Positions 1 to 64,000 of a stretch of 64,000 nt of DNA are shown one piece after another (position 1 is the first letter of the stretch; each line of letters starts with the position of its first letter). A program made the translations under genes and the position numbers. The stretch is from Gemmatimonadaceae bacterium (lineage in GTDB: Bacteria; Gemmatimonadota; Gemmatimonadetes; Gemmatimonadales; Gemmatimonadaceae): positions 1 through 64,000 of the forward strand of contig DATLUQ010000046.1 in the NCBI GenBank assembly GCA_035533015.1, read 5' to 3'. The notes beneath the pieces are model-generated. The model searched no databases. It was not told the DNA's origin and saw only the letters and a program-made list of their open reading frames with translations.

Positions 1-1442
1 GCCGGCCTCGCCGTCGCCGCGGTGACCACGGCCAGTGCCGCGCAGTTCACCGCCAGTGCCACGATCCCCACATTGAGATCCTTCACCGCCTGAGGCGCCC
101 ACGGCGCGAGCGTGGCCACCGACGCACCGCTCAGCGTGAGATAGGCCACCGTCGCCTCGCCGGCCACGATCCCCATCACGGCGCCCATCGTGGTGACGAG
201 CGGCCGCTCGCCCAGGCTCAACAGCAGCGCCGGGAAGAGCTGCGTGACGACGTTGTAGCCCATGAGCAGCAGCGGCACGATGGCCTCGCCGCCACGCAGC
301 GTGAGCCCCACGGCGGCCAATGCGAGCACCGGCACGAGCGCGCGCGCGAGCAGCGACACCGTGCGGTCGGTCGCCTCGGGCACGGCCACGCGATAGACGT
401 TCTGTGCCAGGATGGTCGCCGCCGTGACGAGGATCATCGAGCCCGGCACGAGCGCGGTGAGCAGCCCCGCGGCGCCGATCACCCCCACCCAGCCCGGCGC
501 GAAGGTCTGCTCCGAAATGCGCAGCAGCGACAGGTCCCCGGCGGCACCCTTGAGCCCCGGCACCTGCAAGACGGCCGCGAACCCGGCGAAGAATACGAAC
601 AGGATGATGAGCTGGTAGAGCGGCAGGATCACCGCGTTCTTGCGGAACACGTCCTCGTGCTTGGCGGTGTACGACCCGGCGAAAAATTGAGGCCACATGT
701 AGAAGCCCACCGCCGTGAGCAGCACGGTGGAGATGAACCAGGACGGGCTCATTCCGGCGCCGGGAAGCGTGAGGAACCCGGGGCGGGCCCGGTCGATGGC
801 CCGGAACATCGCGCCGTAGCCCCCGTAGTAGTGCACGGGCAGATAGACGCCGATCACCACGGCCACGCTGAGTATTAAAATATCCTTAAAAGCGGCAGTC
901 CATGCCGAGCCGCGAACGCCCGACACCACCACGTACAGCACGAGGGCCGCCGTGCCGGCCCAGACGGCGGCGGTTGGCGAGACGCGGCCGTACGACGCCT
1001 CGGACACGATGATGCCCAAGCCCTTGAGTTGCAGCACGAGGTACGGCACGAGCGCCACCACGCTCACCAGTCCCACGAGCGCGCCGAACGCCGGGCTCTC
1101 GTACTTGGACGCGAAGAAATCGGCCTGCGACACGAGCCCGTTGGCGCGCGCGTACCGCCACACCACGGGCAGCAGGAAGTACGAGATGGTGTACGCCGCC
1201 GCACCGTAGCACAGGATGTACAGCGCCGGCCCGCCCTTGCCGTAGGCCCACCCGCTGCCGCCGAGGAAGGTGAAGGTGGTGTAGATCTCCCCGGCCATGA
1301 GCAGGAACACGAAGATCGTGCCGAACCCGCGGCCGCCCACGCTCCACTGCTCCAGGTCCATCGTGTGGCCGCGCCGCGCCAGCAGACCGAGCGCGATGGC
1401 CGCGGCGAACGTGACGGCGAGGATGACGAGCGGCGCGGTCAT
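1..1442 (-). CDS. Sodium:solute symporter (SSS family), 3' end beyond the window
   Basis: This is a secondary transporter of the SSS/PutP family, which couples Na+ entry to uptake of an organic solute across the inner membrane. The reverse-strand frame is open from an ATG at 1442 to the window edge, about 480 codons, so the C-terminus is missing. I translated it by hand: it is a run of hydrophobic helices with family-like segments such as GEIYTTFTFLGGSGWAYG near residues 40-57 and MWPQFFAGSYTAKHEDVFRKN further in, typical of the monocarboxylate/pantothenate branch. Its start overlaps the stop of a DUF3311 gene by 4 nt, the usual pairing for this branch. The substrate cannot be read from the sequence. 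Confidence 0.85.
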   Translation of the reverse strand, partial: MTAPLVILAVTFAAAIALGLLARRGHTMDLEQWSVGGRGFGTIFVFLLMAGEIYTTFTFLGGSGWAYGKGGPALYILCYGAAAYTISYFLLPVVWRYARANGLVSQADFFASKYESPAFGALVGLVSVVALVPYLVLQLKGLGIIVSEASYGRVSPTAAVWAGTAALVLYVVVSGVRGSAWTAAFKDILILSVAVVIGVYLPVHYYGGYGAMFRAIDRARPGFLTLPGAGMSPSWFISTVLLTAVGFYMWPQFFAGSYTAKHEDVFRKNAVILPLYQLIILFVFFAGFAAVLQVPGLKGAAGDLSLLRISEQTFAPGWVGVIGAAGLLTALVPGSMILVTAATILAQNVYRVAVPEATDRTVSLLARALVPVLALAAVGLTLRGGEAIVPLLLMGYNVVTQLFPALLLSLGERPLVTTMGAVMGIVAGEATVAYLTLSGASVATLAPWAPQAVKDLNVGIVALAVNCAALAVVTAATARP

Positions 1443-1726
1443 CGCCCATCGCGCTTCCGGGCGCGGTCGAGCCGGTAGATCACCCCCATCACCACCGACG
1501 TTGCCACTACCCAGCCCACGATCCACGCCATCAGGAGCGGCAGCCCCAACACATACGGCTCCACCCGGTTGACGAAGGGAAGTCCGCCGAGCAGCCCGAG
1601 CATCGGGACCACGGCCAACCAGTGGTACGGACGGAAGCGCGTGGTATTCGGAGCGCGGGCGGGTGACTCGGGCAGGGTCGTCTCCTCGTGGCGGGCGGGT
1701 GAGCCGGCGTCGCGAGGGCGGAGCAT
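1439..1726 (-). CDS. DUF3311 small membrane protein, partner of the SSS symporter
   Basis: This small protein has two predicted membrane helices (HWLAVVPMLGLLGGLPF and a segment beginning LLMAWIVGWVVATSV), the DUF3311 pattern. Such proteins are often encoded directly before MctP-like symporters and are thought to assist them. Its stop overlaps the symporter ATG (ATGA), so the two are translationally coupled. The start is doubtful. The ATG at 1726 has no Shine-Dalgarno sequence and gives an N-terminus longer than usual for the family. A CTG at 1675 sits 6 nt after GAGGAG and would give about 78 residues, closer to family size. Confidence 0.7.
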   Translation of the reverse strand: MLRPRDAGSPARHEETTLPESPARAPNTTRFRPYHWLAVVPMLGLLGGLPFVNRVEPYVLGLPLLMAWIVGWVVATSVVMGVIYRLDRARKRDGR

Positions 1727-1835
1727 ACGGCCGGAAACGGCCAGGCGGAAGAGCACCACGGCCGGACGCCGGCGCGCCGTACCACGGGTCCGACAGCGCA
1801 AGTTTCAGTTGTCTTATACCGCACCGCAGAGGTCC

Positions 1836-2243
1836 CTACCGCTGCTCCCGCAACTCCTCCAGCACGGCCAGCGTGCTGAACCCGTGAAACCGTGTGTCTG
1901 CCTCGTTGCGGGCGACCCAGGCGTGGGCGGCGATCCCCGCCTGGCCCGCGCCCGCCGCTTCGCGCTTCACCCCGATGCACACGGCGGCCGGCACCCCCGC
2001 CCGCCGGAGCGTGAGGCACTCGGCTACGCTCTCGTAGAGACAACTGGTGCGCCAGCGTCCGCCGGGTATCCACGACAGCGCGCGCAACGCGCCACGCGCG
2101 GCACTGAGGGCGCGGCCCGGTTCGGGGCGCGGTACGGCCGGCGCGTCGGCCGGCAGCGACAATAGCTCGGCCAGCCGTTTGGACGCGATCCACCCCGGGG
2201 TCTCGAGCGCGGCGCGGATACCGGTCACCATACCCGCGCTCAC
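1836..2243 (-). CDS. Lasso peptide B2-like transglutaminase-fold protein (orphan)
   Basis: A protein of 135 residues from a GTG start. It carries the Transglut_core3 / lasso-peptide B2 signature: RTSCLYESVAECLTLRRAG followed by IGVKREAAGAG and AAHAWVARN. The Cys and His of the cysteine-protease-like triad are visible (SCLYES, AHAW). In lasso pathways B2 removes the leader peptide together with an RRE protein (B1), and an asparagine-synthetase-like cyclase closes the ring. Neither partner nor a precursor gene is visible nearby. Here it is therefore either an orphan or part of an unrelated peptide or protein processing role. The frame is open upstream to about 2320, so the start could lie further out. 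Confidence 0.65.
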   Translation of the reverse strand: MSAGMVTGIRAALETPGWIASKRLAELLSLPADAPAVPRPEPGRALSAARGALRALSWIPGGRWRTSCLYESVAECLTLRRAGVPAAVCIGVKREAAGAGQAGIAAHAWVARNEADTRFHGFSTLAVLEELREQR

Positions 2244-2387
2244 GCCCGCGCGGTCCCAGAGGCGAGAGAGGCGATACCCACGTGGTTCTCCAAAGAGGCG
2301 AGGGCTGGGGCCAAGGATTTACGAATTCAATACCTCGGTCCCGACGATTCAGTTCGCGAGCGGCTGGCGCGGACTTCCCGGCTACCA

Positions 2388-2399
2388 TACCATCGAAGC
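2388..2399 (+). promoter_or_regulatory. Extended TANNNT box 6 nt before the start codon (leaderless promoter candidate)
   Basis: TACCAT at 2388-2393 is followed by exactly six bases and then the ATG at 2400. If TACCAT is the -10 element, transcription would begin at the A of the start codon and the mRNA would have no leader. No Shine-Dalgarno sequence precedes the ATG, which agrees. The same spacing recurs before other genes in this window. Confidence 0.45.
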
Positions 2400-3353
2400 A
2401 TGCGTTTGCACAGTCGTCTCGCACTGGGGGCGCTCGCGGCGGCGTGCGCGTCGGCGTCGCAGCCGGCACGGGTTCCAGCGACTGCCTCGCCGGGAAACGG
2501 TGCCGCGACCGTGCGGCCAGCCGCCAACCCCGCCCTCGCCGACTCGGTGATGGCTGCCGACGCGGCGCGCACCGACTCGGTGGCTCGGCTGGGCTACCTG
2601 GACGGGATGATGGCGACGCTCGCCCCCGACGTCGTGTACCTGCGCGGCGGACAGCCAATGGCATTCGGCCAGTTGAGCGTTCGCGCGATGCTCGCCTCGG
2701 CGCTCCCGGCCGGCGCCATGTCATTCCGCTGGCAGCCGGTGCGGGTGGGCGTGTCGAACGATGGCACGGTGGCCTACACCATGGGCATTGCCGCGTCGAG
2801 CTCGAGCGCCGGCACCCAGCACGCGACGGTCCGGCTGGACCGCTACATCGCGTTCTGGCGGCGGCAGGAGGATGGGGCGTGGCGCGTGCAGGCGTACGCC
2901 GAGATCGGGCCGCCCCCGGCGAAGGGACCGGTGCTGGTCAACGCCGGCGGGCCACGGCCGCTCCACGACTTCCCCAGCCGGGATTCGCTGGCGCACGTGC
3001 TCGAATCCACCGACAGTGTCTTCTCGGCAGACGCATTGCATCAAGGGTTGGCGCATGCGTTCGGGACCTTCGCGGCGCCCGACGCGATGACCTTTGCCGG
3101 GTCACGGTTCGTGGTGGGCCCCGCGGCGATTCGCGCCGAGCACATGGCGCCCGGCGAGGGCAGCCTCTCCTGGCGCGCCGTGGCGGGTGACGCGGCGAAC
3201 TCCGCTGACATGGGATTCACGGTGGGGCGGTATACGTTCACCGTGCGGGGTGGGGTTGTCGGCACGGGGAAGTACCTCACCATCTGGGTTGAGCAGCCGC
3301 TGGGGGCGTGGCGGTACGTGGCAGACGGCGGAAACGCGGATCCCTCCCGCTAG
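2400..3353 (+). CDS. Exported lipoprotein with two NTF2/SnoaL-like (DUF4440) domains
   Basis: A 317-residue protein with an N-terminal signal and a lipobox-like LAAACAS, so probably lipid-anchored at Cys 17 on the periplasmic side. Two consecutive domains, roughly residues 50-165 and 185-310, each resemble the DUF4440/SnoaL NTF2-like fold, with FRWQPVRVGVSNDGTVAYTMG in the first and DMGFTVGRYTFTVRG in the second, each followed by an aromatic-rich strand ending in a Trp-Arg pair (GAWRVQAY, GAWRYVAD). Such proteins are small ligand-binding pockets or scaffolds. No catalytic set is evident. It stands alone, convergent with nothing close. Confidence 0.65.
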   Translation: MRLHSRLALGALAAACASASQPARVPATASPGNGAATVRPAANPALADSVMAADAARTDSVARLGYLDGMMATLAPDVVYLRGGQPMAFGQLSVRAMLASALPAGAMSFRWQPVRVGVSNDGTVAYTMGIAASSSSAGTQHATVRLDRYIAFWRRQEDGAWRVQAYAEIGPPPAKGPVLVNAGGPRPLHDFPSRDSLAHVLESTDSVFSADALHQGLAHAFGTFAAPDAMTFAGSRFVVGPAAIRAEHMAPGEGSLSWRAVAGDAANSADMGFTVGRYTFTVRGGVVGTGKYLTIWVEQPLGAWRYVADGGNADPSR

Positions 3354-3381
3354 CATTGTTGGCCAGTCCGCATGCATTTGG

Positions 3382-3399
3382 AATTCGTCAATACGAATT
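3382..3399. promoter_or_regulatory. Inverted repeat AATTCGT-CAAT-ACGAATT
   Basis: A perfect 7-bp inverted repeat with a 4-base spacer in the gap after the NTF2-like gene and before ompA. It is AT-rich against a very GC-rich background and has no T-run after it, so it looks more like an operator than a terminator. The regulator is unknown. Confidence 0.35.
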
Positions 3400-3557
3400 T
3401 CCCCGGCTTGACCGCAACCCGAATGCTGGTGACGTTTATCGAGCCAGGAGCCATGGACAAGGTGTTACGCACAAAGCTCTTATGGCCATTCCGGCCGGAC
3501 ATGTAGGCCGGCCGACGCGCCAACCGACACTCCCGGAGTGGAGGAAAGGCGCGCGCA

Positions 3558-3578
3558 GCAATGGTTTAGAACCATTGC
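3558..3578. promoter_or_regulatory. 9-bp inverted repeat GCAATGGTT-TAG-AACCATTGC upstream of the OmpA gene
   Basis: Perfect 9-bp arms separated by TAG, centred about 67 bases before the OmpA start. It could be an operator bound by a dimeric regulator or a hairpin in the 5' leader controlling ompA translation, as leaders of outer-membrane protein genes are often regulated. No gene for the regulator can be assigned from this window. Confidence 0.45.
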
Positions 3579-3634
3579 CAGCTCGCGCGAATCGGCGCGG
3601 ATTTGTGCACTTACTCCTTTGGAGATCGGTACGT

Positions 3635-4768
3635 ATGCAACCAAGTCGCGTGATGATTCCAGCTCTTGCCGCACTGTTATTTTCATCCGCTGCCGCGGCG
3701 CAGAAGCCGGGGCCGGTGGAACTCGGTGCGTTTGGGCAATTCACAATCATGGACACCCCCTGGGCACTCAAGAACGGCTTGGGACTGGGTGGCCGCCTGG
3801 GCTACTTCGTGACCCCGCGCTGGGAACTCGAGGCTGATCTGAGTTCGTCCAGTCTTGGCGTGGAGGCTCCGCGGATCGGCACCGGCAACAAGAGCTATCA
3901 GACCTACGCCGCCCGCGTGACGTACAATCTGCCGGTGAGCGGAAACGAGGTCCTGATCGGCGTCGGGTTCGGCGGCGAGACCGTGGACGGTGGTCGCGAC
4001 TTCTCGCTGTCGCCGGCCCTGGGATACCGCTGGAACCTGAACAACACCGTGTCGTTGCGGTTCGACGGGCTGGTGGAGTACGTCGAGAACCCGGCCGACG
4101 AGCGGTTCTCGTTCCCGACGGCGCCGAACGCCACCAATAAGAACGCCGCGCGTTCTTCCAACCTGGAGTTGCGCGCGGGACTGAGCTTCCGGCTTGGCGG
4201 CGAAGGGGCCCCCGTGGCAGCGCCCAAGCCAGTGGTGATCAACCAGGACAGCATCGACGCCGCGCGGCGCCGTGATTCGATCGCGGCCGCCGACGCAGCC
4301 CGTGAGCGGGCGCGGCAGGATTCGATCAACGCGGCAGCGCGGGCGCGGCAGGACAGTATCGATGCGGCCAACCGCGCGCGGGCCGAAGAAGCCGCGCGTC
4401 TCAAGACGGCCCTCGAGGCGAAGATCTACTTCGACTTCAACAAGTACGATCTGCGCGACGACGCCAAGAGCGCGCTCGACGCCAAGATTCCGGTGATGCA
4501 GGCGAATCCCAATGTGCGGATCCGCATCGAGGGGAACACCGACGAGCGGGGCTCCGACACGTACAACCAGGCGCTGGGCATGCGCCGAGCGGAGCAGGCG
4601 CGCCGCTATCTGGTGGACAAGGGCATCGATGCCGGACGCATCGACATGGTGAGCAACGGTGAAGAGAAGCCGGTGTGCACCGAGCACGAAGAGTCGTGCT
4701 GGTCGCAGAACCGCCGCGACGAGTTCGTAATCGTGGCCGGTGGCGACAACCTGATGCCGCCGCGGTAA
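3635..4768 (+). CDS. OmpA-family outer membrane protein with beta-barrel and peptidoglycan-binding domain
   Basis: A structural outer-membrane protein of 377 residues. The ATG at 3635 was chosen because it follows GGAG and opens a signal peptide (MIPALAALLFSSAAAAQ). The upstream extension of this frame lacks such features. Residues about 25-190 form an eight-strand-type barrel of alternating hydrophobic strands. Next comes an Ala/Arg/Asp-rich heptad-like linker with repeated RQDSI units (about 200-250). Residues about 255-370 are the OmpA/Pal C-terminal domain, with IYFDFNKYDLRDDAK and GNTDERGSDTYNQALGMRRA, which binds diaminopimelate of peptidoglycan. It links outer membrane to cell wall. 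A strong terminator hairpin follows at 4791. Confidence 0.9.
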   Translation: MQPSRVMIPALAALLFSSAAAAQKPGPVELGAFGQFTIMDTPWALKNGLGLGGRLGYFVTPRWELEADLSSSSLGVEAPRIGTGNKSYQTYAARVTYNLPVSGNEVLIGVGFGGETVDGGRDFSLSPALGYRWNLNNTVSLRFDGLVEYVENPADERFSFPTAPNATNKNAARSSNLELRAGLSFRLGGEGAPVAAPKPVVINQDSIDAARRRDSIAAADAARERARQDSINAAARARQDSIDAANRARAEEAARLKTALEAKIYFDFNKYDLRDDAKSALDAKIPVMQANPNVRIRIEGNTDERGSDTYNQALGMRRAEQARRYLVDKGIDAGRIDMVSNGEEKPVCTEHEESCWSQNRRDEFVIVAGGDNLMPPR

Positions 4769-4790
4769 CTCGTTACCCGCATGGCAGTTG

Positions 4791-4823
4791 ACGCGCGGGG
4801 GGCTCCGGCTCCCCGCGCGTTTG
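4791..4823 (+). terminator. Hairpin terminator after the OmpA gene
   Basis: ACGCGCGGGG and CCCCGCGCGT form a perfect 10-bp stem around a 10-base loop, followed by TTTG. It lies 23 bases after the OmpA stop and before a separate promoter/RBS region for the next gene, so it is a likely intrinsic terminator despite the short T-run. Confidence 0.7.
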
Positions 4824-4897
4824 CCTTGCGCACTCGAGTTGCCCGGTGTGATCCGGTAGGGTAGGGTAAAGGGAAGGGGACGGGATCCGGAGGTGCT

Positions 4898-5392
4898 ATG
4901 AAGAGACGCACAATGATGCTGTTGGCAGCGGCCGGGACGGCACTGTTCTCGGGGTCGGCGCTGGCCCAGGGGCGCCCGCTGCCGCCACAACCCCCGCCGC
5001 CGCGCACGCAGCAAGCCACGGCGGGTGCGGCCATTCCGCCGGCACCTCCGGCTCCGGCCATGCTGGCGCCGCGGGCGTATTATCCGAACGTCTACGGGCA
5101 GCCGGCCTTCTACACCTCGGTGCCGGTGACCGTGGCCTCGGACGGGCGGGTGTATGCCAACTTCGGGTTCGGTTACACGCTGGTGCCGCAGCAGTGTTCG
5201 GTGCAGCGACTCAGGCAGCGAGGCGATGGCGCGGGTACCGTCCACGGCCAGGTCGTGCAGCCCCACGCGACGCAGCCGGTGCCGCAGGGTGTGACGCCGG
5301 CGCCGAACCCGAACGGCACGTCGGCCGCGCAGCCGGAAACCGGTCCGTGCTGGACGCGCGCGCCGAATGGTTTGGTCGTGGTGTACCGCTAG
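4898..5392 (+). CDS. Exported proline-rich protein of unknown function
   Basis: A 164-residue protein preceded by a good ribosome site (GGAGGTGCT then ATG). It begins with a classical signal peptide (MLLAAAGTALFSGSALAQ). A proline-rich stretch (residues about 25-60) leads into a short region with aromatic-rich strands (RAYYPNVYGQPAFYTSVP, GRVYANFGFGYTLVPQQC). Two cysteines (in PQQCSV and GPCWTR) could form a disulfide in the periplasm. I do not recognise a family. It is probably a periplasmic or surface protein, and it is separated from ompA by a terminator. Confidence 0.6.
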   Translation: MKRRTMMLLAAAGTALFSGSALAQGRPLPPQPPPPRTQQATAGAAIPPAPPAPAMLAPRAYYPNVYGQPAFYTSVPVTVASDGRVYANFGFGYTLVPQQCSVQRLRQRGDGAGTVHGQVVQPHATQPVPQGVTPAPNPNGTSAAQPETGPCWTRAPNGLVVVYR

Positions 5393-5436
5393 CGCGCCAG
5401 GCGACGATCAGCGAACGGTGCGCGGGGCGAGGGCGA

Positions 5437-6090
5437 TCAGCCCTCGCCCTTCTTCACACTGTCGGCGACGGGCTCGAAGATACGGCGCACGCCGCGCCAT
5501 ACCCGCACGAGTGCCTCGTTGCGGCGGTCGAACGTGGTCTCGATGACGCGGCCGGCAGTGACGCTGGCGTGGACGTACCGGCCGTCACCCACGTAGATGG
5601 CCACGTGGCTGGCGCCCTGCTTGGAGCGGCCGAAGGTGAGCAGGTCGCCGGGTCTGAGTTCGCTGGTGTCGCGGGGCACCGCCTCGCCGATGCGGGCCTG
5701 GAGCCGCGCGGTGCGGGGGGCCGAGATGTCGAGCAGGCCGAGCACGTACTTCACAAGGCCGCTGCAGTCGAAGCCCCGCTCGGGCGACGCACCGCCGCGC
5801 ACGTAGGGTGTGCCGATCTGGGCGCGGGCGAGGGCAACGATCGAGTCGCGCATCGCGTCGGCCGACGCGGTGAACCGGGCGAAGGGCTTGGGGCCGTCGG
5901 TGGTCGCCGCGGCGTCGAGCAGATGACTGAGCTTGGACCCCGGGACCGCGATCGAGGTACGGGACGCAGCCACCGGTTCTGGGTCCTGAGCACGCACCGC
6001 CGGCACCCACAGGAGAGCGGCCGCGAGCGCGAGGCTGGCGGCACGCAGCGCGCGCGTGGAGCGAGTGGACGGAGCGAGGTGGATGCGCAT
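5437..6090 (-). CDS. NlpC/P60 family cell-wall hydrolase
   Basis: An exported cysteine peptidase of 217 residues, likely cleaving D-Glu/Dap-type bonds in peptidoglycan stem peptides. A signal peptide occupies residues 1-34 (ending VPAVRAQ). The NlpC/P60 domain fills about 80-205, with the catalytic Cys in RGFDCSGLVKYV, His in GASHVAIYVGDG and the third polar residue in YVHAS. PRDTSELRPGDLLTF is the typical strand before the catalytic His. There are no SH3 or LysM domains. It is last in a row of co-directional genes (cystathionine enzyme, queC, queE) but the 125-bp gap suggests its own promoter. Confidence 0.9.
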   Translation of the reverse strand: MRIHLAPSTRSTRALRAASLALAAALLWVPAVRAQDPEPVAASRTSIAVPGSKLSHLLDAAATTDGPKPFARFTASADAMRDSIVALARAQIGTPYVRGGASPERGFDCSGLVKYVLGLLDISAPRTARLQARIGEAVPRDTSELRPGDLLTFGRSKQGASHVAIYVGDGRYVHASVTAGRVIETTFDRRNEALVRVWRGVRRIFEPVADSVKKGEG

Positions 6091-6215
6091 GCCAGCGGGA
6101 CGGAACGTGGCGAAACACGAAGCCAGGGACGGACCTGGCTACGGGAAAGGACAATGAAAGATGGCGCGGTTCGACGCGTGCGGTCAACCGGGGGAGGGAA
6201 CCTTTGTGCCGGGAG

Positions 6216-6851
6216 CTACCGGATGCCCAGCGCTTTGTGTGTCTGGAGGCTCAGCCGCCACTGCGGGTGCGCGAGGGAGTAGGCGAGTGCCGCCCGCGTG
6301 TTGCCCTCGAGGTGCGGCCCGTCCATCGGCTGCAGCGAGAAGTGCGCGAAGTCGAGTGCCGCGTAACGGTCGGGTTCGCCGCCGGCCTGCGGATACACGA
6401 GTTTGAGTTCGTCACCGTGCGTGAGCACGAGGGGGGCGTCGGCTTTGGGGCTCACGCACACCCAGTCGATCCCGGGCGGCGCGAGCAGCGTGCCGTTGGT
6501 CTCCACCGCGACCTCGAAGCCGCGGGCGTGCAGGGCGTCGACGAGCGGGGCATCGAGCTGGAGCAGCGGCTCCCCTCCGGTGCATACCACGTAGGGGCGC
6601 CCGCGTGCGGCCGCAGTCCGCGGCCACCGGGCGGCGACGGCGCTAGCCAGGGCGTCGGGCGTCTCGAACCGCCCACCGTCGGGCCCGACGCCCACGAACT
6701 CGGTGTCGCAGAACTTACATATCGCGGCGGTGCGGTCGGCCTCGCGCCCCGACCAGAGATTGCAGCCGCTGAACCGGCAGAACACGGCGGGGCGGCCGGC
6801 GTGGAAGCCCTCGCCCTGCAGGGTGTAGAAGATTTCGCGGACGGTGTACAC
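6216..6851 (-). CDS. queE: 7-carboxy-7-deazaguanine synthase
   Basis: A radical-SAM enzyme that contracts 6-carboxytetrahydropterin to 7-carboxy-7-deazaguanine, the second unique step to queuosine and other 7-deazapurines. The 211-residue protein starts with EIFYTLQGEGFHAGRPAVFC. Its iron-sulfur cluster motif is Cys-x14-Cys-x2-Cys (GCN...CKFCDT), the unusual spacing known from the Burkholderia-type QueE rather than Cys-x3-Cys-x2-Cys. VVCTGGEPLLQLD supplies the SAM-binding GGE. The start is GTG, with no Shine-Dalgarno but a TAATAT box 6 nt before it. queC lies just upstream on the same strand. queD and queF are not in this window. Confidence 0.93.
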   Translation of the reverse strand: MYTVREIFYTLQGEGFHAGRPAVFCRFSGCNLWSGREADRTAAICKFCDTEFVGVGPDGGRFETPDALASAVAARWPRTAAARGRPYVVCTGGEPLLQLDAPLVDALHARGFEVAVETNGTLLAPPGIDWVCVSPKADAPLVLTHGDELKLVYPQAGGEPDRYAALDFAHFSLQPMDGPHLEGNTRAALAYSLAHPQWRLSLQTHKALGIR

Positions 6852-6863
6852 GAGAGAATATTA
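6852..6863 (-). promoter_or_regulatory. TAATAT box 6 nt before the queE GTG (leaderless promoter candidate)
   Basis: Reading the minus strand, TAATAT (6858-6863) is followed by six bases and the GTG start at 6851. This is the spacing expected if the start codon is also the first transcribed base. There is no Shine-Dalgarno sequence. It would let queE be transcribed separately from queC. Confidence 0.5.
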
Positions 6864-6943
6864 CGGAGCGCCGGGGTCGAACGGCAGGACGCAGGCTCTC
6901 GGCGGACCGCTCCCAGCCTCCGGTTGCGGCGTCATTCGTGGTG

Positions 6944-7642
6944 TCAACCGCCGGCGTACCGCGCCGGATCCTTCACCCCAGCTTCGGCAAATCCCTTGAG
7001 CCGCAGCAGGCAGGCGTCGCAGTGGCCACACGCCGCGCCCAGTGCGTCGGGATCATAGCAACTCGTGGTGAGGGAGTAGTCGACTCCCAACGACCTGCCC
7101 AGCCGAATGATGTCGGCCTTTGATAGGTCGATCAGCGGCGTGCTGATGCGGATGGGGGCGGTGCCCTCCACGCCGCTGCGCGTAGCGAGATTCGCCATGC
7201 GCTCGTACGCCTCGATGTACTCGGGGCGGCAGTCCGGGTACCCGGAATAGTCCAGCGCGTTGACGCCGATGAAGATCCGGCGGGCGCCGAGCACGTCGGC
7301 CCAGGCCAGGGCGAACGAGAGGAAGATCGTATTGCGCGCCGGGACGTACGTGATCGGGATGCCGGCGCCCATCTCGGCGGGTTCGCGGTCCTTGGGCACC
7401 GGCTCGGTTCCGGTGAGCGCCGAGCCGCCGAACACCCGCAGGTCGATGTCGGCGATCACGTGCTCGGCCACCGCGTAAGCGGCAGCCACGCGGCGCGCGG
7501 CGTCGAGTTCATGCACGTGGCGCTGGCCGTAGCGAAACGAGAGGGCGTACACGGAGTAGCCCTTCGACCTGGCCACGGCCAACACGGTGGTGGAATCGAG
7601 ACCTCCGCTCAGCAGCAGCACCGCCTTGGCGGGTTCGCTCAT
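6944..7642 (-). CDS. queC: 7-cyano-7-deazaguanine synthase
   Basis: QueC converts 7-carboxy-7-deazaguanine and ammonia to preQ0 at the cost of ATP. The 232-residue protein has the PP-loop [17 protein letters not shown] near the N-terminus, the substrate-binding [17 protein letters not shown] in the middle and the C-terminal zinc site of four cysteines (SCYDPD...[10 protein letters not shown]). It begins 9 nt after the stop of the cystathionine enzyme gene, so the two probably share a transcript, and it precedes queE by 92 bp. No preQ1 riboswitch can fit in the gap. Confidence 0.95.
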
Positions 7643-7651
7643 ACCGGCAGG

Positions 7652-8782
7652 CTATCGCGTGGCCGCGGTGAGCGCGGCGTCGAGGTCGGCGATGAGATCA
7701 TCCGCGTGCTCGAGGCCAACCGACAGCCGGAGCAGCCCGGGCGGCGTCTTGGTGTCGGGCGGTTCCACGAGAATGCGATGCTCGATGAGCGACTCGGTGC
7801 CGCCAAGGCTGGTGGCGCGCGTGATCAAACGCACCGCGCCGATGACCCTGGCCGCGGCCTCTCGTCCGCCTGCGACTTCGAAGCTGAGCATGGCGCCCGG
7901 AGCGCTCATCTGTCGCGCGGCCAGCGCGTACGCATGGTGTGACGGCAGGCCCGGATAGTGCACGGCGCTCACCGCGGACTGATGCGCCAGCCAGCCAGCA
8001 ATGCGCCCTGCGTTCTCGGTCATCGCGCGCATGCGCCAGGGGAGCGTGCGGATGCCGCGCAGGGTGAGCCAGCAGTCGAAAGGTGACGGCACGGCGCCCC
8101 CGGTGGCCTGCACGGTGCGCACCCGCTCCCAGAACCCGTCGGCCTGCGCGGTCACGAGGGCGCCGCCGAGCACGTCACTGTGCCCGCCGAGGTACTTGGT
8201 GGCCGAGTGGAGTGCGATGTGCGCGCCCAGCTCGAGCGGGCGCTGGAGCACCGGCGTAGCCCACGTGTTGTCCACTACCACATGGGCGCCAGCGGCGCGG
8301 CCGAGTTCGGCGAGCGCGGTGATGTCCACCACGCGGACGAGCGGATTGGAAGGGGTCTCGACCCAGAGCAGTCTGGTGCGCGAATCCACGCTGCGCCGCA
8401 CGGCGGCGAGGTCGGTCATATTTACGAGCGTGAGTTCCAGACCCCAACGGGCGAACAGTTCGCGCATGAGCTTGATTGTGCCATAGTACGCGTCGTCGGG
8501 GGCCACGACACGGGCGCCGGTCTCCAGCGCCTGACAGAGGGCCATGGCGGCCGCGGATCCCGACGCGAAACAGGCCGCATCGACTCCCCCTTCGAGCGCC
8601 GCGAGGCACGTTTCCAGCGCGTGCCGGTTGGGGTTGTCGTTGCGGGTGTAGAGGTAGCCGCTGGGCAGGCCACCGTCGGGGGCGCGCTCGAAGGTCGTGG
8701 AGAGCTGGATGGCCGGCGTGACGGCGCCGGTCGCGGGGTCGGGGGCATGGCCCGCGTGGACAGCGGTGGTCTCGATGTGCAT
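7652..8782 (-). CDS. Cystathionine gamma-synthase / gamma-lyase (PLP enzyme)
   Basis: A 376-residue PLP-dependent enzyme of the Cys/Met metabolism family. It either joins activated homoserine with cysteine (MetB) or cleaves cystathionine (lyase), and sequence alone does not separate these. The start MHIETTAVHAGHAPDPATGA is the family's usual N-terminus, so the 21-residue upstream extension was dropped. Visible landmarks are SGYLYTRNDNPNRHALE, the cofactor lysine in HSATKYLGGHSD, and WVETPSNPLVRV before it. It heads a minus-strand run ending in queC. The divergent gap to the M28 peptidase holds a copy of the intergenic repeat described below. Confidence 0.88.
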   Translation of the reverse strand: MHIETTAVHAGHAPDPATGAVTPAIQLSTTFERAPDGGLPSGYLYTRNDNPNRHALETCLAALEGGVDAACFASGSAAAMALCQALETGARVVAPDDAYYGTIKLMRELFARWGLELTLVNMTDLAAVRRSVDSRTRLLWVETPSNPLVRVVDITALAELGRAAGAHVVVDNTWATPVLQRPLELGAHIALHSATKYLGGHSDVLGGALVTAQADGFWERVRTVQATGGAVPSPFDCWLTLRGIRTLPWRMRAMTENAGRIAGWLAHQSAVSAVHYPGLPSHHAYALAARQMSAPGAMLSFEVAGGREAAARVIGAVRLITRATSLGGTESLIEHRILVEPPDTKTPPGLLRLSVGLEHADDLIADLDAALTAATR

Positions 8783-8798
8783 TCGTGCGCCTGGGAAT

Positions 8799-8895
8799 GG
8801 TAGGACGGTAGGACAGTCGGACGGCGTACCGCGTGACGATAACACGTTGACGGTTCCGATGCAGTTCCCCTCCTACCCGCCTACTCTCCTATCCC
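8799..8895. repeat. Intergenic GTAGGA/TCCTAC repeat, copy 1 (divergent gap)
   Basis: Tandem purine tracts (GGTAGGACGGTAGGACAG) on one side and CTCCTACCCGCCTACTCTCC on the other give an imperfect long inverted repeat around a central segment containing GCGTGACG. It lies between two divergent genes, so it cannot be a terminator for either. It belongs with the copies at 10721, 49796 and 59233. Confidence 0.6.
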
Positions 8896-8960
8896 GATCA
8901 GCATCCCACGCCCCCGCCGCGTAGTCTGTACGTCAGTCCCTACCCCAACCGGAACGCCCC

Positions 8961-10712
8961 GTGACCCCCCCTCCTATCCTCCGGCGCGTGTGCGCCATGC
9001 TCGTCCTGCCCGCCGCGCTCGCGGCCCAGGAGCAGCAGCTTCCGCTCAAGCACAAGCCACAGCCGACCACGGCCGCCATCTCGGCCAGCGATCTCATGAC
9101 GCGGCTGTACATCTTTTCCGACGACTCCATGCAGGGCCGCGAGACCGGCACCGTCGGGCACCTCAAGTCGACGGCTTACATCGCGGGCCAGGTCAAGGCG
9201 CTCGGCCTCAAGCCGGCGGGTGACCACGGCACGTATTTCCAGAATCTGCCTGTGTTCCAGCGGTCCCTCGATCCGGCCTCGACGATCGCGGTGGCAGGCA
9301 CGCGGCTCAAGGCGTTCACGGACTTCGTGGTCAGTCCCGGACGCGGCGGTGATCCGCGCTCCATCGATGGCGCACAGGTGATCTTCGGTGGCGAACAGGG
9401 CGATACGGTGGCGCAACTCACCGCCGATCAGGTGCGCGGCAGGCTGGTCGTGCTCACGGCGCGCCCGGGCGGCCGGGGACGCGGGCGTGGTTTCGGCGGC
9501 TTCGGGCGCGGCCGCGGCGGCGCCAATCCGCTGGCCGATGCGGCCGGGATCGCGACGGTCGAGACGGGCGAAGCCTGGGACGCCGCGGTGAAAGCGGCTC
9601 GTCCGCGTGCGGGCAACGTGATCTTCAAGAATCCCGACGCCGCGCCGCTGCCGGAACAGGCGGCGACGCTCACGATCGACGAGCACGCGGCCGAGGTGCT
9701 GCTCGGCATGCCCGTGGCGCGGGCCACCAAAGGCGCGCTCGGCGCGACGGTCAAGGGCAACCCGAAGTTCGACGAGAAGCCGGCGCCGGCGCGCAACGTG
9801 GTGGCGATCTTGCCGGGCAGCGATCCGTCGCTCCGCGGGGAGTACGTGGCGATCGGCGCACATAACGACCACATCGGCATTCGCCAGGGTCCGCCGGTGG
9901 ATCACGATTCGCTCCATCTGTACAACGCGGCGCGGTACGCCATCACCGGCATGCTCGCTCGCGGCCAGCGGCCAACTGCCGAGCAGCAGCAGGCGTTGGA
10001 CAACATCCACCTCAACCTCGACAGCGTCCGCAGGCTGCGGCCCATTCGCCGCGATTCCATCGACAACGGCGCCGACGACGACGGATCGGGCTCCGTGACG
10101 GTGCTGGAACTCGCCGAGGCGTTCGCCAAGGGCAGGATCAAGCCCAGGCGGTCGATCATCTTCGTCTGGCACGTGGGCGAGGAGAAGGGGCTGTGGGGTT
10201 CTGAGTGGTTCACCGATCATCCCACCGTGGCGCGCGATTCGATCGTGGCGCAGCTGAACATCGACATGGACGGTCGCGGCGACGCCAGCGACCTGCCGGT
10301 GGGCGGCCCAACGTATCTGCAGCTCGTCGGATCGCACCGGCTGTCCACCGAACTCGGCGATCTCGTCGAGTCGGTGAACAAGACGGAGAAGATGCCGTTC
10401 GCGTTCGACTACCGGTACGATGCACCGGGCCAGGCCGACAACATCTACTGCCGCAGCGACCATTACAACTATGCCCGCTACGGCATTCCGATCACGTTCT
10501 TCACCACGGGCCTTCACGGCGACTACCACCAGGTGACCGACGAGCCGGAGTACATCGACTACGATCACATGGCGCGCGTGTCGCAGCTGGTGTTCGATGT
10601 GGCGGTGAAGGTGGCGGACCTGAACCATCGCGTGGTAGTGGACCAGCCCAAACCGGCCGATCCGCACGCGCGGTGCGTGAACAACGGGGCGCCGCTGGCG
10701 ACTGGGAACTGA
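8961..10712 (+). CDS. Exported M28-family zinc aminopeptidase with large insert
   Basis: A 583-residue exported peptidase, GTG start. After a signal peptide (ending AALAAQ), a PA-like segment interrupts the M28 fold. The co-catalytic zinc ligands are in place: His in VAIGAHNDHIG (about 300), Asp in NGADDDGSGSV (about 372), Glu in WHVGEEKGLWG (about 408), Asp in LNIDMDGRG (about 435) and His in GDYHQVTDEPE (about 522). A Gly/Arg-rich low-complexity insert (RGRGRGFGGFGRGRGG, about 170-186) sits in the PA segment, and a second insert of about 50 residues separates the first His and Asp ligands. It probably scavenges peptides in the periplasm. Confidence 0.88.
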   Translation: MTPPPILRRVCAMLVLPAALAAQEQQLPLKHKPQPTTAAISASDLMTRLYIFSDDSMQGRETGTVGHLKSTAYIAGQVKALGLKPAGDHGTYFQNLPVFQRSLDPASTIAVAGTRLKAFTDFVVSPGRGGDPRSIDGAQVIFGGEQGDTVAQLTADQVRGRLVVLTARPGGRGRGRGFGGFGRGRGGANPLADAAGIATVETGEAWDAAVKAARPRAGNVIFKNPDAAPLPEQAATLTIDEHAAEVLLGMPVARATKGALGATVKGNPKFDEKPAPARNVVAILPGSDPSLRGEYVAIGAHNDHIGIRQGPPVDHDSLHLYNAARYAITGMLARGQRPTAEQQQALDNIHLNLDSVRRLRPIRRDSIDNGADDDGSGSVTVLELAEAFAKGRIKPRRSIIFVWHVGEEKGLWGSEWFTDHPTVARDSIVAQLNIDMDGRGDASDLPVGGPTYLQLVGSHRLSTELGDLVESVNKTEKMPFAFDYRYDAPGQADNIYCRSDHYNYARYGIPITFFTTGLHGDYHQVTDEPEYIDYDHMARVSQLVFDVAVKVADLNHRVVVDQPKPADPHARCVNNGAPLATGN

Positions 10713-10720
10713 GAACTACG

Positions 10721-10785
10721 GTAGGAGGGTAGGAGAGTAGGACGGATAACTGCGTAACGCCGTCTACTCTCCTACCCTCCTATTC
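10721..10785. repeat. Intergenic GTAGGA/TCCTAC hairpin, copy 2 (best conserved)
   Basis: GTAGGAGGGTAGGAGAGTAG (10721-10740) pairs with 10764-10783 in 19 of 20 positions, and the stem extends inward through GACGG/CCGTC with one bulge. The 14-base loop is ATAACTGCGTAACG. It fills the gap between the converging M28 and chemoreceptor genes and could end transcription from both sides, but it has no T-run. Confidence 0.8.
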
Positions 10786-10804
10786 TCACCCGCCGCGCCG
10801 AACC

Positions 10805-12511
10805 TCAAGTCTTCAATCCGCCCACCAGTGCTTTGAGCTCCACGCTCTCCTGCAGCAACAGGTTACTCGACGAGGTCATCTCCTCGCACGCCGCGCTCTG
10901 CTCTTCGGTGGAGGCGTTCACCTCCTCGGCGGCGGCGGCGTGGTTCTCGGCGGTCTTGCCGATCGTGTCGAGCCCGGCGATGGCGCTGGCTACGGCGCCG
11001 GCGTTCTGCTCGGCGGCGGCCGACACGCCGCTGGCGGCGACCTTGGTCTTTGCGGCAGCGGTGCCGATCACGAGCAGCGCCTGGTCGATCTCGCGCGACA
11101 AGCGCTCGATCTCGCCCACCCGGGAGGCGCCCGTTTCCATGGCGCGGGCGCTCGACGAGACGCGCGTCGTGACCAGGCTCGTCATCTGGACCACGTCCTG
11201 CGCCGCTTTCTGTGACTGCTCGGCGAGCTTGCGCACCTCGTCGGCCACCACGGCGAAGCCGCGGCCGGCGTCGCCGGCGCGTGCCGCTTCGATCGCCGCG
11301 TTGAGCGCCAGCAGGTTGGTCTGCTCGGCGATCTGACTCACCGAGTGCACGAACCGTGTGATGTCGGCCGCGGCGGCGCTGAGCGCCGCGACCTCGCCGG
11401 CGGCCTGTTCCACGCCGTTCTTCACGTCGGCCAGGATGCCCAGGGCGCGTTCGATCTCGGCGCGCTTCTCGGTGGCCGAGCGTTCGATGTCGCTCGCCAG
11501 CGTCTGCACCTCATCGGCGCGAGCCTTGACCTGACCCGACGCGTTGCGCACGGTGGTGAGGGTCTCGTCCACGGCGTGGAGCTGGTACACCTGGGTCTCG
11601 GCACCGTGCGACACCTCCGACATGGCGTTGGCCATGTGGCTCGCCGACACCGCGATCTCCTCAGAAACCGACGAGAGTTGGTGCGCCGAACTGGACACGC
11701 TCTCGGCGGTGCGGGCGGCCGCCGCGACGACGCGCGACAGCGAATCGCCGGTGCGGTTCATGGCGTCGGCGAGAATACGGAATTCGCCTGGCATCTGGGC
11801 GGTGTTGCGCGCCGTGAGGTCTCCGCGGCTCAGCCGCTCGGCGTGGCCCACCAGTGCCGAGAGGGGGCGGCTCACCGATCCCACCGTGACCACGACCACC
11901 GTGACGCCGATGACCACGGCCAGACCGATGAGCACGAGCAGCAGGTTCGCCCGGCGCTTGGTGTCGGATGCGAGTGAGGCCGCGGCGGTGGCAACCTTCT
12001 GTGACTTGAGTTGGGCGAGGCGATTGATGTTGGCGAGCAGGGGGTCGACGACGGCACGGGCGCTTGCGGCCTCCTGATGCGCCTCGGCGGTGCGGCCGAG
12101 GTCGGCCAGGCGGTGCGCCAGGGTGTACTTGATCTCGAGGTCCGACAATCGCGCATCGATCGTCGCGAGCACGCCGATCTCCGTTGCGGTCTGTCCCGGG
12201 CGGTCGTTCATCTGGCGCTGGATGGCGTGCGCCGCCCAGCCCTCGTCGCGGAACACCCGCTCCGACGTCGTGTCGCGGCTCTCCAGATATTGGGCGCCGG
12301 CCTCGATCGTCTGCGCGACGTCGGCCGAGAGTTGCGCGGCCAGCCGCGATTCTTCCTGCACGCCGGAGAGCGTGGCGGTCATGTTGTCGGCCAGGGTGGA
12401 CATCGAGCTGCGGGCCATGGCGCCGGCCATGACGAGCAGTGCGACGAGAATGCCGAAACCACCCCAGAGGCGGCCGCCGATCGTGCCCAGCTCGCCGAGC
12501 GACAGCTTCAT
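10805..12511 (-). CDS. Methyl-accepting chemotaxis protein
   Basis: A 568-residue transmembrane chemoreceptor. Two membrane helices (about residues 16-33 and 192-212, the latter [19 protein letters not shown]) bracket a periplasmic helical domain of about 160 residues. A HAMP domain (about 213-266) and a long signalling coiled coil follow. The CheA/CheW-binding hairpin tip is intact: [20 protein letters not shown] followed by [20 protein letters not shown]. It signals to CheA from the inner membrane. Its ATG overlaps the stop of the upstream substrate-binding lipoprotein gene by 4 nt, suggesting that the lipoprotein delivers the ligand to this receptor. No other che gene is in the window. Confidence 0.93.
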
Positions 12512-13602
12512 GGCGAGCCCTCCACCACTCGGAGCGCTCCATTGTGGATCATGGTCATCACCACCGTCTTGCCCACCGGATCGCCGTTGGCCCCGAAGTA
12601 GATATTGCCGGTGACGCCCTTGAATGCCGACGCCGCGTTCAGTCCAGCGAGATAATCACGGATTTTGGCGCGGTCGGGGCCCACCCGGGTGAGCGCCTCG
12701 TAGAGCAGGTTCGTGGCGTCGTAGGCGAGCGCCGCGTTGCCGTCGGGGGTGAGGCCGAACTTGGCGCGGAACTCGTGCACGAACTTCTGCGCTCCCGGAT
12801 CGGGGTTCTCGGCGCTGAACGGCGCGCCCACGAACACGCCTTCGGCGCTCGTCGTGTCCACGGACAGCCCGGTCCATCCGTCGCCGCCGAGCAGCGTCAC
12901 GCCGAACTTCTGGCGGCGCACTTCGTTCACGAAGGCGCGGCCCGACGCGTCGGTGCCGGCCACGAAGACGAGATCCGGATTCTCGCCTTTGATGTACGAC
13001 ACGTACGGCTCGAAGTTCTGGGAATCGGCGGCGATCGGGTCGAAGCTGAGGACGGTCCCCGTGAAGTTCCGGCGGAACGCATCGGCGAGACCGCGCCCGT
13101 AGGCGTTGTTCTCGTAGAGCACGGCGGCGCGACGCTCGCCCAGGCGCGTGCCCGCGAACTTGGCCATGTGCAACCCGTTCATCGAGTCGCTCGAGATCAC
13201 GCGGAACACCCAGGGTGAGATGCCGGTGAGCGCGGGCGACGTGGCCGTGGTGGCCATCGAGACCAGGTGGCCGGCGTCGTAGATCTTGGCCGCGGCGACT
13301 TCGGTGCCGGAATTCACGTGGCCGATCACGGCGACGACAGCGGGATCGGTCACGAAATGGTGGGCGATGTTCGTGGCTTCCTCGCCGTCCGCGTGGTCGT
13401 TCTGCCAATCGATCTCGACGGGATGCTGGGCGTAGTCAGGGCGTGCCTTGATCTGGTCGTAGGCGAGTTCGATGCCGCGCCGGTTCATCGCACCGTACGC
13501 CTCATCCCACGGACCGGCCGCTCCGAACCGCACGACCGCCCCGGAGCCGGAGCCGCCGCAGGCGATCAGCAGCAGACTGAAGAGAGGGAGGAGCCTTTTC
13601 AC
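12508..13602 (-). CDS. Periplasmic type-1 binding lipoprotein (branched-chain amino acid type)
   Basis: A 364-residue solute-binding protein of the LivJ/Leu-Ile-Val family with a lipobox (SLLLIACGG), so anchored to the outer face of the inner membrane. [34 protein letters not shown] and [18 protein letters not shown] are classic segments of the type-1 periplasmic fold. No ABC permease or ATPase genes accompany it. Instead the next gene, overlapping by ATGA, is a chemoreceptor. I infer that it works as a ligand sensor for taxis rather than in transport. The start is GTG at 13602, and a hairpin-rich 180-bp leader lies before it. Confidence 0.88.
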
Positions 13603-13638
13603 GAGAGGAAGGGGGACGACGGTAGGGAAGGGCGAAGC

Positions 13639-13654
13639 ATGGCGTCGTCGCCAT
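13639..13654. promoter_or_regulatory. Inverted repeat ATGGCG-TCGT-CGCCAT upstream of the binding protein
   Basis: A perfect 6-bp palindrome with a 4-base centre, 37 bases before the GTG of the binding-protein gene on the minus strand. It may be an operator or a small leader hairpin. Nothing else in the gap identifies a regulator. Confidence 0.3.
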
Positions 13655-13661
13655 CGGTGCT

Positions 13662-13694
13662 GGGTATGCTACAGGGTACTTCTGTAGTGGACCC
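13662..13694 (-). promoter_or_regulatory. Two-part hairpin GGGT/CTACAG...CTGTAG/ACCC in the 181-bp gap
   Basis: Outer arms GGGT/ACCC and inner arms CTACAG/CTGTAG form a stem with one 3-by-3 internal loop and a 7-base terminal loop. It lies between the dienelactone hydrolase stop and the binding-protein start, both on the minus strand. It could terminate the first gene or sit in the leader of the second. Confidence 0.35.
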
Positions 13695-13783
13695 AATGTA
13701 ACCAACTTCACCGACGGCGGCACGGGCGCCGGGGTCGACAGTTCCGGCAGCGACGGTCACGATGACCGCGCCGTGGCCGGGTG

Positions 13784-14473
13784 CTACTGGGCGGTCTTGA
13801 ATACGCCGCGGAGGAACACGAGCGTACGCGTCCAGGCCGCCTCGGCGGCGACCTTGTTGTATGCCGTGGGCCGTGTGTCGTTGAAGAAGGCGTGCCCCGC
13901 GTCGTACCAATGGACATTGAACGTCTTGCCGGCGGCGTGCGCCTTGGCGACCATCGCCTCCACCTGCGCGGCGGGGATCGACTGGTCGCTCTTGCCGAAA
14001 TGCGCGAGCACGGGGCCGGAGAGTTGTGTGACGTCGGGGTCCACCTTGGGATGGATGCCGTAGAAGTCCACGGCGGCGCCGACCAGATCAGGGTGTGCGC
14101 AGGCCGCGAACAGCGCCAACTGACCCCCCATGCAGAAGCCCAGGGCCGCGACCTGGCGCGAGGTGACGTCGTCGCGGCTCAACAGGTACTTCGCCGCGCC
14201 GCGCATGTCGTTGCCGGCTTCGGCGATGTTGAGCGCCATGAGCAGCTTGCCGGCGTCGTCGGGGCTCTTGGTGACCGTGCCGTGATACAGGTCGGGCGCG
14301 AGCGCCACGAACCCCTGGGCGGCGAACCGATCGACGAGGTCCTTGATGTGGTCCACGAGGCCCCACCACTCCTGGATGACGAGCAGCCCCGGCCCCGAGC
14401 CGAGCGGCGGCGTGGCGAGGTACCCGGACCCGTCGCGTCCGTTGATCGGGAAGGTGACCATCTTGCCGGCCAT
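13784..14473 (-). CDS. Dienelactone hydrolase family protein
   Basis: An alpha/beta hydrolase of 229 residues. The ATG at 14473 follows AAGGAGTGCGCT, a good ribosome site, and gives MAGKMVTFPINGRDGSGYLA. The nucleophile is a cysteine in ALGFCMGGQLAL (about residue 120), as in true dienelactone hydrolases, with Asp in HFGKSDQSIP and His in YDAGHAFFND completing the triad. VIQEWWGLVDHIKDLVDRFA is the conserved N-terminal segment. It is cytosolic, since no signal peptide is seen. The family hydrolyses dienelactone in chlorocatechol breakdown, but most members have other small-ester roles. No aromatic pathway genes adjoin it. Confidence 0.88.
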   Translation of the reverse strand: MAGKMVTFPINGRDGSGYLATPPLGSGPGLLVIQEWWGLVDHIKDLVDRFAAQGFVALAPDLYHGTVTKSPDDAGKLLMALNIAEAGNDMRGAAKYLLSRDDVTSRQVAALGFCMGGQLALFAACAHPDLVGAAVDFYGIHPKVDPDVTQLSGPVLAHFGKSDQSIPAAQVEAMVAKAHAAGKTFNVHWYDAGHAFFNDTRPTAYNKVAAEAAWTRTLVFLRGVFKTAQ

Positions 14474-14505
14474 AGCGCACTCCTTGTTGCGAGAAACCGT
14501 CCGCG

Positions 14506-15597
14506 CTACCTGCCGCGCACCTGCTGTTGCGTGAGGCAATGCAGCGTGCCGAGACCCCACACCAGATCGACGGCGTGGATGCCGACCACGCGATGAGCGG
14601 GAAAGATCTCGGCGAGAATGTTGAGCGCGACGCGATCGTTGGGGTCATTGAAGGTGGGGACGATCACGACGTCATTGGCAATGTAGAAGTTGGCGTAGCT
14701 CGCCGGCAGCCGCACGCCGTCCATCATCACCGGGCGCGGGTACGGCATCTTGATGACGGTGAAGTCGCCCTTCCTGCCGCCCGCCGCCTCGAGCCGCTTC
14801 AAGTTGTCCACGGAGCGGAGGTGGTTATCGTCGGATGGGTCTTCCTCGTAGGCGAGCAGGACCACGTCGTGGGCGGCGAACCGCGCCACGTCGTCCACGT
14901 GCCCATGGGTGTCGTCCCCCACGCACCCCTCACCCAGCCAGATCGTCTTGCGAATGCCCAGCCACTCGGCGAATGCCCGTTCGTACGCGGCGCGCGTCAT
15001 TCCCGGATTGCGCGCCTGCACGTCGGAGAGCAGGCACTCCTCGGTCACGAGCAGCGTCCCGCGGCCGTCGGTATCGATAGCGCCGCCCTCGAGCACCATC
15101 GGTGCGCCGTCGGGGCGCGTGGCCGCCGTGCGGGGCACGCCCGAGAGGCGCGCGATGGCCGCTCCCACTTTGCGGTCGCGGGAGAAGTTGTCGTATTTCG
15201 CCCAGGCGTTGAACGCCCAGTTCATCCACTCGGCGCTGCCGTCCGGCCGGACGACCGACGTGGGAGCGGAGTCGCGCAGCCACACGCGGTCGGTGGGCAC
15301 CAGGTGCAGCCGGACGTTGGCGGTGACCCCGTGTGCCGCCAGAAAGGCCCGCGCCCGTGCGCGCACGTTTTCGTTGTGGCACAGGATCTCCACTGGCTCG
15401 CACGCCGCCAGTACGCGCGCGATCTCGGCGTACACCCAGTGCACCGCCTCGAGCTTGCCGGGCCAGTCGGGCTCGTGATGCGGCCACGCGATCCACGTTG
15501 CGACGTGCGGCTCCCACTCGGCGGGGAACCGGCGCTGCGAGGTGGGCGTGGTGCGTTTACGAACCGAGGTAGCGCTGGAGGATCGGGGCGTAGGCAT
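14506..15597 (-). CDS. aguA: Agmatine deiminase
   Basis: This 363-residue enzyme removes ammonia from agmatine to give N-carbamoylputrescine. Family signatures are complete: FPAEWEPHVATWIAWPHHEP at the start, LVPTDRVWLRDSAPT, LEGGAIDTDGRGTLLVTEEC, GDDTHGHVDDVARF, and the nucleophilic Cys in GTLHCLTQQQ at the C-terminus. It directly follows and overlaps aguB by 41 nt, so the two enzymes are made together. The first 20 residues are Ser/Thr/Arg-rich and read through the end of aguB in another frame, so the true start may be slightly downstream, though no better ATG or GTG exists. Confidence 0.94.
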   Translation of the reverse strand: MPTPRSSSATSVRKRTTPTSQRRFPAEWEPHVATWIAWPHHEPDWPGKLEAVHWVYAEIARVLAACEPVEILCHNENVRARARAFLAAHGVTANVRLHLVPTDRVWLRDSAPTSVVRPDGSAEWMNWAFNAWAKYDNFSRDRKVGAAIARLSGVPRTAATRPDGAPMVLEGGAIDTDGRGTLLVTEECLLSDVQARNPGMTRAAYERAFAEWLGIRKTIWLGEGCVGDDTHGHVDDVARFAAHDVVLLAYEEDPSDDNHLRSVDNLKRLEAAGGRKGDFTVIKMPYPRPVMMDGVRLPASYANFYIANDVVIVPTFNDPNDRVALNILAEIFPAHRVVGIHAVDLVWGLGTLHCLTQQQVRGR

Positions 15598-16486
15598 CGA
15601 TGCGGCGGTCGCGGAGAAACGGCCAGTTGCGGCGCGTTTCCTCGATCAGTGTGGGATCGCACGTCGCAATCAACACCGCAGGGTCCGTACCGGCGTCGGC
15701 GACGAGGCGACCGAAGGGGTCGCTGATGAATGAATGCCCGAAGAACTCGAGACCCGCGGTGCCAGGCTCCGCTTCGAAGCCCACGCGGTTGGGCGACGCG
15801 ACGTACACGCCATTGGCGATGGCGTGCGCGCGCTGCGCGGTGCGCCACGCATCTACCTGCGTCGCGCCGAACTCGGCCTTCTCGGCCGGATGCCAGCCGA
15901 TCGCGGTGGGATAGAACAGCACGTCCGCCCCGAGCAGCGCGGTGATGCGGGCCGCCTCGGGGTACCACTGGTCCCAGCAGATGAGCACGCCGACGTTGGC
16001 GTAGCGCGTCTTCCAGACCTTGAAGCCCGTGGCCTGCGCCGCCACGCGCGCATCGAGCGTCGCATCGGGTGTGCCATCACCGGGTGTGAAGTAGTACTTC
16101 TCCAGATAGAGCGGGTCGTCGGGAATGTGCATCTTGCGATACACCCCGAGCAGCGATCCGTCGGCGTCGATAACGGCCGCCGAGTTGCGGTACACCCCGG
16201 GCGCCTGCTTCTCGAACAGTGGCACCACGATAACGACCGCCAGCTCCCGGGCCAGGCGCTGCATCGCGTCGGTGGTCGGGCCCGGAATCGGCTCGGCGAT
16301 GTTGAATCGCTCGGCGTGCTCGACCTTGCAGAAGTAGGGCGCGTTGAAGAGTTCCTTGAGGCAGATGATCTGCGCTCCGCGCGCAGCCGCATCGCGGACG
16401 CGCGCCGTGGCCGCGGTCAACGCCGCCTTGGGATCAGCGACTGCTGCGTCCTGGATGATGCCCACGGTGAAAGGCTGCCTACTCAT
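15557..16486 (-). CDS. aguB: N-carbamoylputrescine amidase
   Basis: A 309-residue nitrilase-superfamily hydrolase that turns N-carbamoylputrescine into putrescine, CO2 and ammonia. The Glu-Lys-Cys triad is visible in CLKELFNAPYF, YRKMHIPDDP and GVLICWDQWYPEAAR. The start MSRQPFTVGIIQDAA is the family N-terminus, and the upstream 16 residues of the open frame were rejected. Together with aguA it provides the arginine-decarboxylase route to putrescine. The decarboxylase itself is not in the window. Confidence 0.94.
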   Translation of the reverse strand: MSRQPFTVGIIQDAAVADPKAALTAATARVRDAAARGAQIICLKELFNAPYFCKVEHAERFNIAEPIPGPTTDAMQRLARELAVVIVVPLFEKQAPGVYRNSAAVIDADGSLLGVYRKMHIPDDPLYLEKYYFTPGDGTPDATLDARVAAQATGFKVWKTRYANVGVLICWDQWYPEAARITALLGADVLFYPTAIGWHPAEKAEFGATQVDAWRTAQRAHAIANGVYVASPNRVGFEAEPGTAGLEFFGHSFISDPFGRLVADAGTDPAVLIATCDPTLIEETRRNWPFLRDRRIDAYAPILQRYLGS

Positions 16487-16612
16487 GCGGGAAAGTTGCA
16501 GTCGCCGGACACCGGCAGGAAGGGTGTGGGGCAAGATCGCCGGGTGGCCGGCCGGCAGCGGCCGGGCCCCGACTATGTTGAGGAACGTCCATCAATCGAC
16601 TCGTCCCCCGCC

Positions 16613-17158
16613 ATGGCTCTCTCCGCCACGATCTACAATTTCGAGATTCAGCTCGCCGACGTGGACCGCGGCGTGTACGAGTCGCTCGCCTTCAAGGTTG
16701 CCCAGCATCCGTCGGAGACGTCCGAATATCTGCTCACGCGTGTCATTGCGTACTGCCTGGAGTATCAGGAAGGCATTGCCTTTTCCAAAGGGCTGGCGGA
16801 GCCCGACGAGCCAGCGGTCGTGGTACGTGACCTCACCGGCGCGTTGCGGGCGTGGATCGAGATCGGAACGCCCGATGCGGCGCGCCTCCATCGGGCGAGC
16901 AAAGCCGCGCCGCGGGTGGCCGTGTACACACACCGGGACCCGCGGGCGCTCGTGCGGCAACTGAGCGGCCAACGCATCCACCGGCGCGAGGCGATCGACG
17001 TGCACGGCGTGGACTTCGAGCTACTCGCCGCACTGGCTGAGCGCCTCGAACGCCGGATGAAGTTCGACCTGTCAGCCACCGGCGGCGAACTGTACCTCAC
17101 GCTGGGCGACCGCACGCTCACCGGCCCGGTGTCGCGGCACTCGCTGGCCGAAGGGTGA
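16613..17158 (+). CDS. yaeQ: YaeQ family protein
   Basis: A 181-residue cytosolic protein beginning MALSATIYNFEIQLADVDRG. YESLAFKVAQHPSETSEYLL and CLEYQEGIAFSKGLAEPDEP are the conserved YaeQ segments, which place it in a PD-(D/E)XK nuclease-like fold. DLTGALRAWIEIGTPDAARL carries acidic residues of that fold. The biochemical role is unknown. The E. coli member was linked to suppression of RfaH loss, a claim later disputed. Its own short transcription unit is divergent from aguB and convergent with the lipid kinase. Confidence 0.9.
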   Translation: MALSATIYNFEIQLADVDRGVYESLAFKVAQHPSETSEYLLTRVIAYCLEYQEGIAFSKGLAEPDEPAVVVRDLTGALRAWIEIGTPDAARLHRASKAAPRVAVYTHRDPRALVRQLSGQRIHRREAIDVHGVDFELLAALAERLERRMKFDLSATGGELYLTLGDRTLTGPVSRHSLAEG

Positions 17159-17177
17159 CCGTGCCCGGGGCGGCTGG

Positions 17178-18077
17178 CTAGCCGGCGCTCCCCGGCGGGA
17201 CCAGCACCCGCAGCACTCCCGGCCGGCTCTCCACGCGAACGTGGGTAGACGTGGCGCGGCGAAGTTCGCCGTCGGCCTCGTAGAGCGGCGGCGCCGCGAA
17301 CCGCAGCGAGAAGGTGGCCGCGCGCCTCGCCGATACGCGCGGATGACTCAGATGTGTGCCCCTGGCGGCGCGGGCGAGCAGCGCGGGCCGGCCCAACGCC
17401 CCGACGTCGGCGATCGCTATCGCGTCGAGCATCCCGTCGTCGATGCGCGCCCCGGGCGCCACGTGAAACATGCCCCCGAAGTGCGCCCCGTTGGCGAACG
17501 CGAGCAGCAGGTACCTCGACGGGTAGGGCGCATCGTCGATGGCCACCTCGAGGCCGCGGTAGGCGAACAGCTCCTGCAGCGCCGCCACCGCGTATAAGGC
17601 AGCGCCGGCCAGCCAGCGCGTGCGTTGGGTGCGCGCGAGCACCGCGACGTCGAAGGCGAATCCGGCGACGTTGAGAAACAATTCGCCGTCCACCGTCGCC
17701 ATGTCGACGCGACGCTCCTCGGCGTCGCCAGCCACGAGACGCGCCATCGCCTCGATGGCGCCCGACGGCTCGGGAAGATTCTTCACGAAGTCGTTGCCGG
17801 TGCCCGCGGAGATGAGCGCCAGCCGCGCCGGGCATCCATGACGCACCAACTCGGCGGCCGCCTTGCTCCACGTGCCGTCGCCGCCCAACACGGCGATCGT
17901 GTCGCATCCATCATCCAGCGCCGCCCGTACCTGCCGTACCTCGTCACCCGGCGCCACGGTGGGCCGGATGTCGGTGATCCCCCGGGCGGCGAACGCCTGG
18001 GCCACGTGCGGCAGGAGGCGCGCGCCGCGGCCCCGGCCGGCAACCGGATTCACAATGAGGCAGGCGCGCCGTGTCAC
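17178..18077 (-). CDS. Diacylglycerol/lipid kinase family protein
   Basis: A 299-residue kinase of the DagK/YegS/BmrU type that phosphorylates a lipid hydroxyl, probably diacylglycerol or a related lipid, at the membrane surface. The catalytic domain is shown by LIVNPVAGRGRGARLLP, the nucleotide loop AVLGGDGTWSKAAAEL (GGDGT) and ISAGTGNDFVKNL. The C-terminal half has ARIDDGMLDAIAI and LYEADGELRRA, as in the family. The start is GTG. It follows glycerate kinase by 39 bp on the same strand and may share its transcript. Confidence 0.88.
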   Translation of the reverse strand: MTRRACLIVNPVAGRGRGARLLPHVAQAFAARGITDIRPTVAPGDEVRQVRAALDDGCDTIAVLGGDGTWSKAAAELVRHGCPARLALISAGTGNDFVKNLPEPSGAIEAMARLVAGDAEERRVDMATVDGELFLNVAGFAFDVAVLARTQRTRWLAGAALYAVAALQELFAYRGLEVAIDDAPYPSRYLLLAFANGAHFGGMFHVAPGARIDDGMLDAIAIADVGALGRPALLARAARGTHLSHPRVSARRAATFSLRFAAPPLYEADGELRRATSTHVRVESRPGVLRVLVPPGSAG

Positions 18078-18116
18078 GCGTGTGGAGTGCGGGGAGCGAG
18101 GCGCCGGCGTGCGACG

Positions 18117-19499
18117 TTACGCGCCTGCGGCAATCGAACCGATCACGACGTCGGCCACGTTCGTGCCGGTGGGGCCGGTGTGCAAGAGGGCGCCGGCCAC
18201 GGCCAGCGCCGCGTACGATTCGTGGGCGGCGAGCGCGGCGCCGGGATCGCGCCCCGCATCGCGAATCGCATCCCAGGTGTGCGCGTCCACCCAGGCGCCC
18301 GCTGCGTCGGTGGGGCCGTCGCGGCCGTCGGTGCCCGCGGCGAGCAGCGTGATGCCGCGCGCGGCCTCCCCGGCCTCGCCGAGCACCCGCGCAGCGGAGA
18401 GCGCCAGTTCCTGGCAGCGCCCACCCTGGGGTTGCGGCTCCGGCGGCATGGCCCCCGACTCACTCCGCGCCCGCAATCCGGGGGTCAGCGAGGGGTGCGG
18501 AATGGAGACCGTCGTCTCCCCACCGCAGATGAGTACCGAGGCGCGCCCACCCGCCTGCGCGCGCCGCTCGATGAGGGCCCGCGCCATCGCCGCGCCCGCG
18601 TCGGCAGCGTTGCCAGCGAGCGTCGCATCCGCCACGGTGACCTGGGCGATTCCCAACTCGACGGCTTTGGCCCGGGCCGCTTCCAGCGCCGAGCGGTTGT
18701 TCACGATCACGCGTGCCGTCACGTGCGCAAACGCGGGGTGCGTCTGCTTGGGCGTTTCGGGGATGACGCCGCGCTGCGTTCCCGCGAGATGCTCGCGAAA
18801 TGACGGTGCCAGGCGCTGCAACAGCTTTGCGTGCCGCAAGATCTCGAGCACGTCCGCTACGGTATACGGGTCCGCCACGCACGGACCGGAGCCGATGGAC
18901 GAGATGTCGTCCCCGATGACGTCGGAAATGGCCAGGCAGTGGATCGTGGCCGGCGCCAGCGCCAGCGCCAGGCGGCCACTGCCCCAGCGTGAGAACCGCT
19001 TGCGCACGGCGTTCATCTGGCGGACGTCGAGCCCGCTGTTGAGCACCAGTTCGTACAGGTGAGCGAAATCGGCCTCGCTCATGCCGCTCAGCGGAGCGCC
19101 GATGAGACTCGACGCGCCTCCCGAAATGAGCACGAGGGCGATATCGTTGCTCTTCATTCCGGCGGCGGTCTCGGCCAGGCGTGCTGCCGCGGCGAACGAG
19201 TGCCGGCCCGGCACCGGGTGGTCGCCGCGCACCGAAGCCATGGTGGCCGCCGGTGACGGGGCGTCCTCGGGGGCCACCACGAGGCCGCCCGCAATGGCGA
19301 TCAGCGATCGCTGCAGCGTCGCGGTGGCGGCGCTCGCCATGGCGTGCGCCGCCTTGCCCACCGCGAACAGCCACAGCCGCTGGTGGCGGGCGGTGGAGAG
19401 CTTCTCGACGGCTTGCGCCGTGGCGGCGCCGGGATCGGCGCCCACCACGGCGGCACGGAACAGGGCTTCAACCAACTCCGAGGAGGTCTGCGCGGTCAC
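18117..19499 (-). CDS. Glycerate 2-kinase (MOFRL/DUF4147 family)
   Basis: A 460-residue GTG-started enzyme that phosphorylates D-glycerate to 2-phosphoglycerate. Signatures are KAAHAMASAA, ALVLISGGASSLIGAPLSG, FSRWGSGRLALALAPATIHC, ISDVIGDDISSIGSGPCVAD and ICGGETTVSI, then the C-terminal MOFRL domain with LLAAGTDGRDGPTDAAGAWV. It feeds glycerate (from glyoxylate, serine or sugar acids) into lower glycolysis. It lies 51 bp downstream of the TGA-containing peroxiredoxin and just before the lipid kinase on the minus strand. Confidence 0.92.
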   Translation of the reverse strand: MTAQTSSELVEALFRAAVVGADPGAATAQAVEKLSTARHQRLWLFAVGKAAHAMASAATATLQRSLIAIAGGLVVAPEDAPSPAATMASVRGDHPVPGRHSFAAAARLAETAAGMKSNDIALVLISGGASSLIGAPLSGMSEADFAHLYELVLNSGLDVRQMNAVRKRFSRWGSGRLALALAPATIHCLAISDVIGDDISSIGSGPCVADPYTVADVLEILRHAKLLQRLAPSFREHLAGTQRGVIPETPKQTHPAFAHVTARVIVNNRSALEAARAKAVELGIAQVTVADATLAGNAADAGAAMARALIERRAQAGGRASVLICGGETTVSIPHPSLTPGLRARSESGAMPPEPQPQGGRCQELALSAARVLGEAGEAARGITLLAAGTDGRDGPTDAAGAWVDAHTWDAIRDAGRDPGAALAAHESYAALAVAGALLHTGPTGTNVADVVIGSIAAGA

Positions 19500-19550
19500 C
19501 GCTCGACCCGTGCTGCCGCCACGCGGTTCCTGCGGCGCGACACTGCGCCC

Positions 19551-20150
19551 CTATGGCGCGCCAGATCCACCCACCCCCGCCGTGCTGTCCACCGCGGCCT
19601 GCATGTCCTTGTATGCGGCGGCCGAGAGCACGTTGAACCCGGTGCCCACCACGCGGTACGTGATGCGGCCGTCGGGCCCGACCACGAACAGGAATCGCTT
19701 GTCGTAGTTCTTGCCGGTCTGAGCGCCGTATAGCTTGCCCACCGCTTCGCCCGAGTCACTGCCGAACAGCATCGGGAAGTCGGCGTCGCGGGCCCATGAA
19801 GAGAGCGTGGTGTCGGCATCGGTGCTGATGGCGAGCACGACCACTTTCTTCCCAGCGTTGAAGAGCGTGGCGTACTGATCACGGTACGCCTCCATTTGGA
19901 CCGTTCAACCTTTGGTTCGCGCCCGGATGAAGAAGGCGAGCACCACGGTCTTGCCGCGGAAGTCCGCGAGATGGATCGGGTCTTTCAGTACGCCATACCG
20001 GGTGGCGCCGGGGATCGTGAAGTCCGGGGCCATCTCTCCTACTTGTGGTGCGGCAGTTGCTGCGGCGGGCGCCTGCTGTGCGTGGGCGGCGGAGGCCGCA
20101 ACGACGAGTCCCACGGCGAGTCCCAACGTACGGACAGATGTTCGGGTCAC
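19551..20150 (-). CDS. Exported peroxiredoxin, predicted selenoprotein (TGA at the peroxidatic position)
   Basis: A thioredoxin-fold peroxidase of the AhpC/TSA (BCP/PrxQ-like) family, 199 residues if TGA is read as selenocysteine. The GTG at 20150 follows GAGGGG and opens a signal peptide (GLAVGLVVAASAAHAQ). Next come GEMAPDFTIPGATRYG and FRGKTVVLAFFIRARTKG. Codon 82 is TGA exactly where the family's peroxidatic Cys lies (TxxC context TKG-U-TVQ). The same frame then continues without shift: MEAYRDQYATLF, VVVLAISTDADTTLSSWARD and FLFVVGPDGRITYRVVG. A 7-bp stem-loop follows the TGA. No second (resolving) Cys is seen. The invariant Pro seven residues before is Ile. The alternative is a nonsense mutation or sequencing error. 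Confidence 0.78.
19869..19890 (-). promoter_or_regulatory. Predicted bacterial SECIS stem-loop downstream of the in-frame TGA
   Basis: In the mRNA, GGCGUAC and GUACGCC form a perfect 7-bp stem around the 8-base loop CGUGAUCA. The loop G residues lie 23 and 25 nt after the last base of UGA, within the 16-37 nt window known for bacterial SECIS elements read by SelB. The hairpin is inside the coding sequence, as is normal in bacteria. Confidence 0.65.
19905..19907 (-). other. In-frame TGA, predicted selenocysteine codon (residue 82)
   Basis: The minus strand reads AAA GGT TGA ACG GTC CAA. The flanking residues Thr-Lys-Gly and Thr-Val-Gln match the surroundings of the catalytic Cys in BCP-type peroxiredoxins (TPGCTVQ-like). 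The frame is open for 81 codons before and 117 after. Confidence 0.72.
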
Positions 20151-20225
20151 GGGTCCCCTCGGGTGCTGGTTCAGTGCGGGAAATTGGGGTTCCGCCCCGC
20201 ATAACGCAATGCAGACCGGCGAGTT

Positions 20226-20255
20226 GGGGACCCAATTGCCGCTGGTTTGGTCCCC
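20226..20255. other. Inverted repeat GGGGACC...GGTCCCC in the divergent gap
   Basis: Perfect 7-bp arms with a 16-base spacer lie in the 193-bp gap between the peroxiredoxin (leftward) and an unknown gene (rightward). It could be an operator for either. I see no clear promoter boxes here. Confidence 0.25.
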
Positions 20256-20343
20256 GCGGGACGCCGACCGCGAAACCTTTGTGCCGCACGGCAGGTCTTT
20301 CCTAATGGTCAACAGGTCGACGATGACCGCGAGGATCACACCG

Positions 20344-20739
20344 ATGAGCTCACTGGAAACCGAAATCAATCAGGTGCTCGTGACGCTGGTGCACGACGTC
20401 GAAGCGGCGGTGCATGCGATGTATCGCGGCGAGGTGCGCCAGAACACGGCGAAGCTCAAGACGGACGCGCAGCGCACGACGGCGCGCGATGCCGTGCTGG
20501 CTCTCGTCGGGATCGGCCGGCCCGTCAGCGACACGGACCCTGGCTCCGTGCGCGCATCGGTGCTCTCGCCCGAGGAGGTGGCGGCCCTCACTCGCTGCAT
20601 CACCGGCTGGCTGCCCATGGGCGACCCCCGCGCCGCCACGCCGAACTCGCGGTGCATTCCCGCGGCGCGCGAGATCGCGCCCACATGGGGAGAGCGCGAG
20701 AAAGCGCGGTTGGCGATCCGTCGGGCCGAGACCGGCTGA
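20344..20739 (+). CDS. Hypothetical protein
   Basis: A 131-residue protein starting MSSLETEINQVLVTLVHDVE, preceded by GAGGA 9 nt before the ATG. The first 60 residues look helical and charged, with no signal peptide. The middle holds SVLSPEEVAALTRCITGWLP, and the C-terminus is Arg/Glu-rich (WGEREKARLAIRRAET). Codon usage and the ribosome site support a real gene. I do not recognise a family. It is divergent from the selenoprotein candidate and convergent with aconitase, separated from it by a strong hairpin. Confidence 0.55.
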   Translation: MSSLETEINQVLVTLVHDVEAAVHAMYRGEVRQNTAKLKTDAQRTTARDAVLALVGIGRPVSDTDPGSVRASVLSPEEVAALTRCITGWLPMGDPRAATPNSRCIPAAREIAPTWGEREKARLAIRRAETG

Positions 20740-20767
20740 GCGCCGGTGCTCGACCCGCCTAGAGGAA

Positions 20768-20800
20768 GCGGGCGGGGGGGCAGCCCGGCCCCCCGCCCGC
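20768..20800. terminator. Bidirectional hairpin between converging genes
   Basis: GCGGGCGGGGGG (20768-20779) and CCCCCCGCCCGC (20789-20800) make a perfect 12-bp all-GC stem with a 9-base loop. It sits midway in the 84-bp gap between the hypothetical gene and the aconitase stop. It likely ends transcription from both sides, though neither side has a T-run. Confidence 0.65.
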
Positions 20801-20823
20801 CCCGGTTCCGCCGGTCGAGCGCG

Positions 20824-23559
20824 CTACTTGCGGCCGACGAGTGACCGGAGCACGTAGGGCAGAATGCCGCCGTGCCGGTAGTAGTGCATCTCCTCGGGTG
20901 TGTCGATGCGCACCAGCACCGTGAACTCCTTGATCATGCCGTCGCTGGCGGTGGCGCGCACGGTCAGCCCCGCCTTGGGCGAGAGCGAGTCGCCGAGCCC
21001 CACGATCTCGTACGTCTCAAAGCCGGTGAGCCCCAGCGACTGGCGGCCCTGCCCACCCGTGAACTCCAGCGGCAGTACACCCATTCCCACCAGGTTGGAC
21101 CGGTGGATGCGCTCGAACGATTCGGCGATCACGGCCTTCACGCCGAGCAGGATCGTGCCTTTGGCCGCCCAGTCGCGCGACGACCCGGTGCCGTACTCCT
21201 TGCCGGCCACGATCACCAGTGGCGTGCCCGCCTTCTGGTACGCCATCGCCGCATCGTAGATGTACGTGGGCTGGGCGCCGGGGGCGGTGGCCGTCCACCC
21301 GCCTTCGGTGCCCGGGGCGAGTTCGTTGCGCAGACGGATGTTGCCGAAGGTACCGCGCATCATCACCTCGTGATTGCCACGGCGCGATCCGTACGAGTTG
21401 AAATCCTTGCGGTCCACGCCGTGCGCCACCAGCCACTGACCGGCGGGACTCTTGAGCGGGATGCTTCCGGCCGGCGAGATGTGGTCCGTGGTGATCGAAT
21501 CGCCGAGCATCGCCAGCACGCGGGCGCCGGCGATCGGGCGCACGCCCGGGGGCGTCATCGTCATGCCGTCGAAATACGGCGGGTTCTTCACGTACGTGGA
21601 ATCGTTCTGCCACGCGTACGTCTCGCCGTGCGGAACGTCGAGCTGCTGCCACTCCGCGTCGCCCTTGAACACGTCGGCGTACTCGGCACTGAAGAAATCA
21701 CGCTTCACGCTGCGCAGGATCTCGTCCTGCACGTCCTTGGCGCTCGGCCAGATGTCCTTGAGGTACACCGGTCCGTGGGTGCCCTCGCCCAGCGGTTCGG
21801 TGGTAAGGTCGACGTCCATGCGACCGGCCAGCGCGTAGGCCACGACCAGCGGGGGCGACGCCAGATAGTTGAACCGCGTCAGCGGGTTCACGCGCCCCTC
21901 GAAGTTGCGGTTGCCGCTCAACACCGACGCCACGATGAGTCTCTTCTGTTCGATGGCGGCGGCGATCGATTCAGGGAGCGGCCCCGAATTCCCGATGCAC
22001 GTGGTGCAGCCGTACCCTACGAGATTGAACCCCAGCGCGTCGAGATACTCCGTGAGCCCGGCCTGCTTGTAATAGTCGGTCACCACCTTGGAGCCCGGGG
22101 CCAGTGACGTCTTCACCCAGGGCTTGGACTTGAGCCCCTTCTTCACCGCGTTCCGCGCCAACATGCCGGCGGCGATCATCACGCTCGGATTCGACGTGTT
22201 GGTGCAGCTCGTGATGGCGGCGATCACCACCGCGCCGTGACGGAGCGTGAAGGTCTGCCCGTTGTGCGCGCATTCCACCGCGTTGTGAGTCTGCGCCCCG
22301 CCTTCTCCGTCCATCCGGGCCTTGGCGCCCTGCGTGTCGCCGTTGCCGGCCGACACCGCGAGGCGCTCCGCTTCCCCCTTGTACGCGTCGGCGTACATTG
22401 CCTTGGCTCTGGCCAGCGGCACTCGGTCCTGCGGACGCTTGGGGCCGGCCAGGCTCGGCTCGACCGTGGCGAGATCCAGCTCCAACGTGTCGGTGAATAC
22501 CGGGTCGGGCGTGTCGTCGGTGCGGAAGAGCCCCTGCGCCTTGGTGTATGCCTCCACCAGCTCGACGTGGTGCTCGGGCCGGCCGGTGAGCCGCAGGTAC
22601 TTGAGTGTTTCGGCATCGCACGGGAAGAAACCCATCGTCGCGCCGTATTCGGGCGACATGTTGGCGATCGTGGCGCGGTCGGCGAGCGACAACGACGACA
22701 GGCCGGCACCGTAGAACTCCACGAACTTGCCCACGACCTTCTTTTTGCGGAGCATCTCGGTGCAGGTGAGCACGAGATCGGTGGCCGTGGTGCCCGGCGG
22801 CAGCTTGCCGTGCAGCTTGAACCCGACCACCTCCGGAATGAGCATCGTCACCGGCTGGCCGAGCATCGCCGCTTCGGCTTCGATGCCGCCCACGCCCCAA
22901 CCCAGCACCCCGAGGCCATTGATCATGGTCGTGTGGGAGTCGGTTCCGACGAGCGAATCCGGGTAGGCCTCACCCGTCTCGCTGTTCACGAACACCGTCT
23001 TGCCCAGGTACTCCAGGTTCACCTGGTGGCAGATGCCGGTGCCCGGCGGCACGACGCGAAAGTTCTTGAACGCATCCTGCCCCCAGCGCAGGAACACGTA
23101 GCGCTCCGTGTTGCGTTCGAACTCCCGCTCGGTGTTGAGCAGGAACGCCGCCGCGCTGCCGTATTCGTCCACCTGTACGGAGTGGTCGATCACGAGATCC
23201 ACCGGTTGCAGCGGATTGATCTTCTGCGGATTGCCGCCAAGTTTGGCGATTGCATCGCGCATTGCCGCCAGGTCGACCACCGCCGGCACGCCCGTGAAGT
23301 CCTGGAGGAGCACGCGGGACGTGCGGAACGCGATTTCCTTCTCGACCTTCGCCTTCACGTCCCAGCGGATCATCGCCTCGATGTCTGCCCGCCGCACGAA
23401 GGCATCGTCTTCGTTTCGCAGCAGATTCTCGAGCAGGATCTTGAGACTGAACGGGAGCGTGGCGGTGGTACCGCCCAGGTCACCCAGCCGGTAGACAGTG
23501 TACGTCTTGCCGTCGACGGCGAGCGCCGTGCGGCTGCCAAAGGAGTTCTTGCTTGTCAT
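20824..23559 (-). CDS. acnA: Aconitate hydratase A
   Basis: A 911-residue TCA-cycle enzyme interconverting citrate and isocitrate through cis-aconitate, with a [4Fe-4S] cluster. The three cluster cysteines are in [13 protein letters not shown] and [70 protein letters not shown] and [17 protein letters not shown] are all intact AcnA signatures. Length is normal for the bacterial AcnA/IRP type. A GAGG ribosome site precedes the ATG. Monocistronic, followed by the hairpin at 20768. It has the regions needed for mRNA binding in the apo-form, but no such role can be inferred here. Confidence 0.97.
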
Positions 23560-23800
23560 GGAATGGCCTCTCGATCACGGCCGCGCTGTGGGGCCGGGGC
23601 GAGGGTTCGCAGTGGAGCCACTGCCGTGTGGACGGCAGGCTGCCATCAAATCTAGCGCAACGCTTCGGGGCCGGCAGGATGATCCCGACCGGCATTGACG
23701 GACCCGCGCCCTGCGGTGTACATGATCCGCACCGCCGCACGCCGACACCGAGATGCCGGCGCTCATCCGAAGGCCGGTCGAAGGAATCGCCGGTAGCGCT

Positions 23801-23811
23801 TAGGTTTGGTC
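23801..23811 (+). promoter_or_regulatory. TAGGTT box 5 nt before the M20 peptidase ATG
   Basis: TAGGTT (23801-23806) precedes the ATG at 23812 by five bases, and no Shine-Dalgarno is present. It resembles the TANNNT-6-ATG arrangement seen at other genes of this window, one base shorter, so it is a weaker leaderless candidate. Confidence 0.3.
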
Positions 23812-24822
23812 ATGCCCGAATCCCAGGACGTCGTCGCCCTCGCACAGCGCCTCATGGCCATCGACTCCACGAGCGGCCGCGAGGGCGCCCTGATGACCCA
23901 CGTCCACACGCTGCTCGAACAGCGCGGGTGGACGGTGACCCGCATCCCGGTAAGCGAGGGCCGATTCGCCGTGTTCGCCCGCGCCGGCGACGTACCCTTC
24001 GTCACCCTGTCCACGCACCTCGATACCGTGCCGCCCTATATCGCACCGCGCCTGGACGGCGACGTGCTCTGGGGACGTGGAGCGTGCGACGCCAAGGGCA
24101 TCGCCTCGGCGATGATCTGCGCCGGCGACGTGCTCCGTGCCGAGGGGGCTCCCATTGCCCTGTTATTCGTGGTCGGTGAGGAGATCACGCATGACGGCGC
24201 GCACGCGTCCAATGCTTGGATCGCCCGGAGCGGGTTGAGGAGCCGCGCCATCGTGGACGGCGAGCCCACCGAGAGCCTGCTCGGCAGGGGCACCAAAGGC
24301 GCGATGCGCGTGATCGTGCGTACCAAGGGCGAGCCGGCGCATTCCGCCTATCCGCACCTCGGGCATTCGGCAATCGAGGATCTGGTTGGGCTGCTCGCCG
24401 AGTTACCCCACCTCGACCTGCCCCGCAGCGATCTGTTCGGCCCCACCACCGTCAACATCGGACAGATCAGCGGGGGCGTGGCCGATAATGTCGTCGCCCC
24501 ATGGGCCGAAGCGCGGCTCATGGCCCGGACGGTGTCGCCGGCCGAAGACGCCATGCGCGTGCTGGAGCGGTGGGCCGCAGGCCGAGCCGAGCTGGAACAG
24601 GGCATCACCGTGCCGCCGGTCCAACTCGGCGTGCTTCCAGGCTTCGAGACGTCGGTCGTGGCGTTCGCCACCGACATACCCGAACTCGGCAATTGGGGCA
24701 CCCCCTATCTATTCGGTCCCGGCTCCATCCACGTTGCGCACCGCGACGACGAGCACGTGCGGGTGGACGAGTTGCGCGCTGCGGTGGACGCCTACGCCCG
24801 ACTGGCGCGCGCCTTGGGCTGA
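23812..24822 (+). CDS. M20 family metallopeptidase (DapE/ArgE-like)
   Basis: A 336-residue cytosolic dizinc hydrolase. Zinc ligands are seen in LSTHLDTVPPYI, GRGACDAKGIASAMI (bridging Asp), VGEEITHDGAH (catalytic and ligand Glu) and AIVDGEPTES, with a His near the end in FGPGSIHVAHRDDEHV. The dimerisation domain contains GEPAHSAYPHLGHSAIE. The family removes acyl groups from amino acids such as acetylornithine or succinyl-diaminopimelate, and the substrate is not decidable here. ATG 23812 was chosen over the in-frame TTG two codons earlier. The 3' end overlaps the converging HxlR gene by 31 bp. Confidence 0.88.
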   Translation: MPESQDVVALAQRLMAIDSTSGREGALMTHVHTLLEQRGWTVTRIPVSEGRFAVFARAGDVPFVTLSTHLDTVPPYIAPRLDGDVLWGRGACDAKGIASAMICAGDVLRAEGAPIALLFVVGEEITHDGAHASNAWIARSGLRSRAIVDGEPTESLLGRGTKGAMRVIVRTKGEPAHSAYPHLGHSAIEDLVGLLAELPHLDLPRSDLFGPTTVNIGQISGGVADNVVAPWAEARLMARTVSPAEDAMRVLERWAAGRAELEQGITVPPVQLGVLPGFETSVVAFATDIPELGNWGTPYLFGPGSIHVAHRDDEHVRVDELRAAVDAYARLARALG

Positions 24823-25148
24823 GCCGGGCCTACTTCCTTCCACGCCTCCGCCCACTTCGATACGGCGCCCAGCACGTGCTCGAGGGCGCGCCCTTTGGCG
24901 CTCAGCTCATACTCGACGCGCACCGGGGTGTTGGGCATGACCACACGCACCACGATGCCCTCACTCTCGAGTTCCTTGAGCCGCTCGGAGAGCATGCGGT
25001 CGCTCACTTCGGGAATGGCGTCCCGAATGTCGCAGTAGCGGGTGCGCCCCTTCATCAATACCTGCAGCACGGCGCCCGTCCACCGGCGACCTATCAACTC
25101 GATGGCCTTGTGGAAGTGGGGACAGACGGTGTTGGCCTGGTTGGACAT
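24792..25148 (-). CDS. HxlR-family transcriptional regulator
   Basis: A 118-residue winged-helix DNA-binding protein. CPHFHKAIELIGRRWTGAVL is the family N-terminus including the single Cys used for redox or electrophile sensing in YodB/HypR-type members. RYCDIRDAIPEVSDRMLSER spans the recognition helix and YELSAKGRALEHVL the wing and C-terminal helix. It is divergent from yceI and the VOC gene, and three GTAAC/GTTAC half-sites lie in the shared promoter, so it probably controls that pair and itself. A GAGG site precedes its ATG. Confidence 0.93.
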   Translation of the reverse strand: MSNQANTVCPHFHKAIELIGRRWTGAVLQVLMKGRTRYCDIRDAIPEVSDRMLSERLKELESEGIVVRVVMPNTPVRVEYELSAKGRALEHVLGAVSKWAEAWKEVGPAQPKARASRA

Positions 25149-25176
25149 GGCAAAAACCTCGGGCGAGCGGACGCAC

Positions 25177-25205
25177 TTGACAAGAGTAACATCTTTTTTT
25201 AGAGT
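25177..25205 (+). promoter_or_regulatory. Sigma-70-like promoter for yceI, overlapped by operator half-sites
   Basis: TTGACA (25177-25182), a 17-base spacer and TAGAGT (25200-25205) form a good housekeeping-type promoter, giving a start near 25212 and a leader of about 45 nt before the yceI ATG. The AT-rich stretch stands out sharply from the surroundings. Confidence 0.65.
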
Positions 25206-25226
25206 TACATATGAAAAGTAGGTAAC
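25186..25226. promoter_or_regulatory. Three GTAAC/GTTAC half-sites at 18-bp spacing (HxlR operator)
   Basis: GTAAC at 25186, its reverse complement GTTAC at 25204 and GTAAC at 25222 are spaced exactly 18 bp apart in alternating orientation. The first lies between the -35 and -10 boxes and the second overlaps the -10. HxlR-type regulators bind GTTAC/GTAAC-type inverted repeats as dimers, so binding here would block transcription. Confidence 0.55.
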
Positions 25227-25257
25227 ACATCAACTAATTTCAAGTAGCGAGGCACCT

Positions 25258-25809
25258 ATGAGCACCAAGACCACGTGGCAGATCGACACGGCGCACAGCG
25301 CTGCCGAGTTTGCCGTCAAGCATCTCATGATCTCCACGGTCAAAGGCTACTTCGCCGACGTGCAGGGCACGGTTACTGCGGACGACGCGAATCCCGCCGC
25401 ATCGACGGTCGAAGTCACGATTGGCGTGGCCAGCATTGATACGCGGGACGACAAGCGTGATGCCCACCTCAAGTCCGGCGACTTCTTCGACGCCGAGCAG
25501 TACCCGACGATCAGGTTCACGGGCAAGCGCATCAACGGCTCGGTGGACGGCGAGTTCACGCTCGTCGGCGACCTGACCATCCGCGACGTGACACGCGAGG
25601 TTACCCTCGCCGTTGAATCGGCGGGGCGCGCCAGGGACCCGTGGGGCGGCGAGCGCGCCGGCTTCGCCGCGACCACGCGCATCAACCGCAAGGACTTTGG
25701 CCTCACGTGGAATGTGGCGTTGGAGGCGGGTGGCGTACTCGTGGGTGACGACGTCAAGATTTCCATCGACTTGCAGCTGGTGAAACAGGCCGCGCAGGCC
25801 GCGGCGTAA
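25258..25809 (+). CDS. yceI: YceI family lipid-binding protein
   Basis: A 183-residue lipocalin-like beta-barrel of the YceI/PHSF family, which binds polyisoprenoid or fatty-acyl chains. WQIDTAHSAAEFAVKHLMIS, VKGYFADVQGTVTADD, DAHLKSGDFFDAEQYPTIRF and GDLTIRDVTREVTLAVES are the diagnostic segments. No signal peptide is present, so unlike E. coli YceI it seems cytoplasmic. A GCGAGG ribosome site precedes the ATG. It is first in a likely two-gene unit with the VOC gene under HxlR control. Confidence 0.92.
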   Translation: MSTKTTWQIDTAHSAAEFAVKHLMISTVKGYFADVQGTVTADDANPAASTVEVTIGVASIDTRDDKRDAHLKSGDFFDAEQYPTIRFTGKRINGSVDGEFTLVGDLTIRDVTREVTLAVESAGRARDPWGGERAGFAATTRINRKDFGLTWNVALEAGGVLVGDDVKISIDLQLVKQAAQAAA

Positions 25810-25827
25810 CGGCCGGCCCCGTGGCGG

Positions 25828-25842
25828 GGGTGTTCGCACCCG
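25828..25842 (+). other. UUCG-tetraloop hairpin between yceI and the VOC gene
   Basis: GGGTG-TTCG-CACCC with further G-C pairs on each side gives a compact, very stable UUCG tetraloop hairpin in the 52-bp gap. It could protect the yceI mRNA end or reduce read-through into the VOC gene. Confidence 0.4.
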
Positions 25843-25861
25843 CCGCCGGCGGGGAGCGGCA

Positions 25862-26725
25862 ATGGAAGGCATGATGTCCATCGATCCGGGCACCGCGATT
25901 GGCGGGGTCCAGCTCCGCGTGAGCGACCTCGACCGGTCTCTCGCGTTCTATACGGACGTGTTGGGGCTCGACCTCCTTCACCACGCGGGCGATCACGCCT
26001 CGCTCGGTTCTGGCGGGCGCGCGCTCGTGGACTTGCGGAGAATCGCCGGTGCGGTGCGGCGCCCGCGGCGAAGCACGGGGGTGTACCACTTCGCCCTGCT
26101 CGTGCCGGGGCGCATCGACCTCGGCCATGCACTGGCGCGGCTGGCGGAGTCCCGTTGGCCGCTACAGGGCGCGTCCGACCATGGTGTGAGCGAAGCGCTC
26201 TATCTCGGCGATCCGGACGGCATCGGCATCGAGATCTATCGCGACCGGGAAAGGGGCGAATGGCCGGTGACCGGCGGTTTGCTGCAGATGGTCTCCGAGC
26301 CGCTCGACCTGCAGGCTCTGCTCGACGATGCGATCGCCGTGGGCATCGCGCCGCCGCGCGTTCCACCGCACACGCGCATGGGACACGTGCACCTGCAGGT
26401 GCGCGACCTCGATGAGGCCGACGCGTTCTACCATGGTGTGTTGGGGTTCGACGTCACGCAGCGCATGGCGTCGGGCGCGCTGTTCGTGTCGGCGGGCGGC
26501 TATCATCACCACCTCGGGCTCAACACCTGGGGGGTAACCGGCGCGCCGTCGGCGCCGGAGAATTCGCCGGGGCTCGACTACCTCCGGATTGTGCTGCCGG
26601 GTCGCGAGGCGCTCCACGCGGCGCGCGATGCCGTTTCGCACGCCGGGGCCACGGCGGAGCCGCACGATGGCGGATGGCTGGTGCGCGACCCGTCGTCCAA
26701 CGCGGCGTTGCTCGCGGCGGGCTAA
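25862..26725 (+). CDS. Two-domain VOC protein, ring-cleavage (CatE-like) type
   Basis: A 287-residue protein of two vicinal-oxygen-chelate halves. First: VQLRVSDLDRSLAFYTDVLG with YHFALLVPGR and GIEIYRDRER. Second: MGHVHLQVRDLDEADAFYHG with GGYHHHLGLNTWG. The metal-binding His/His/Glu pattern of extradiol-type VOC enzymes can be placed on VHLQV, YHHHLGL and the first-half EIYRD. The closest recognised architecture is Bacillus CatE (YfiE), which is regulated by an electrophile-sensing repressor, matching the HxlR gene beside it. The reaction is inferred, not shown. The 3' end overlaps the converging patatin gene by 4 bp. Confidence 0.8.
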   Translation: MEGMMSIDPGTAIGGVQLRVSDLDRSLAFYTDVLGLDLLHHAGDHASLGSGGRALVDLRRIAGAVRRPRRSTGVYHFALLVPGRIDLGHALARLAESRWPLQGASDHGVSEALYLGDPDGIGIEIYRDRERGEWPVTGGLLQMVSEPLDLQALLDDAIAVGIAPPRVPPHTRMGHVHLQVRDLDEADAFYHGVLGFDVTQRMASGALFVSAGGYHHHLGLNTWGVTGAPSAPENSPGLDYLRIVLPGREALHAARDAVSHAGATAEPHDGGWLVRDPSSNAALLAAG

Positions 26726-27840
26726 GGAACGAGCAGGTCCTCGCGGTCGGCGTCTTCGTCCGGTGCGCCGGGCGTGACGAGGTCGAGGCGCGCTGCCTTG
26801 ATGGCCCGCGTGGGGCAGTGGCGCACGAAGTCGCCGTCGGCCGCGGACCACTCCACCGTTGCCTCGCGGGGCACCGCTGTTCCGTCGGTGGAATCGATCA
26901 TCATGGTGTCGGGCGCCAGGGCCAGGCACAGCCCGCACTTGATGCAGTCCTTGCGCACGACGTGCAACTGGATCCGCTTGCGCGGATAGATGCCGGAGGA
27001 CTGCTCGAGATAGACCTCGATGTGCTCCAGCGCCTTGACCGTGGCGCGGTATCCTTCGCGGATGTTCTGCTCGGCGTGGGCGAAGCTCAGCCAGTTCGAA
27101 TCCACCTTGGGGCGGACGAGCAACATCGGCGGGCCTTTCCACTGCATGAGCGGCTCCAGCTGCAGGTGGTGCATCATCGTGGTGACCGCGCGCATGTAGA
27201 TGGCGGCGAACCCCTGGGCGCCGATGCGCGGGATGGGGCGCACATCGGAACTGCCCACGTCCACGGCAATCATGGCGTCCATGCGGAGGGCTGCGGCGGC
27301 CGCGGGCAGATTGTCGATCACGCCGCCGTCCGCGCACAGCCGTCCGTCCACGCGCGCCGGAGGGAAGAAGCCCGGGAGCGCGCACGACGCGTACACCGTG
27401 TCGCGTACCGACACCTCGCGCAACCCGGGGAGGCCCCACACCACGCGGGTGGCGCGCTCCAGGTCCACCGTGTTCACCAGCAGCGGGCGGGGCAGATCCT
27501 CGAAGGTGCCCGGGGGAACGACCTCATCCACCACGTTGCGCAGCGGTTCGCCCAGGTAGATGGACGGCGACCGCATGCGTTCCATGACCATGCCGAGGTG
27601 GTTGATGCGGAACAGGTCGCGGCGGCGGAGTGATTCCGCACGCCGCGCCAACTCGTCAGCACTCAGTCCGTGCACCGCGGCGGCGGCGATGAGCGCGCCG
27701 ATGCTCGTGCCGGCGTACACGGCGGGGCGGATGCCCCGTTCCTCGAGGGCCCTGATCACGCCGATGTGCGCGAAGCCCTTCACGCCCCCGCCGCCAAGGA
27801 CGAGGGCGATTCGGGCCCTGGACGCGCGATCGGCGGCCAA
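26722..27840 (-). CDS. Patatin-like phospholipase fused to a C-terminal ferredoxin-like Fe-S domain
   Basis: A 372-residue protein. Residues about 8-210 are a patatin domain: oxyanion loop VLGGGGVKGFAHIGV, nucleophile Ser in AGTSIGALIAA and the Asp of the dyad in CADGGVIDNLP. Residues about 310-350 resemble a ferredoxin: KDCIKCGLCLALAP then a final cysteine in RHCPTRAIKAARL, giving four Cys for one [4Fe-4S] cluster. Patatins hydrolyse acyl esters, and a fused cluster is unusual and suggests redox control or docking. It starts with TTG one base after the stop of the upstream gene, so it is translated by coupling. No signal peptide. Confidence 0.85.
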   Translation of the reverse strand: MAADRASRARIALVLGGGGVKGFAHIGVIRALEERGIRPAVYAGTSIGALIAAAAVHGLSADELARRAESLRRRDLFRINHLGMVMERMRSPSIYLGEPLRNVVDEVVPPGTFEDLPRPLLVNTVDLERATRVVWGLPGLREVSVRDTVYASCALPGFFPPARVDGRLCADGGVIDNLPAAAAALRMDAMIAVDVGSSDVRPIPRIGAQGFAAIYMRAVTTMMHHLQLEPLMQWKGPPMLLVRPKVDSNWLSFAHAEQNIREGYRATVKALEHIEVYLEQSSGIYPRKRIQLHVVRKDCIKCGLCLALAPDTMMIDSTDGTAVPREATVEWSAADGDFVRHCPTRAIKAARLDLVTPGAPDEDADREDLLVP

Positions 27841-27841
27841 G

Positions 27842-28231
27842 CTACTGGAAATAGTTGTAGAGGCCGAACAGACCGACGACGGCGCCTCCCACCATGACGA
27901 TGGTGCCGGGGGAGCCGCCGATGAGCGCGCCGACGATAAGCGCCGCGCCGCCCACGATCATCATGGCGCGGGACTGCGTGCGGTCGTCGGCGGGAACCAG
28001 GGCGCCGGTCTGTGCGAGCGGAACGTTCTGGGGCGATGGCCGCACACCGACGGCCGACGAACGAAGAACGGGCCCGACGGTGGCGCTCGGGATCGTGCCG
28101 GCCTGGACGGCCAACACCGGCGCGCCCAGCGGAATCGATACGATCGGGCGGGTGGGCGCCTGGGCGCTGGCCGCGGCTGACGTGAGTGCCAGCGCGAATG
28201 CGAGGGTCAACGGGTAAACGCGTCGGGTCAT
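27842..28231 (-). CDS. Exported small membrane protein of unknown function
   Basis: A 129-residue protein with a GGAGGACCCGC ribosome site before ATG 28231 and a signal peptide (LALTSAAASAQ). A variable middle region is followed by Gly-rich hydrophobic segments (MIVGGAALIVGALIGG, IVMVGGAVVGLFGLY) that could be two short membrane passes. I know no function. It lies directly upstream of, and is probably co-translated with, the patatin-ferredoxin fusion, whose TTG follows its stop by one base. Confidence 0.65.
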   Translation of the reverse strand: MTRRVYPLTLAFALALTSAAASAQAPTRPIVSIPLGAPVLAVQAGTIPSATVGPVLRSSAVGVRPSPQNVPLAQTGALVPADDRTQSRAMMIVGGAALIVGALIGGSPGTIVMVGGAVVGLFGLYNYFQ

Positions 28232-28391
28232 GCGGGTCCTCCGGCAGGGTGTGTGCGTTGCGGCGCGCCCGACAATCGGCCCGCCGCGGTTACTAGAATG
28301 GTGGCGTCCCGAGCGCGCTCGGTCTAGTGTTGTACACGGTTCGCCGCCGCCGGCGCCCACCCGACGTCTACCCAGCCGACCCCGTCCCGCC

Positions 28392-29723
28392 ATGACTCAG
28401 CGCGCTTCCATCGAATCCTCGCTCATCCGAGCCGTGGGCGTTTGGGGCCTCGCCGCGAGCATCGTCAATCTGATCATCGGGGGCGGGATATTCCGTATTC
28501 CCTCCGATCCGGCGGTGGCCGGGCTGCTGGGGGCGGCGGCGCCGCTCGCCTACTTGATGTGCGCCCTCGCCATGGGGCTGGTGGTCCTGTGCATGGCCGA
28601 GGCGGGCAGCCGGGTGTCACTCACCGGCGGTCCGTACATGTACGTCGAGACGGCGTTCGGCCCCTACGCCGGGTTCCTGGTCGGGGTGCTCATCTGGTCC
28701 ATCGGCGCCACGGCGGTTCCGGCGATCTCGATGATCTTTGCGGATAATTTCGCGCGCGTGGTGCCGGGATTCGATTCCGCGGCGGCCAAGGTGGGGTTGC
28801 TGGTGGTCACGTACGCGATCGTGGTGTGGATCAACGTGCGCGGCGTGAAGCAGGGCACCCGGCTCATCGGCGCCGCCACGGTCGTCAAGCTGGCGCCGCT
28901 GGGGCTGCTCGTCGTGGTCGGCGCGTTTGGCCTCCATATGGAATATCTCAAACCAACGACGATGCCGCCCAAACACGACTTCGCCCGGGCGGCGATGGTG
29001 CTGGTGTTCGTGTTCGCCGGGTTCGAGAGCGCCCTCGTGCCGAGTGGCGAGGTGCGAGAGTCGTCGCGCACCGTGCCGCGTGCGCTGCTCCTGGCCATGA
29101 GCATGGTGACGCTGCTGTTCATCGCCCTCCAGCTCGTGGTGCAGGGCATCCTGGGGCCTCACCTCGTGGGCTCGGCCACCCCGCTGGCCGACGCCGCGGC
29201 AGTCGTCATGGGCCCGTGGGGCGCCCAGCTGTTCGCCGTGGCCGTCGTGCTGTCGACGTTCGGGTTCATGACCGGCATGGCACTGGCCATGCCGCGGGCC
29301 CTGTTCGCGTTCGCGCGCGACGGCTACGCGCCGCGCGCGCTGGCCGCGGTGCACCCCCGCTACCACACGCCGCACGTGGCCATCATCGCGCAGGCGGTGC
29401 TGACCGTGGTGCTGGCCGCCACCGGCGCGTTCGAGCGGCTGGTCGTGCTGGCCAATCTGGCGGCGCTCCTCGCCTACCTGGGATGTTGCGCCGCCGCGTT
29501 CGAACTGCGCCGGCGCGACGTGCGCGGCGCCGGCCAGCCGTTCCGCCTCCCGGGCGGCAACACCATCCCCGTTCTCGCCGCCGTGCTGGTGATCGCCCTC
29601 CTGTCGTCGGTCACGGTGCGGGAATGGCGGATTGCCGGACTCGTGCTCTCCGTCGCCACGCTGGTATTCGTGGCCACGCGCCGCTCTCGCGCCGAGCGCG
29701 CGGCTGCCGCCCCGGCCGTATGA
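28392..29723 (+). CDS. Amino acid permease (APC superfamily)
   Basis: An inner-membrane transporter of 443 residues with about 12 helices. The family entry motif in helix 1 (SIVNLIIGGGIFRIPSDPAV) is clear. GSRVSLTGGPYMYVETAFGP and MVLVFVFAGFESALVPSGEV follow as in APC transporters. ATG 28392 was chosen because it begins the usual short cytosolic tail (MTQRASIESSLIRAVGVWGL). The stop overlaps the ATG of a kynureninase-like gene (ATGA), suggesting that the substrate may be kynurenine, tryptophan or a related amino acid. Confidence 0.85.
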   Translation: MTQRASIESSLIRAVGVWGLAASIVNLIIGGGIFRIPSDPAVAGLLGAAAPLAYLMCALAMGLVVLCMAEAGSRVSLTGGPYMYVETAFGPYAGFLVGVLIWSIGATAVPAISMIFADNFARVVPGFDSAAAKVGLLVVTYAIVVWINVRGVKQGTRLIGAATVVKLAPLGLLVVVGAFGLHMEYLKPTTMPPKHDFARAAMVLVFVFAGFESALVPSGEVRESSRTVPRALLLAMSMVTLLFIALQLVVQGILGPHLVGSATPLADAAAVVMGPWGAQLFAVAVVLSTFGFMTGMALAMPRALFAFARDGYAPRALAAVHPRYHTPHVAIIAQAVLTVVLAATGAFERLVVLANLAALLAYLGCCAAAFELRRRDVRGAGQPFRLPGGNTIPVLAAVLVIALLSSVTVREWRIAGLVLSVATLVFVATRRSRAERAAAAPAV

Positions 29724-30913
29724 CCGATCCGCTGCTCGCCTTCCGCCCCGAATTCCCGATCCTCGCCCGCACCACGTACCTCGTATCCAATTCGCTGGGC
29801 GCCATGCCGCGTCACGTGCCCGACCGGCTCGCGGAGTACGTGGACGAGTGGGCCGAACAGGGGGTCCGGGCGTGGGGGCGGGCGTGGTGGGAGATGCCGG
29901 CGGCGCTGGGCGACGAGATCGCGCCCCTGATCGGGGCCAGCGCGGGCCAGGTGGTGATGGTGGGCAACGTCACGCTCGGCCAGGCCACGGTGCTCTCGGC
30001 GCTCGATTACCCGCCCGAACGAAATCGCATCGTGATGACCGAGTTGGATTTCCCCTCGGTCCGCTACGTCTACGACCGCCTGGCGACGCGCCTCGGCGCC
30101 GAGATCATCGTCGTGCCGGCAGCGCCCGACGGGATCAGTGTGGACGCCGACGCCGTGGCGGCGGCGATCGACGAGCGCACGCGACTCGTCTGTATCTCGC
30201 ACGTCCTCTTCCGTTCGGCATTCGTGATGGATGTGGCACCGATCGCCCGGCGGGCGCACGAGATGGGCGCCCTGGTGTCGCTCGACGCGTTCCATTCGGT
30301 GGGCGTGCTGCCGGTGGACGTCCAGGCACTGGGCGTGGACTTTCTCACCGGCGGCGTCCTCAAGTGGCTGTGCGGCGGTCCCGGCGGCTGCTTCCTGTAC
30401 GTCGCGCCCTGGATCCAGACCGCGCTCGAGCCGTCGCTCACCGGGTGGCAGGCGCACGCGAATCCGTTCGACTTCGAGACCGAGATGCGGTACACCGGTG
30501 GCATCTACCGGTGGCTCAACGGCACGCCGGCCATCCCCGCGCTGTACGCTGCCATCGAGGGCCCACGGCTCGTGCGGCGGGCCGGCGTGGCAGCGATCCG
30601 CGCCAAGAGCATGCAGCAGACGGCACGGTTGCTCGCGATGGCCGACGAGCGCGGGTACCCGGTCAAGACGCCGCGTGATCCGGCCCGTCGTGGAGGAACC
30701 GTTGCCTTCAACGTCCCCCACGCGTTCGAGGTATCGCAGTATCTTCTGTCGCGCGACGTGCTGGTGGATTTCCGTCCCAACGCGGGCATCCGCGTCGCGC
30801 CGCACTTCTACAACGCCGACGACGAACTCGACGCCGCCGTGGCGATGATGGACGAGGCGCTCACCACCGGCCGGTGGCGCGAGTTCGAGCTCCCACGTGG
30901 CACCGCCACCTGA
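29720..30913 (+). CDS. Kynureninase-like PLP enzyme (aminotransferase class V fold)
   Basis: A 397-residue PLP enzyme. Kynureninases cleave kynurenine to anthranilate and alanine. Family-like features are TTYLVSNSLGAMP at the start, SLDAFHSVGVLPVDVQALGV, the cofactor lysine in TGGVLKWLCGGPGG, and GWQAHANPFDFETEMRYTGG with RWLNGTPAIPALYAA. These match KynU better than cysteine desulfurases. It is translationally coupled to the upstream permease. Neither tryptophan dioxygenase nor formamidase is in the window, so the actual substrate is unproved. Confidence 0.72.
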   Translation: MTDPLLAFRPEFPILARTTYLVSNSLGAMPRHVPDRLAEYVDEWAEQGVRAWGRAWWEMPAALGDEIAPLIGASAGQVVMVGNVTLGQATVLSALDYPPERNRIVMTELDFPSVRYVYDRLATRLGAEIIVVPAAPDGISVDADAVAAAIDERTRLVCISHVLFRSAFVMDVAPIARRAHEMGALVSLDAFHSVGVLPVDVQALGVDFLTGGVLKWLCGGPGGCFLYVAPWIQTALEPSLTGWQAHANPFDFETEMRYTGGIYRWLNGTPAIPALYAAIEGPRLVRRAGVAAIRAKSMQQTARLLAMADERGYPVKTPRDPARRGGTVAFNVPHAFEVSQYLLSRDVLVDFRPNAGIRVAPHFYNADDELDAAVAMMDEALTTGRWREFELPRGTAT

Positions 30914-30924
30914 ATCGTGTTCCG

Positions 30925-31155
30925 ATGAAGAAACCCACCGCTATCCGCCTGCGCCGGCGTTACGTGAACGACCGCACCCCGCTCGTCGTACTCCGCTTTG
31001 AAGACGGCCACGAGATCCGGGTCGCCAGGGGCCAGGGAAAGGAATTCGACGCCTACGAGGGCGAGACGATCAAGATCATCGCGATCTACGATCCCACCTC
31101 CGCGGAACGCGAGGTGCTCGACTCGCGCAAGGCCGAGGCGTTCGACCCCGCGTGA
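30925..31155 (+). CDS. Small hypothetical protein
   Basis: A 76-residue basic-then-acidic protein beginning MKKPTAIRLRRRYVNDRTPL, with a likely small beta fold (LVVLRFEDGHEIRVARGQG, EGETIKIIAIYDPT). It sits 11 bp after the kynureninase-like gene and overlaps the GTG of psuG by 4 nt, so it is part of the same operon. I recognise no family. The tight spacing on both sides argues that it is real. Confidence 0.6.
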   Translation: MKKPTAIRLRRRYVNDRTPLVVLRFEDGHEIRVARGQGKEFDAYEGETIKIIAIYDPTSAEREVLDSRKAEAFDPA

Positions 31156-32051
31156 TCCGGATCCTCCCGGACCTGCGCCGCGCGATCGCCGGCGGCGAGG
31201 CGGTGGTCGCGCTGGAGAGTTCTGTGATCGCGCAGGGGCTTCCCTCGCCCGCCAATCGCGACGCCGTTGAGCGGATGACGGCGGCGGTCCGTGGCGCGGG
31301 GGCGCACCCTGCGATCACGGCCGTGGTCCGCGGAGTGCCGGCGCTCGGGCTCGAGCCCGGCGAACTGGAGCGCTTCCTCACCGGGAACGGCGTGCGGAAG
31401 GTATCGGCCCGCGATCTGGCGCTGGCCGTCGTCCAAGGGGCCGATGGCGCCACGACGGTGGCGGCATCGCTCGCCCTCGCCCACCGGGCCGGCGTTCCGG
31501 TGTTCGCCACCGGCGGCATTGGCGGTGTGCACCGCGAACCGCCATTCGACGAATCCGCCGACCTGGTGGAACTCGCGCACACGCCAATGGTCGTCGTGTG
31601 CGCCGGCGCCAAGGCGATTCTCGACCTCCCGGCCACCATGGAGCGGCTGGAAACGCTCGGCGTGCCCGTGGTGGGTTTCCGGACGTCGGAGCTGCCCGGG
31701 TTCTACACCGTGGACACCGGGCTGCGGCTGAGCGCGCGCGCGGAATCGGCGGCGGAGATCGCCGCCATCTTCCGGGCCCACCGGGCACTGGGCCGGACTC
31801 AGGCGCTGGTGGTCGTGCAGCCGCCGCCGGCCGGCATCGCATTGCCGCGCGTCGAAGTGGAACGTGCCGTGCAGCACGCGCTGGACCGCGCGCGGGCCGA
31901 CGGTGTACGGGGCGCCGCCGCCACGCCCTATTTGCTCGCGGCAGTGACGGCGGTCACCGACGGGCGGTCCCTCGGAGTGAACCTCGCGCTGCTCGAACGA
32001 AACGCTTGGTTGGCCGCGGAAGTCGCTGTAGCGATGGTCGGCGCCGGGTAG
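31152..32051 (+). CDS. psuG: Pseudouridine-5'-phosphate glycosidase
   Basis: A 299-residue enzyme that splits pseudouridine 5'-phosphate to uracil and ribose 5-phosphate, recovering modified nucleoside. Signatures are VVALESSVIAQGLPSPANRD, NGVRKVSARDLALAV, ATTVAASLALAHRAGVPVFA, ATGGIGGVHREPPFDESADL and FYTVDTGLRLSARAES. The start GTG overlaps the preceding small gene (GTGA). The usual partner, pseudouridine kinase PsuK, is not adjacent. Confidence 0.94.
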   Translation: MIRILPDLRRAIAGGEAVVALESSVIAQGLPSPANRDAVERMTAAVRGAGAHPAITAVVRGVPALGLEPGELERFLTGNGVRKVSARDLALAVVQGADGATTVAASLALAHRAGVPVFATGGIGGVHREPPFDESADLVELAHTPMVVVCAGAKAILDLPATMERLETLGVPVVGFRTSELPGFYTVDTGLRLSARAESAAEIAAIFRAHRALGRTQALVVVQPPPAGIALPRVEVERAVQHALDRARADGVRGAAATPYLLAAVTAVTDGRSLGVNLALLERNAWLAAEVAVAMVGAG

Positions 32052-32088
32052 CGCATCAAAATGGCGCGTGTTGAAGCAAAACTCACCG

Positions 32089-32118
32089 TTGAACTTCGCG
32101 GCACGGTGATTGTACTAT
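32089..32118 (+). promoter_or_regulatory. Sigma-70-like promoter before the TPR gene
   Basis: TTGAAC (32089-32094), an 18-base spacer and TACTAT (32113-32118) lie in the 102-bp gap after psuG, with a Shine-Dalgarno GGAGG at about 32138 before the ATG at 32154. This marks the start of a new transcription unit. Confidence 0.6.
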
Positions 32119-32153
32119 AGGCATGCCCTCTCGATTCGGAGGTCTTCGTCCTC

Positions 32154-33296
32154 ATGCCCACCCCGTTCCTGAGTTCCGAGGAGTACGATGAACGTGCCCA
32201 CCAACTCTACAACGAGGGGTTGTATGACGAAGCCCTGGACGTCTTGCGTGAGGGGCTGGCGCTCTACCCGAATTCGGTAGAGCTGCACATCGGCGTCGGC
32301 TATGCGCGCCTGGCCCGCGAGGAATTTCCGTGGGCGCGGCGGAGCTTCGAGCAGGCGCTCGTGCTCGAGCCCGACCACGAAGATGCGCTGGCCGGGATCG
32401 GCGAGACGCTGCTCAAGTTCGGCCAGGAAGACGCCGCGGTCCGGTGTTTCAATCGGATCTTCGAGCTCGGGTACAGCGACGACCTCGATCTCATGCTGCA
32501 GGTCGGGCGGGCCCTGTTCCGCGAGGCGTCGTTCCGCGAACGGCCGGCGCTGTTCGAATTGGCGCTCGAATTCTTCGAACAGGCCAGGGAGCAGGCGCCC
32601 GAGATGGCCGAGGCGATTGCGTGCGTCGGCTACGCGCAGCACCGGCTGGGCGACGACACCTCGTCCATCCAAGCGCTGCGCGCGGCGCTGCAGATCGACG
32701 CCGACCACGCCGAAGCGCGCATCTACCTGGCTAACATCCTGTACGATCGCGCCGAGTACGAGGGCGCACTCTACCATTTCGAGCGGACGCGCCCAGACGA
32801 CCACTGGGACGAACTCGGCATCTGGCGATTGATCGAACTCAAGCGATCCATCTACAAGCTCGACGAGAGCGATGCCGAGCTGACGCCCTGGCATGCGCGT
32901 CTTGCCGAACTGGGTGACGACGCCGACGATCTGGAAGACGTGCTCCTCGACCTCGACGAGGGCGGTGAGGAGAGCGACGAGCGAGCGGCCCCGCGGAACC
33001 AACTCGAAATGTTCGGCACCCTGCTCAGCGGCCTCGTCGAGCGCGATGACGCCCAGGGCGCGCATCCGCACCAGGTGGTGGGAGGCGACGGGATGAGCTT
33101 CGAAGGGTCGTGGGAAGAGATCGTGACCCATATGCGCGACGCCGAGGACACCCACGCGGCCTCGTCCATCGAGGACTACATGCGGGGCCGTGCTCGCCAT
33201 GTGCTGACGCAGACCGGCATCCAGCTGCCCATCCACGACGCGGAGAGTTTCCTGCGGGCGAGCGCGCGCGCCGGCCTGCTGCGTATCGTCCGGTGA
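32154..33296 (+). CDS. Tetratricopeptide-repeat protein
   Basis: A 380-residue cytosolic scaffold protein. At least six TPR-like helix pairs run from about residue 8 to 225, for example AHQLYNEGLYDEALDVLREG, GYARLAREEFPWARRSFEQA and LANILYDRAEYEGALYHFER. An acidic stretch follows (LGDDADDLEDVLLDLDEGGE, about 248-280) before a less repetitive C-terminal domain ending in SIEDYMRGRARHVL. TPR proteins mediate protein contacts, and the partner is unknown. Its stop overlaps the GTG of the next gene (GTGA), which is a second TPR protein anchored in the membrane. Confidence 0.82.
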   Translation: MPTPFLSSEEYDERAHQLYNEGLYDEALDVLREGLALYPNSVELHIGVGYARLAREEFPWARRSFEQALVLEPDHEDALAGIGETLLKFGQEDAAVRCFNRIFELGYSDDLDLMLQVGRALFREASFRERPALFELALEFFEQAREQAPEMAEAIACVGYAQHRLGDDTSSIQALRAALQIDADHAEARIYLANILYDRAEYEGALYHFERTRPDDHWDELGIWRLIELKRSIYKLDESDAELTPWHARLAELGDDADDLEDVLLDLDEGGEESDERAAPRNQLEMFGTLLSGLVERDDAQGAHPHQVVGGDGMSFEGSWEEIVTHMRDAEDTHAASSIEDYMRGRARHVLTQTGIQLPIHDAESFLRASARAGLLRIVR

Positions 33297-34333
33297 ATTC
33301 GTCGGACCCGCAGGGCGCGGACGCCGCGCTCGGCGCCGCCCGCGCCGCGATCGGCCGCCTCGCTCCGTCGAGCCATCCCGATGAGTTGGCCGCCGATCTG
33401 CTCGACGCGTGGTCGGCCGTGGAGGACGCCCTGCGCGCCGCCATCGGCGGCAGTGGTACGGCCGGCATGCAACTCGTGCGCGAAGCCCGCCGCCGCCAAC
33501 TGCTCACGTTCGATCAGGCCAACGCGCTCGCCGCGCTCTCCGCCGCGCGCGACCGCGCCGGTGACACGGAGTATCGCCCCACGACCACGGATATCGAGGC
33601 CGCGCACCAGGCCCTGACGGCGCTCGATGCCTCGCTCGGGGCTGCCGCCCGTTCGTCGGGCGGAGCGGGGACCGCCGCGACCATGCCGGTTGCCCCGCCG
33701 CGCCCCCTACTCGAGGCCATGACACCGCCCGGACGGCTGGAATCGGTGCCCGAGCCAGTGGATGGCCCAACGCCCGCTGGCCAGCGGCGCGTGTCGCACA
33801 CCGGCCGGTGGCTGGTCCTGGTGGCCGTAACGATCGTGGTCGCGGCTGCTGCGAGCGGCACGTATTACTGGCTCGGCGGCCCACGGCGCGACGGCGTGCT
33901 CCGGCAGGCGATGACGGAATACGAAGCCGGTAATCTCGATGCCGCGACCGCGGACTTCCGGCGTGCCGCGCTCATCGACCCCGGCTATGCGATCACGCAC
34001 GTCTACCTGGCCCGCATCGCCCGCCGCACCGGCAACCTCGCGGCGGCCAACGACGAGTTGCAACTCGCCCTCACCGCCGACCCAACCAACTTCGTGGCCC
34101 TGCGCGAGATGGGAGATTATCTGTTCACGGCCGGCCAGTACGAGTTGGCGCGGAAATTCTACGTGCGGGCCGTGTCGGCCAATCCCGAAGACCCCGCCGC
34201 CCAGGGATACCTGGGGTGCACGCTCGTCAAGCTCGGGCGCATCGACGAGGGCGAGCGGTGGATCACGCGCGCCGGCCCCGGCGTGTGGACGCGGTGCGTC
34301 TCCGGGGCAACCCCGCCCGATACGCTGCACTGA
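33293..34333 (+). CDS. Membrane-anchored TPR protein
   Basis: A 346-residue protein starting with GTG that overlaps the preceding stop. The first 155 residues are cytosolic, helical and Ala-rich with no clear repeat. One membrane helix follows (RWLVLVAVTIVVAAAASGTY, about residues 166-186). The outside part carries three TPR units (AMTEYEAGNLDAATADFRRA, YLARIARRTGNLAAANDELQ, MGDYLFTAGQYELARKFYVR). Topology suggests a bridge between cytosolic and periplasmic partners. Co-translation with the upstream TPR gene suggests a joint complex. Confidence 0.72.
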   Translation: MNSSDPQGADAALGAARAAIGRLAPSSHPDELAADLLDAWSAVEDALRAAIGGSGTAGMQLVREARRRQLLTFDQANALAALSAARDRAGDTEYRPTTTDIEAAHQALTALDASLGAAARSSGGAGTAATMPVAPPRPLLEAMTPPGRLESVPEPVDGPTPAGQRRVSHTGRWLVLVAVTIVVAAAASGTYYWLGGPRRDGVLRQAMTEYEAGNLDAATADFRRAALIDPGYAITHVYLARIARRTGNLAAANDELQLALTADPTNFVALREMGDYLFTAGQYELARKFYVRAVSANPEDPAAQGYLGCTLVKLGRIDEGERWITRAGPGVWTRCVSGATPPDTLH

Positions 34334-34384
34334 TCGGTGCCGCGGCGCGCCGGGTCGTCACGCGCCGGCTATCATTCGCAGATC

Positions 34385-37006
34385 ATGACCGAACTCCTCG
34401 ATCCGGCCACCGTGCGCCGCTGCGTCCTTGCCAACGGCCTCACCGTACTCGTCCGCCGCGACCCGTCGGCACCGGTGGCGGCCATCGTCACCCACGTCAG
34501 AGCGGGATACTTCGACGAGACCGACGACGTCGTCGGTATCGCCCACGTGCTGGAGCACATGTTCTTCAAGGGCACGCCCCGCCGGGGCGTGGGCGAGATC
34601 GCCAAGCAGACCAAGGCCGTGGGCGGCTACCTCAACGCCGGGACGATCTACGACCACACCGTGTATTACACGGTGGTGCGCGCCTCCGGGTTCAGCGAGG
34701 CACTCGACATCCAGGCCGACGCTTATAACAATTCATTAATAGACCCCGGCGAGTTGGGACGCGAACTGGAGGTCATCATCCAGGAGGCCAAGCGCAAGGC
34801 CGACAACCCGGGCGCCGTGGCCACCGAGACGCTGTACGAGATGCTCTTCGACCGCCATCGCATGCGGCGCTGGCGCATCGGGCGCGAGGACGGCCTGCGC
34901 CGACTCACGCGCGATGACGTGGTTGGGTTCTACCGGAACTTCTATCGTCCCGGCACGACCATTCTCAGCGTCGTCGGCGACGTCGACCCCGACCGGGCGC
35001 TGCGCGAGATCGAGGCGCGGTACGGCGGCGCGCCGGCCGGCGCGCCGTTGCGCACGCCCGGGCCCGTCGAAACCGGATTGCCCGACTTCCGATACCGCGA
35101 ACTGAGCGGCGACATCGCGCAGGCCCAGCTCGCGTTCGGGTGGCGCACGGTGCCCCCGCTCCACGCCGATACGCCGGCCCTGGAATTGCTGGCCGCGATT
35201 CTCGGTCAGGGGCGCGCATCGCGGCTCTACCGCGCCGTGCGCGAACGTCAGCTCGCCTCGTCGGTGAGTGCCTACGACTACGCCCCGACCGAGGTCGGCG
35301 TGTTCGTGGTACACGCCGAAGGGCAGCCCGGCACCCTCGTCGAGGCCGCGCGCGCCGCATGGAGCGCGGTGCTGGGCGTCCGCGAGCACGGCGTGTCCGA
35401 CGCCGAGGTGGAGCGCGCGCAGCGCATCTTCGAGGCGCGGTTCATCCGTCGTCTGGAGGACATGGAAGGGCAGGCGAACCACCTGGCCGAATGGGAATCG
35501 CTTGGCGGCTGGCGGCTGGGCGACGCGTTCTACGACCGGCTGATGGCGTGCACCGCGGCCGACGTGGCGCGCGTCGCGCGGACGTATCTCGATCCGTCCG
35601 GGGCCGGCGTCCTCGCCTACCGCCCCGCGTCGTCGCCGGTCGTGGTCCGCGACGCGGCTGCCATGCGCGAGATGCTCGACGCAGTGCAGCCGGCCATTCC
35701 TTCTGCCCGGTCGATGCCCGCCGTGGGCGGCCCCGTGGCGGCGCGGACCGGGGCTGCGTTCGTGCGGGAGGAGGCGGGGGTGCGTGTGTATCGTACGGCG
35801 CGCGGCGTCCCCGTGCTCGTGCGCCGCAAGGCCGGCTCGCCGATGGCGCATATGGGGGTGTTCGTCGATGGCGGGGCGATCGCGGAAACGGACGCCACGG
35901 CGGGCCTCACCGCGCTCATGACGCGTACGGCGCTCAAGGGTACGCGCTCACGATCGGCCGAGGAGATCGCCGAGTTGGGCGAGTCGCTGGGCGGGAGCGT
36001 GAATGCGGCCGTGGGCGGCGAGAGTTTCGGGTGGTCCATTTCGGTACCGGCGCGGCACTATGCCGAAGCCATGGTCCTGCTGGCCGACGTGACCCAGCAC
36101 GCCACGGTGCCCGATGCGGCGCTGGAGACGGAGCGGGCCACCGCGCTGTCCGAGGCGATCGCGATGCGCGACGACATGTACGGGTACCCGATGCAGATGG
36201 CGTTGCGCGCGGCGTATCCGTCGCATCCGTACGGCCGGCCGACCGGAGGCACCGAGGCGTCACTGCGGGCGATCACCGTCGACGCCGTGCGCGCCTGGCA
36301 CGCGTCGCGCGTGCGGCAATCGGCGGCGGTGGTCGGGGTGGTCGGTGATGCGGACCCCGACGCCCTGGCCGACACCGCCGCCCGCGCATTTGGAGAACTG
36401 GAATACGCACCGGGGCCGACGGTGGGCGCACCGACGTGGCCGGCGGTCGTCGAAACGGCTGTCGAGGCGCGCGACAAGGCGCAGACCGCGCTGCTCATGC
36501 TCTTTCCCGGCCCTTCCCGATTGGATGACGACCGCTATGCGGCCGGACTGGTGGCGGGCATCGCCAGCGGCCTGGGCGGGCGCTTCTTCGATGAACTGCG
36601 CGAGAAGCAGTCGCTGGCCTACACCGTGCACGCGTTCGCCGCCGAGCGGCGGCTGGCCGGCGCCTTCGGGGCCTACATCGCCATGTCTCCCGAGCGCGAA
36701 GAGGTGGCACGTGCCGGCCTGCTCGCGGAGTTCGCCAAGCTTGTCGAGACGCCGGTGACGGCGGAGGAATTGGCGCATGCGCAGACGTACGCGCTGGGCG
36801 TGCACGACATCCGGCTGCAGCGCGGTGGGGCCGTGTTGAGCGACGTGATCGGGGCTTGGCTCGACGGCCGCCTGGCCGAGCTGGACGAATTCGAGGCTCG
36901 CGTGCGAGCCGTGACCGCCCGGAGCATCCAGGCACTGGCGCGGCGCTACTTCGATCCGGCGCGCCGCGTGGAAGGCATCGTGCGCGGCGTCGGCAAGACG
37001 GTGTAG
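34385..37006 (+). CDS. M16-family zinc peptidase, two tandem M16 halves
   Basis: An 873-residue cytosolic (no signal) metallopeptidase of the pitrilysin/processing-peptidase clan. The first half has the inverted zinc motif HxxEH in GIAHVLEHMFFKGTPRRGVG and the distal ligand Glu in ELEVIIQEAKRKADNPGAVA. The second half begins near residue 455 (VRVYRTARGVPVLVRRKAGS) but lacks an HxxEH motif, having LTALMTRTALKGTRSRSAEE there, so it is the inactive partner half. FFDELREKQSLAYTVHAFAA in the second half is the conserved substrate-groove element. The upstream 16 codons of the open frame were rejected. It likely degrades peptides. Confidence 0.9.
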   Translation: MTELLDPATVRRCVLANGLTVLVRRDPSAPVAAIVTHVRAGYFDETDDVVGIAHVLEHMFFKGTPRRGVGEIAKQTKAVGGYLNAGTIYDHTVYYTVVRASGFSEALDIQADAYNNSLIDPGELGRELEVIIQEAKRKADNPGAVATETLYEMLFDRHRMRRWRIGREDGLRRLTRDDVVGFYRNFYRPGTTILSVVGDVDPDRALREIEARYGGAPAGAPLRTPGPVETGLPDFRYRELSGDIAQAQLAFGWRTVPPLHADTPALELLAAILGQGRASRLYRAVRERQLASSVSAYDYAPTEVGVFVVHAEGQPGTLVEAARAAWSAVLGVREHGVSDAEVERAQRIFEARFIRRLEDMEGQANHLAEWESLGGWRLGDAFYDRLMACTAADVARVARTYLDPSGAGVLAYRPASSPVVVRDAAAMREMLDAVQPAIPSARSMPAVGGPVAARTGAAFVREEAGVRVYRTARGVPVLVRRKAGSPMAHMGVFVDGGAIAETDATAGLTALMTRTALKGTRSRSAEEIAELGESLGGSVNAAVGGESFGWSISVPARHYAEAMVLLADVTQHATVPDAALETERATALSEAIAMRDDMYGYPMQMALRAAYPSHPYGRPTGGTEASLRAITVDAVRAWHASRVRQSAAVVGVVGDADPDALADTAARAFGELEYAPGPTVGAPTWPAVVETAVEARDKAQTALLMLFPGPSRLDDDRYAAGLVAGIASGLGGRFFDELREKQSLAYTVHAFAAERRLAGAFGAYIAMSPEREEVARAGLLAEFAKLVETPVTAEELAHAQTYALGVHDIRLQRGGAVLSDVIGAWLDGRLAELDEFEARVRAVTARSIQALARRYFDPARRVEGIVRGVGKTV

Positions 37007-37016
37007 CAGCACCGCG

Positions 37017-37361
37017 TCACGCGGCGCGGAACATGAAATACGCAGCGCCCACCATGCAGAGACCGGCCCACAAGAAGTCCAGGCGCGGTGGCTGCTTCAT
37101 GTAGAAGATGGCGAACGGCACGAACACCGACAGCGTCACCATCTCCTGGATCATCTTCAGCTGGCCGAGGGTGAGCGTCTGGTAGCCGATGCGGTTGGCC
37201 GGCACCTGGAACATGTATTCGAAGAACGCGATCGACCAGCTGATGACCGCGGCTACGTACCACTTACGGTCGGACAGGTTCCGCAGGTGGGCGTACCAGG
37301 CGAACGTCATGAACGTGTTGGACAGGATCAGCAGACCGACGGTCTTGAAGACGATTGACAT
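37017..37361 (-). CDS. DUF486 / DMT-type four-helix membrane protein
   Basis: A 114-residue inner-membrane protein with four hydrophobic helices: TVGLLILSNTFMTFAWYAHL, VAAVISWSIAFFEYMFQVPA, EMVTLSVFVPFAIFYM and FLWAGLCMVGAAYFMF. RIGYQTLTLGQLKMIQE is the conserved polar loop of DUF486, a family related to small multidrug-type transporters. The function is unknown. A GAGGAAT site precedes the ATG. It converges on the M16 peptidase gene with a 10-bp gap. Confidence 0.85.
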   Translation of the reverse strand: MSIVFKTVGLLILSNTFMTFAWYAHLRNLSDRKWYVAAVISWSIAFFEYMFQVPANRIGYQTLTLGQLKMIQEMVTLSVFVPFAIFYMKQPPRLDFLWAGLCMVGAAYFMFRAA

Positions 37362-37413
37362 GCCGTGGGTATTCCTCGTGGGGGTAGCCGACCGCGCACG
37401 CCATGGCGCGCAC

Positions 37414-37878
37414 TCAGAACATCGACATCGCGAGGAACGACCGGAGCGAGTCGTTGGTCTGGCGCAGGCGCGTCGAGAGCAGGCGCACCACCGCCCACAG
37501 GACCTTGTAGGCCAGCTCGCGATTGAAGTCCATCAACATCTCGAAGTCGGGGCGGTTGATCGTGAGCGCCGTGGTGCCGCCGTTGGAGATGGCGTGCGTG
37601 GAGCGCTCGCTCCGGTCGAATACCGCCATCTCGCCGAACACGGCGCCCGCCTTGAGGATGGCGAGGGCCTCCTCTCCGCTGCCCGGGACGTCGCGGCTGA
37701 TTCGCACCTCGCCGTCGGTGATCAGGTACAGCCGGTTCCCTGCTTCGCCTTCGTGGAAGATGTACTCCCCGGAGACGAATGTCTCCTCCTTGCACAACTC
37801 GGCGATGGCCGAGAGTTCGGCAGTGTCGAGATCTCTGAAGATCGCCACGTGACGTAGGAGCGCGACCACATCCGGCAT
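37414..37878 (-). CDS. Cyclic-nucleotide-binding domain protein
   Basis: A 154-residue protein consisting of one CAP-type ligand-binding domain: FVSGEYIFHEGEAGNRLYLI, DGEVRISRD and KAGAVFGEMAVFDRSERSTH (phosphate-binding cassette with Gly-Glu and the Arg of the sugar-phosphate contact). The C-terminal helices (DFNRELAYKVLWAVVRLLST) are followed by no DNA-binding domain, so it is not a classic Crp. It may bind cAMP or cGMP and act on a partner protein. GAGG precedes its ATG. Co-directional with DUF486. Confidence 0.85.
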   Translation of the reverse strand: MPDVVALLRHVAIFRDLDTAELSAIAELCKEETFVSGEYIFHEGEAGNRLYLITDGEVRISRDVPGSGEEALAILKAGAVFGEMAVFDRSERSTHAISNGGTTALTINRPDFEMLMDFNRELAYKVLWAVVRLLSTRLRQTNDSLRSFLAMSMF

Positions 37879-37954
37879 CCGGACCTCGGGAAAGTGGGCG
37901 GGAATGGCAAGGTAGGTTGCGCCGAACGCAGTGGCAAGCGAAGGCGAGGCTCCT

Positions 37955-37966
37955 TAGCTTAGGGCC
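37955..37966 (+). promoter_or_regulatory. TAGCTT box 6 nt before the phosphatidyltransferase ATG (leaderless candidate)
   Basis: TAGCTT (37955-37960), six bases, then ATG at 37967, without a Shine-Dalgarno. This is the same geometry as at 2388, 6858 and 63354. Confidence 0.45.
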
Positions 37967-38494
37967 ATGCACGCGCGGCGGGGCCTGCGACATGTACCCA
38001 ACTGGATCTCCCTGTCCCGGCTCGTGATGGCGGGCGCGTTCGTGGGCAGCGATGCGACGGAGACTCGCATCACGCTGATCGGTCTCGCGGCTGCCACCGA
38101 CTTCCTGGATGGCTACATCGCCCGCCGCGCGCAGGTGACCAGCCGGTGGGGCGCGCTACTCGACCCGATTGCCGACCGCGTGTTCGTGCTCACCGCGGTG
38201 TCGACCTTCCTGTTCACCGGCGCCATCGGCACCCTGGGCTACTTCGTGATCATCTTCCGCGATCTGATGACCGCGGTGGGGTTCCTGGTGGCGCGCATCA
38301 TTCCCTGGCTGCGCCCGGTGGAATTCCGCGCGCGGCCCCTGGGCAAGCTGGTGACCGTGCTGCAACTGGGCACGTTCGCGGCGATCATCCTGCGACCGGC
38401 CTGGGTCACGCCGTTGCTCGCTGGGGTGTTCGCGGCGTCGGTGTGGGCGGTCGTGGACTACACGCTCGCGCTCTGGCGCGCGCGCGTGCAGTGA
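37967..38494 (+). CDS. CDP-alcohol phosphatidyltransferase (PgsA-like)
   Basis: A 175-residue integral membrane enzyme that moves a phosphatidyl group from CDP-diacylglycerol to an alcohol, probably glycerol 3-phosphate. The diagnostic motif DxxDGxxAR...GxxxDxxxD is complete in ATDFLDGYIARRAQVTSRWG and ALLDPIADRVFVL. VPNWISLSRLVMAGAFV is the usual N-terminus, and about five to six helices follow. The last 4 nt overlap the GTG of a small outer-membrane-like gene. It supplies phospholipid head-group synthesis. Confidence 0.9.
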   Translation: MHARRGLRHVPNWISLSRLVMAGAFVGSDATETRITLIGLAAATDFLDGYIARRAQVTSRWGALLDPIADRVFVLTAVSTFLFTGAIGTLGYFVIIFRDLMTAVGFLVARIIPWLRPVEFRARPLGKLVTVLQLGTFAAIILRPAWVTPLLAGVFAASVWAVVDYTLALWRARVQ

Positions 38495-38982
38495 CCGGGC
38501 TGCGGATCGCGGCGCGTGCCGTCTGGTTGGCGCTGGCGTTGCTCGCGCTGCCCCGCGAGCGCCTGCTGGCGCAGGCGATCCCATCGCAGCCCGAGATCCG
38601 GGCCGACCTGCTCGGGCCGTCCCCGTACACGGTCCAGCTCGGCGGCGGCGTGAATCTCGGCGCCGGCTACTACCAACGCGTGGAACTCGACGGTGCGATA
38701 GGTGCGCGCCGTCGCGGATCCGGCCTGGTCGGGACGGCGCGGGCCGATGCGCTCCTGCGCCTGCTACTCGACCCGTTCGGGCAGGAGCGCTGGGGCCTGT
38801 CGCTGGCCGGCGGCGTCAGTCTGCGCGACGAGGCCGGCGACAAGGTCCGGCCGTATCTTGCCGGAGCGGTGGAACTCGAAGGGCCGATCACCCATGGGGT
38901 ACGCGTCGCGTACCAACTGGGACTCGGCGGCGGGGTGCGGTTGGGCGTCGTGATCCGGCGCACCCGCACCACCTGGCGATGA
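38491..38982 (+). CDS. Exported probable outer-membrane barrel protein, unknown function
   Basis: A 163-residue protein with a GTG start overlapping the upstream phosphatidyltransferase. A signal peptide (LALALLALPRERLLAQ) is followed by alternating amphipathic strands such as YTVQLGGGVNLGAGYYQRVE, WGLSLAGGVSLRDEAG and VRVAYQLGLGGGVRLGVVI, with C-terminal RTRTTWR. This looks like a small beta-barrel of perhaps six to eight strands. No family recognised. Coupling to a lipid-synthesis gene hints at envelope function. Confidence 0.6.
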   Translation: MTGLRIAARAVWLALALLALPRERLLAQAIPSQPEIRADLLGPSPYTVQLGGGVNLGAGYYQRVELDGAIGARRRGSGLVGTARADALLRLLLDPFGQERWGLSLAGGVSLRDEAGDKVRPYLAGAVELEGPITHGVRVAYQLGLGGGVRLGVVIRRTRTTWR

Positions 38983-38988
38983 CCTATA

Positions 38989-39022
38989 GCTGACGGCTCG
39001 GAATCCGCCGTCGACCGTCAGC
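38989..39022. terminator. Hairpin between converging genes
   Basis: GCTGACGG (38989-38996) and CCGTCAGC (39015-39022) form a perfect 8-bp stem with an 18-base loop, placed just after the barrel gene stop and before the converging 96-residue gene stop. It lacks a T-run but is well placed as a bidirectional terminator. Confidence 0.5.
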
Positions 39023-39034
39023 GGTGAACCACTG

Positions 39035-39325
39035 CTAGGCCGCGTTCGCGGCCCCGGCTTCTTCGGTGGCCGGTCTGGTCTTGGGCGGCAGCGCGAACCG
39101 CTCGCCGAGCGTCTTCAGTTGCTCGACATCGGCCTCCGCCAACTCGGGGTACCGATCGGCCATGTACTTCATGGTCTCCGAGAACCACTCCTGCCGGTGC
39201 TCCGGGGCGGAACCGATCACGCCACAGCGGATGATATGCTGGAACAGCTCGTCGCGGGCTTCCTCAAAGGGATTGGGCGCCGCGGGCGCCGAAAGGCCGC
39301 TCCGTCGATTATTGCTCTTAGCCAT
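39035..39325 (-). CDS. Small acidic/helical hypothetical protein
   Basis: A 96-residue soluble protein, MAKSNNRRSGLSAPAAPNPF at the start, with a helical core (FEEARDELFQHIIRCGVIGS, RQEWFSETMKYMADRYPELA, EADVEQLKTLGERFALPPKT). It has no signal peptide and one Cys. I recognise no family. CAGGTTAA just before the ATG contains a weak ribosome site. The AT-rich stretch upstream (39326-39400) probably holds its promoter. Confidence 0.55.
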   Translation of the reverse strand: MAKSNNRRSGLSAPAAPNPFEEARDELFQHIIRCGVIGSAPEHRQEWFSETMKYMADRYPELAEADVEQLKTLGERFALPPKTRPATEEAGAANAA

Positions 39326-39480
39326 TTAACCTGATGAAGGGTATGGGTAGCGAACCAAACACTCTAAATCTAATGAAGGGGGCAGGGGTGTGCAGACCCG
39401 TCCCTTCACGCTTTCTACGCGCGCCGGGGCGGGAGCGTTCGAGCCGCCCGACGGGGCCTAACCCGCCGGCCCGCGGTTGC

Positions 39481-39510
39481 TTGCGTGGGGTGCGCGGCCC
39501 GGTCTAGGTT
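39481..39510 (+). promoter_or_regulatory. Promoter candidate for the DsbA-VKOR operon
   Basis: TTGCGT (39481-39486), 18 bases and TAGGTT (39505-39510) give a plausible promoter with a transcription start near 39517, about 63 nt before the DsbA-like ATG. The rest of the 254-bp divergent gap (39326-39480) shows only AT-rich promoter-like sequence for the leftward gene. Confidence 0.45.
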
Positions 39511-39579
39511 TGGCAAGACGCCCCGTATGTGCAGCGCGCGAGGCATGACCGGCCCACCCAACAAGGACGACGAGACGAC

Positions 39580-40320
39580 ATGGCGAAGCAGCGAGCGAGC
39601 GGCGGCAAGCAGCCGAACCCGGTGAAACGGAGCAAGACTTCGCCCGCGACACGCGGATTCTACATCCTGCTCGGCGTGATTGCGGTGGTAGGCATCGCCG
39701 CGCTCTCCTATCTCGCCGCGAAGCCCAAGGCCGGAGCATCCCAGTGGGACAGCACTCTGCCCAAACTGACCGCGATGGGGCACGTCGAGGGAAGCGACAG
39801 CGCCCAGCTCGAGGTCATCGAGTTCGCCGATTTCGAGTGCCCGATCTGCAGCCAGTTCGCCACGCTCACGGAACCCGACATCCGGACGCACCTGATCGAC
39901 TCAGGGGTGGTGCGCATTCGATACATGGACTTTCCCCTGCCGATGCACGCCAACACCTGGAACGCGCACCGGGCCGCCTGGTGCGCCGGCGACCAGGGCA
40001 AGTTCTGGCAGATGCACGACGCCATCTATCGGTATCAGGACAGCTGGAACACCGAGGCCACCGACAACCCCGACAAAGTGCTCGCGGGAATCGCCAAGGG
40101 AATCGGCCTCGACATGAATCAGTACACGACGTGCATCAACGCCAAGAAGTATCAGGCGCAACTCCAGGCCAATGAGCTCGAGGCGGAACGCCGCCACATC
40201 GACGCCACACCCACGTTCGTGTTCGGGAACACCGTCGTCGCCAACTACCTGACGTACGACCAGTTCAAGGCGCAGGTGGACCAAGCATTGGCCGCGAAGA
40301 AGGCCGCCGAGAAGAAATGA
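39580..40320 (+). CDS. DsbA-like membrane-anchored thiol-disulfide oxidoreductase
   Basis: A 246-residue protein with a basic cytosolic tail, one membrane anchor (FYILLGVIAVVGIAALSYLA, about residues 27-46) and a periplasmic DsbA-type thioredoxin domain. The active site is Cys-Pro-Ile-Cys in VIEFADFECPICSQFATLTE. The cis-Pro loop is DATPTFVFGN. Two further Cys (WCAGDQ, TTCINAKK) lie in the helical insert. It introduces disulfides into exported proteins. The stop overlaps the ATG of a VKOR gene, whose product would reoxidise it. Confidence 0.92.
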   Translation: MAKQRASGGKQPNPVKRSKTSPATRGFYILLGVIAVVGIAALSYLAAKPKAGASQWDSTLPKLTAMGHVEGSDSAQLEVIEFADFECPICSQFATLTEPDIRTHLIDSGVVRIRYMDFPLPMHANTWNAHRAAWCAGDQGKFWQMHDAIYRYQDSWNTEATDNPDKVLAGIAKGIGLDMNQYTTCINAKKYQAQLQANELEAERRHIDATPTFVFGNTVVANYLTYDQFKAQVDQALAAKKAAEKK

Positions 40321-40754
40321 CCCGACGTATGGTGCTGGCCGTGCTCGCGCTGTTCGGCGTGCTCCTGGCCACGTATCTGACCCTCCACCATTTGGGGATC
40401 ATCGGCACGCTCGCCTGTGGAACGGGTGCGTGCGAGCTGGTCCAGTCCAGTCGCTGGGCACGGGTGCTCGGCATCCACGTAGCCGTGTGGGGCCTGGTGT
40501 ACTACGCGGCCCTGTTCGTCGTGGCTTTCGCCGGCACTCAGGAGCGTCTGTCCGACGACCGACGCATTTCGCTGATCCTGCTCGGCCTCACGGGCTGGGG
40601 TGCGCTGTTCACGGCCTGGCTCATCTACGTCGAGTTGTTTCGCATTCACGCCATCTGCCGGTGGTGCATGGGCTCGGCGGCGATTGTGGCCGCCCTGTTC
40701 GTCGTCGCCCTGCTTGACTATCGCGCGCAAGCGACCACAGTAGTTCGCGAATAG
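40317..40754 (+). CDS. Vitamin K epoxide reductase (VKOR) family disulfide generator
   Basis: A 145-residue four-helix membrane protein that takes electrons from a DsbA-like partner and passes them to quinone, replacing DsbB. The loop cysteine pair is in GTLACGTGACELVQSSRWAR and the redox Cys-x-x-Cys in HAICRWCMGSAAIVAA. The conserved Ser/Trp region (QSSRWARVLGIHVAVWGLVY) matches the family. It is coupled by ATGA to the DsbA-like gene, giving a self-contained disulfide-forming operon. Confidence 0.93.
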   Translation: MTRRMVLAVLALFGVLLATYLTLHHLGIIGTLACGTGACELVQSSRWARVLGIHVAVWGLVYYAALFVVAFAGTQERLSDDRRISLILLGLTGWGALFTAWLIYVELFRIHAICRWCMGSAAIVAALFVVALLDYRAQATTVVRE

Positions 40755-40834
40755 CGGTCCCGGCGCGCGCTCGGCGCGCCGGTGTTTGGTTCTCGTTGAC
40801 GTCGTCGCGCGGCGGCGTCCCTGGAGTGCATGCC

Positions 40835-41302
40835 ATGCCTTCCTTCGTGCTCACCGTGAACGGCGCCAAGCAGACGGTGTCGGCAGAGGCCGACGCTCCG
40901 TTGCTCTGGGTGCTGCGCGACCAACTGCAGATGACCGGCACCAAGTTCGGGTGCGGCGTGGGTGCCTGTTGCGCCTGCGCCGTGCACGTCGACGGCGACT
41001 TTGCGCGGTCGTGCCAGTGGACCGTGGCCGACGCGGCGGGCCACCGGATCACGACCATCGAGGCGCTCTCGGCCTCGCCCATCGGACACCGCCTGCAGCA
41101 GGCCTGGATCGACGAGCAGGTGCCGCAGTGCGGGTACTGTCAGTCGGGGCAACTGATGGCGGCGGCGGCGCTGCTCACGTCCACCCCGCATCCGACGGAT
41201 GCCGACATCGACAACGGCATGAGCGACAACATCTGTCGCTGCGCCACGTACCTACGCATCCGCCGCGCCATCCACCGCGCGGCCGGGGAGGGGGCGAAAT
41301 GA
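40835..41302 (+). CDS. [2Fe-2S] subunit of a molybdenum hydroxylase
   Basis: A 155-residue electron-transfer subunit with two [2Fe-2S] clusters, as in isoquinoline 1-oxidoreductase IorA or CoxS. The plant-ferredoxin-type cluster uses KFGCGVGACCACAVHVDGD plus the later RSCQWTV, and the second uses PQCGYCQSGQLMAAAALL and NICRCATYLRIRRAIH. The ATG at 40835 follows GGAG; the 13-codon upstream extension was rejected. Its stop overlaps the ATG of the large catalytic subunit. Electrons probably go to a cytochrome or quinone acceptor. Confidence 0.93.
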   Translation: MPSFVLTVNGAKQTVSAEADAPLLWVLRDQLQMTGTKFGCGVGACCACAVHVDGDFARSCQWTVADAAGHRITTIEALSASPIGHRLQQAWIDEQVPQCGYCQSGQLMAAAALLTSTPHPTDADIDNGMSDNICRCATYLRIRRAIHRAAGEGAK

Positions 41303-43461
41303 AGAACAGGACGATCAGTCGCCGCCAATTCGTGGCCGTCTCGGCCGGCACCGGCGCGGCACTCGTGCTCGGCTTCAGCACGCTCGACGCGCTGACCGCC
41401 AAGGTGGCCCCGGGCGAACCGGGCCCCGGTGGTTGGACGCCGAACCTCTGGCTCAGCGTCGATCCCGATGGCACGGTCACGCTCCAGTCCGCCAAGTCGG
41501 AGATGGGGCAGGGCGTGTGGACGGCCATGCCGATGATCGTGGCCGAGGAACTCGACGCCGATTGGAGCAAGGTGCGCGTCGAACGCGCCCCCACCAACGG
41601 CAAGTACAACACCGGTACCGGCGGCAGCACGAGCACCCGCACCTCGTACATGCCGCTCCGGAAAGCGGGTGCCACCGCGCGCGCCATGCTGGTGGCGGCC
41701 GCGGCCGCCAGATGGGGCGTGCCCGCATCGGAATGCACGACAAACGCGAGCGTGGTGACCCACGGCCCGTCCAAGCGCAGCGCCACGTACGGTGACCTGG
41801 CCTCGCTGGCCGCCGGGCAGCCCCTTCCCACGGGCGACGTGCCGCTCAAGGATCCGGCCGATTTCCGGATCATCGGCAAGTCCACACCGCGGCTCGACAT
41901 TCCGGCCAAGGTAGACGGCACGATACAGTTCGGGATCGACGTGGGGGTGAAGAACATGCTCGTGGCGGCTGTGGCTCGCTGTCCGGTGTTCGGCGGCTCG
42001 CTCAAAAGCGTGGACGACGCCAAGGCGCGCGCCATGGACGGCGTTCGCCAGGTCGTGAAGCTCGACGCCGTCGAACGCATGCTGCCGGCGCGGGTGGCGG
42101 TGCTGGCCGATACGACCTGGACGGCCATGAAGGCGCGTGACGCGCTGGCCATCACCTGGGATCCGGGGCCGAATGCGCACTACTCCACCGCCGCCGCCAA
42201 CGCCGAGTACCATGCCCGGCTCAACGACGCCGCCGACGTCACGGGCACCAAGGGCGCGGTGCGGGCTGCCGGTGCCGGCGAGCAGCTGGTCGAGGCGGTG
42301 TACGAATTCCCGCTGCTCGCGCACGCATGCATGGAGCCCATGAACTGCACCGCCGACGTGCGCGCCGACGGCGTGGAGATCTGGGCTCCGTCGCAATCGC
42401 CCGACAGCATCCGGACCGGTGTGGCGCAGTTCCTCAAGGTGTCGCCCGATTCGGTGATCGTGCACTGCACCTTCCTCGGCGGCGGATTCGGCCGCCGCTC
42501 GCAGACCGACTATGCCATCGAGGCGGTGGAACTCTCGAAGGCGGCTGGGCGGCCGGTCAAGGTGATCTGGTCGCGCGAGGAGGACATCCAGCACGACTTC
42601 TACCGGGTGGACGGCATCCAGCGTATGCGCGCGGTGATCGACGCCCAGGGCAACCTCGTGAGTTGGGAGGACCGCGTGGTCGGTCCGTCGCTCGAGGCGT
42701 ACGCGTTTCCGGGACGGGCAGGCGGCCGCCATTTCGACTCGGCCAAAGCGCCGCCCTACGCCATTGCCAACTACAAGTTGGAGATGGTGCTCGTGTCGAG
42801 CCCGGTGCCGATCTGGTTCTGGCGCTCGGTGGCCAATTCGCAGGATGGATACTGCATGGAAGCCTTCATGGACGAATGCGCGCACGCGGCGCGCAAGGAC
42901 CCGGTGCAGTACCGCCTGGCGATGCTCCAGGAGAATCCGCGGGCGGCGCACGTGGTGCAGCTGGCGGCCGACAAGGCCGGGTGGGGCACGCCGCTGCCCA
43001 AGGGCCGTGGACGCGGATTCGCGTTCTACGACTACGATGGCACGCTGGTGGCGCAGGTCGTCGAGGCCGAGGTGCCGGCGAATGGCAAGGTGAAGGTGAC
43101 GCGCGTGGTGTGCGCGTTCGATTGCGGCCAGTTGATCAACCCCGACACCGTGGTCGCACAGGTGGAGAGCGCCGTGGGGTGGGCGCTGAGCGCCGCGGTA
43201 TACGGCGAGATCACGGTGAAGGACGGCGCCGTGCAGCAGAGCAATTTCACCGACTACAAAGTGGCGCGCATGAACGAGATGCCGCCGGTGGAGGTGTATC
43301 TGGTGGAGAATCACGAGTTGCCCACCGGCGTGGGCGAACCGGGCGTGCCTCCATTTGCGCCGGCCCTCCTCAGCGCGATCTTCGCGGCGACGGGTGTGCG
43401 CGTGCGGAAACTGCCGATCAAGGACGCGTTGAACGGGAACGCGACGACTTCGACGCAGTAA
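41299..43461 (+). CDS. Molybdopterin-binding large subunit (IorB-type), Tat-exported
   Basis: A 720-residue molybdenum hydroxylase subunit. A Tat signal ([20 protein letters not shown]) means it folds with its cofactor and is exported to the periplasm, carrying the partner subunit along. Landmarks are [58 protein letters not shown] and the C-terminal [20 protein letters not shown] containing the catalytic Glu. Together with the Fe-S subunit it resembles isoquinoline 1-oxidoreductase and related aldehyde or heterocycle hydroxylases. The substrate is unknown, and no cofactor-loading (CoxI/XdhC) gene is adjacent. Confidence 0.92.
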
Positions 43462-43467
43462 GACGAC

Positions 43468-43552
43468 AGGGCGGGAGGGCGGTAAGGCCGATGACCGTGT
43501 GTCTCGGCCTACCCTCCTGCGTTCCCACTCACCTACCCTCCCCTCGTACTCT
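43468..43552. repeat. Degenerate GTAGGA/TACCCTCC intergenic repeat, with AGGCCGA hairpin
   Basis: AGGGCGGGAGGGCGGTAAGG on the left and two CTACCCTCC blocks on the right resemble the repeat family in decayed form. Inside it, AGGCCGA (43485-43491) and TCGGCCT (43504-43510) form a perfect 7-bp hairpin. It separates the molybdenum enzyme from a broken acetyltransferase. Confidence 0.45.
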
Positions 43553-43558
43553 CGGTCG

Positions 43559-43973
43559 ATGCACGTCGCTCCTGTCACTCTCCGCGGCATGCACGTGCGC
43601 CTGGAGCCCATGACCATGGACCACCTCGACGCGCTGTGCGCCGTGGGGCTCGCCCCTGAACGTGAGGATCGGTTGGACGTCGGTGGGACTCCCCTGGCTG
43701 CGCACGGCGGTGAACACGGAGGCGAAGTATCTGATGATGCGCCACGCCTTCGAGACCCTGGGGTGCCTCCGGGTGGAATTCAAGACGGACGTGCTGAACG
43801 AACGCTCCCGCCGGGCCATCCTGCGACTCGGCGCCAAGCAGGAAGGAATTCTGAGAAGTCATATGGTGGTGCAGGGCGGGCGCATCCGCGACTCGGTGTA
43901 CGACAGCGTGATCGCCGAGGAGTGGCCGGATGTCAGGGGGCGATTGGAGCGGATGTTGGGGGCAGGAGGGTAA
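43559..43973 (+). pseudogene. GNAT acetyltransferase (RimJ/RimL type) with internal deletion and frameshift
   Basis: The first frame encodes a normal start, LRGMHVRLEPMTMDHLDALC then AVGLAPE, and stops resembling the family near 43655. From about 43660, in another frame, the second half appears: RIGWTSVGLPWLRTAVNTEA, KYLMMRHAFETLGCLRVEFK and TDVLNERSRRAILRLGAKQE. In intact relatives roughly 50-60 residues separate these parts. An internal deletion of about 165 bp that is not a multiple of three would explain both the missing part and the shift. The acetyl-CoA site half is retained but the product cannot be functional. Confidence 0.72.
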
Positions 43974-44009
43974 GAGGCGGTACTCGCCTGCCGGAATGGC
44001 CGGGGATTG

Positions 44010-45974
44010 TCAACTCTCCGTCGCCTCGTACTGTTCCTTGAGCTTGGCCACCACGGCCGGATCCGCCAAAGTCGTCGTATCGCCGAGCGCCCGTCCTTCG
44101 GCGATGTCGCGCAACAGCCGGCGCATGATCTTCCCCGATCGCGTCTTGGGCAGATCCGCCGAGAACAGCACGTCGTCGGGCTTGGCGATGGCCCCGATCT
44201 TCTCGCCCACGAACTCGCGCAGCTCGTCGTGCAGCGCCGGTGATGGCTTGAATCCCTCGCGTAGCGTCACGAACGCGGCCAGCGCCTGCCCCTTCATCTC
44301 GTGCGCCTTGCCGACGACGGCGGCCTCCGCCACCGCGGGATGCTCGACGAGCGCCGACTCCACCTCCATGGTCCCGATGCGGTGGCCTGCCACGTTGAGC
44401 ACATCGTCCACGCGGCCGAGGATCACGTAGTACCCCTCGGCGTCGAGCTTCACGCCGTCGCCCGGAAAGTACAGATCGGGGCGCCCCGGCCACTTGGAGA
44501 AATATGTATTCACATATCGTTCGTCGTCGCCCCAGATGGTGCGGAGCATCGACGGCCAAGGGTAGGTGAGCGCCAGCAGCCCGCCGCCCAGCGGCAGCTG
44601 CTTGCCGGCGGCGTCGAGCAAGGCGGCGGCGTACCCGGGGAGCGGCTGGGTGGCGCTCCCGGGCTGCGTGGCAGTGATGCCGGGCAGCGGCGAGATCACG
44701 ATGGCGCCGGTCTCGGTCTGCCACCACGTGTCCACGATCGGACAGCGCTCGCCGCCGATCACCCTGTGATACCACATCCACGCTTCGGGATTGATCGGCT
44801 CGCCCACCGACCCCAGCAAGCGCAGCTGCGACAGATCGTGCTTGGCCGGGTGCTGCGCGCCCCATTTCATGAACGCGCGGATCGCGGTGGGAGCCGTGTA
44901 CAGGATGGTGACGCCGTACTTCTCGCAGATCTCCCAGAAGCGGTCCTTCTCGGGCCAATCCGGCGCCCCTTCGTACATCACGCACGTCGCGCCATTGGAG
45001 AGCGGGCCGTAGGTAAGATACGAGTGTCCCGTGACCCAGCCCACGTCGGCGGTGCACCAGAAGACGTCCTCCTCCTTCAGATCGAATACTTCCCGGGTCG
45101 TCGTCGTGCACCCCACCAGGTAGCCGCCCGTCGTGTGCACGATGCCCTTGGGCTTCCCCGTGGTGCCCGACGTGTAGAGGATGTACAACACGTCCTCGGC
45201 GTCCATCGCTTCGGGCTCGCACCACTGGCTGGCCGGGCGCATGAGCCGGTGCCACCAGTGGTCGCGCCCCTCCTTCATGTCGGCGAACGCCTCATCGCCG
45301 CCGGCGCCCGGGCGCCGTTGCACCACGATCACGTTCTGGATCGACGGCGTCTCCTCGAGCGCCTTGTCGCAGTTGCGCTTGAGCGGCACGACCGCGCCGC
45401 GACGATAGCCGCCGTCGGCGGTGATCAGCACCTTGCACTGGGCGTCGTTGATCCGGTCGCGTAGCGACTCGGGCGAGAAGCCCCCGAACACCACCGAGTG
45501 CGGCGCGCCGATCCGCGCACAGGCGAGCATCGAGATCACCGCCTCGGGAATCATCGGCAGGTAGATCGCCACGCGGTCGCCGCGTTTGACGCCGAGTGAC
45601 CGCAAGACGTTGGCGAACTTGTTGACCTCCACGTAGAGATCCCAGTACGTGAGGGTGCGCCGGTCGCCGGGCTCGCCCTCCCAGACCAGGGCGGCCTTGT
45701 TGCGGCGCGCGCCACGCACGTGGCGGTCCACGCAGTTCACCGATGCATTCAGCTTGCCGCCCTGGAACCATTTGGCGTGCGGAGGCTTCCACTCGAGCAC
45801 GCTGTCGAACGGCTCGATCCACTCCAGCGCCCGCGCTTCCTGTGCCCAGTACGCCGGGATGTCCTGCGCCGCCTTGTCGTAGATCGCCGGGTCGGACACA
45901 ACGGCCGTTGCTCTGAACGAGGCCGGTGGGGGGAATTTTCGGTGTTCTTGAAGCAGGGTGTCGATGTCTGACAT
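44010..45974 (-). CDS. acs: Acetyl-CoA synthetase
   Basis: A 654-residue adenylate-forming enzyme making acetyl-CoA from acetate, ATP and CoA. ATG 45974 ([20 protein letters not shown]) fits the family start; the longer open frame was rejected. Signatures: the P-loop [58 protein letters not shown] and the regulatory/catalytic lysine in [20 protein letters not shown], the target of acetylation in this family. It is divergent from hemD. Together with acnA it shows acetate assimilation through the TCA cycle. Confidence 0.97.
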
Positions 45975-46170
45975 GAGAAGGGCCGAAAGGAGAAACGACG
46001 GCGGTGCGTACGGCGCGGGGGAATGGAGCGGGCAAGCGGAAGAACAGTGGATACTGCGAATTGGGCGGGGCGGGGGCAAGGTTCGAGGCGGCGAGGCGGG
46101 CGTGCCGCCGCTCGAGCGGCGGGCTATCTTCCAGATCGGCGCTGAGATCGCAACGACCCAGGATTGCCGC

Positions 46171-46971
46171 ATGACGAACCCCGCAAGCCGGCGCACCAAC
46201 GCATCCGGATCGCAGGTGCTCTCGGGCACTCGCGTGGTCGTCACGCGCGCCGCCAATCAGGCCGCCGCGCTGAGCCGTCCGCTCGCCGCACTGGGGGCCG
46301 AGGTGGTCGAGATGCCGGCCACACGCGTGGAGTTGCTTGACCCCACTCCCGCGATGGCCGCGATCGCCCACCTCGCCGATTACCACTGGCTGGTGTTCAC
46401 CAGCCAGAATGCCGTCCGCTGCTTCTGGCAGCTACTGGGGCAGGCCGGCCGAGGGCTCGACGCCCTCGCCCGCCTCCGCGTGGCCGCCGTGGGACCGTCC
46501 ACCGCGGCGGCGCTGGAAGCGCTTGGCGTGCCGGTGGCGGTGACCCCGACCCGGTTCGTGGCCGAGGGGTTGCTCGAAGCCCTGCGTGACCGCGACGACG
46601 TGCGCGGGACGCGCGTGCTCTACCTCGTGGCGCGCGGAGCGCGGGAGGTGCTGCCCGTGGGGTTGCGCGAGTTGGGCGCAACGGTGGATGTGGTGCCGCT
46701 TTACCGCTCGGTACCGGACGTCGAGGGAGCGGCGGCGCTCCGCGAGCGGTTGCTCGGCGGGCAGATCGACGTCGTGACCTTCACCGCGGGCTCGTCGGCC
46801 AGCGCCTTCGTGCACGCCGTCGGCGCCGACGCCGCGGCCCGTGCCGCCATCGCGACGATCGGCCCCGCCACGTCGGCCGTTGTCCGCGAATTGGGACTGG
46901 AGGTGCGCGCAGAAGCGGACCCGTCCACGCTCGACGGACTCGTCCAGGCCGTGGTGGCCGTCGTGCGTTAG
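46171..46971 (+). CDS. hemD: Uroporphyrinogen-III synthase
   Basis: A 266-residue enzyme that closes hydroxymethylbilane to uroporphyrinogen III with inversion of ring D. The weakly conserved family is recognised by [68 protein letters not shown] and [20 protein letters not shown]. It lies 39 bp before hemC on the same strand, which supports the call. The ATG follows AGGA. It opens the haem operon hemD-hemC-hemB-ppa. Confidence 0.9.
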
Positions 46972-47010
46972 ACGGGGCTACATTGCAGCACACCCCTGAA
47001 CGATGATTTC

Positions 47011-47973
47011 ATGACCTCTGATAATCCGATCCGCATCGCCACCCGCTCGTCGGATCTGGCCCTGTACCAGGCGAATCTGGTCAAGGCGATGCTCGAGGCC
47101 CGCGGCCACGCCGCCGAGTTGGTGACCTTCAAGACGGTCGGGGACAAGAAGCTCGACGAGCCGCTCAGCGCCATCGGCGCCAAGGGGCTGTTCACCAAGG
47201 AACTGGAGCACGCGCTGGGCCGTGGCAAAGTGGACTGCTGCGTGCACTCCCTCAAAGACCTCCCTACTGAATCGCCCGACGGACTGGCCGTCGGCGCCGT
47301 GCTGGCGCGCGAGGATCCGCGGGACGTGCTCGTGATCAGCGACGTGATCGAGGCCGAATCGCTCGACGAACTGCCGCGCGGGTCGCGTGTCGGAACGTCC
47401 AGCCTGCGGCGCCGCGCGCAACTGGCGGCGCGGCGCAAGGACCTGGATATCGTCGAGCTTCGCGGCAACGTGCCGACCCGCGTCAAGAAGGTTGACACCG
47501 GCGTGGTCCACGCCGCCATTCTCGCCGCTGCCGGATTGCACCGCCTGGGCGTATCGCAGCGCATCACGGCCACACTCGATGCGCCGGACTGGCTGCCGGC
47601 CCCGGGCCAGGGCGCCATCGCCATCCAGATTCGCGGGGACGACGCGCGCATGCGCGAGACCACCGCGGCGCTCAACGACGCCCGCACGATGACCGACGTG
47701 CGAGCCGAGCGCGCGTTCCTGGGTGCGCTCGAAGGCGGATGCCAGGTGCCGATCGGCGCGCTGGTCATGCCGCGCGATGGCGGCTATGTCCTGCACGGAC
47801 TGATTGCCGATCTCGAAGGCGTGCGGATCGTGCGCGGCGAGATCGCGCTCGACGAACGCGATCCGGAGTTGAGCGGTGTGCGGCTGGCCAACCAACTGCG
47901 CGGTCAGGGCGCCACGGAGATCCTCGCAGGGCTGCGGCGCGCACAGCATATCCCATCGCCACAACCGGAGTAG
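47011..47973 (+). CDS. hemC: Porphobilinogen deaminase (hydroxymethylbilane synthase)
   Basis: A 320-residue enzyme that polymerises four porphobilinogens to hydroxymethylbilane. [80 protein letters not shown] and [18 protein letters not shown] are intact. The dipyrromethane cofactor is attached to the Cys in [17 protein letters not shown]. It lies between hemD and hemB. Confidence 0.97.
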
Positions 47974-48032
47974 ATTCCACGCTGGACGCCTCCGGCGGGG
48001 AATCCGCCCGGGCCAGCACGCAGGGTCGCCAT

Positions 48033-49025
48033 ATGCCAGGATTTCCCGACTATCGTCCGCGGCGGCTGCGCCGCACCGCCGCGCTCCGCCGTCTCGTGCG
48101 CGAGACGCACCTCTCGGCGTCGCAGTTCGTGCTGCCGATGTTCGCCCGTCCGGGTAAGCAGACCCGCGTGCCGATCGCATCCATGCCCGGCGTGTTCCAG
48201 TTGTCGGTGGACGAACTGGTGCGCGACGCTGCCACCGCAGCCAAGGCCGGCGTGGGCGGCGTGCTCCTGTTCGGCATTCCCGAGCACAAGGACGCCACCG
48301 GCACCAGCGCCTGGGACGAGCACGGGCCGGTGCAGGAAGCCGTGCGCGCCCTCAAACGCGAACTGCCCGATCTCGTCGTGATCACCGACGTGTGCATGTG
48401 CGAATACACCGACCACGGCCACTGCGGGGTGATCACCAACGGCGAGGTGGACAACGACGCCACCCTCGATCTGCTGGCGCGCGAGGCCGTGTCGCACGCC
48501 CGGGCCGGCGCCGACATCGTAGCGCCGAGCGACATGATGGATGGTCGCGTGGCCGCCATCCGCGGCGCGCTCGACGACGCGGGCTTCGCGCACACGCCGA
48601 TTCTCAGCTACGCCGCCAAGTTCGCCGGTCCGTTCTACGGGCCGTTTCGCGACGCCGCCGAATCTGCGCCGCAGTTCGGCGACCGCCGCGGCTATCAGAT
48701 GGACGCCGCCAACGCCGACGAGGCGTTGCGGGAGGTCGAACTCGACATCGCCGAGGGCGCCGATCTCGTGATGGTGAAGCCGGCTGGCCCGTTCCTCGAC
48801 ATCATCCGGCGGGTGAAGGACGCCACCGGCTATCCACTCGCCGCGTACCAGGTGAGCGGCGAGTTCAGCATGATCAAGGCGGCGGCCGAGCGCGGGTGGA
48901 TCGACGGGGAGGGCGCGATGATGGACTCACTGCTCGGCATCCGTCGTGCGGGCGCCGACATCCTGATCACGTACTTCGCCGTCGAGGCGGCGCAGGTGCT
49001 GGCGCGCCGAGGCCTCGCGCCATGA
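48033..49025 (+). CDS. hemB: Delta-aminolevulinic acid dehydratase (porphobilinogen synthase)
   Basis: A 330-residue enzyme condensing two 5-aminolevulinates to porphobilinogen. It has [20 protein letters not shown], the zinc-type cysteine cluster in [20 protein letters not shown], the first active-site lysine in [20 protein letters not shown] and the Schiff-base lysine in [20 protein letters not shown]. The cysteine-rich form means a Zn2+ enzyme rather than the Mg2+-only type. Its stop overlaps the ppa ATG, so pyrophosphatase is made together with the haem enzymes. Confidence 0.97.
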
Positions 49026-49564
49026 TGAACCTGTGGCGCGACCTGCCGCCCGGGGCCAATCCGCCGGAAGCCGTGACGGCGGTGATCGAGATTCCGCAGG
49101 GCAGCCGCAACAAGTACGAACTGGACAAGTCCACGGGGCTCATCAAGCTCGACCGTGTGCTCTATTCGGCGGTGCACTATCCGGCAGAGTACGGGTTCAT
49201 CCCCCGCACGCTGCACGACGACGGCGATCCAATGGACGTGCTCGTGCTGCTGAAGGAAGAGACCTTTCCGGGCTGCATCATCGACGTGCGGCCAATCGGC
49301 GTGCTGCACATGGTCGACAGGGGCGAACCGGACGACAAGATCCTCGCCGTACCGCTGCACGATCCGTACTCACAGGATTCCTTCGACATCGCCGACATTC
49401 CGCAGCATATGCTGAGGGAAGTGGCGCAGTTCTTCGTGAGCTACAAGGAACTGGAAGGCAAGAAGGTCGAGATCGTGGGGTGGGGAAAGAGCGAAGAGGC
49501 GATGCGGCTGATCGTACGGTCAATCGCGCAGTACGACGATGCGTACCTGACCGTCGGGCCGTGA
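49022..49564 (+). CDS. ppa: Inorganic pyrophosphatase (family I)
   Basis: A 180-residue soluble enzyme hydrolysing pyrophosphate, driving biosynthetic reactions. The active-site acidic residues are in [20 protein letters not shown] and [40 protein letters not shown] and AEYGFIPRT are standard. Overlap with the hemB stop (ATGATGA) offers two adjacent ATG codons, and the first was taken. Typical length for bacterial family I. Confidence 0.96.
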
Positions 49565-49579
49565 CGCGCTGACCAGATC

Positions 49580-49790
49580 GTGAAGGCCTGCGTGCGCCCG
49601 GGCCGCGGTGACCGGCGGCTCGGTTACAACCTCGTCGTGGGCGGGGCGGGCCTGGCCGCCCTCGGCGTCGTCGCCACCGTGTCGCACCTGCCCGGCACTC
49701 TTTCGCCACGGGCTCGCGTGCTCGGTGGGGCTCACGCTCTTTCCGGCCGCTCTCGACACGCTGGCCTGGATTGCGGGGCTTTTCCGTTGA
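49580..49790 (+). pseudogene. Possible frameshifted two-helix membrane protein
   Basis: From GTG 49580 one frame gives a hydrophobic helix (LGYNLVVGGAGLAALGVVAT), then turns Arg/Gly-rich. A neighbouring frame from about 49695 continues with a second helix (HGLACSVGLTLFPAALDTLA) and ends neatly at GLFR and a stop near 49790. Together they would form a small two-helix membrane protein with one frameshift near TCGCACCTGCCCGGCACTC. No family recognised. It may also be non-coding. The remainder of the 313-bp gap after ppa holds an intergenic repeat (49796-49872). Confidence 0.3.
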
Positions 49791-49795
49791 TTGAA

Positions 49796-49872
49796 GTAGG
49801 AGGGTAGGAGGGACAATGGCGAACACCGTGGTCGTCCACTCTCCTCCCCGCCCACTCTCCTACCCTCCTGAT
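49796..49872. repeat. Intergenic GTAGGA/TCCTAC repeat, copy near 49.8 kb
   Basis: GTAGGAGGGTAGGAGGGAC (49796-49814) and CTCCTACCCTCCT (49857-49869) form a perfect 13-bp stem in the outer part. The interior has a further pyrimidine tract (CACTCTCCTCCCCGCCC). It lies just before the stop of the converging DUF1707 gene. Confidence 0.7.
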
Positions 49873-49877
49873 CAAGT

Positions 49878-50477
49878 TCACGCATCCCGCTCGCGCGTGC
49901 GCACCGACACGTCTGACATCAGCGCCCATCCGGTGATACGCAGCACCGGTGCGCCGGCTGGCGGCACCCCGCCCTCGGAGCGGCTCCGATGGCTCACCGA
50001 CGCCAGGATCGGCGTCGTCTCGGTGACCACATGCACGTGGGGTGGCACGGTGATCCGCACCGCCGCGAAGGTCGCCTTGACGCAGATCTCCGTGACGCCG
50101 GCCGACAGTTGCGCCTCGTGCAGGTCGAGATGGGTGTCCGACATCACCGCCACGAGGTCCAGCTCCTGGGGCGGAATCCACACGCCGCGGCGCACCCGGC
50201 TGCTGAGCAGCGAGAGCATGCGCGTGCGGACCCGCTGCGACGGCGCCGGCGCGGGCCGCAGCGCCGGTGGGCCGCGGGTTGCATCGAGATCCGGCAGGTC
50301 CGAGGCCAACGCGCGAATCTCGGCCACCGAGTCCGCGCGGTACACCAACTCGAGGCGTGTTTCGAGTTCCTCGATCGACAGATTGTCGCTGGCGAACTGC
50401 CGCGACAGCAGCGTCACCACGCGCTCCCGCTCGCGCTCCAGTGCCTGCACCGAGCCGGGCTGACCAGGGCTCGTCAT
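49878..50477 (-). CDS. DUF1707 / LiaF-like envelope stress protein
   Basis: A 199-residue soluble protein. The N-terminus (ERVVTLLSRQFASDNLSIEE, LETRLELVYRADSVAEIRAL) is the DUF1707 helical domain. The C-terminal half (LVAVMSDTHLDLHEAQLSAG, VTEICVKATFAAVRITVPPH) is the beta-helix-like domain found in LiaF-type cell-wall stress proteins. No membrane helix is present, so it is a cytosolic variant. The role is likely sensing or regulatory, not enzymatic. Lies downstream of the aquaporin gene on the minus strand. Confidence 0.78.
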   Translation of the reverse strand: MTSPGQPGSVQALERERERVVTLLSRQFASDNLSIEELETRLELVYRADSVAEIRALASDLPDLDATRGPPALRPAPAPSQRVRTRMLSLLSSRVRRGVWIPPQELDLVAVMSDTHLDLHEAQLSAGVTEICVKATFAAVRITVPPHVHVVTETTPILASVSHRSRSEGGVPPAGAPVLRITGWALMSDVSVRTRERDA

Positions 50478-50487
50478 CGTCGCGCGG

Positions 50488-51174
50488 TCAGGCCGCCGCC
50501 GCAGGGTCGTCGCGCAGGAACACCCAGTCGTAGATCAGCCCGGCCGCCACGCCGCCCAGGATGGGACCGATCCAGTAGATGAGATGTCCTTCGAACACGC
50601 CGCTCACCAGCGCCGGCCCGAATGCCCGTGCCGGATTCATCGACGCCCCCGTGAGCGGGCCGATGGCGAGCACGTCGGCGCACACCGTGAGGCCGACGGC
50701 GAAGCCTCCCACCTTCGGGGCCTTGGGATCGACGACGGTGCCGAACACGACGAACACGAGGAAGAAGGTCGCGATCGCTTCGAATCCAATGGCGTGCAGC
50801 GTACTCACGTTCCCCGCCACCCACTCACCGCCCAGCCGGGCAGCCTGGGCCACGGTGGCGGGGAACAGCGCCTTGAGGGCGAGGGCGGCCACGACCGCAC
50901 CCGCGCACTGCGACACGATGTAGACGGCCGTGGCGGGAAGGCTCAGCCGCCGGGTGACGGCGAAGCCGATCGTGACCGCCGGATTGAGGTGCCCCGATAC
51001 GCGCATCGTCGCCGACACGAGCAGGGCCATGGTGAGTCCGTAGGCGATCGCCACGTCGATGAGCGGCACGGCGGCATTCGCCACGTAGCCGTTCATGATG
51101 GTCGCACCGCCGATGAACACGAGCGCGAACGTCCCGATGAACTCGGCCACGATGGGCCGCTTGAGATCCTGCAT
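50488..51174 (-). CDS. Aquaporin / MIP family channel
   Basis: A 228-residue inner-membrane channel with six helices and two half-helix NPA loops: RVSGHLNPAVTIGFAVTRRL and LTGASMNPARAFGPALVSG. VAEFIGTFALVFIGGATIMN is the first helix. The pattern (a compact second loop ending in Ala-Arg-Ala-Phe-Gly-Pro) is closer to water channels than glycerol facilitators, which usually have Asp after the second NPAR. The ATG at 51174 has GGAG 9 nt upstream; the longer TTG-started version was rejected. Confidence 0.9.
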   Translation of the reverse strand: MQDLKRPIVAEFIGTFALVFIGGATIMNGYVANAAVPLIDVAIAYGLTMALLVSATMRVSGHLNPAVTIGFAVTRRLSLPATAVYIVSQCAGAVVAALALKALFPATVAQAARLGGEWVAGNVSTLHAIGFEAIATFFLVFVVFGTVVDPKAPKVGGFAVGLTVCADVLAIGPLTGASMNPARAFGPALVSGVFEGHLIYWIGPILGGVAAGLIYDWVFLRDDPAAAA

Positions 51175-51268
51175 GCTGCGAAGCTCCGGCAAGGAGAAAG
51201 AGACACCGTCCGTCGCTGACAACGCTACGCGCCGCGGCGCGTAGCGTCCAGCGTCCAGCCCCGCGCCG

Positions 51269-52513
51269 TCAATCGGCCCGTCGCAGGACGATCGCAGCGT
51301 TGATCCCGCCGAATCCGAACGAATTGCTCAGCGCACAGTCGGCGCGCGCCGTGCGCCCCTCGTTGGGGATGTAGTCGAGGTCGCATCCTTCGTCGGGCGA
51401 CTCGAGATTGAGGGTGGGTGGCAGCCATCCGCGCTGTACGGCGAGCGCGGCAATCGCGATCTCGATCGCCCCCGAGGCGCCGAGGGCGTGGCCATAGTAC
51501 GCCTTGGTGCTGCTCACCTGCAGGCGGGCGGCGTGGTCGCCGAACACCTGTTTGATGGCCGATGTCTCGACGGGATCATTGAGGGGCGTGGAACTGCCGT
51601 GCGCATTCACGTAGGCCACCTCATGCGGCGCCACGTGCCCTTGGGCGAGCGCCAGGCGCATGGACCGTGCGGCCTGTGATCCATCGGGGCGCGGCGCCGT
51701 CATGTGGTGGGCGTCGTTGGAAAAGCCGAATCCCAGCACCTCGGCGTACACGGGCGCGCCGCGGGCGATGGCGCGCGATCGCTCCTCGAGCACCAGGACG
51801 CACGCGCCCTCACCCATCACGAACCCATCGCGCCCCCGGTCGAACGGACGCGACGCGCGTGCCGGATCGTCGTTCCGGGTGGACATCGCGCGGATAATGG
51901 CGAACGCGCCAAAGCACAACGGCGCCAGCGGGGCCTCGGAGGCGCCGGCAAACATCACGTCCGCTTCGTCGTCGCGAATGGCGCGGAACGCCTGGCCGAT
52001 GGCGATCGTGCCCGATGCACAGCTCATGGCGTTGGTGCTGTTGGGGCCCTGGACCCCGAGATCGATCGCGATATTGCAGCTCGATGCGCCGCCGAACACC
52101 GTGAGGGCGAGCGACGGATCCACGGCCCTGATCCCCTCCTGCATGGCCACGCGCACCTGCTGCTCGGCGAAGGCCACGCCTCCCAGCGCCGAGCCCATCA
52201 TGGCGCCGATCCGCTCCCGGTTCTCTGCAGGGAGGTCGAGCCGCGCGTCGCCAGCGGCCAGCCGCGCCGCGGCCACGGAGAAGTGGCCGAACCGATCGAG
52301 CCGCCGCGCCCGGCGGTGCTCGATGAAGTCGTCGGCGTGGAAGTCGTCGATCTCGGCCGCGTTCTGGCTGTGGAACATCCCGGGGTCGAACCGCGTGATC
52401 GTGCGCACGGCGCTCTGCTGGCGCAGCAGCCCGGCCCAGAGCCCCTCGTGCGTGATGCCGATGGGCGTGATGGGTCCGATACCCGTGATGACGACCCGCC
52501 TGGCTTCGGTCAT
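51269..52513 (-). CDS. Beta-ketoacyl-ACP synthase, FabF-like, in a non-fatty-acid operon
   Basis: A 414-residue ketosynthase with the complete Cys-His-His triad: NAMSCASGTIAIGQAFRAIR, VAYVNAHGSSTPLNDPVET and STKAYYGHALGASGAIEIAI. C-terminal NSFGFGGINAAIVLRR is typical of KAS II. It condenses malonyl-ACP onto an acyl thioester. It is last in a six-gene minus-strand operon without acyl carrier protein, transacylase or ketoreductase. It is therefore probably dedicated to a specialised polyketide or modified lipid rather than bulk fatty acids. The gap to the preceding SRPBCC gene is 20 bp. Confidence 0.88.
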   Translation of the reverse strand: MTEARRVVITGIGPITPIGITHEGLWAGLLRQQSAVRTITRFDPGMFHSQNAAEIDDFHADDFIEHRRARRLDRFGHFSVAAARLAAGDARLDLPAENRERIGAMMGSALGGVAFAEQQVRVAMQEGIRAVDPSLALTVFGGASSCNIAIDLGVQGPNSTNAMSCASGTIAIGQAFRAIRDDEADVMFAGASEAPLAPLCFGAFAIIRAMSTRNDDPARASRPFDRGRDGFVMGEGACVLVLEERSRAIARGAPVYAEVLGFGFSNDAHHMTAPRPDGSQAARSMRLALAQGHVAPHEVAYVNAHGSSTPLNDPVETSAIKQVFGDHAARLQVSSTKAYYGHALGASGAIEIAIAALAVQRGWLPPTLNLESPDEGCDLDYIPNEGRTARADCALSNSFGFGGINAAIVLRRAD

Positions 52514-52533
52514 GCCGCGCTCCCGTTGGACAT

Positions 52534-53061
52534 TCAGGCCGATCGCTCGGCCACGCGGGCCAGGCCGGCCAACGTGCGCGACGCGATGCCGTGCACGAAC
52601 ACAGGCCCGATCACCCGGCAGGCCGCGAACTCACCAATCACCGGCCAGGCCGGGCCGTTCCACAAATGCACGATCGTCACCGTGGTGCCGCCGTCCCTCA
52701 CGCGAAAAGCCCACAGTACTTCCATCCCCCGCGTGACCCCCCGGATGTGGCGGAAACGGATCCATGGCGGCGCGCTCGTACCGGGCGACACCTGCATTTC
52801 CGACGTCCAGCGGGTGGGCCAATCGAACACCCCGAACGGTCGCACGGCTTCCATGATCACCACACCGCCACCGTCGGCGGCGCGCTCCACGAAGGACACC
52901 CGGCGATAGTGCGCGAGCAGTTCGGGCCAGCGCGCGACGTCGCGTGCCAACGCGAAGATCACGCCCAGCGGGGCCGTCACGTGCCGTTGATCCACCGTCA
53001 TCATCCGCGCGGCGGGCGGCATGGGCCCGAGATCGAACGGATCGCGCACGCGATCGATCAT
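52534..53061 (-). CDS. SRPBCC (START-like) family protein
   Basis: A 175-residue protein with a hydrophobic-cavity START-like fold: [40 protein letters not shown] and EVLWAFRVRDGGTTVTIVHL. The family includes polyketide cyclases and aromatases, Coq10-like lipid carriers and ligand-binding proteins. In this setting, between a methyltransferase and a ketosynthase gene, a cyclase/aromatase or lipid-intermediate carrier role is a reasonable inference. Its ATG overlaps the methyltransferase stop by 4 nt. Confidence 0.78.
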   Translation of the reverse strand: MIDRVRDPFDLGPMPPAARMMTVDQRHVTAPLGVIFALARDVARWPELLAHYRRVSFVERAADGGGVVIMEAVRPFGVFDWPTRWTSEMQVSPGTSAPPWIRFRHIRGVTRGMEVLWAFRVRDGGTTVTIVHLWNGPAWPVIGEFAACRVIGPVFVHGIASRTLAGLARVAERSA

Positions 53062-53762
53062 GGGGCGGATCCTGGCACGCTCCAGCGCGCGGTGAGCCGG
53101 TATCCGGGGTGCCGCCGGACGGCGGGCGCCCGTCCCGTTGCGTCGCACACCAGCGCGGCCAACTCGGCCGCGGTGAATCCGCGCAGCACCGACGCAACGC
53201 CATCGTGCCGCGTGATGGGGTGGAACCCCAGCGGAAAACTCGCCAGCCAGAATCCACCTGCGGCCACCCAACTGCGCCTCAGGTCACTCACGATCACCGC
53301 GCGGCGGGCCACGCGATGCAATTCGCGGATCAGCCGCACGCCGTCGTGGTGCTCGAAGTGGTGGAGCAGTTGCGAACAGGTCACGATGTCAACACTGTGC
53401 GTGGCGAACGAAAGGGCAAGCGCATCGCCGCACGCGCAGTGGATCAGCGAGGGCCGTGCGGCGCCGATGAGCGACTCGGAAGCGTCGCAGCCGAACGTGG
53501 TGAGCCGCACGCCGCGCCGTTCGGCCAGGCGTCGGGCCCGCCGCGGCAGGTCGCCCAGCCCGGTACCAACGTCGAGCAGGGTGGCGTCCGCGCCGCCGGC
53601 CGGGAGCACCCGCGCCAGCTCACGCAGCAGTGCGCGCGCACCCCCGAACAGCGTGTTGGAGCGCACCACGTCGCGCAGCGAGCGTTCGCGCACCGCCGCC
53701 GGGACGGCGGGGTCGTCGAGATATTCAAATCCCCGGCGTCGCGCCGGAGCGGGGAACGGCAT
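53058..53762 (-). CDS. Class I SAM-dependent methyltransferase
   Basis: A 234-residue methyltransferase. SAM-binding motif I is DATLLDVGTGLGDLPRRARR, followed by LTTFGCDASESLIGAARPSL, FATHSVDIVTCSQLLHHFEH and VARRAVIVSDLRRSWVAAGG. This type often methylates small phenolic or quinone-like molecules. The ATG at 53762 (MPFPAPARRRGFEYLDDPAV) overlaps the flavin-reductase stop (TGATG). The longer open frame upstream was rejected. Part of the six-gene operon. Confidence 0.85.
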   Translation of the reverse strand: MPFPAPARRRGFEYLDDPAVPAAVRERSLRDVVRSNTLFGGARALLRELARVLPAGGADATLLDVGTGLGDLPRRARRLAERRGVRLTTFGCDASESLIGAARPSLIHCACGDALALSFATHSVDIVTCSQLLHHFEHHDGVRLIRELHRVARRAVIVSDLRRSWVAAGGFWLASFPLGFHPITRHDGVASVLRGFTAAELAALVCDATGRAPAVRRHPGYRLTARWSVPGSAP

Positions 53763-54238
53763 CAGCGCTCCAACTGCGCATAGCCGCCGCGATAGTAGAG
53801 CAGGGGGCGGTCGGGCCGGACGCCGGCGCGATCCACCTCGCACACGATCACGGTGTGGTCGCCGGCCGGATGGCGCTCGCGGACTCGGCATTCCAGGTGC
53901 GCCAGCGCGTCCTCGAACAGCACCACCCCGGTCTCGCCGCGCGCGTACCCCAGTCCGTCGAACCGGTCGGACTCCAGCTCGGCAAACCGCCGGGATAGCG
54001 CCTCCTGCGCTGAGGCAAGAATGCTAATGCCAACGTGCTCCAGGGTCATCAGCAGGCCGTGCATCTTGGCCGCGCGATCCACGCAGGCGAGCACGAGCGG
54101 CGGATCGAGGCTCACCGAACAGAAGGCGCTCACGGTCATGCCGTGGTCGCGGCCGCCGGCATCGCGCGTCGTGAGAATGGTGACGCCCGACGCGAACCGG
54201 CCGAGGACGGCGCGGAACATATCCTGATCGATGGTCAT
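53762..54238 (-). CDS. Flavin reductase-like FMN-binding protein
   Basis: A 158-residue protein of the HpaC/DIM6-NTAB flavin-reductase family: FRAVLGRFASGVTILTTRDA, DHGMTVSAFCSVSLDPPLVL, and the C-terminal VVLFEDALAHLECRVRERHP with GDHTVIVCEVDRAGV. These enzymes use NAD(P)H to make reduced flavin for a monooxygenase or serve as flavin oxidoreductases themselves. No separate monooxygenase is in the operon, although the neighbouring FAD protein could use it. Both ends overlap neighbouring genes. Confidence 0.87.
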   Translation of the reverse strand: MTIDQDMFRAVLGRFASGVTILTTRDAGGRDHGMTVSAFCSVSLDPPLVLACVDRAAKMHGLLMTLEHVGISILASAQEALSRRFAELESDRFDGLGYARGETGVVLFEDALAHLECRVRERHPAGDHTVIVCEVDRAGVRPDRPLLYYRGGYAQLER

Positions 54239-55494
54239 GCGGGGCCGGCCGCGCGCGCGGCGGGAAGAGGGCGGGCGAATAGGGTGAGTAGAAACGAGGG
54301 GCGCATGACCCGGCGCGGCGGCACGAAATCGCCGGCCACGCCCACCAGCAGGTCGGCCATGTCGGGGTGGGCCTCGCAGCAGCGGGCCGCCCGGTTGATC
54401 AGCGGCGCCTTGGCGATCACGACGGCGATCACCCGCTCCACCACCCACTTGCCGCCGAACTCCCGCCGCCGGGCCCGGTGGTAGGCGGCCAGCGCCGCGT
54501 CGGCCGCGCCAGTGGTCGTGGCGTCGAGCGCGGCCCGCGCGTGGAGGGCCGCCAGCTCCCCGCCACGCAGCGCCGTGTAGATCCCCTCGCCGGTGAACGG
54601 GTCGAAGAAATCGGCCGCGTCGCCCACCAGCAGCGCTCCCGGTGCCCACGACCGCCGGGCGTGCGACGCGAACGGACCGACGGCGCGCACCGCCTCCACG
54701 CGCCGTGCCCCGGCGAACCGCGGCGCGAGTTGTGGCTGCCGCGCCAACCACCCCTCGAAGAACGCCGCCGGATCGGCCGCGATCGCGCGGCCCGCCGCCT
54801 GCGGGAATACAGCTGACACGTTCACCAGCCCGCCGCCTACGTCGGCCAACCCAACGTAGCCGTCGCGCGCCACGTGCATCTCGCCGAACTCGGTGATGCC
54901 TTCCACGTCTCGGAAGTGCGCCACGAGCGCAAGACGCCGCGGCCACGGCCATCGCCGAGCCAGCCCGAGCCGTTGCGCGACCACCGAATTGAGCCCGTCG
55001 GCACCGACCACCAGCCGGGCGTACAGTGTGCGACGCTGACCACCCGCGCCGAGCACCACCACGCCGGCTACCCGGCCTCTCCGGTCGCGGGCCAGATCGA
55101 CCACCCGCACCCCCTCATGAACCTCGGCGCCCGCCCGCCGCGCCGCGTCGAGCAGGATCGGGTCCAGCACCTCGCGGGGCAGGGACAGTCCGCGGTCACG
55201 AAACGCGCGGAAGCCGTGCCGGGCCAGGAATCGGCCGCGAATGCACGCCCCGTTGGGCGCCCGCACGATCATCCCGGCCAACTGCGCGGCGCCGCCGCCT
55301 TCCACCGCGTCGAGTACCCCCATCTCGGACAGCACGCGCGACGCCTGCGGACTGAGATATTCGGCGCACGGCTTGGGACGGGGGAACCGCGCGCGGTCGA
55401 GCACTGCCACCCGCGCCCCGCTGCGCGCCAGTCCATATGCCGTACTGGCGCCGGCGGGGCCTCCGCCAACGACGATGACATCGATGCCGCTCAC
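54235..55494 (-). CDS. Geranylgeranyl-reductase-like FAD oxidoreductase
   Basis: A 419-residue flavoprotein, GTG start overlapping the DUF92 stop by 4 nt. The FAD-binding DVIVVGGGPAGASTAYGLAR, the family motif RPKPCAEYLSPQASRVLSEM (a variant of the usual PKPCGG), VVGADGLNSVVAQRLGLARR and LLVGDAADFFDPFTGEGIYT mark the group that reduces prenyl chains or acts on polyprenyl/quinone-type substrates. It resembles the enzymes found in pathways with type III PKS and methyltransferases. The adjacent DUF92 (phytyl-phosphate kinase family) favours a prenyl substrate. Confidence 0.82.
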   Translation of the reverse strand: MSGIDVIVVGGGPAGASTAYGLARSGARVAVLDRARFPRPKPCAEYLSPQASRVLSEMGVLDAVEGGGAAQLAGMIVRAPNGACIRGRFLARHGFRAFRDRGLSLPREVLDPILLDAARRAGAEVHEGVRVVDLARDRRGRVAGVVVLGAGGQRRTLYARLVVGADGLNSVVAQRLGLARRWPWPRRLALVAHFRDVEGITEFGEMHVARDGYVGLADVGGGLVNVSAVFPQAAGRAIAADPAAFFEGWLARQPQLAPRFAGARRVEAVRAVGPFASHARRSWAPGALLVGDAADFFDPFTGEGIYTALRGGELAALHARAALDATTTGAADAALAAYHRARRREFGGKWVVERVIAVVIAKAPLINRAARCCEAHPDMADLLVGVAGDFVPPRRVMRPSFLLTLFARPLPAARAAGPA

Positions 55495-56285
55495 AGGCGT
55501 CCCACGACCAGGACGGCCACGGCGCCGCCGGCCAGCGCGCAGATCACGTTCACCCCGTCGTTGTCCAGCCAGGGGAGTCCGCCCACCACCCGTGTCGGGG
55601 CGCCACAGACGTGGACGCGGCGCTCCGTCTCCTTGCCGCACCGGTCGCACCACCGTCGCTGCTGGACGAGCGCGCCCAGCAGCGAGTCGGCCAGCGAGCC
55701 GACAATCCCACCGGCGAGCGCGGCACCGGCCGCCTGCCAAGGCCAGCGCAGGAGCACGGCTGTCATCTCGACAAAGGCGGCTCCGAGGACGCCGCCGAAC
55801 AGCCCGAGCAGGGTGACCCCTCCCGACGCTCCGGGGGATACGGGCTGCAGCGTCACGATCGACCGCGGTGGCCGTGGGGCGAGCATTCCGATTTCGGTGG
55901 ACCAAGTGTCGGAGGTGGCAGCGGCCAGCGCGCCCCCGCCAAACGCCTGCCAGGTGAGGGATGGCACGGCTGCGAATCCTACCGCGGCGAGCGCGAACAA
56001 CGCGCCGTTGGCCAGCACTTGTACCGCGTCGCGTTGGTCGCCCTTGCCGAGCATCCCGGCCGATGCCGCCACCTTTGTCTGCCGCCCGACGCGCGAGAGC
56101 AGTGACGAGGTAAGGAAGAAAGCGATGAGCATCGCGCCCCAGTCCCATCCGGCCGCCACCGCGGCGGTGCCCACGAGGGTCGCCGCCACGCCTCCAGACG
56201 TCGACAGCAGGCGCGCGCGCCGAGCCAGCGTCGCGATCGCCACCGCGACGACGAGCCCGCTCACGAGTCGAGGAATTCCTGGCAT
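55491..56285 (-). CDS. DUF92 membrane protein (VTE6-like polyprenyl phosphate kinase family)
   Basis: A 264-residue integral membrane protein with about seven helices. LLSTSGGVAATLVGTAAVAA, FFLTSSLLSRVGRQTKVAAS, AAATSDTWSTEIGMLAPRPP and the C-terminal LPWLDNDGVNVICALAGGAV are the DUF92/TMEM19 signatures. The plant member VTE6 phosphorylates phytyl phosphate to phytyl diphosphate. Here it heads an operon whose second gene is a prenyl-reductase-like flavoprotein, consistent with handling a reduced isoprenoid chain. A cysteine pair (RRWCDRCGKE) in a loop is an extra feature. Confidence 0.85.
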   Translation of the reverse strand: MPGIPRLVSGLVVAVAIATLARRARLLSTSGGVAATLVGTAAVAAGWDWGAMLIAFFLTSSLLSRVGRQTKVAASAGMLGKGDQRDAVQVLANGALFALAAVGFAAVPSLTWQAFGGGALAAATSDTWSTEIGMLAPRPPRSIVTLQPVSPGASGGVTLLGLFGGVLGAAFVEMTAVLLRWPWQAAGAALAGGIVGSLADSLLGALVQQRRWCDRCGKETERRVHVCGAPTRVVGGLPWLDNDGVNVICALAGGAVAVLVVGRL

Positions 56286-56422
56286 GTTGGCGCAAGAGGA
56301 TGGTGACGGCACGCACACGTGGCGAGTCGCAATCTGGATGTCCCACTGGGGCGCGGGCAAGCGCATAGATTGAAGGACGGCGCGCGGGTCGAACGCGCGC
56401 CGTCCCACGCGTCGTTCGTCGC

Positions 56423-56451
56423 TTGTTGCGCGTCCACCCGGCCGCTAGCTT
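56423..56451 (+). promoter_or_regulatory. Promoter for the V4R protein gene
   Basis: TTGTTG (56423-56428), a 17-base spacer and TAGCTT (56446-56451) precede the ATG at 56476, giving an expected leader of about 18 nt. TAGCTT is the same hexamer as in the leaderless candidate at 37955. Confidence 0.5.
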
Positions 56452-56475
56452 CGCACGCGGTCCTCAACCCACTGC

Positions 56476-57105
56476 ATGCTCGCCACTGTTGACGCCCTGC
56501 TCCCCCTGAGTCTGCTCGAGGCGGTCCGCGACGTGGACACGCCGGGCGATCTCGACGCCGAATACGTCGCCGAACTGCGCAACAAGCGGCTGGGGCTCAG
56601 CGACACCGTCTATTCCCAGATCAAGCGCTACACCGAAGCGGTACGCCGCCGCCAGCGCACGCCGCACGACGACGCGATGGCGCTGGCCAAGCTCATCGGA
56701 CGCCGTCCCGACGCCGAAGCCGTGTTCCGCGCGGCCGGCCGCTATCTGGCGCGCGAGTCGTACATGACCCTTTCGCCGGTCACGCGGCGGTTGTTGCGAT
56801 TACTCCCGTCGTTCATCGCCCGCCCCTGGGCGCTGCGCCGTGCGCGACGGCTCTCGGCGCGCTGCTTCAACGGCACCGCGCGCCGCGTCGGGGGCTACGT
56901 GCTGCTCGAAGTGCCCCGGTCGGTAACGCTCGGCTCGGCCCCGGGCAGCGTCGGCTGCGCCTACTACGAATCGGCCCTGCGGGAACTGTTGCGACTTCTC
57001 ATCGGTAGCGTCGGCTCTGTCGATCATGTACGATGCGAAGGGCGTGGGGAAGGCACGTGCGAATGGCGTGCCGACTGGCGCTCCGTGGACAGGTCGGCTG
57101 CGTGA
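56476..57105 (+). CDS. V4R-domain (4-vinyl reductase-like) protein
   Basis: A 209-residue soluble protein. The C-terminal half (GYVLLEVPRSVTLGSAPGSV, GCAYYESALRELLRLLIGSV, DHVRCEGRGEGTCEWRADW) matches the V4R ligand-binding domain first seen in bacteriochlorophyll 4-vinyl reductase and shared with sensory proteins. The conserved Cys and CxxxGxGxCxW end are visible. The N-terminal 60 residues are helical and charged. Without photosynthesis genes nearby it is more likely a ligand-sensing protein than a pigment enzyme. It is followed by a short purine-tract repeat before the M24 gene. Confidence 0.68.
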   Translation: MLATVDALLPLSLLEAVRDVDTPGDLDAEYVAELRNKRLGLSDTVYSQIKRYTEAVRRRQRTPHDDAMALAKLIGRRPDAEAVFRAAGRYLARESYMTLSPVTRRLLRLLPSFIARPWALRRARRLSARCFNGTARRVGGYVLLEVPRSVTLGSAPGSVGCAYYESALRELLRLLIGSVGSVDHVRCEGRGEGTCEWRADWRSVDRSAA

Positions 57106-57109
57106 AGGG

Positions 57110-57156
57110 CCGTCGGACGTTCTGACTGGCAGACGGTCGGACGGTCAACGCACAAG
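57110..57156. repeat. Short CGGACG/CGGTCGGACGGTC direct-repeat tract
   Basis: CGTCGGACG and CGGTCGGACGGTC flank a small hairpin, TCTG-ACTGG-CAGA. The tract resembles the CGGACGG part of the repeat at 8799 and may be a remnant of the same family, in the 90-bp gap between V4R and M24 genes. Confidence 0.3.
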
Positions 57157-57195
57157 TCAACGTTCGTTCCAACCACCATCTTCGCACGCGACTCC

Positions 57196-58377
57196 ATGCT
57201 GAATCCCGATAACCTTCCCGCGCTCCAGCGCGCGATCAGCGACGCCAATCTCGACGGCTGGCTGTTGTTCGACTTTCACGGGTCGAATCCGATCGCCGGC
57301 GGCCTCCTCGGACTCACCGGGCTCGTCTCGCGCCGGGTGTTCGCCTTCATTCCGCGCCAGGGCACGCCGGTCGCCATCACCCACGCCATCGAGCAGGGGC
57401 CCTGGGCCAGATGGCCCGCTGAATGGAAGCGTGAGGTGTACGCTTCGTGGCGCTCGCTGGACGAACACCTGGCGCGCCTGGTCAAGGGCAAGCGCGTGGC
57501 CATGGAATATTCCCCTGGCGACGCCGTGCCCTATCTTGACCGCGTGCCAGCCGGCGTGCTCGAGTTGGTGCGCGCGGCCGGTGCGGAAGTGGTCTCATCG
57601 GGGCCGCTGGTCACGCGGTTCTACGCCGCCTGGACCCCCGCCCACGTGGCCTCGCACGAGCGCGCTGCCGAGATCATTGCCCGCATCGCGCACCAAGCGA
57701 TGCAGATGGCGGGGCAGCGCGCTCGCTCGCCCAAGCCGCTGACGGAGTACGAGCTGATGCAGTGGATCCTGTCGCAGTTTCGAGCTGCCAACGTCGAGAC
57801 CGACCATGGGCCCAACGTCTCGGTGGGCGCCAACGCCGCCAATCCGCACTACGAGCCCACAGCGGCCGTCTCGGCGCTCATTCGCCAAGGCGACCTGCTG
57901 CTCATCGACCTCTGGGCGCACGAGCCCGACGGCGGCGTCTGGGCCGACCAGACGTGGATGGGCACCGTGGGCGCTCCGTCCCCGCGCGCGAACGAGGTGT
58001 GGACGGCCGTGCGTGACGCGCGCGATGCCGCCATCGCACTGGTCAAGGAGCGTCAGGCCGCCGGCCGGCCACTCCTCGGCGCCGAGGTGGACGACGCGGC
58101 ACGACGCGTGATCACCGAACGCGGCTTCGGGCAATACTTCACGCACCGCACTGGACACTCCATCGATCCGCGAGAGCTGCACGGCTCGGGGCCCAACATG
58201 GATAACCTCGAGACGCACGAGGACCGCCGGGTGATGGACGGCGTGGCGTTCTCGATCGAACCGGGCATCTACATACCCGGCGAGATCGGCGTGCGCAGCG
58301 AAGTGAACATCTATCTGCTTCCGGGGCGTGCCGTGGTCACACCAGCCGAGGTGCAGCAGGAGATGCTGGCCGTCTGA
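57196..58377 (+). CDS. M24-family metallopeptidase (Xaa-Pro aminopeptidase-like)
   Basis: A 393-residue pita-bread-fold peptidase. The N-terminal creatinase-like domain (residues about 1-150) contains GWLLFDFHGSNPIAGGLLGL. The C-terminal catalytic domain has metal ligands in LLIDLWAHEPDGGVWADQTW (two Asp), YFTHRTGHSIDPRELHG (His) and FSIEPGIYIPGEIGVRSEVN (two Glu). It probably removes N-terminal residues before proline from peptides in the cytosol. The stop overlaps the next ATG (TGATG). Confidence 0.9.
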   Translation: MLNPDNLPALQRAISDANLDGWLLFDFHGSNPIAGGLLGLTGLVSRRVFAFIPRQGTPVAITHAIEQGPWARWPAEWKREVYASWRSLDEHLARLVKGKRVAMEYSPGDAVPYLDRVPAGVLELVRAAGAEVVSSGPLVTRFYAAWTPAHVASHERAAEIIARIAHQAMQMAGQRARSPKPLTEYELMQWILSQFRAANVETDHGPNVSVGANAANPHYEPTAAVSALIRQGDLLLIDLWAHEPDGGVWADQTWMGTVGAPSPRANEVWTAVRDARDAAIALVKERQAAGRPLLGAEVDDAARRVITERGFGQYFTHRTGHSIDPRELHGSGPNMDNLETHEDRRVMDGVAFSIEPGIYIPGEIGVRSEVNIYLLPGRAVVTPAEVQQEMLAV

Positions 58378-59237
58378 TGAGCGGCCGTGGCGCGATGGCA
58401 GGGCGTGCGGCCGCTACCGGGATTCCGCTCCTGCTGGTGCTCGCATCGATCTCCGTTGCCTCGTGCAGGCGCGATGCCGCGGGCGCCCCCGTCGCCGCGG
58501 GGACCGCCGCGGCCGCGATCGTCGTGGATTCGTTGGGCGCGGTGGCGCGTGCGATCGCCGCCCACCCGCCCTACGAGGTGGTCACGGTGCGCGATCCCGG
58601 GACGATTCGCGGCGTGGTGTCCATGGACAGTACACGTCCACGCCGCGACATCACGCTGTCCGATACCGACGACACCGCGGCGTGCGGGCGCGTTGTACAC
58701 GACGGCTCGATCGAGACCGACGGCCACGGGCTCGGCAACGCGCTGGTGTGGGTGAGCAACGTGCGTCGAGGATTGGCCCCGCCCGTCACGCGCCGGGCCG
58801 CATTGGCCATCATACGCTGCCAGTACTCGCCTCGCGTGTTGGCACTGGTTGCCGGCACGACGATCGACTTCGCGAGCCGCGACGACGCGGTGCACCACAC
58901 GCGGTTCGTGAACGCGCTCGACGGCAAACTTCTCACCCGGATGCTGACCGTGGACCGGTGGGAAGTGGTGCCGAGCGCCCGGATCGCCGCCCGTCCCGGG
59001 TTGGTGCAGGTGGAAGGTGTCCGGCATTCGTTCGCGCGCGGCTACGTGGCCGTATTTGCCAATCCGTATTTCGCCGTCACCGACCGGCGTGGGCGGTTCG
59101 CCATCCGCGGATTGCCGGTCGGCACGTACCACGTACGGGTGTGGCACGAACGCGCGCCGGTGGTGCTGGACCGGATGGTCACGGTGGCCGCCGGTCGCAC
59201 GGCGACGCTGGACGTGACATTGACCGGAGGAGAGTAG
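58377..59237 (+). CDS. Lipoprotein with carboxypeptidase-regulatory-like / cupredoxin-like domain
   Basis: A 286-residue lipoprotein (lipobox ISVASCRRD). The middle part (TIRGVVSMDSTRPRRDITLS, ALVWVSNVRRGLAPPVTRRA, VLALVAGTTIDFASRDDAVH, HTRFVNALDG) resembles plastocyanin-like proteins of the methylamine-utilisation type, though a full copper set is not clear. The C-terminus (YFAVTDRRGRFAIRGLPVGT, YHVRVWHERAPVVLDRMVTV) is a carboxypeptidase regulatory-like beta-sandwich. It acts in the periplasm, with unknown role. Its TAG stop is part of the intergenic repeat copy that follows. Confidence 0.65.
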   Translation: MSGRGAMAGRAAATGIPLLLVLASISVASCRRDAAGAPVAAGTAAAAIVVDSLGAVARAIAAHPPYEVVTVRDPGTIRGVVSMDSTRPRRDITLSDTDDTAACGRVVHDGSIETDGHGLGNALVWVSNVRRGLAPPVTRRAALAIIRCQYSPRVLALVAGTTIDFASRDDAVHHTRFVNALDGKLLTRMLTVDRWEVVPSARIAARPGLVQVEGVRHSFARGYVAVFANPYFAVTDRRGRFAIRGLPVGTYHVRVWHERAPVVLDRMVTVAAGRTATLDVTLTGGE

Positions 59238-59300
59238 GAGGGTAGGACCGACAACTGCGTGACGCAGTCATCCGTCTCACCCGCCTACTCTTCCCCTACC
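59233..59300. repeat. Intergenic GTAGGA/TCCTAC repeat, copy at 59.2 kb, overlapping two stop codons
   Basis: GAGTAGGAGGGTAGGACC on the left and CCTACTCTTCCCCTACC on the right form an imperfect stem. The loop CAACTGCGTGACGCAGT contains its own 6-bp hairpin (ACTGCG-TGA-CGCAGT) and matches the loop of the copy at 10721. The repeat supplies the TAG stop codons of both converging genes, so it spread into or defined their 3' ends. Confidence 0.75.
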
Positions 59301-61102
59301 GCCAGCCCCGCGAACTGCGTCCTGTACAGCTTGGCGAACAGGCCCTCGGCGGCCAGCAGCTCGTCGTGGCCCCCCGACTCCACCACGCGGCCCTTGTCGA
59401 GCGCTACCACGCGGTTGGCGCGCCGCACCGTGCTCAGCCGGTGGGCGATGATCAGCGTCGACCGATTGCGCAGGAGATCTCCCATCGCCTCCTCCACGAG
59501 CCGCTCGCTCTCCGAGTCGAGGCTCGAGGTGGCCTCGTCCAGCACGACAACGGCTGGATTCTTGAGAAATACACGGGCGATCGCGATGCGCTGGCGCTGC
59601 CCACCCGACAGCTTCACGCCCCGTTCGCCGACCAGCGTGTCGAAGCCCTCGGGCAGCCGCTCGATGAACTCCAGTGCGTGCGCGGCCTGCGCCGCCGCCC
59701 GCACTTCGTCGTCGGTGGCCGCGTGCGCGTAGGCGATGTTGTCGCGCACCGTGCCGCTGAAGAGCGCCGGTTCCTGGGGCACCATGCCGATGGCTCCGCG
59801 CAGATCGCTGAAGCTCAGGGCCCGGACGTCCACGCCGTCCATCGTGATTGCTCCCCCCGTCACGTCCCAGAAGCGTGGGAGCAGCGACGCGACGGTCGTC
59901 TTGCCGGCCCCCGACGGTCCGACCAGCGCCACCACCTCGCCCGGCGCGATCTCCAGCGACACGTCAATGAGGACGTCCGGCAGGTCGCTCGCATAACGGA
60001 AGGACACGTGCTCCAGGCGCACCAATCCGCGCACCGGCTTGGCGAGCGGAGCGGGGTGCGCCGGCTCGGGCACGGTCGGTCGCGTCTCGAGAATCTCGAA
60101 CACGCGCTGCGCCGCCCCGATCGCCTCCTGGTAGCTGCCGAATAGCGACGCCAGCGTGCCGACCGCCGCCGCCACGAAGATCGCGTAGAGCAGGAACGAC
60201 ACCAGCGAGCCGGGCGACAACTGGCCCGCCAGCACCAGCCGTCCGCCTTCCCACAATACGGCCGTCACACCGCTGAACGCGAGGAACCCGACCACCCCGA
60301 ACAGCATCGCGCGAATGCGTGCCCGCCGGATGGCCGCCGAGACCACGTCGCGCATGAGCGTCGAGTAGTGCGCGCTCTCGGCGTCCTCGCGATTGAAACT
60401 CTGGACGGTGCGGATCTGCCCGAACGCCTCCTGAGCCATCCCCATTGCCTGCGCGATGTAATCCTGCACGCCGGTACTCGCCCGCCGCAGCCGTCGGCCG
60501 AACAGCACCGCCGCACCCACGATCACCGGTACCACGGCCAGCGTGGTCACCATGAGTTGCGTATGCGTGAGGGTCAGCAGCGCGAGCCCGCCCACCAGGA
60601 ACAGCACCTGTCGCGCGATCTCGGCCACCTGGTTGTTGAGCACCGACTGCAACACCGCGAGATCGGCCGACAAACGGCTGGTGAGGTCGCCGCTCCGACG
60701 GTCGGCGAAGAACCCCGGCGAGAGGTGCACGAGATGGGAGAACACCTGGTCGCGCAGCTCGGCGATCACCCGCTCGGCGGTGGACGACAGCAGGAAGACC
60801 TGCGCGAAGTTGAGCACCCCTTGAATGGCGAACAACCCCACGAGCAGGAGCGCGATGCGATCGAGCATCGACGCATCGTGCTGCTGAAACGCCGCGTCGA
60901 GCAGGGTCTTGACCACGGCCGGGAACGCCAGCCCCACCGCTGCCGAGCCCAGCAGGCAGACGGAGGCGACGGCCAGGGCCCCGCGGTACGGGCGCAGCCA
61001 GGGCACGAGCCGCGCCAGGGCTTTGGGCGACCTGAGACGGCGGGGGCGCTTCCCTGCGGGGACGGGGGCCTCGTCGGCGGCCGGCGCCGAGGGCTCGGTC
61101 AC
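59285..61102 (-). CDS. ABC exporter, fused permease-ATPase (MsbA-like)
   Basis: A 605-residue half-transporter working as a homodimer. Six membrane helices fill residues about 30-330 (GVLNFAQVFLLSSTAERVIA, then FLVGGLALLTLTHTQLMVTT). The ATPase domain has Walker A in VALVGPSGAGKTTVASLLPR, the signature in GVKLSGGQRQRIAIARVF and Walker B in AVVVLDEATSSLDSES. The family exports lipids, drugs or peptides. Its start overlaps ctaB by 4 nt, so it is co-translated with haem O synthase, which is an unusual partner. Confidence 0.92.
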   Translation of the reverse strand: MTEPSAPAADEAPVPAGKRPRRLRSPKALARLVPWLRPYRGALAVASVCLLGSAAVGLAFPAVVKTLLDAAFQQHDASMLDRIALLLVGLFAIQGVLNFAQVFLLSSTAERVIAELRDQVFSHLVHLSPGFFADRRSGDLTSRLSADLAVLQSVLNNQVAEIARQVLFLVGGLALLTLTHTQLMVTTLAVVPVIVGAAVLFGRRLRRASTGVQDYIAQAMGMAQEAFGQIRTVQSFNREDAESAHYSTLMRDVVSAAIRRARIRAMLFGVVGFLAFSGVTAVLWEGGRLVLAGQLSPGSLVSFLLYAIFVAAAVGTLASLFGSYQEAIGAAQRVFEILETRPTVPEPAHPAPLAKPVRGLVRLEHVSFRYASDLPDVLIDVSLEIAPGEVVALVGPSGAGKTTVASLLPRFWDVTGGAITMDGVDVRALSFSDLRGAIGMVPQEPALFSGTVRDNIAYAHAATDDEVRAAAQAAHALEFIERLPEGFDTLVGERGVKLSGGQRQRIAIARVFLKNPAVVVLDEATSSLDSESERLVEEAMGDLLRNRSTLIIAHRLSTVRRANRVVALDKGRVVESGGHDELLAAEGLFAKLYRTQFAGLAVGEE

Positions 61103-61992
61103 GCGAACAGGCCGCGATCAACGGCCATCGCGGCAAACAGCAGGGCGAGGTAGAGGAGCGAGAACTTGTATACGCTCCATGCGGGCTTGGAGAACTGTTT
61201 GGCACGCATCACGCGAATGATCCCCACGAGCAGCCAGGCGTCGAGCACCAAGGCGACCGCCAGGTACGGCAGGCCGAGCGCGCCGAAGGCGACCGGGAGC
61301 AGGGTCAGAGATATAAGAATTATGGTATACCAGAACATCTGGCGCTTGGTCTCGCGCTCGCCCCAGACCAGCGGGGCCATGGGCACGCCGGCCCGTCCAT
61401 AGTCGTACTGTTTGTTGAGGGCCAGCGCCCAGAAATGCGGGGGCGTCCAGTAGAAGATGATGAGAAAGAGGTACAGGGCCATCAGGTCCAGCCCGTTGGT
61501 GACGGCCGCCCATCCGACCAGGGGCGGGATGGCCCCCGCCGCGCCACCGATGACGATGTTCTGCGGCGTGCTCCGCTTGAGCCACCGCGTGTAGACCAGG
61601 ATGTAGGCGTAGAACCCCGCGAGCGCGAGCGCCGCCGTGAGCACGTTGGCGTAGCGCGCCAGCAGAAACGTGGCCGCCGTGGCCAGGAACAGGCCGAAGA
61701 CCAGAACTTCCTTGGGGTGCATCCGGCCACTCGGGATCGGCCGCAGCCGCGTGCGCGCCATGCGGTCGTCGATGTCGCTGTCCAGATACATGTTCACCGC
61801 GTTGGCACCGCCCGCCATGAGATACCCGCCGACGAGCAGGATCAGCACCAGCGTGAAGCTGGGATGCCCCGCGACGTACATCGGCGCTACCGTCGTGACC
61901 AGGAGCAGCGAGATGATGCGCGGCTTGGTGAGCGACACGAGGTCGCGGGTGAAGGCGCGGGCGCTGCTGGGCGCGGTCGTTGCGTCGCTCAC
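61099..61992 (-). CDS. ctaB: Protohaem IX farnesyltransferase (haem O synthase)
   Basis: A 297-residue membrane prenyltransferase adding a farnesyl group to protohaem to make haem O for the terminal oxidase. The first Asp-rich motif is NAVNMYLDSDIDDRMARTRL, followed by RPIPSGRMHPKEVLVFGLFL. The second site is YDYGRAGVPMAPLVWGERET, and TPPHFWALAL is the usual loop. VSLTKPRIISLLLVTTVAPM opens the first helix. Both ends overlap neighbours by 4 nt (ctaA and the ABC exporter). Confidence 0.96.
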   Translation of the reverse strand: MSDATTAPSSARAFTRDLVSLTKPRIISLLLVTTVAPMYVAGHPSFTLVLILLVGGYLMAGGANAVNMYLDSDIDDRMARTRLRPIPSGRMHPKEVLVFGLFLATAATFLLARYANVLTAALALAGFYAYILVYTRWLKRSTPQNIVIGGAAGAIPPLVGWAAVTNGLDLMALYLFLIIFYWTPPHFWALALNKQYDYGRAGVPMAPLVWGERETKRQMFWYTIILISLTLLPVAFGALGLPYLAVALVLDAWLLVGIIRVMRAKQFSKPAWSVYKFSLLYLALLFAAMAVDRGLFA

Positions 61993-62978
61993 GAGCCCAC
62001 CCCGGCCATCGGTCGCCGGCCGGCGCCACTCATCGGCGCCTTTGGCAGCACCGGCGCCGCGCGTCCTTCACCCAGCGGGCCGAGCCCCGCCGCGATGCGC
62101 GACAGGTAGGCCAGCGTGTAGGCCGCCAGCCAGATCGCCACCCCCGCGGCCTCGTGCAGCGACCGCAGTTCGGGAGGCATGTGCAGCAACACCATCGATC
62201 CCGCGATCACGATCTGCAGCAGCACCAGGGCGAGCACCACGTACACCGCCCGCTTCACCGTCGGCCCGAGACTGCGGGCGCGTGCGCCCATCACGACCAG
62301 GAGCAAGGCCAGGAGCACGGCAATCGTACGGTGCGTGAGTTGGATGTGCACCGCACTCGCCGGCGCGGCCGGATTGGGGCCGCAGAAGGGAAAGGTCGTG
62401 CATCCCACCGCCGCGAACGGGAAGTTGGCCGTGAGGCCGCCCATCGCCACCGTGAGAAAGGCCAGGCCCGCCACGGTGTTGGCGGTGCGCAGGAACCCGC
62501 GCGGCGCCGACTCCCCGCGCACGCCGGTGCCGCCCATCGCGCCGGCGCGCACGGCGGCCGTGGCGAGGATGGCCAACAGCGCCATGGCCAGCGTCCAGTG
62601 CGCCACCACCGTCCACGGCGCGTTGCCCAGCTTCACGGTCACGCCGCCCAGAATCGCCACGGCGAACACCGTGACCACGGCCGCGCCCGACATGCGCAGC
62701 ACGCCGCCGCGACCGCCCACGCCCGGCTCGGCACGGCGCCGCCAAGCAGCCGCGAACAACACGAGCAGCGCCAGCGTCACGATCGACGCCAGGTACCGGT
62801 GCGACACCTCGATGATCAGATCGGGCCGGCTGAGCGGCGGGAACCAGTAGCCATCGCACCTCGGCCAGTGGTCGCCGCACCCCATGCCCGAACCCGTGAT
62901 GCGTACGACGGCGCCGAACACGAGGTGCAGGCAGGTCACGCCGAGCGCGATGTAGGCGTACCGGCGGAGGGCCCTCAT
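61989..62978 (-). CDS. ctaA: Haem A synthase (CtaA/COX15)
   Basis: A 329-residue membrane enzyme oxidising haem O to haem A for aa3-type cytochrome c oxidase. Eight helices in two four-helix halves. The haem-ligand histidines are in IIEVSHRYLASIVTLALLVL, WTVVAHWTLAMALLA, VHIQLTHRTIAVLLALLLVV and LRSLHEAAGVAIWLA. Cysteine pairs in MGCGDHWPRCDGYW and VGCTTFPFCGPN are the known loop cysteines. ATG 62978 overlaps the small upstream gene stop. Confidence 0.93.
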   Translation of the reverse strand: MRALRRYAYIALGVTCLHLVFGAVVRITGSGMGCGDHWPRCDGYWFPPLSRPDLIIEVSHRYLASIVTLALLVLFAAAWRRRAEPGVGGRGGVLRMSGAAVVTVFAVAILGGVTVKLGNAPWTVVAHWTLAMALLAILATAAVRAGAMGGTGVRGESAPRGFLRTANTVAGLAFLTVAMGGLTANFPFAAVGCTTFPFCGPNPAAPASAVHIQLTHRTIAVLLALLLVVMGARARSLGPTVKRAVYVVLALVLLQIVIAGSMVLLHMPPELRSLHEAAGVAIWLAAYTLAYLSRIAAGLGPLGEGRAAPVLPKAPMSGAGRRPMAGVGS

Positions 62979-63250
62979 GGCGCCGGCCGCTTCACGGCCG
63001 TCGAAACCTGCGCCGTCGGCGCCACGCGCGGCTCGTGCATCTCGCGCCAGGTGAGGGCGAACACTCCGGCGAGCACGCACGCCGGGAGCAGCACCCAGGC
63101 TACCTCGGGCCCGGTTCGGGGGCGAGGCACCCGCTCGCTGCCCGGCCCGGGCACGTGGGGCAGGATGGTTGAACGAACGATGGCCACCTGGGCCACCAGA
63201 CAAGAAACGGCGGCGATCCAGAAGATCACGTCGCCAAGAATCAGTCGCAT
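62975..63250 (-). CDS. Small two-helix membrane protein of the haem A operon
   Basis: A 91-residue protein with two membrane helices (LGDVIFWIAAVSCLVAQVAI and VAWVLLPACVLAGVFALTW) and a short Pro/Arg-rich loop. It is first in the operon and overlaps ctaA by 4 nt. Size and placement suggest an accessory protein for the oxidase or for haem delivery, but no family is recognised. Confidence 0.6.
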   Translation of the reverse strand: MRLILGDVIFWIAAVSCLVAQVAIVRSTILPHVPGPGSERVPRPRTGPEVAWVLLPACVLAGVFALTWREMHEPRVAPTAQVSTAVKRPAP

Positions 63251-63353
63251 GAGCAATGGTCTGGGAATGCGGCAAGCCGCTCTGGAAACCTCGCCCGCGC
63301 GGGGGAGCGGGTCAACCACGATTTCTGGACGAGCCGTCGTGACCGCCACCGTC

Positions 63354-63365
63354 TACTTTTGTTGC
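63354..63365 (+). promoter_or_regulatory. TACTTT box 6 nt before the ABC permease ATG (leaderless candidate)
   Basis: TACTTT (63354-63359), six bases, then ATG at 63366, with no Shine-Dalgarno sequence. The arrangement equals that at 2388, 6858 and 37955. Confidence 0.45.
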
Positions 63366-64000
63366 ATGGCGCGCCCCCAACCCTGGCCCACCGCGGTGCT
63401 CTGGCCACCCGCTCCCAAGTGGGTGGACGTCGCCATGCTCTCCCTGGTGGCCGCCGTTGGCTACGTCGTCATTCATGCGGGCGTTGGGTGGGGAACGCCG
63501 ATCGCCAGCAACGTCCACGTCGGTACGTCGCCGTGGAATCTGCCCTGGTACGCGGCGCTCTCCACGTTGCGCATGGCAGCGGCCTACGTTCTGTCGCTGG
63601 TGTTCAGCGTGGCCTACGCCCGCGCGGCGGCCAACAGCCGCGTGGCCGAGCGCTTTCTCATCCCGCTGCTCGACATCCTGCAGAGCGTGCCCATCCTGTC
63701 GTTCATGCCAGGCGTGGTGCTCGGACTCGCCGCGCTGTTCCACGGTCGCGTGATCGGACTCGAGCTGGCGGCGGTGCTCCTCATCTTCACGAGCCAGGCA
63801 TGGAATCTGGCGTTCGGGTTTCACCAGGCGCTGCATTCCATTCCTACCGAGCTGAGCGAGGCCGCCACCGTGTACCGGCTGGGCCGGTGGCGGCGATTCA
63901 CGCGTCTCGAGTTGCCTTCGGGGGTCATCTCGCTCGTGGCCAACAGCATGATGAGCTGGGCCGGCGGGTGGTTCTTTCTCATGGCGTCGGAGCAGTTTAC
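63366..64000 (+). CDS. ABC transporter permease (NitT/TauT type), 3' end beyond the window
   Basis: The open frame from ATG 63366 runs off the window after 211 codons. It shows a membrane permease with MLSLVAAVGYVVIHAGV as first helix and AAYVLSLVFSVAYARAAANS, FLIPLLDILQSVPILSFMPG and LAALFHGRVIGLELAAVLLI further in. The cytosolic EAA-type loop contacting the ATPase is visible as SEAATVYRLGRWRRFTRLEL. This belongs to the nitrate/taurine/aliphatic sulfonate type of importers. Its substrate cannot be told. It is divergent from the haem A operon. Confidence 0.85.
   Translation, partial: MARPQPWPTAVLWPPAPKWVDVAMLSLVAAVGYVVIHAGVGWGTPIASNVHVGTSPWNLPWYAALSTLRMAAAYVLSLVFSVAYARAAANSRVAERFLIPLLDILQSVPILSFMPGVVLGLAALFHGRVIGLELAAVLLIFTSQAWNLAFGFHQALHSIPTELSEAATVYRLGRWRRFTRLELPSGVISLVANSMMSWAGGWFFLMASEQF

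Follow-up and report, generated by a model that had tools for sequence, protein, structure and literature searches.

The window, by which we mean the whole 64,000-nt stretch of DNA that was analysed, carries on its minus strand (19551-20150) a gene that we annotate, from its frame, profile match and predicted fold, as encoding a selenoprotein, a predicted exported 1-Sec peroxiredoxin of the AhpC/TSA family. The gene has 199 codons plus a stop, beginning with a GTG at 20150 and ending at 19553-19551, and direct reading of the sequence places a probable ribosome-binding site, GAGGGGACCC, before the GTG (20151-20160, minus strand). A single in-frame TGA at codon 82 (19905-19907, minus strand) is the only interruption; there is no other stop and no frameshift. 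The preliminary description had put this TGA at the peroxidatic Cys position (TKG-TGA-TVQ), and both the frame and the homologue alignment place it there; the surrounding sequence reads VVLAFFIRARTKG-U-TVQMEAYRDQY, with the motif TKG-U-TVQ. A match to PF00578 (AhpC-TSA) runs straight across the TGA (residues 37-165, E 2.3e-22), scoring 79.7 bits against a family cut-off of 26. Residues 1-24 (20079-20150, minus strand) form a putative signal peptide, VTRTSVRTLGLAVGLVVAASAAHA, followed by QQ, with the cleavage site placed by eye; the N-terminus, judged by hydrophobicity with a simple rule rather than with SignalP, is also signal-like in 108/113 TGA-containing and 38/38 Cys-containing homologues, in keeping with the earlier reading of a signal peptide.

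The order aconitase - Sec peroxiredoxin - glycerate kinase (window 17178-23559) is partly kept at 14-16 of 80 loci. Upstream of the peroxiredoxin gene lies a small divergent ORF (window 20345-20739, plus strand; MSSLETEINQVLVTLVHDVEAAVHAMYRGEVRQ...), apparent relatives of which adjoin 8 of 80 loci.

Can the organism decode UGA as selenocysteine? The source genome (3.03 Mb in 66 contigs, 95% complete) has SelA on contig C47 (536 bits) and, on contig C58, SelD (377 bits) and SelB (320 bits with both parts, above the cut-off); a tRNA-Sec with anticodon TCA (74 bits) adjoins selD. The preliminary description had named the absence of all sel genes as grounds for giving up a selenoprotein; since selA, selB, selD and tRNA-Sec are all found, that test fails to refute it. 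The same genome encodes, outside the window, a formate dehydrogenase alpha homologue (L285, G000:C28:100426-102294) with one in-frame TGA in the context ...SCNRTUHAPSV..., the usual FdhA Sec site; this is a probable second selenoprotein.

Homologues were sought in the same order, where 197 of 201 genomes had a match, and 140 loci holding 151 copies were analysed. An alignment of homologues had been proposed as a check, and it shows a column that exchanges TGA with Cys only, 113 copies against 38: the codon is TGA in 113, TGC in 36, TGT in two and nothing else in any. This codon is also TGA in the two closest relatives (72-73% identity). A TAA inside the G156, G198 and G062 homologues was considered as the Sec-site codon and rejected, as it lies elsewhere in the gene and the site itself is TGC. 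Sampling of the class beyond this order gave 27 copies, 25 of them with TGA. The named homologue contigs are almost all from Gemmatimonadota or Gemmatimonadaceae metagenome assemblies, and nearly all TGA genomes are metagenome assemblies; this Sec form is also found on two contigs labelled Acidobacteria and Terrabacteria, for which misbinning is a possibility.

The distribution of the two codons follows that of the Sec-decoding genes. A selA gene is present in the genome of 105 of the 113 TGA copies, and the remaining eight genomes have a strong tRNA-Sec (seven genomes, >71 bits) or selB (G197), so that each TGA copy (113/113) is accompanied by at least one Sec-decoding gene. Conversely, 28 of the 38 Cys copies are in genomes without selA. 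As to the other ten, seven stand in tandem with a Sec copy, in genus g8 (L055, L056, L058, L064, L077, L078 and L079), two (G082, G038) are in genomes that hold a Sec copy at another locus, and for one, in the selA-bearing G066, no Sec copy is listed. Eleven Cys-only genomes were tested, and none had SelB above the cut-off or a tRNA-Sec match >51 bits.

These data bear on two ways of dispensing with selenocysteine. The first is that the gene is dead, or that a sequencing error conceals a true TGC or TGT; a single base change does turn TGA into a Cys codon, and relatives with the Cys form exist. It is hard to reconcile, however, with a TGA at the same codon in more than 100 other genome assemblies, outside the order too, or with a frame free of any other stop or frameshift. 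Moreover, comparison with five relatives gives dN/dS values of 0.15-0.36 for the part after the TGA (0.10-0.21 for that before it), indicative of purifying selection downstream of the TGA, and we give this explanation almost no weight. The second is that UGA is a true stop, either between two distinct genes or for a regulated truncation, and that the ORF 19895-19551 starts anew. As the preliminary description anticipated for automatic annotation, the standard code does yield two ORFs (20369-19905 and 19895-19551), both of which appear in the ORF listing, and an ATG lies 10 nt past the TGA. But such a division would break the thioredoxin fold at the catalytic residue, the two halves are fused as one Cys protein in 38 homologues, and the presence of TGA tracks Sec-decoding genes, making two genes or a truncation very improbable.

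A selenocysteine codon calls for a SECIS element, and a hairpin had been described just after the UGA, with loop G residues at +23 and +25. We find it exactly there: GGCGUAC-CGUGAUCA-GUACGCC, a 7-bp stem closing the 8-nt loop CGUGAUCA, occupies +15 to +36 after the UGA (19869-19890, minus strand), with the loop 21 nt past the UGA and a stem-loop energy of -10.3 kcal/mol. The published bSECIS model (PMC13188914) specifies a loop of 3-9 nt, a stem of 4-16 bp, a G in the first two loop positions, a distance of 16-37 nt from the UGA and an energy of at most -7.5 kcal/mol, and the window hairpin lies within all of these limits, its G being at loop position 2. The model is matched at the identical place in 108/113 TGA copies versus 4/38 Cys copies, and in 65/565 segments taken elsewhere in the TGA genes. 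Like the bSECIS elements of E. coli formate dehydrogenase mRNAs, the hairpin lies directly past the UGA with a small loop, a G at loop position 2 followed by U, and a spacing of 21 nt; unlike them it has its own, nearly invariant core, GCGUACCGUGAUCAGUACGC, and an Rfam scan of the 64,000-nt window gave no match, the hairpin included. Other families of the class share this core.

Is the hairpin selected as RNA? Stem pairs are formed in 99.2% of cases in 71 distinct TGA sequences (shuffled, 91.6%), and in the Cys copies pairing is at shuffle level (69.4% vs a shuffle mean of 68.0%). Pair 15-36, which joins two third codon positions, is GC in 34, CG in 17, UA in 15 and AU in one of the TGA sequences, with 33 double-changed rows; the covariation of 0.166 versus 0.033 shuffled (0/500 shuffles) depends on this one freely varying pair, the six others being almost constant in TGA copies. 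Synonymous sites in the stem and loop are frozen in TGA copies only: site 24 is U in 66 of 73 distinct TGA copies and C in 31 of 38 Cys copies, and site 27 is U in 70 of 73 and C in 29 of 38, respectively. This freezing relative to the Cys copies points the same way as the covariation of pair 15-36.

A full-length protein would also result if UGA were read by some means other than Sec insertion, that is by a near-cognate tRNA or a UGA=Trp code. Against this, Cys is the sole alternative in the column and neither Trp nor Arg occurs there, TGA copies occur only alongside Sec-decoding genes, and the hairpin is retained in TGA copies only; such read-through is scarcely credible. The sel genes, the Cys/TGA exchange, the SECIS fit and the TGA-restricted covariation all agree with the original suggestion of a probable selenoprotein, and on this comparative evidence the window gene is almost certainly a functional gene for a Sec-containing member of the peroxiredoxin family.

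The closest Cys homologue (L041, in G034) comes from a genome without sel genes. It keeps a remnant SECIS loop, CGUGAU, on a broken stem, and in the tree this protein, with Cys and Pro, is nested among Sec-containing, mostly non-Pro relatives. A recent Sec-to-Cys reversal is the likely origin of this copy.

In the Pxxx(T/S)xxC/U motif of peroxiredoxins the T/S and C/U positions are kept, as is the active-site Arg: the catalytic Thr79 of TxxU (19914-19916, minus strand) is Thr or Ser in 151/151 homologues, and Arg152 (19695-19697, minus strand), 70 residues past the Sec and presumed catalytic, is an invariant column that aligns with the BCP Arg. The motif Pro is replaced here by Ile75 (19926-19928, minus strand), and the alignment bears out the preliminary description on this substitution. 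It does so equally for the lack of a resolving Cys, none of the 151 homologues having a further Cys in the catalytic domain, which was scanned from 45 residues ahead of the site to the C-terminus; by its sequence the protein is a strict one-Sec, 1-Cys-type peroxiredoxin with neither a resolving Cys nor a resolving Sec. Two residues before the site, Lys or Arg is found in 99/113 Sec copies (TKGU/TRGU) and mostly Ser in Cys copies (TSGC); Lys/Arg at this position may tune the selenolate.

Loss of the motif Pro is not special to the window protein; in the alignment it varies within the Sec clade. The Pro is present in all Cys copies (38/38 within the order, 2/2 outside) but in only 33 of the 113 Sec copies of the order (absent in 80) and in 0/27 of a further Sec set, to which the contigs labelled Acidobacteria and Terrabacteria belong. 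Overall, Phe, Tyr, Ile, Val or Ser replaces it in 107/140 Sec forms, whereas it is kept in 40/40 Cys forms. On the tree, Sec and Cys change at least eight times and Pro and non-Pro seven times, but the association offers just two well-supported independent contrasts and is not significant; the link between Pro loss and Sec is therefore suggestive and not proven. Sec in place of Cys could conceivably have made the active-site Pro dispensable, with its return in a lineage that reverted to Cys, although we consider this somewhat less probable than its opposite.

To which peroxiredoxins is the protein related? An AlphaFold2 model (pLDDT 88.7) has a peroxiredoxin fold, and its nearest neighbours (Foldseek was also run) are Mycobacterium tuberculosis AhpE and BCP, with Z about 22; the match to AhpE has Z 22.6 and 1.8 Å over 150 residues. 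AhpE, a 1-Cys peroxiredoxin and together with BCP the best structural neighbour, likewise has one redox residue, but this is Cys rather than Sec, there is no signal peptide, and identity is about 27%. With the BCP/PrxQ thiol peroxidases (Sulfolobus Bcp1/Bcp4, E. coli Bcp) the protein shares fold and sequence family, and among solved structures its sequence matches an archaeal BCP best; those enzymes, however, have Cys and are not exported. The scores for the BCP equivalog NF006960 (54.6 bits, cut-off 140) and the PrxU equivalog NF040737 (51.1 bits, cut-off 270) fall far below their cut-offs. The label 'BCP/PrxQ-like' given in the preliminary description is accordingly only loosely right: it holds for fold and sequence family, but the protein is below the BCP and PrxU cut-offs and its fold is as near to AhpE.

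Sec peroxiredoxins (Prx, TxxU, COG1225/PF00578), such as Eubacterium acidaminophilum PrxU, are an established family (PMC13188914, PMC1088965). The window protein resembles them in its peroxiredoxin fold, in a peroxidatic Sec in TxxU and in a SECIS just past the UGA. Unlike PrxU it has a signal peptide, and its catalytic domain is free of any other Cys; its group has replaced the Pro of the PxxxTxxU motif in most members and is spread class-wide in Gemmatimonadota. No account of Gemmatimonadota selenoproteins was found among the titles and abstracts of a limited literature collection. TxxU Sec peroxiredoxins are already known; it is the exported, class-wide, resolver-less form that is new.

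What reaction might it catalyze? We infer the following course, from Sec insertion in the cell through export and peroxidase activity to the reductant. SelB with Sec-tRNA(UCA) would bind the hairpin 15-36 nt past the UGA and Sec would be inserted at residue 82, after which the signal peptide would export the protein. Outside the cytoplasm, Thr79 and Arg152 would activate the selenolate, which would reduce H2O2 or organic hydroperoxides and be converted to a selenenic acid. The protein has no second Cys or Sec, and therefore an outside thiol must resolve the selenenic acid; a small thiol, H2S or an exported thioredoxin-like protein would form a mixed selenylsulfide, from which a second thiol would release the enzyme. 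By analogy, the most likely mechanism is a peroxidase cycle of the 1-Cys type that runs on selenium outside the cytoplasm, with an external thiol as resolver. M. tuberculosis AhpE and Prx6-type enzymes rely on outside reductants and serve as models for such a cycle. H2S is proposed for Prx6-type enzymes (PMC12697902). Neighbours at 80 loci were examined for the reductant but gave no clue to it, showing synteny with glycerate kinase and aconitase and nothing more.

Alternatively, the Sec protein could be mainly a selenol:disulfide oxidoreductase or a redox sensor. It lacks a resolving residue, is predicted to be exported and has lost the motif Pro, and one genus has a tandem Cys paralog, all of which would suit such a role; yet T-x-x-U and the invariant peroxiredoxin Arg are retained, there is no UxxC motif, and the fold is nearest to the AhpE and BCP peroxidases. 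We therefore regard an oxidoreductase or sensor as unlikely, and peroxidase activity with an outside thiol as probable.

The gene adds a class-wide selenoprotein to the phylum Gemmatimonadota, and one that standard annotation would cut into two fragments. Some genomes (genus g3) have the Sec peroxiredoxin and selA with no formate dehydrogenase alpha match at the threshold used; the Sec peroxiredoxin may therefore be part of the reason that these genomes keep Sec decoding. Genomes with Sec, with Cys and with both in tandem, together with a reversal in which the hairpin is decaying, make the costs and benefits of Sec testable, and if Sec did make the motif Pro dispensable, this exported one-Sec peroxiredoxin would be a natural experiment on the role of that residue. 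Selenium would, moreover, serve exported peroxide defence in these mostly uncultured bacteria.
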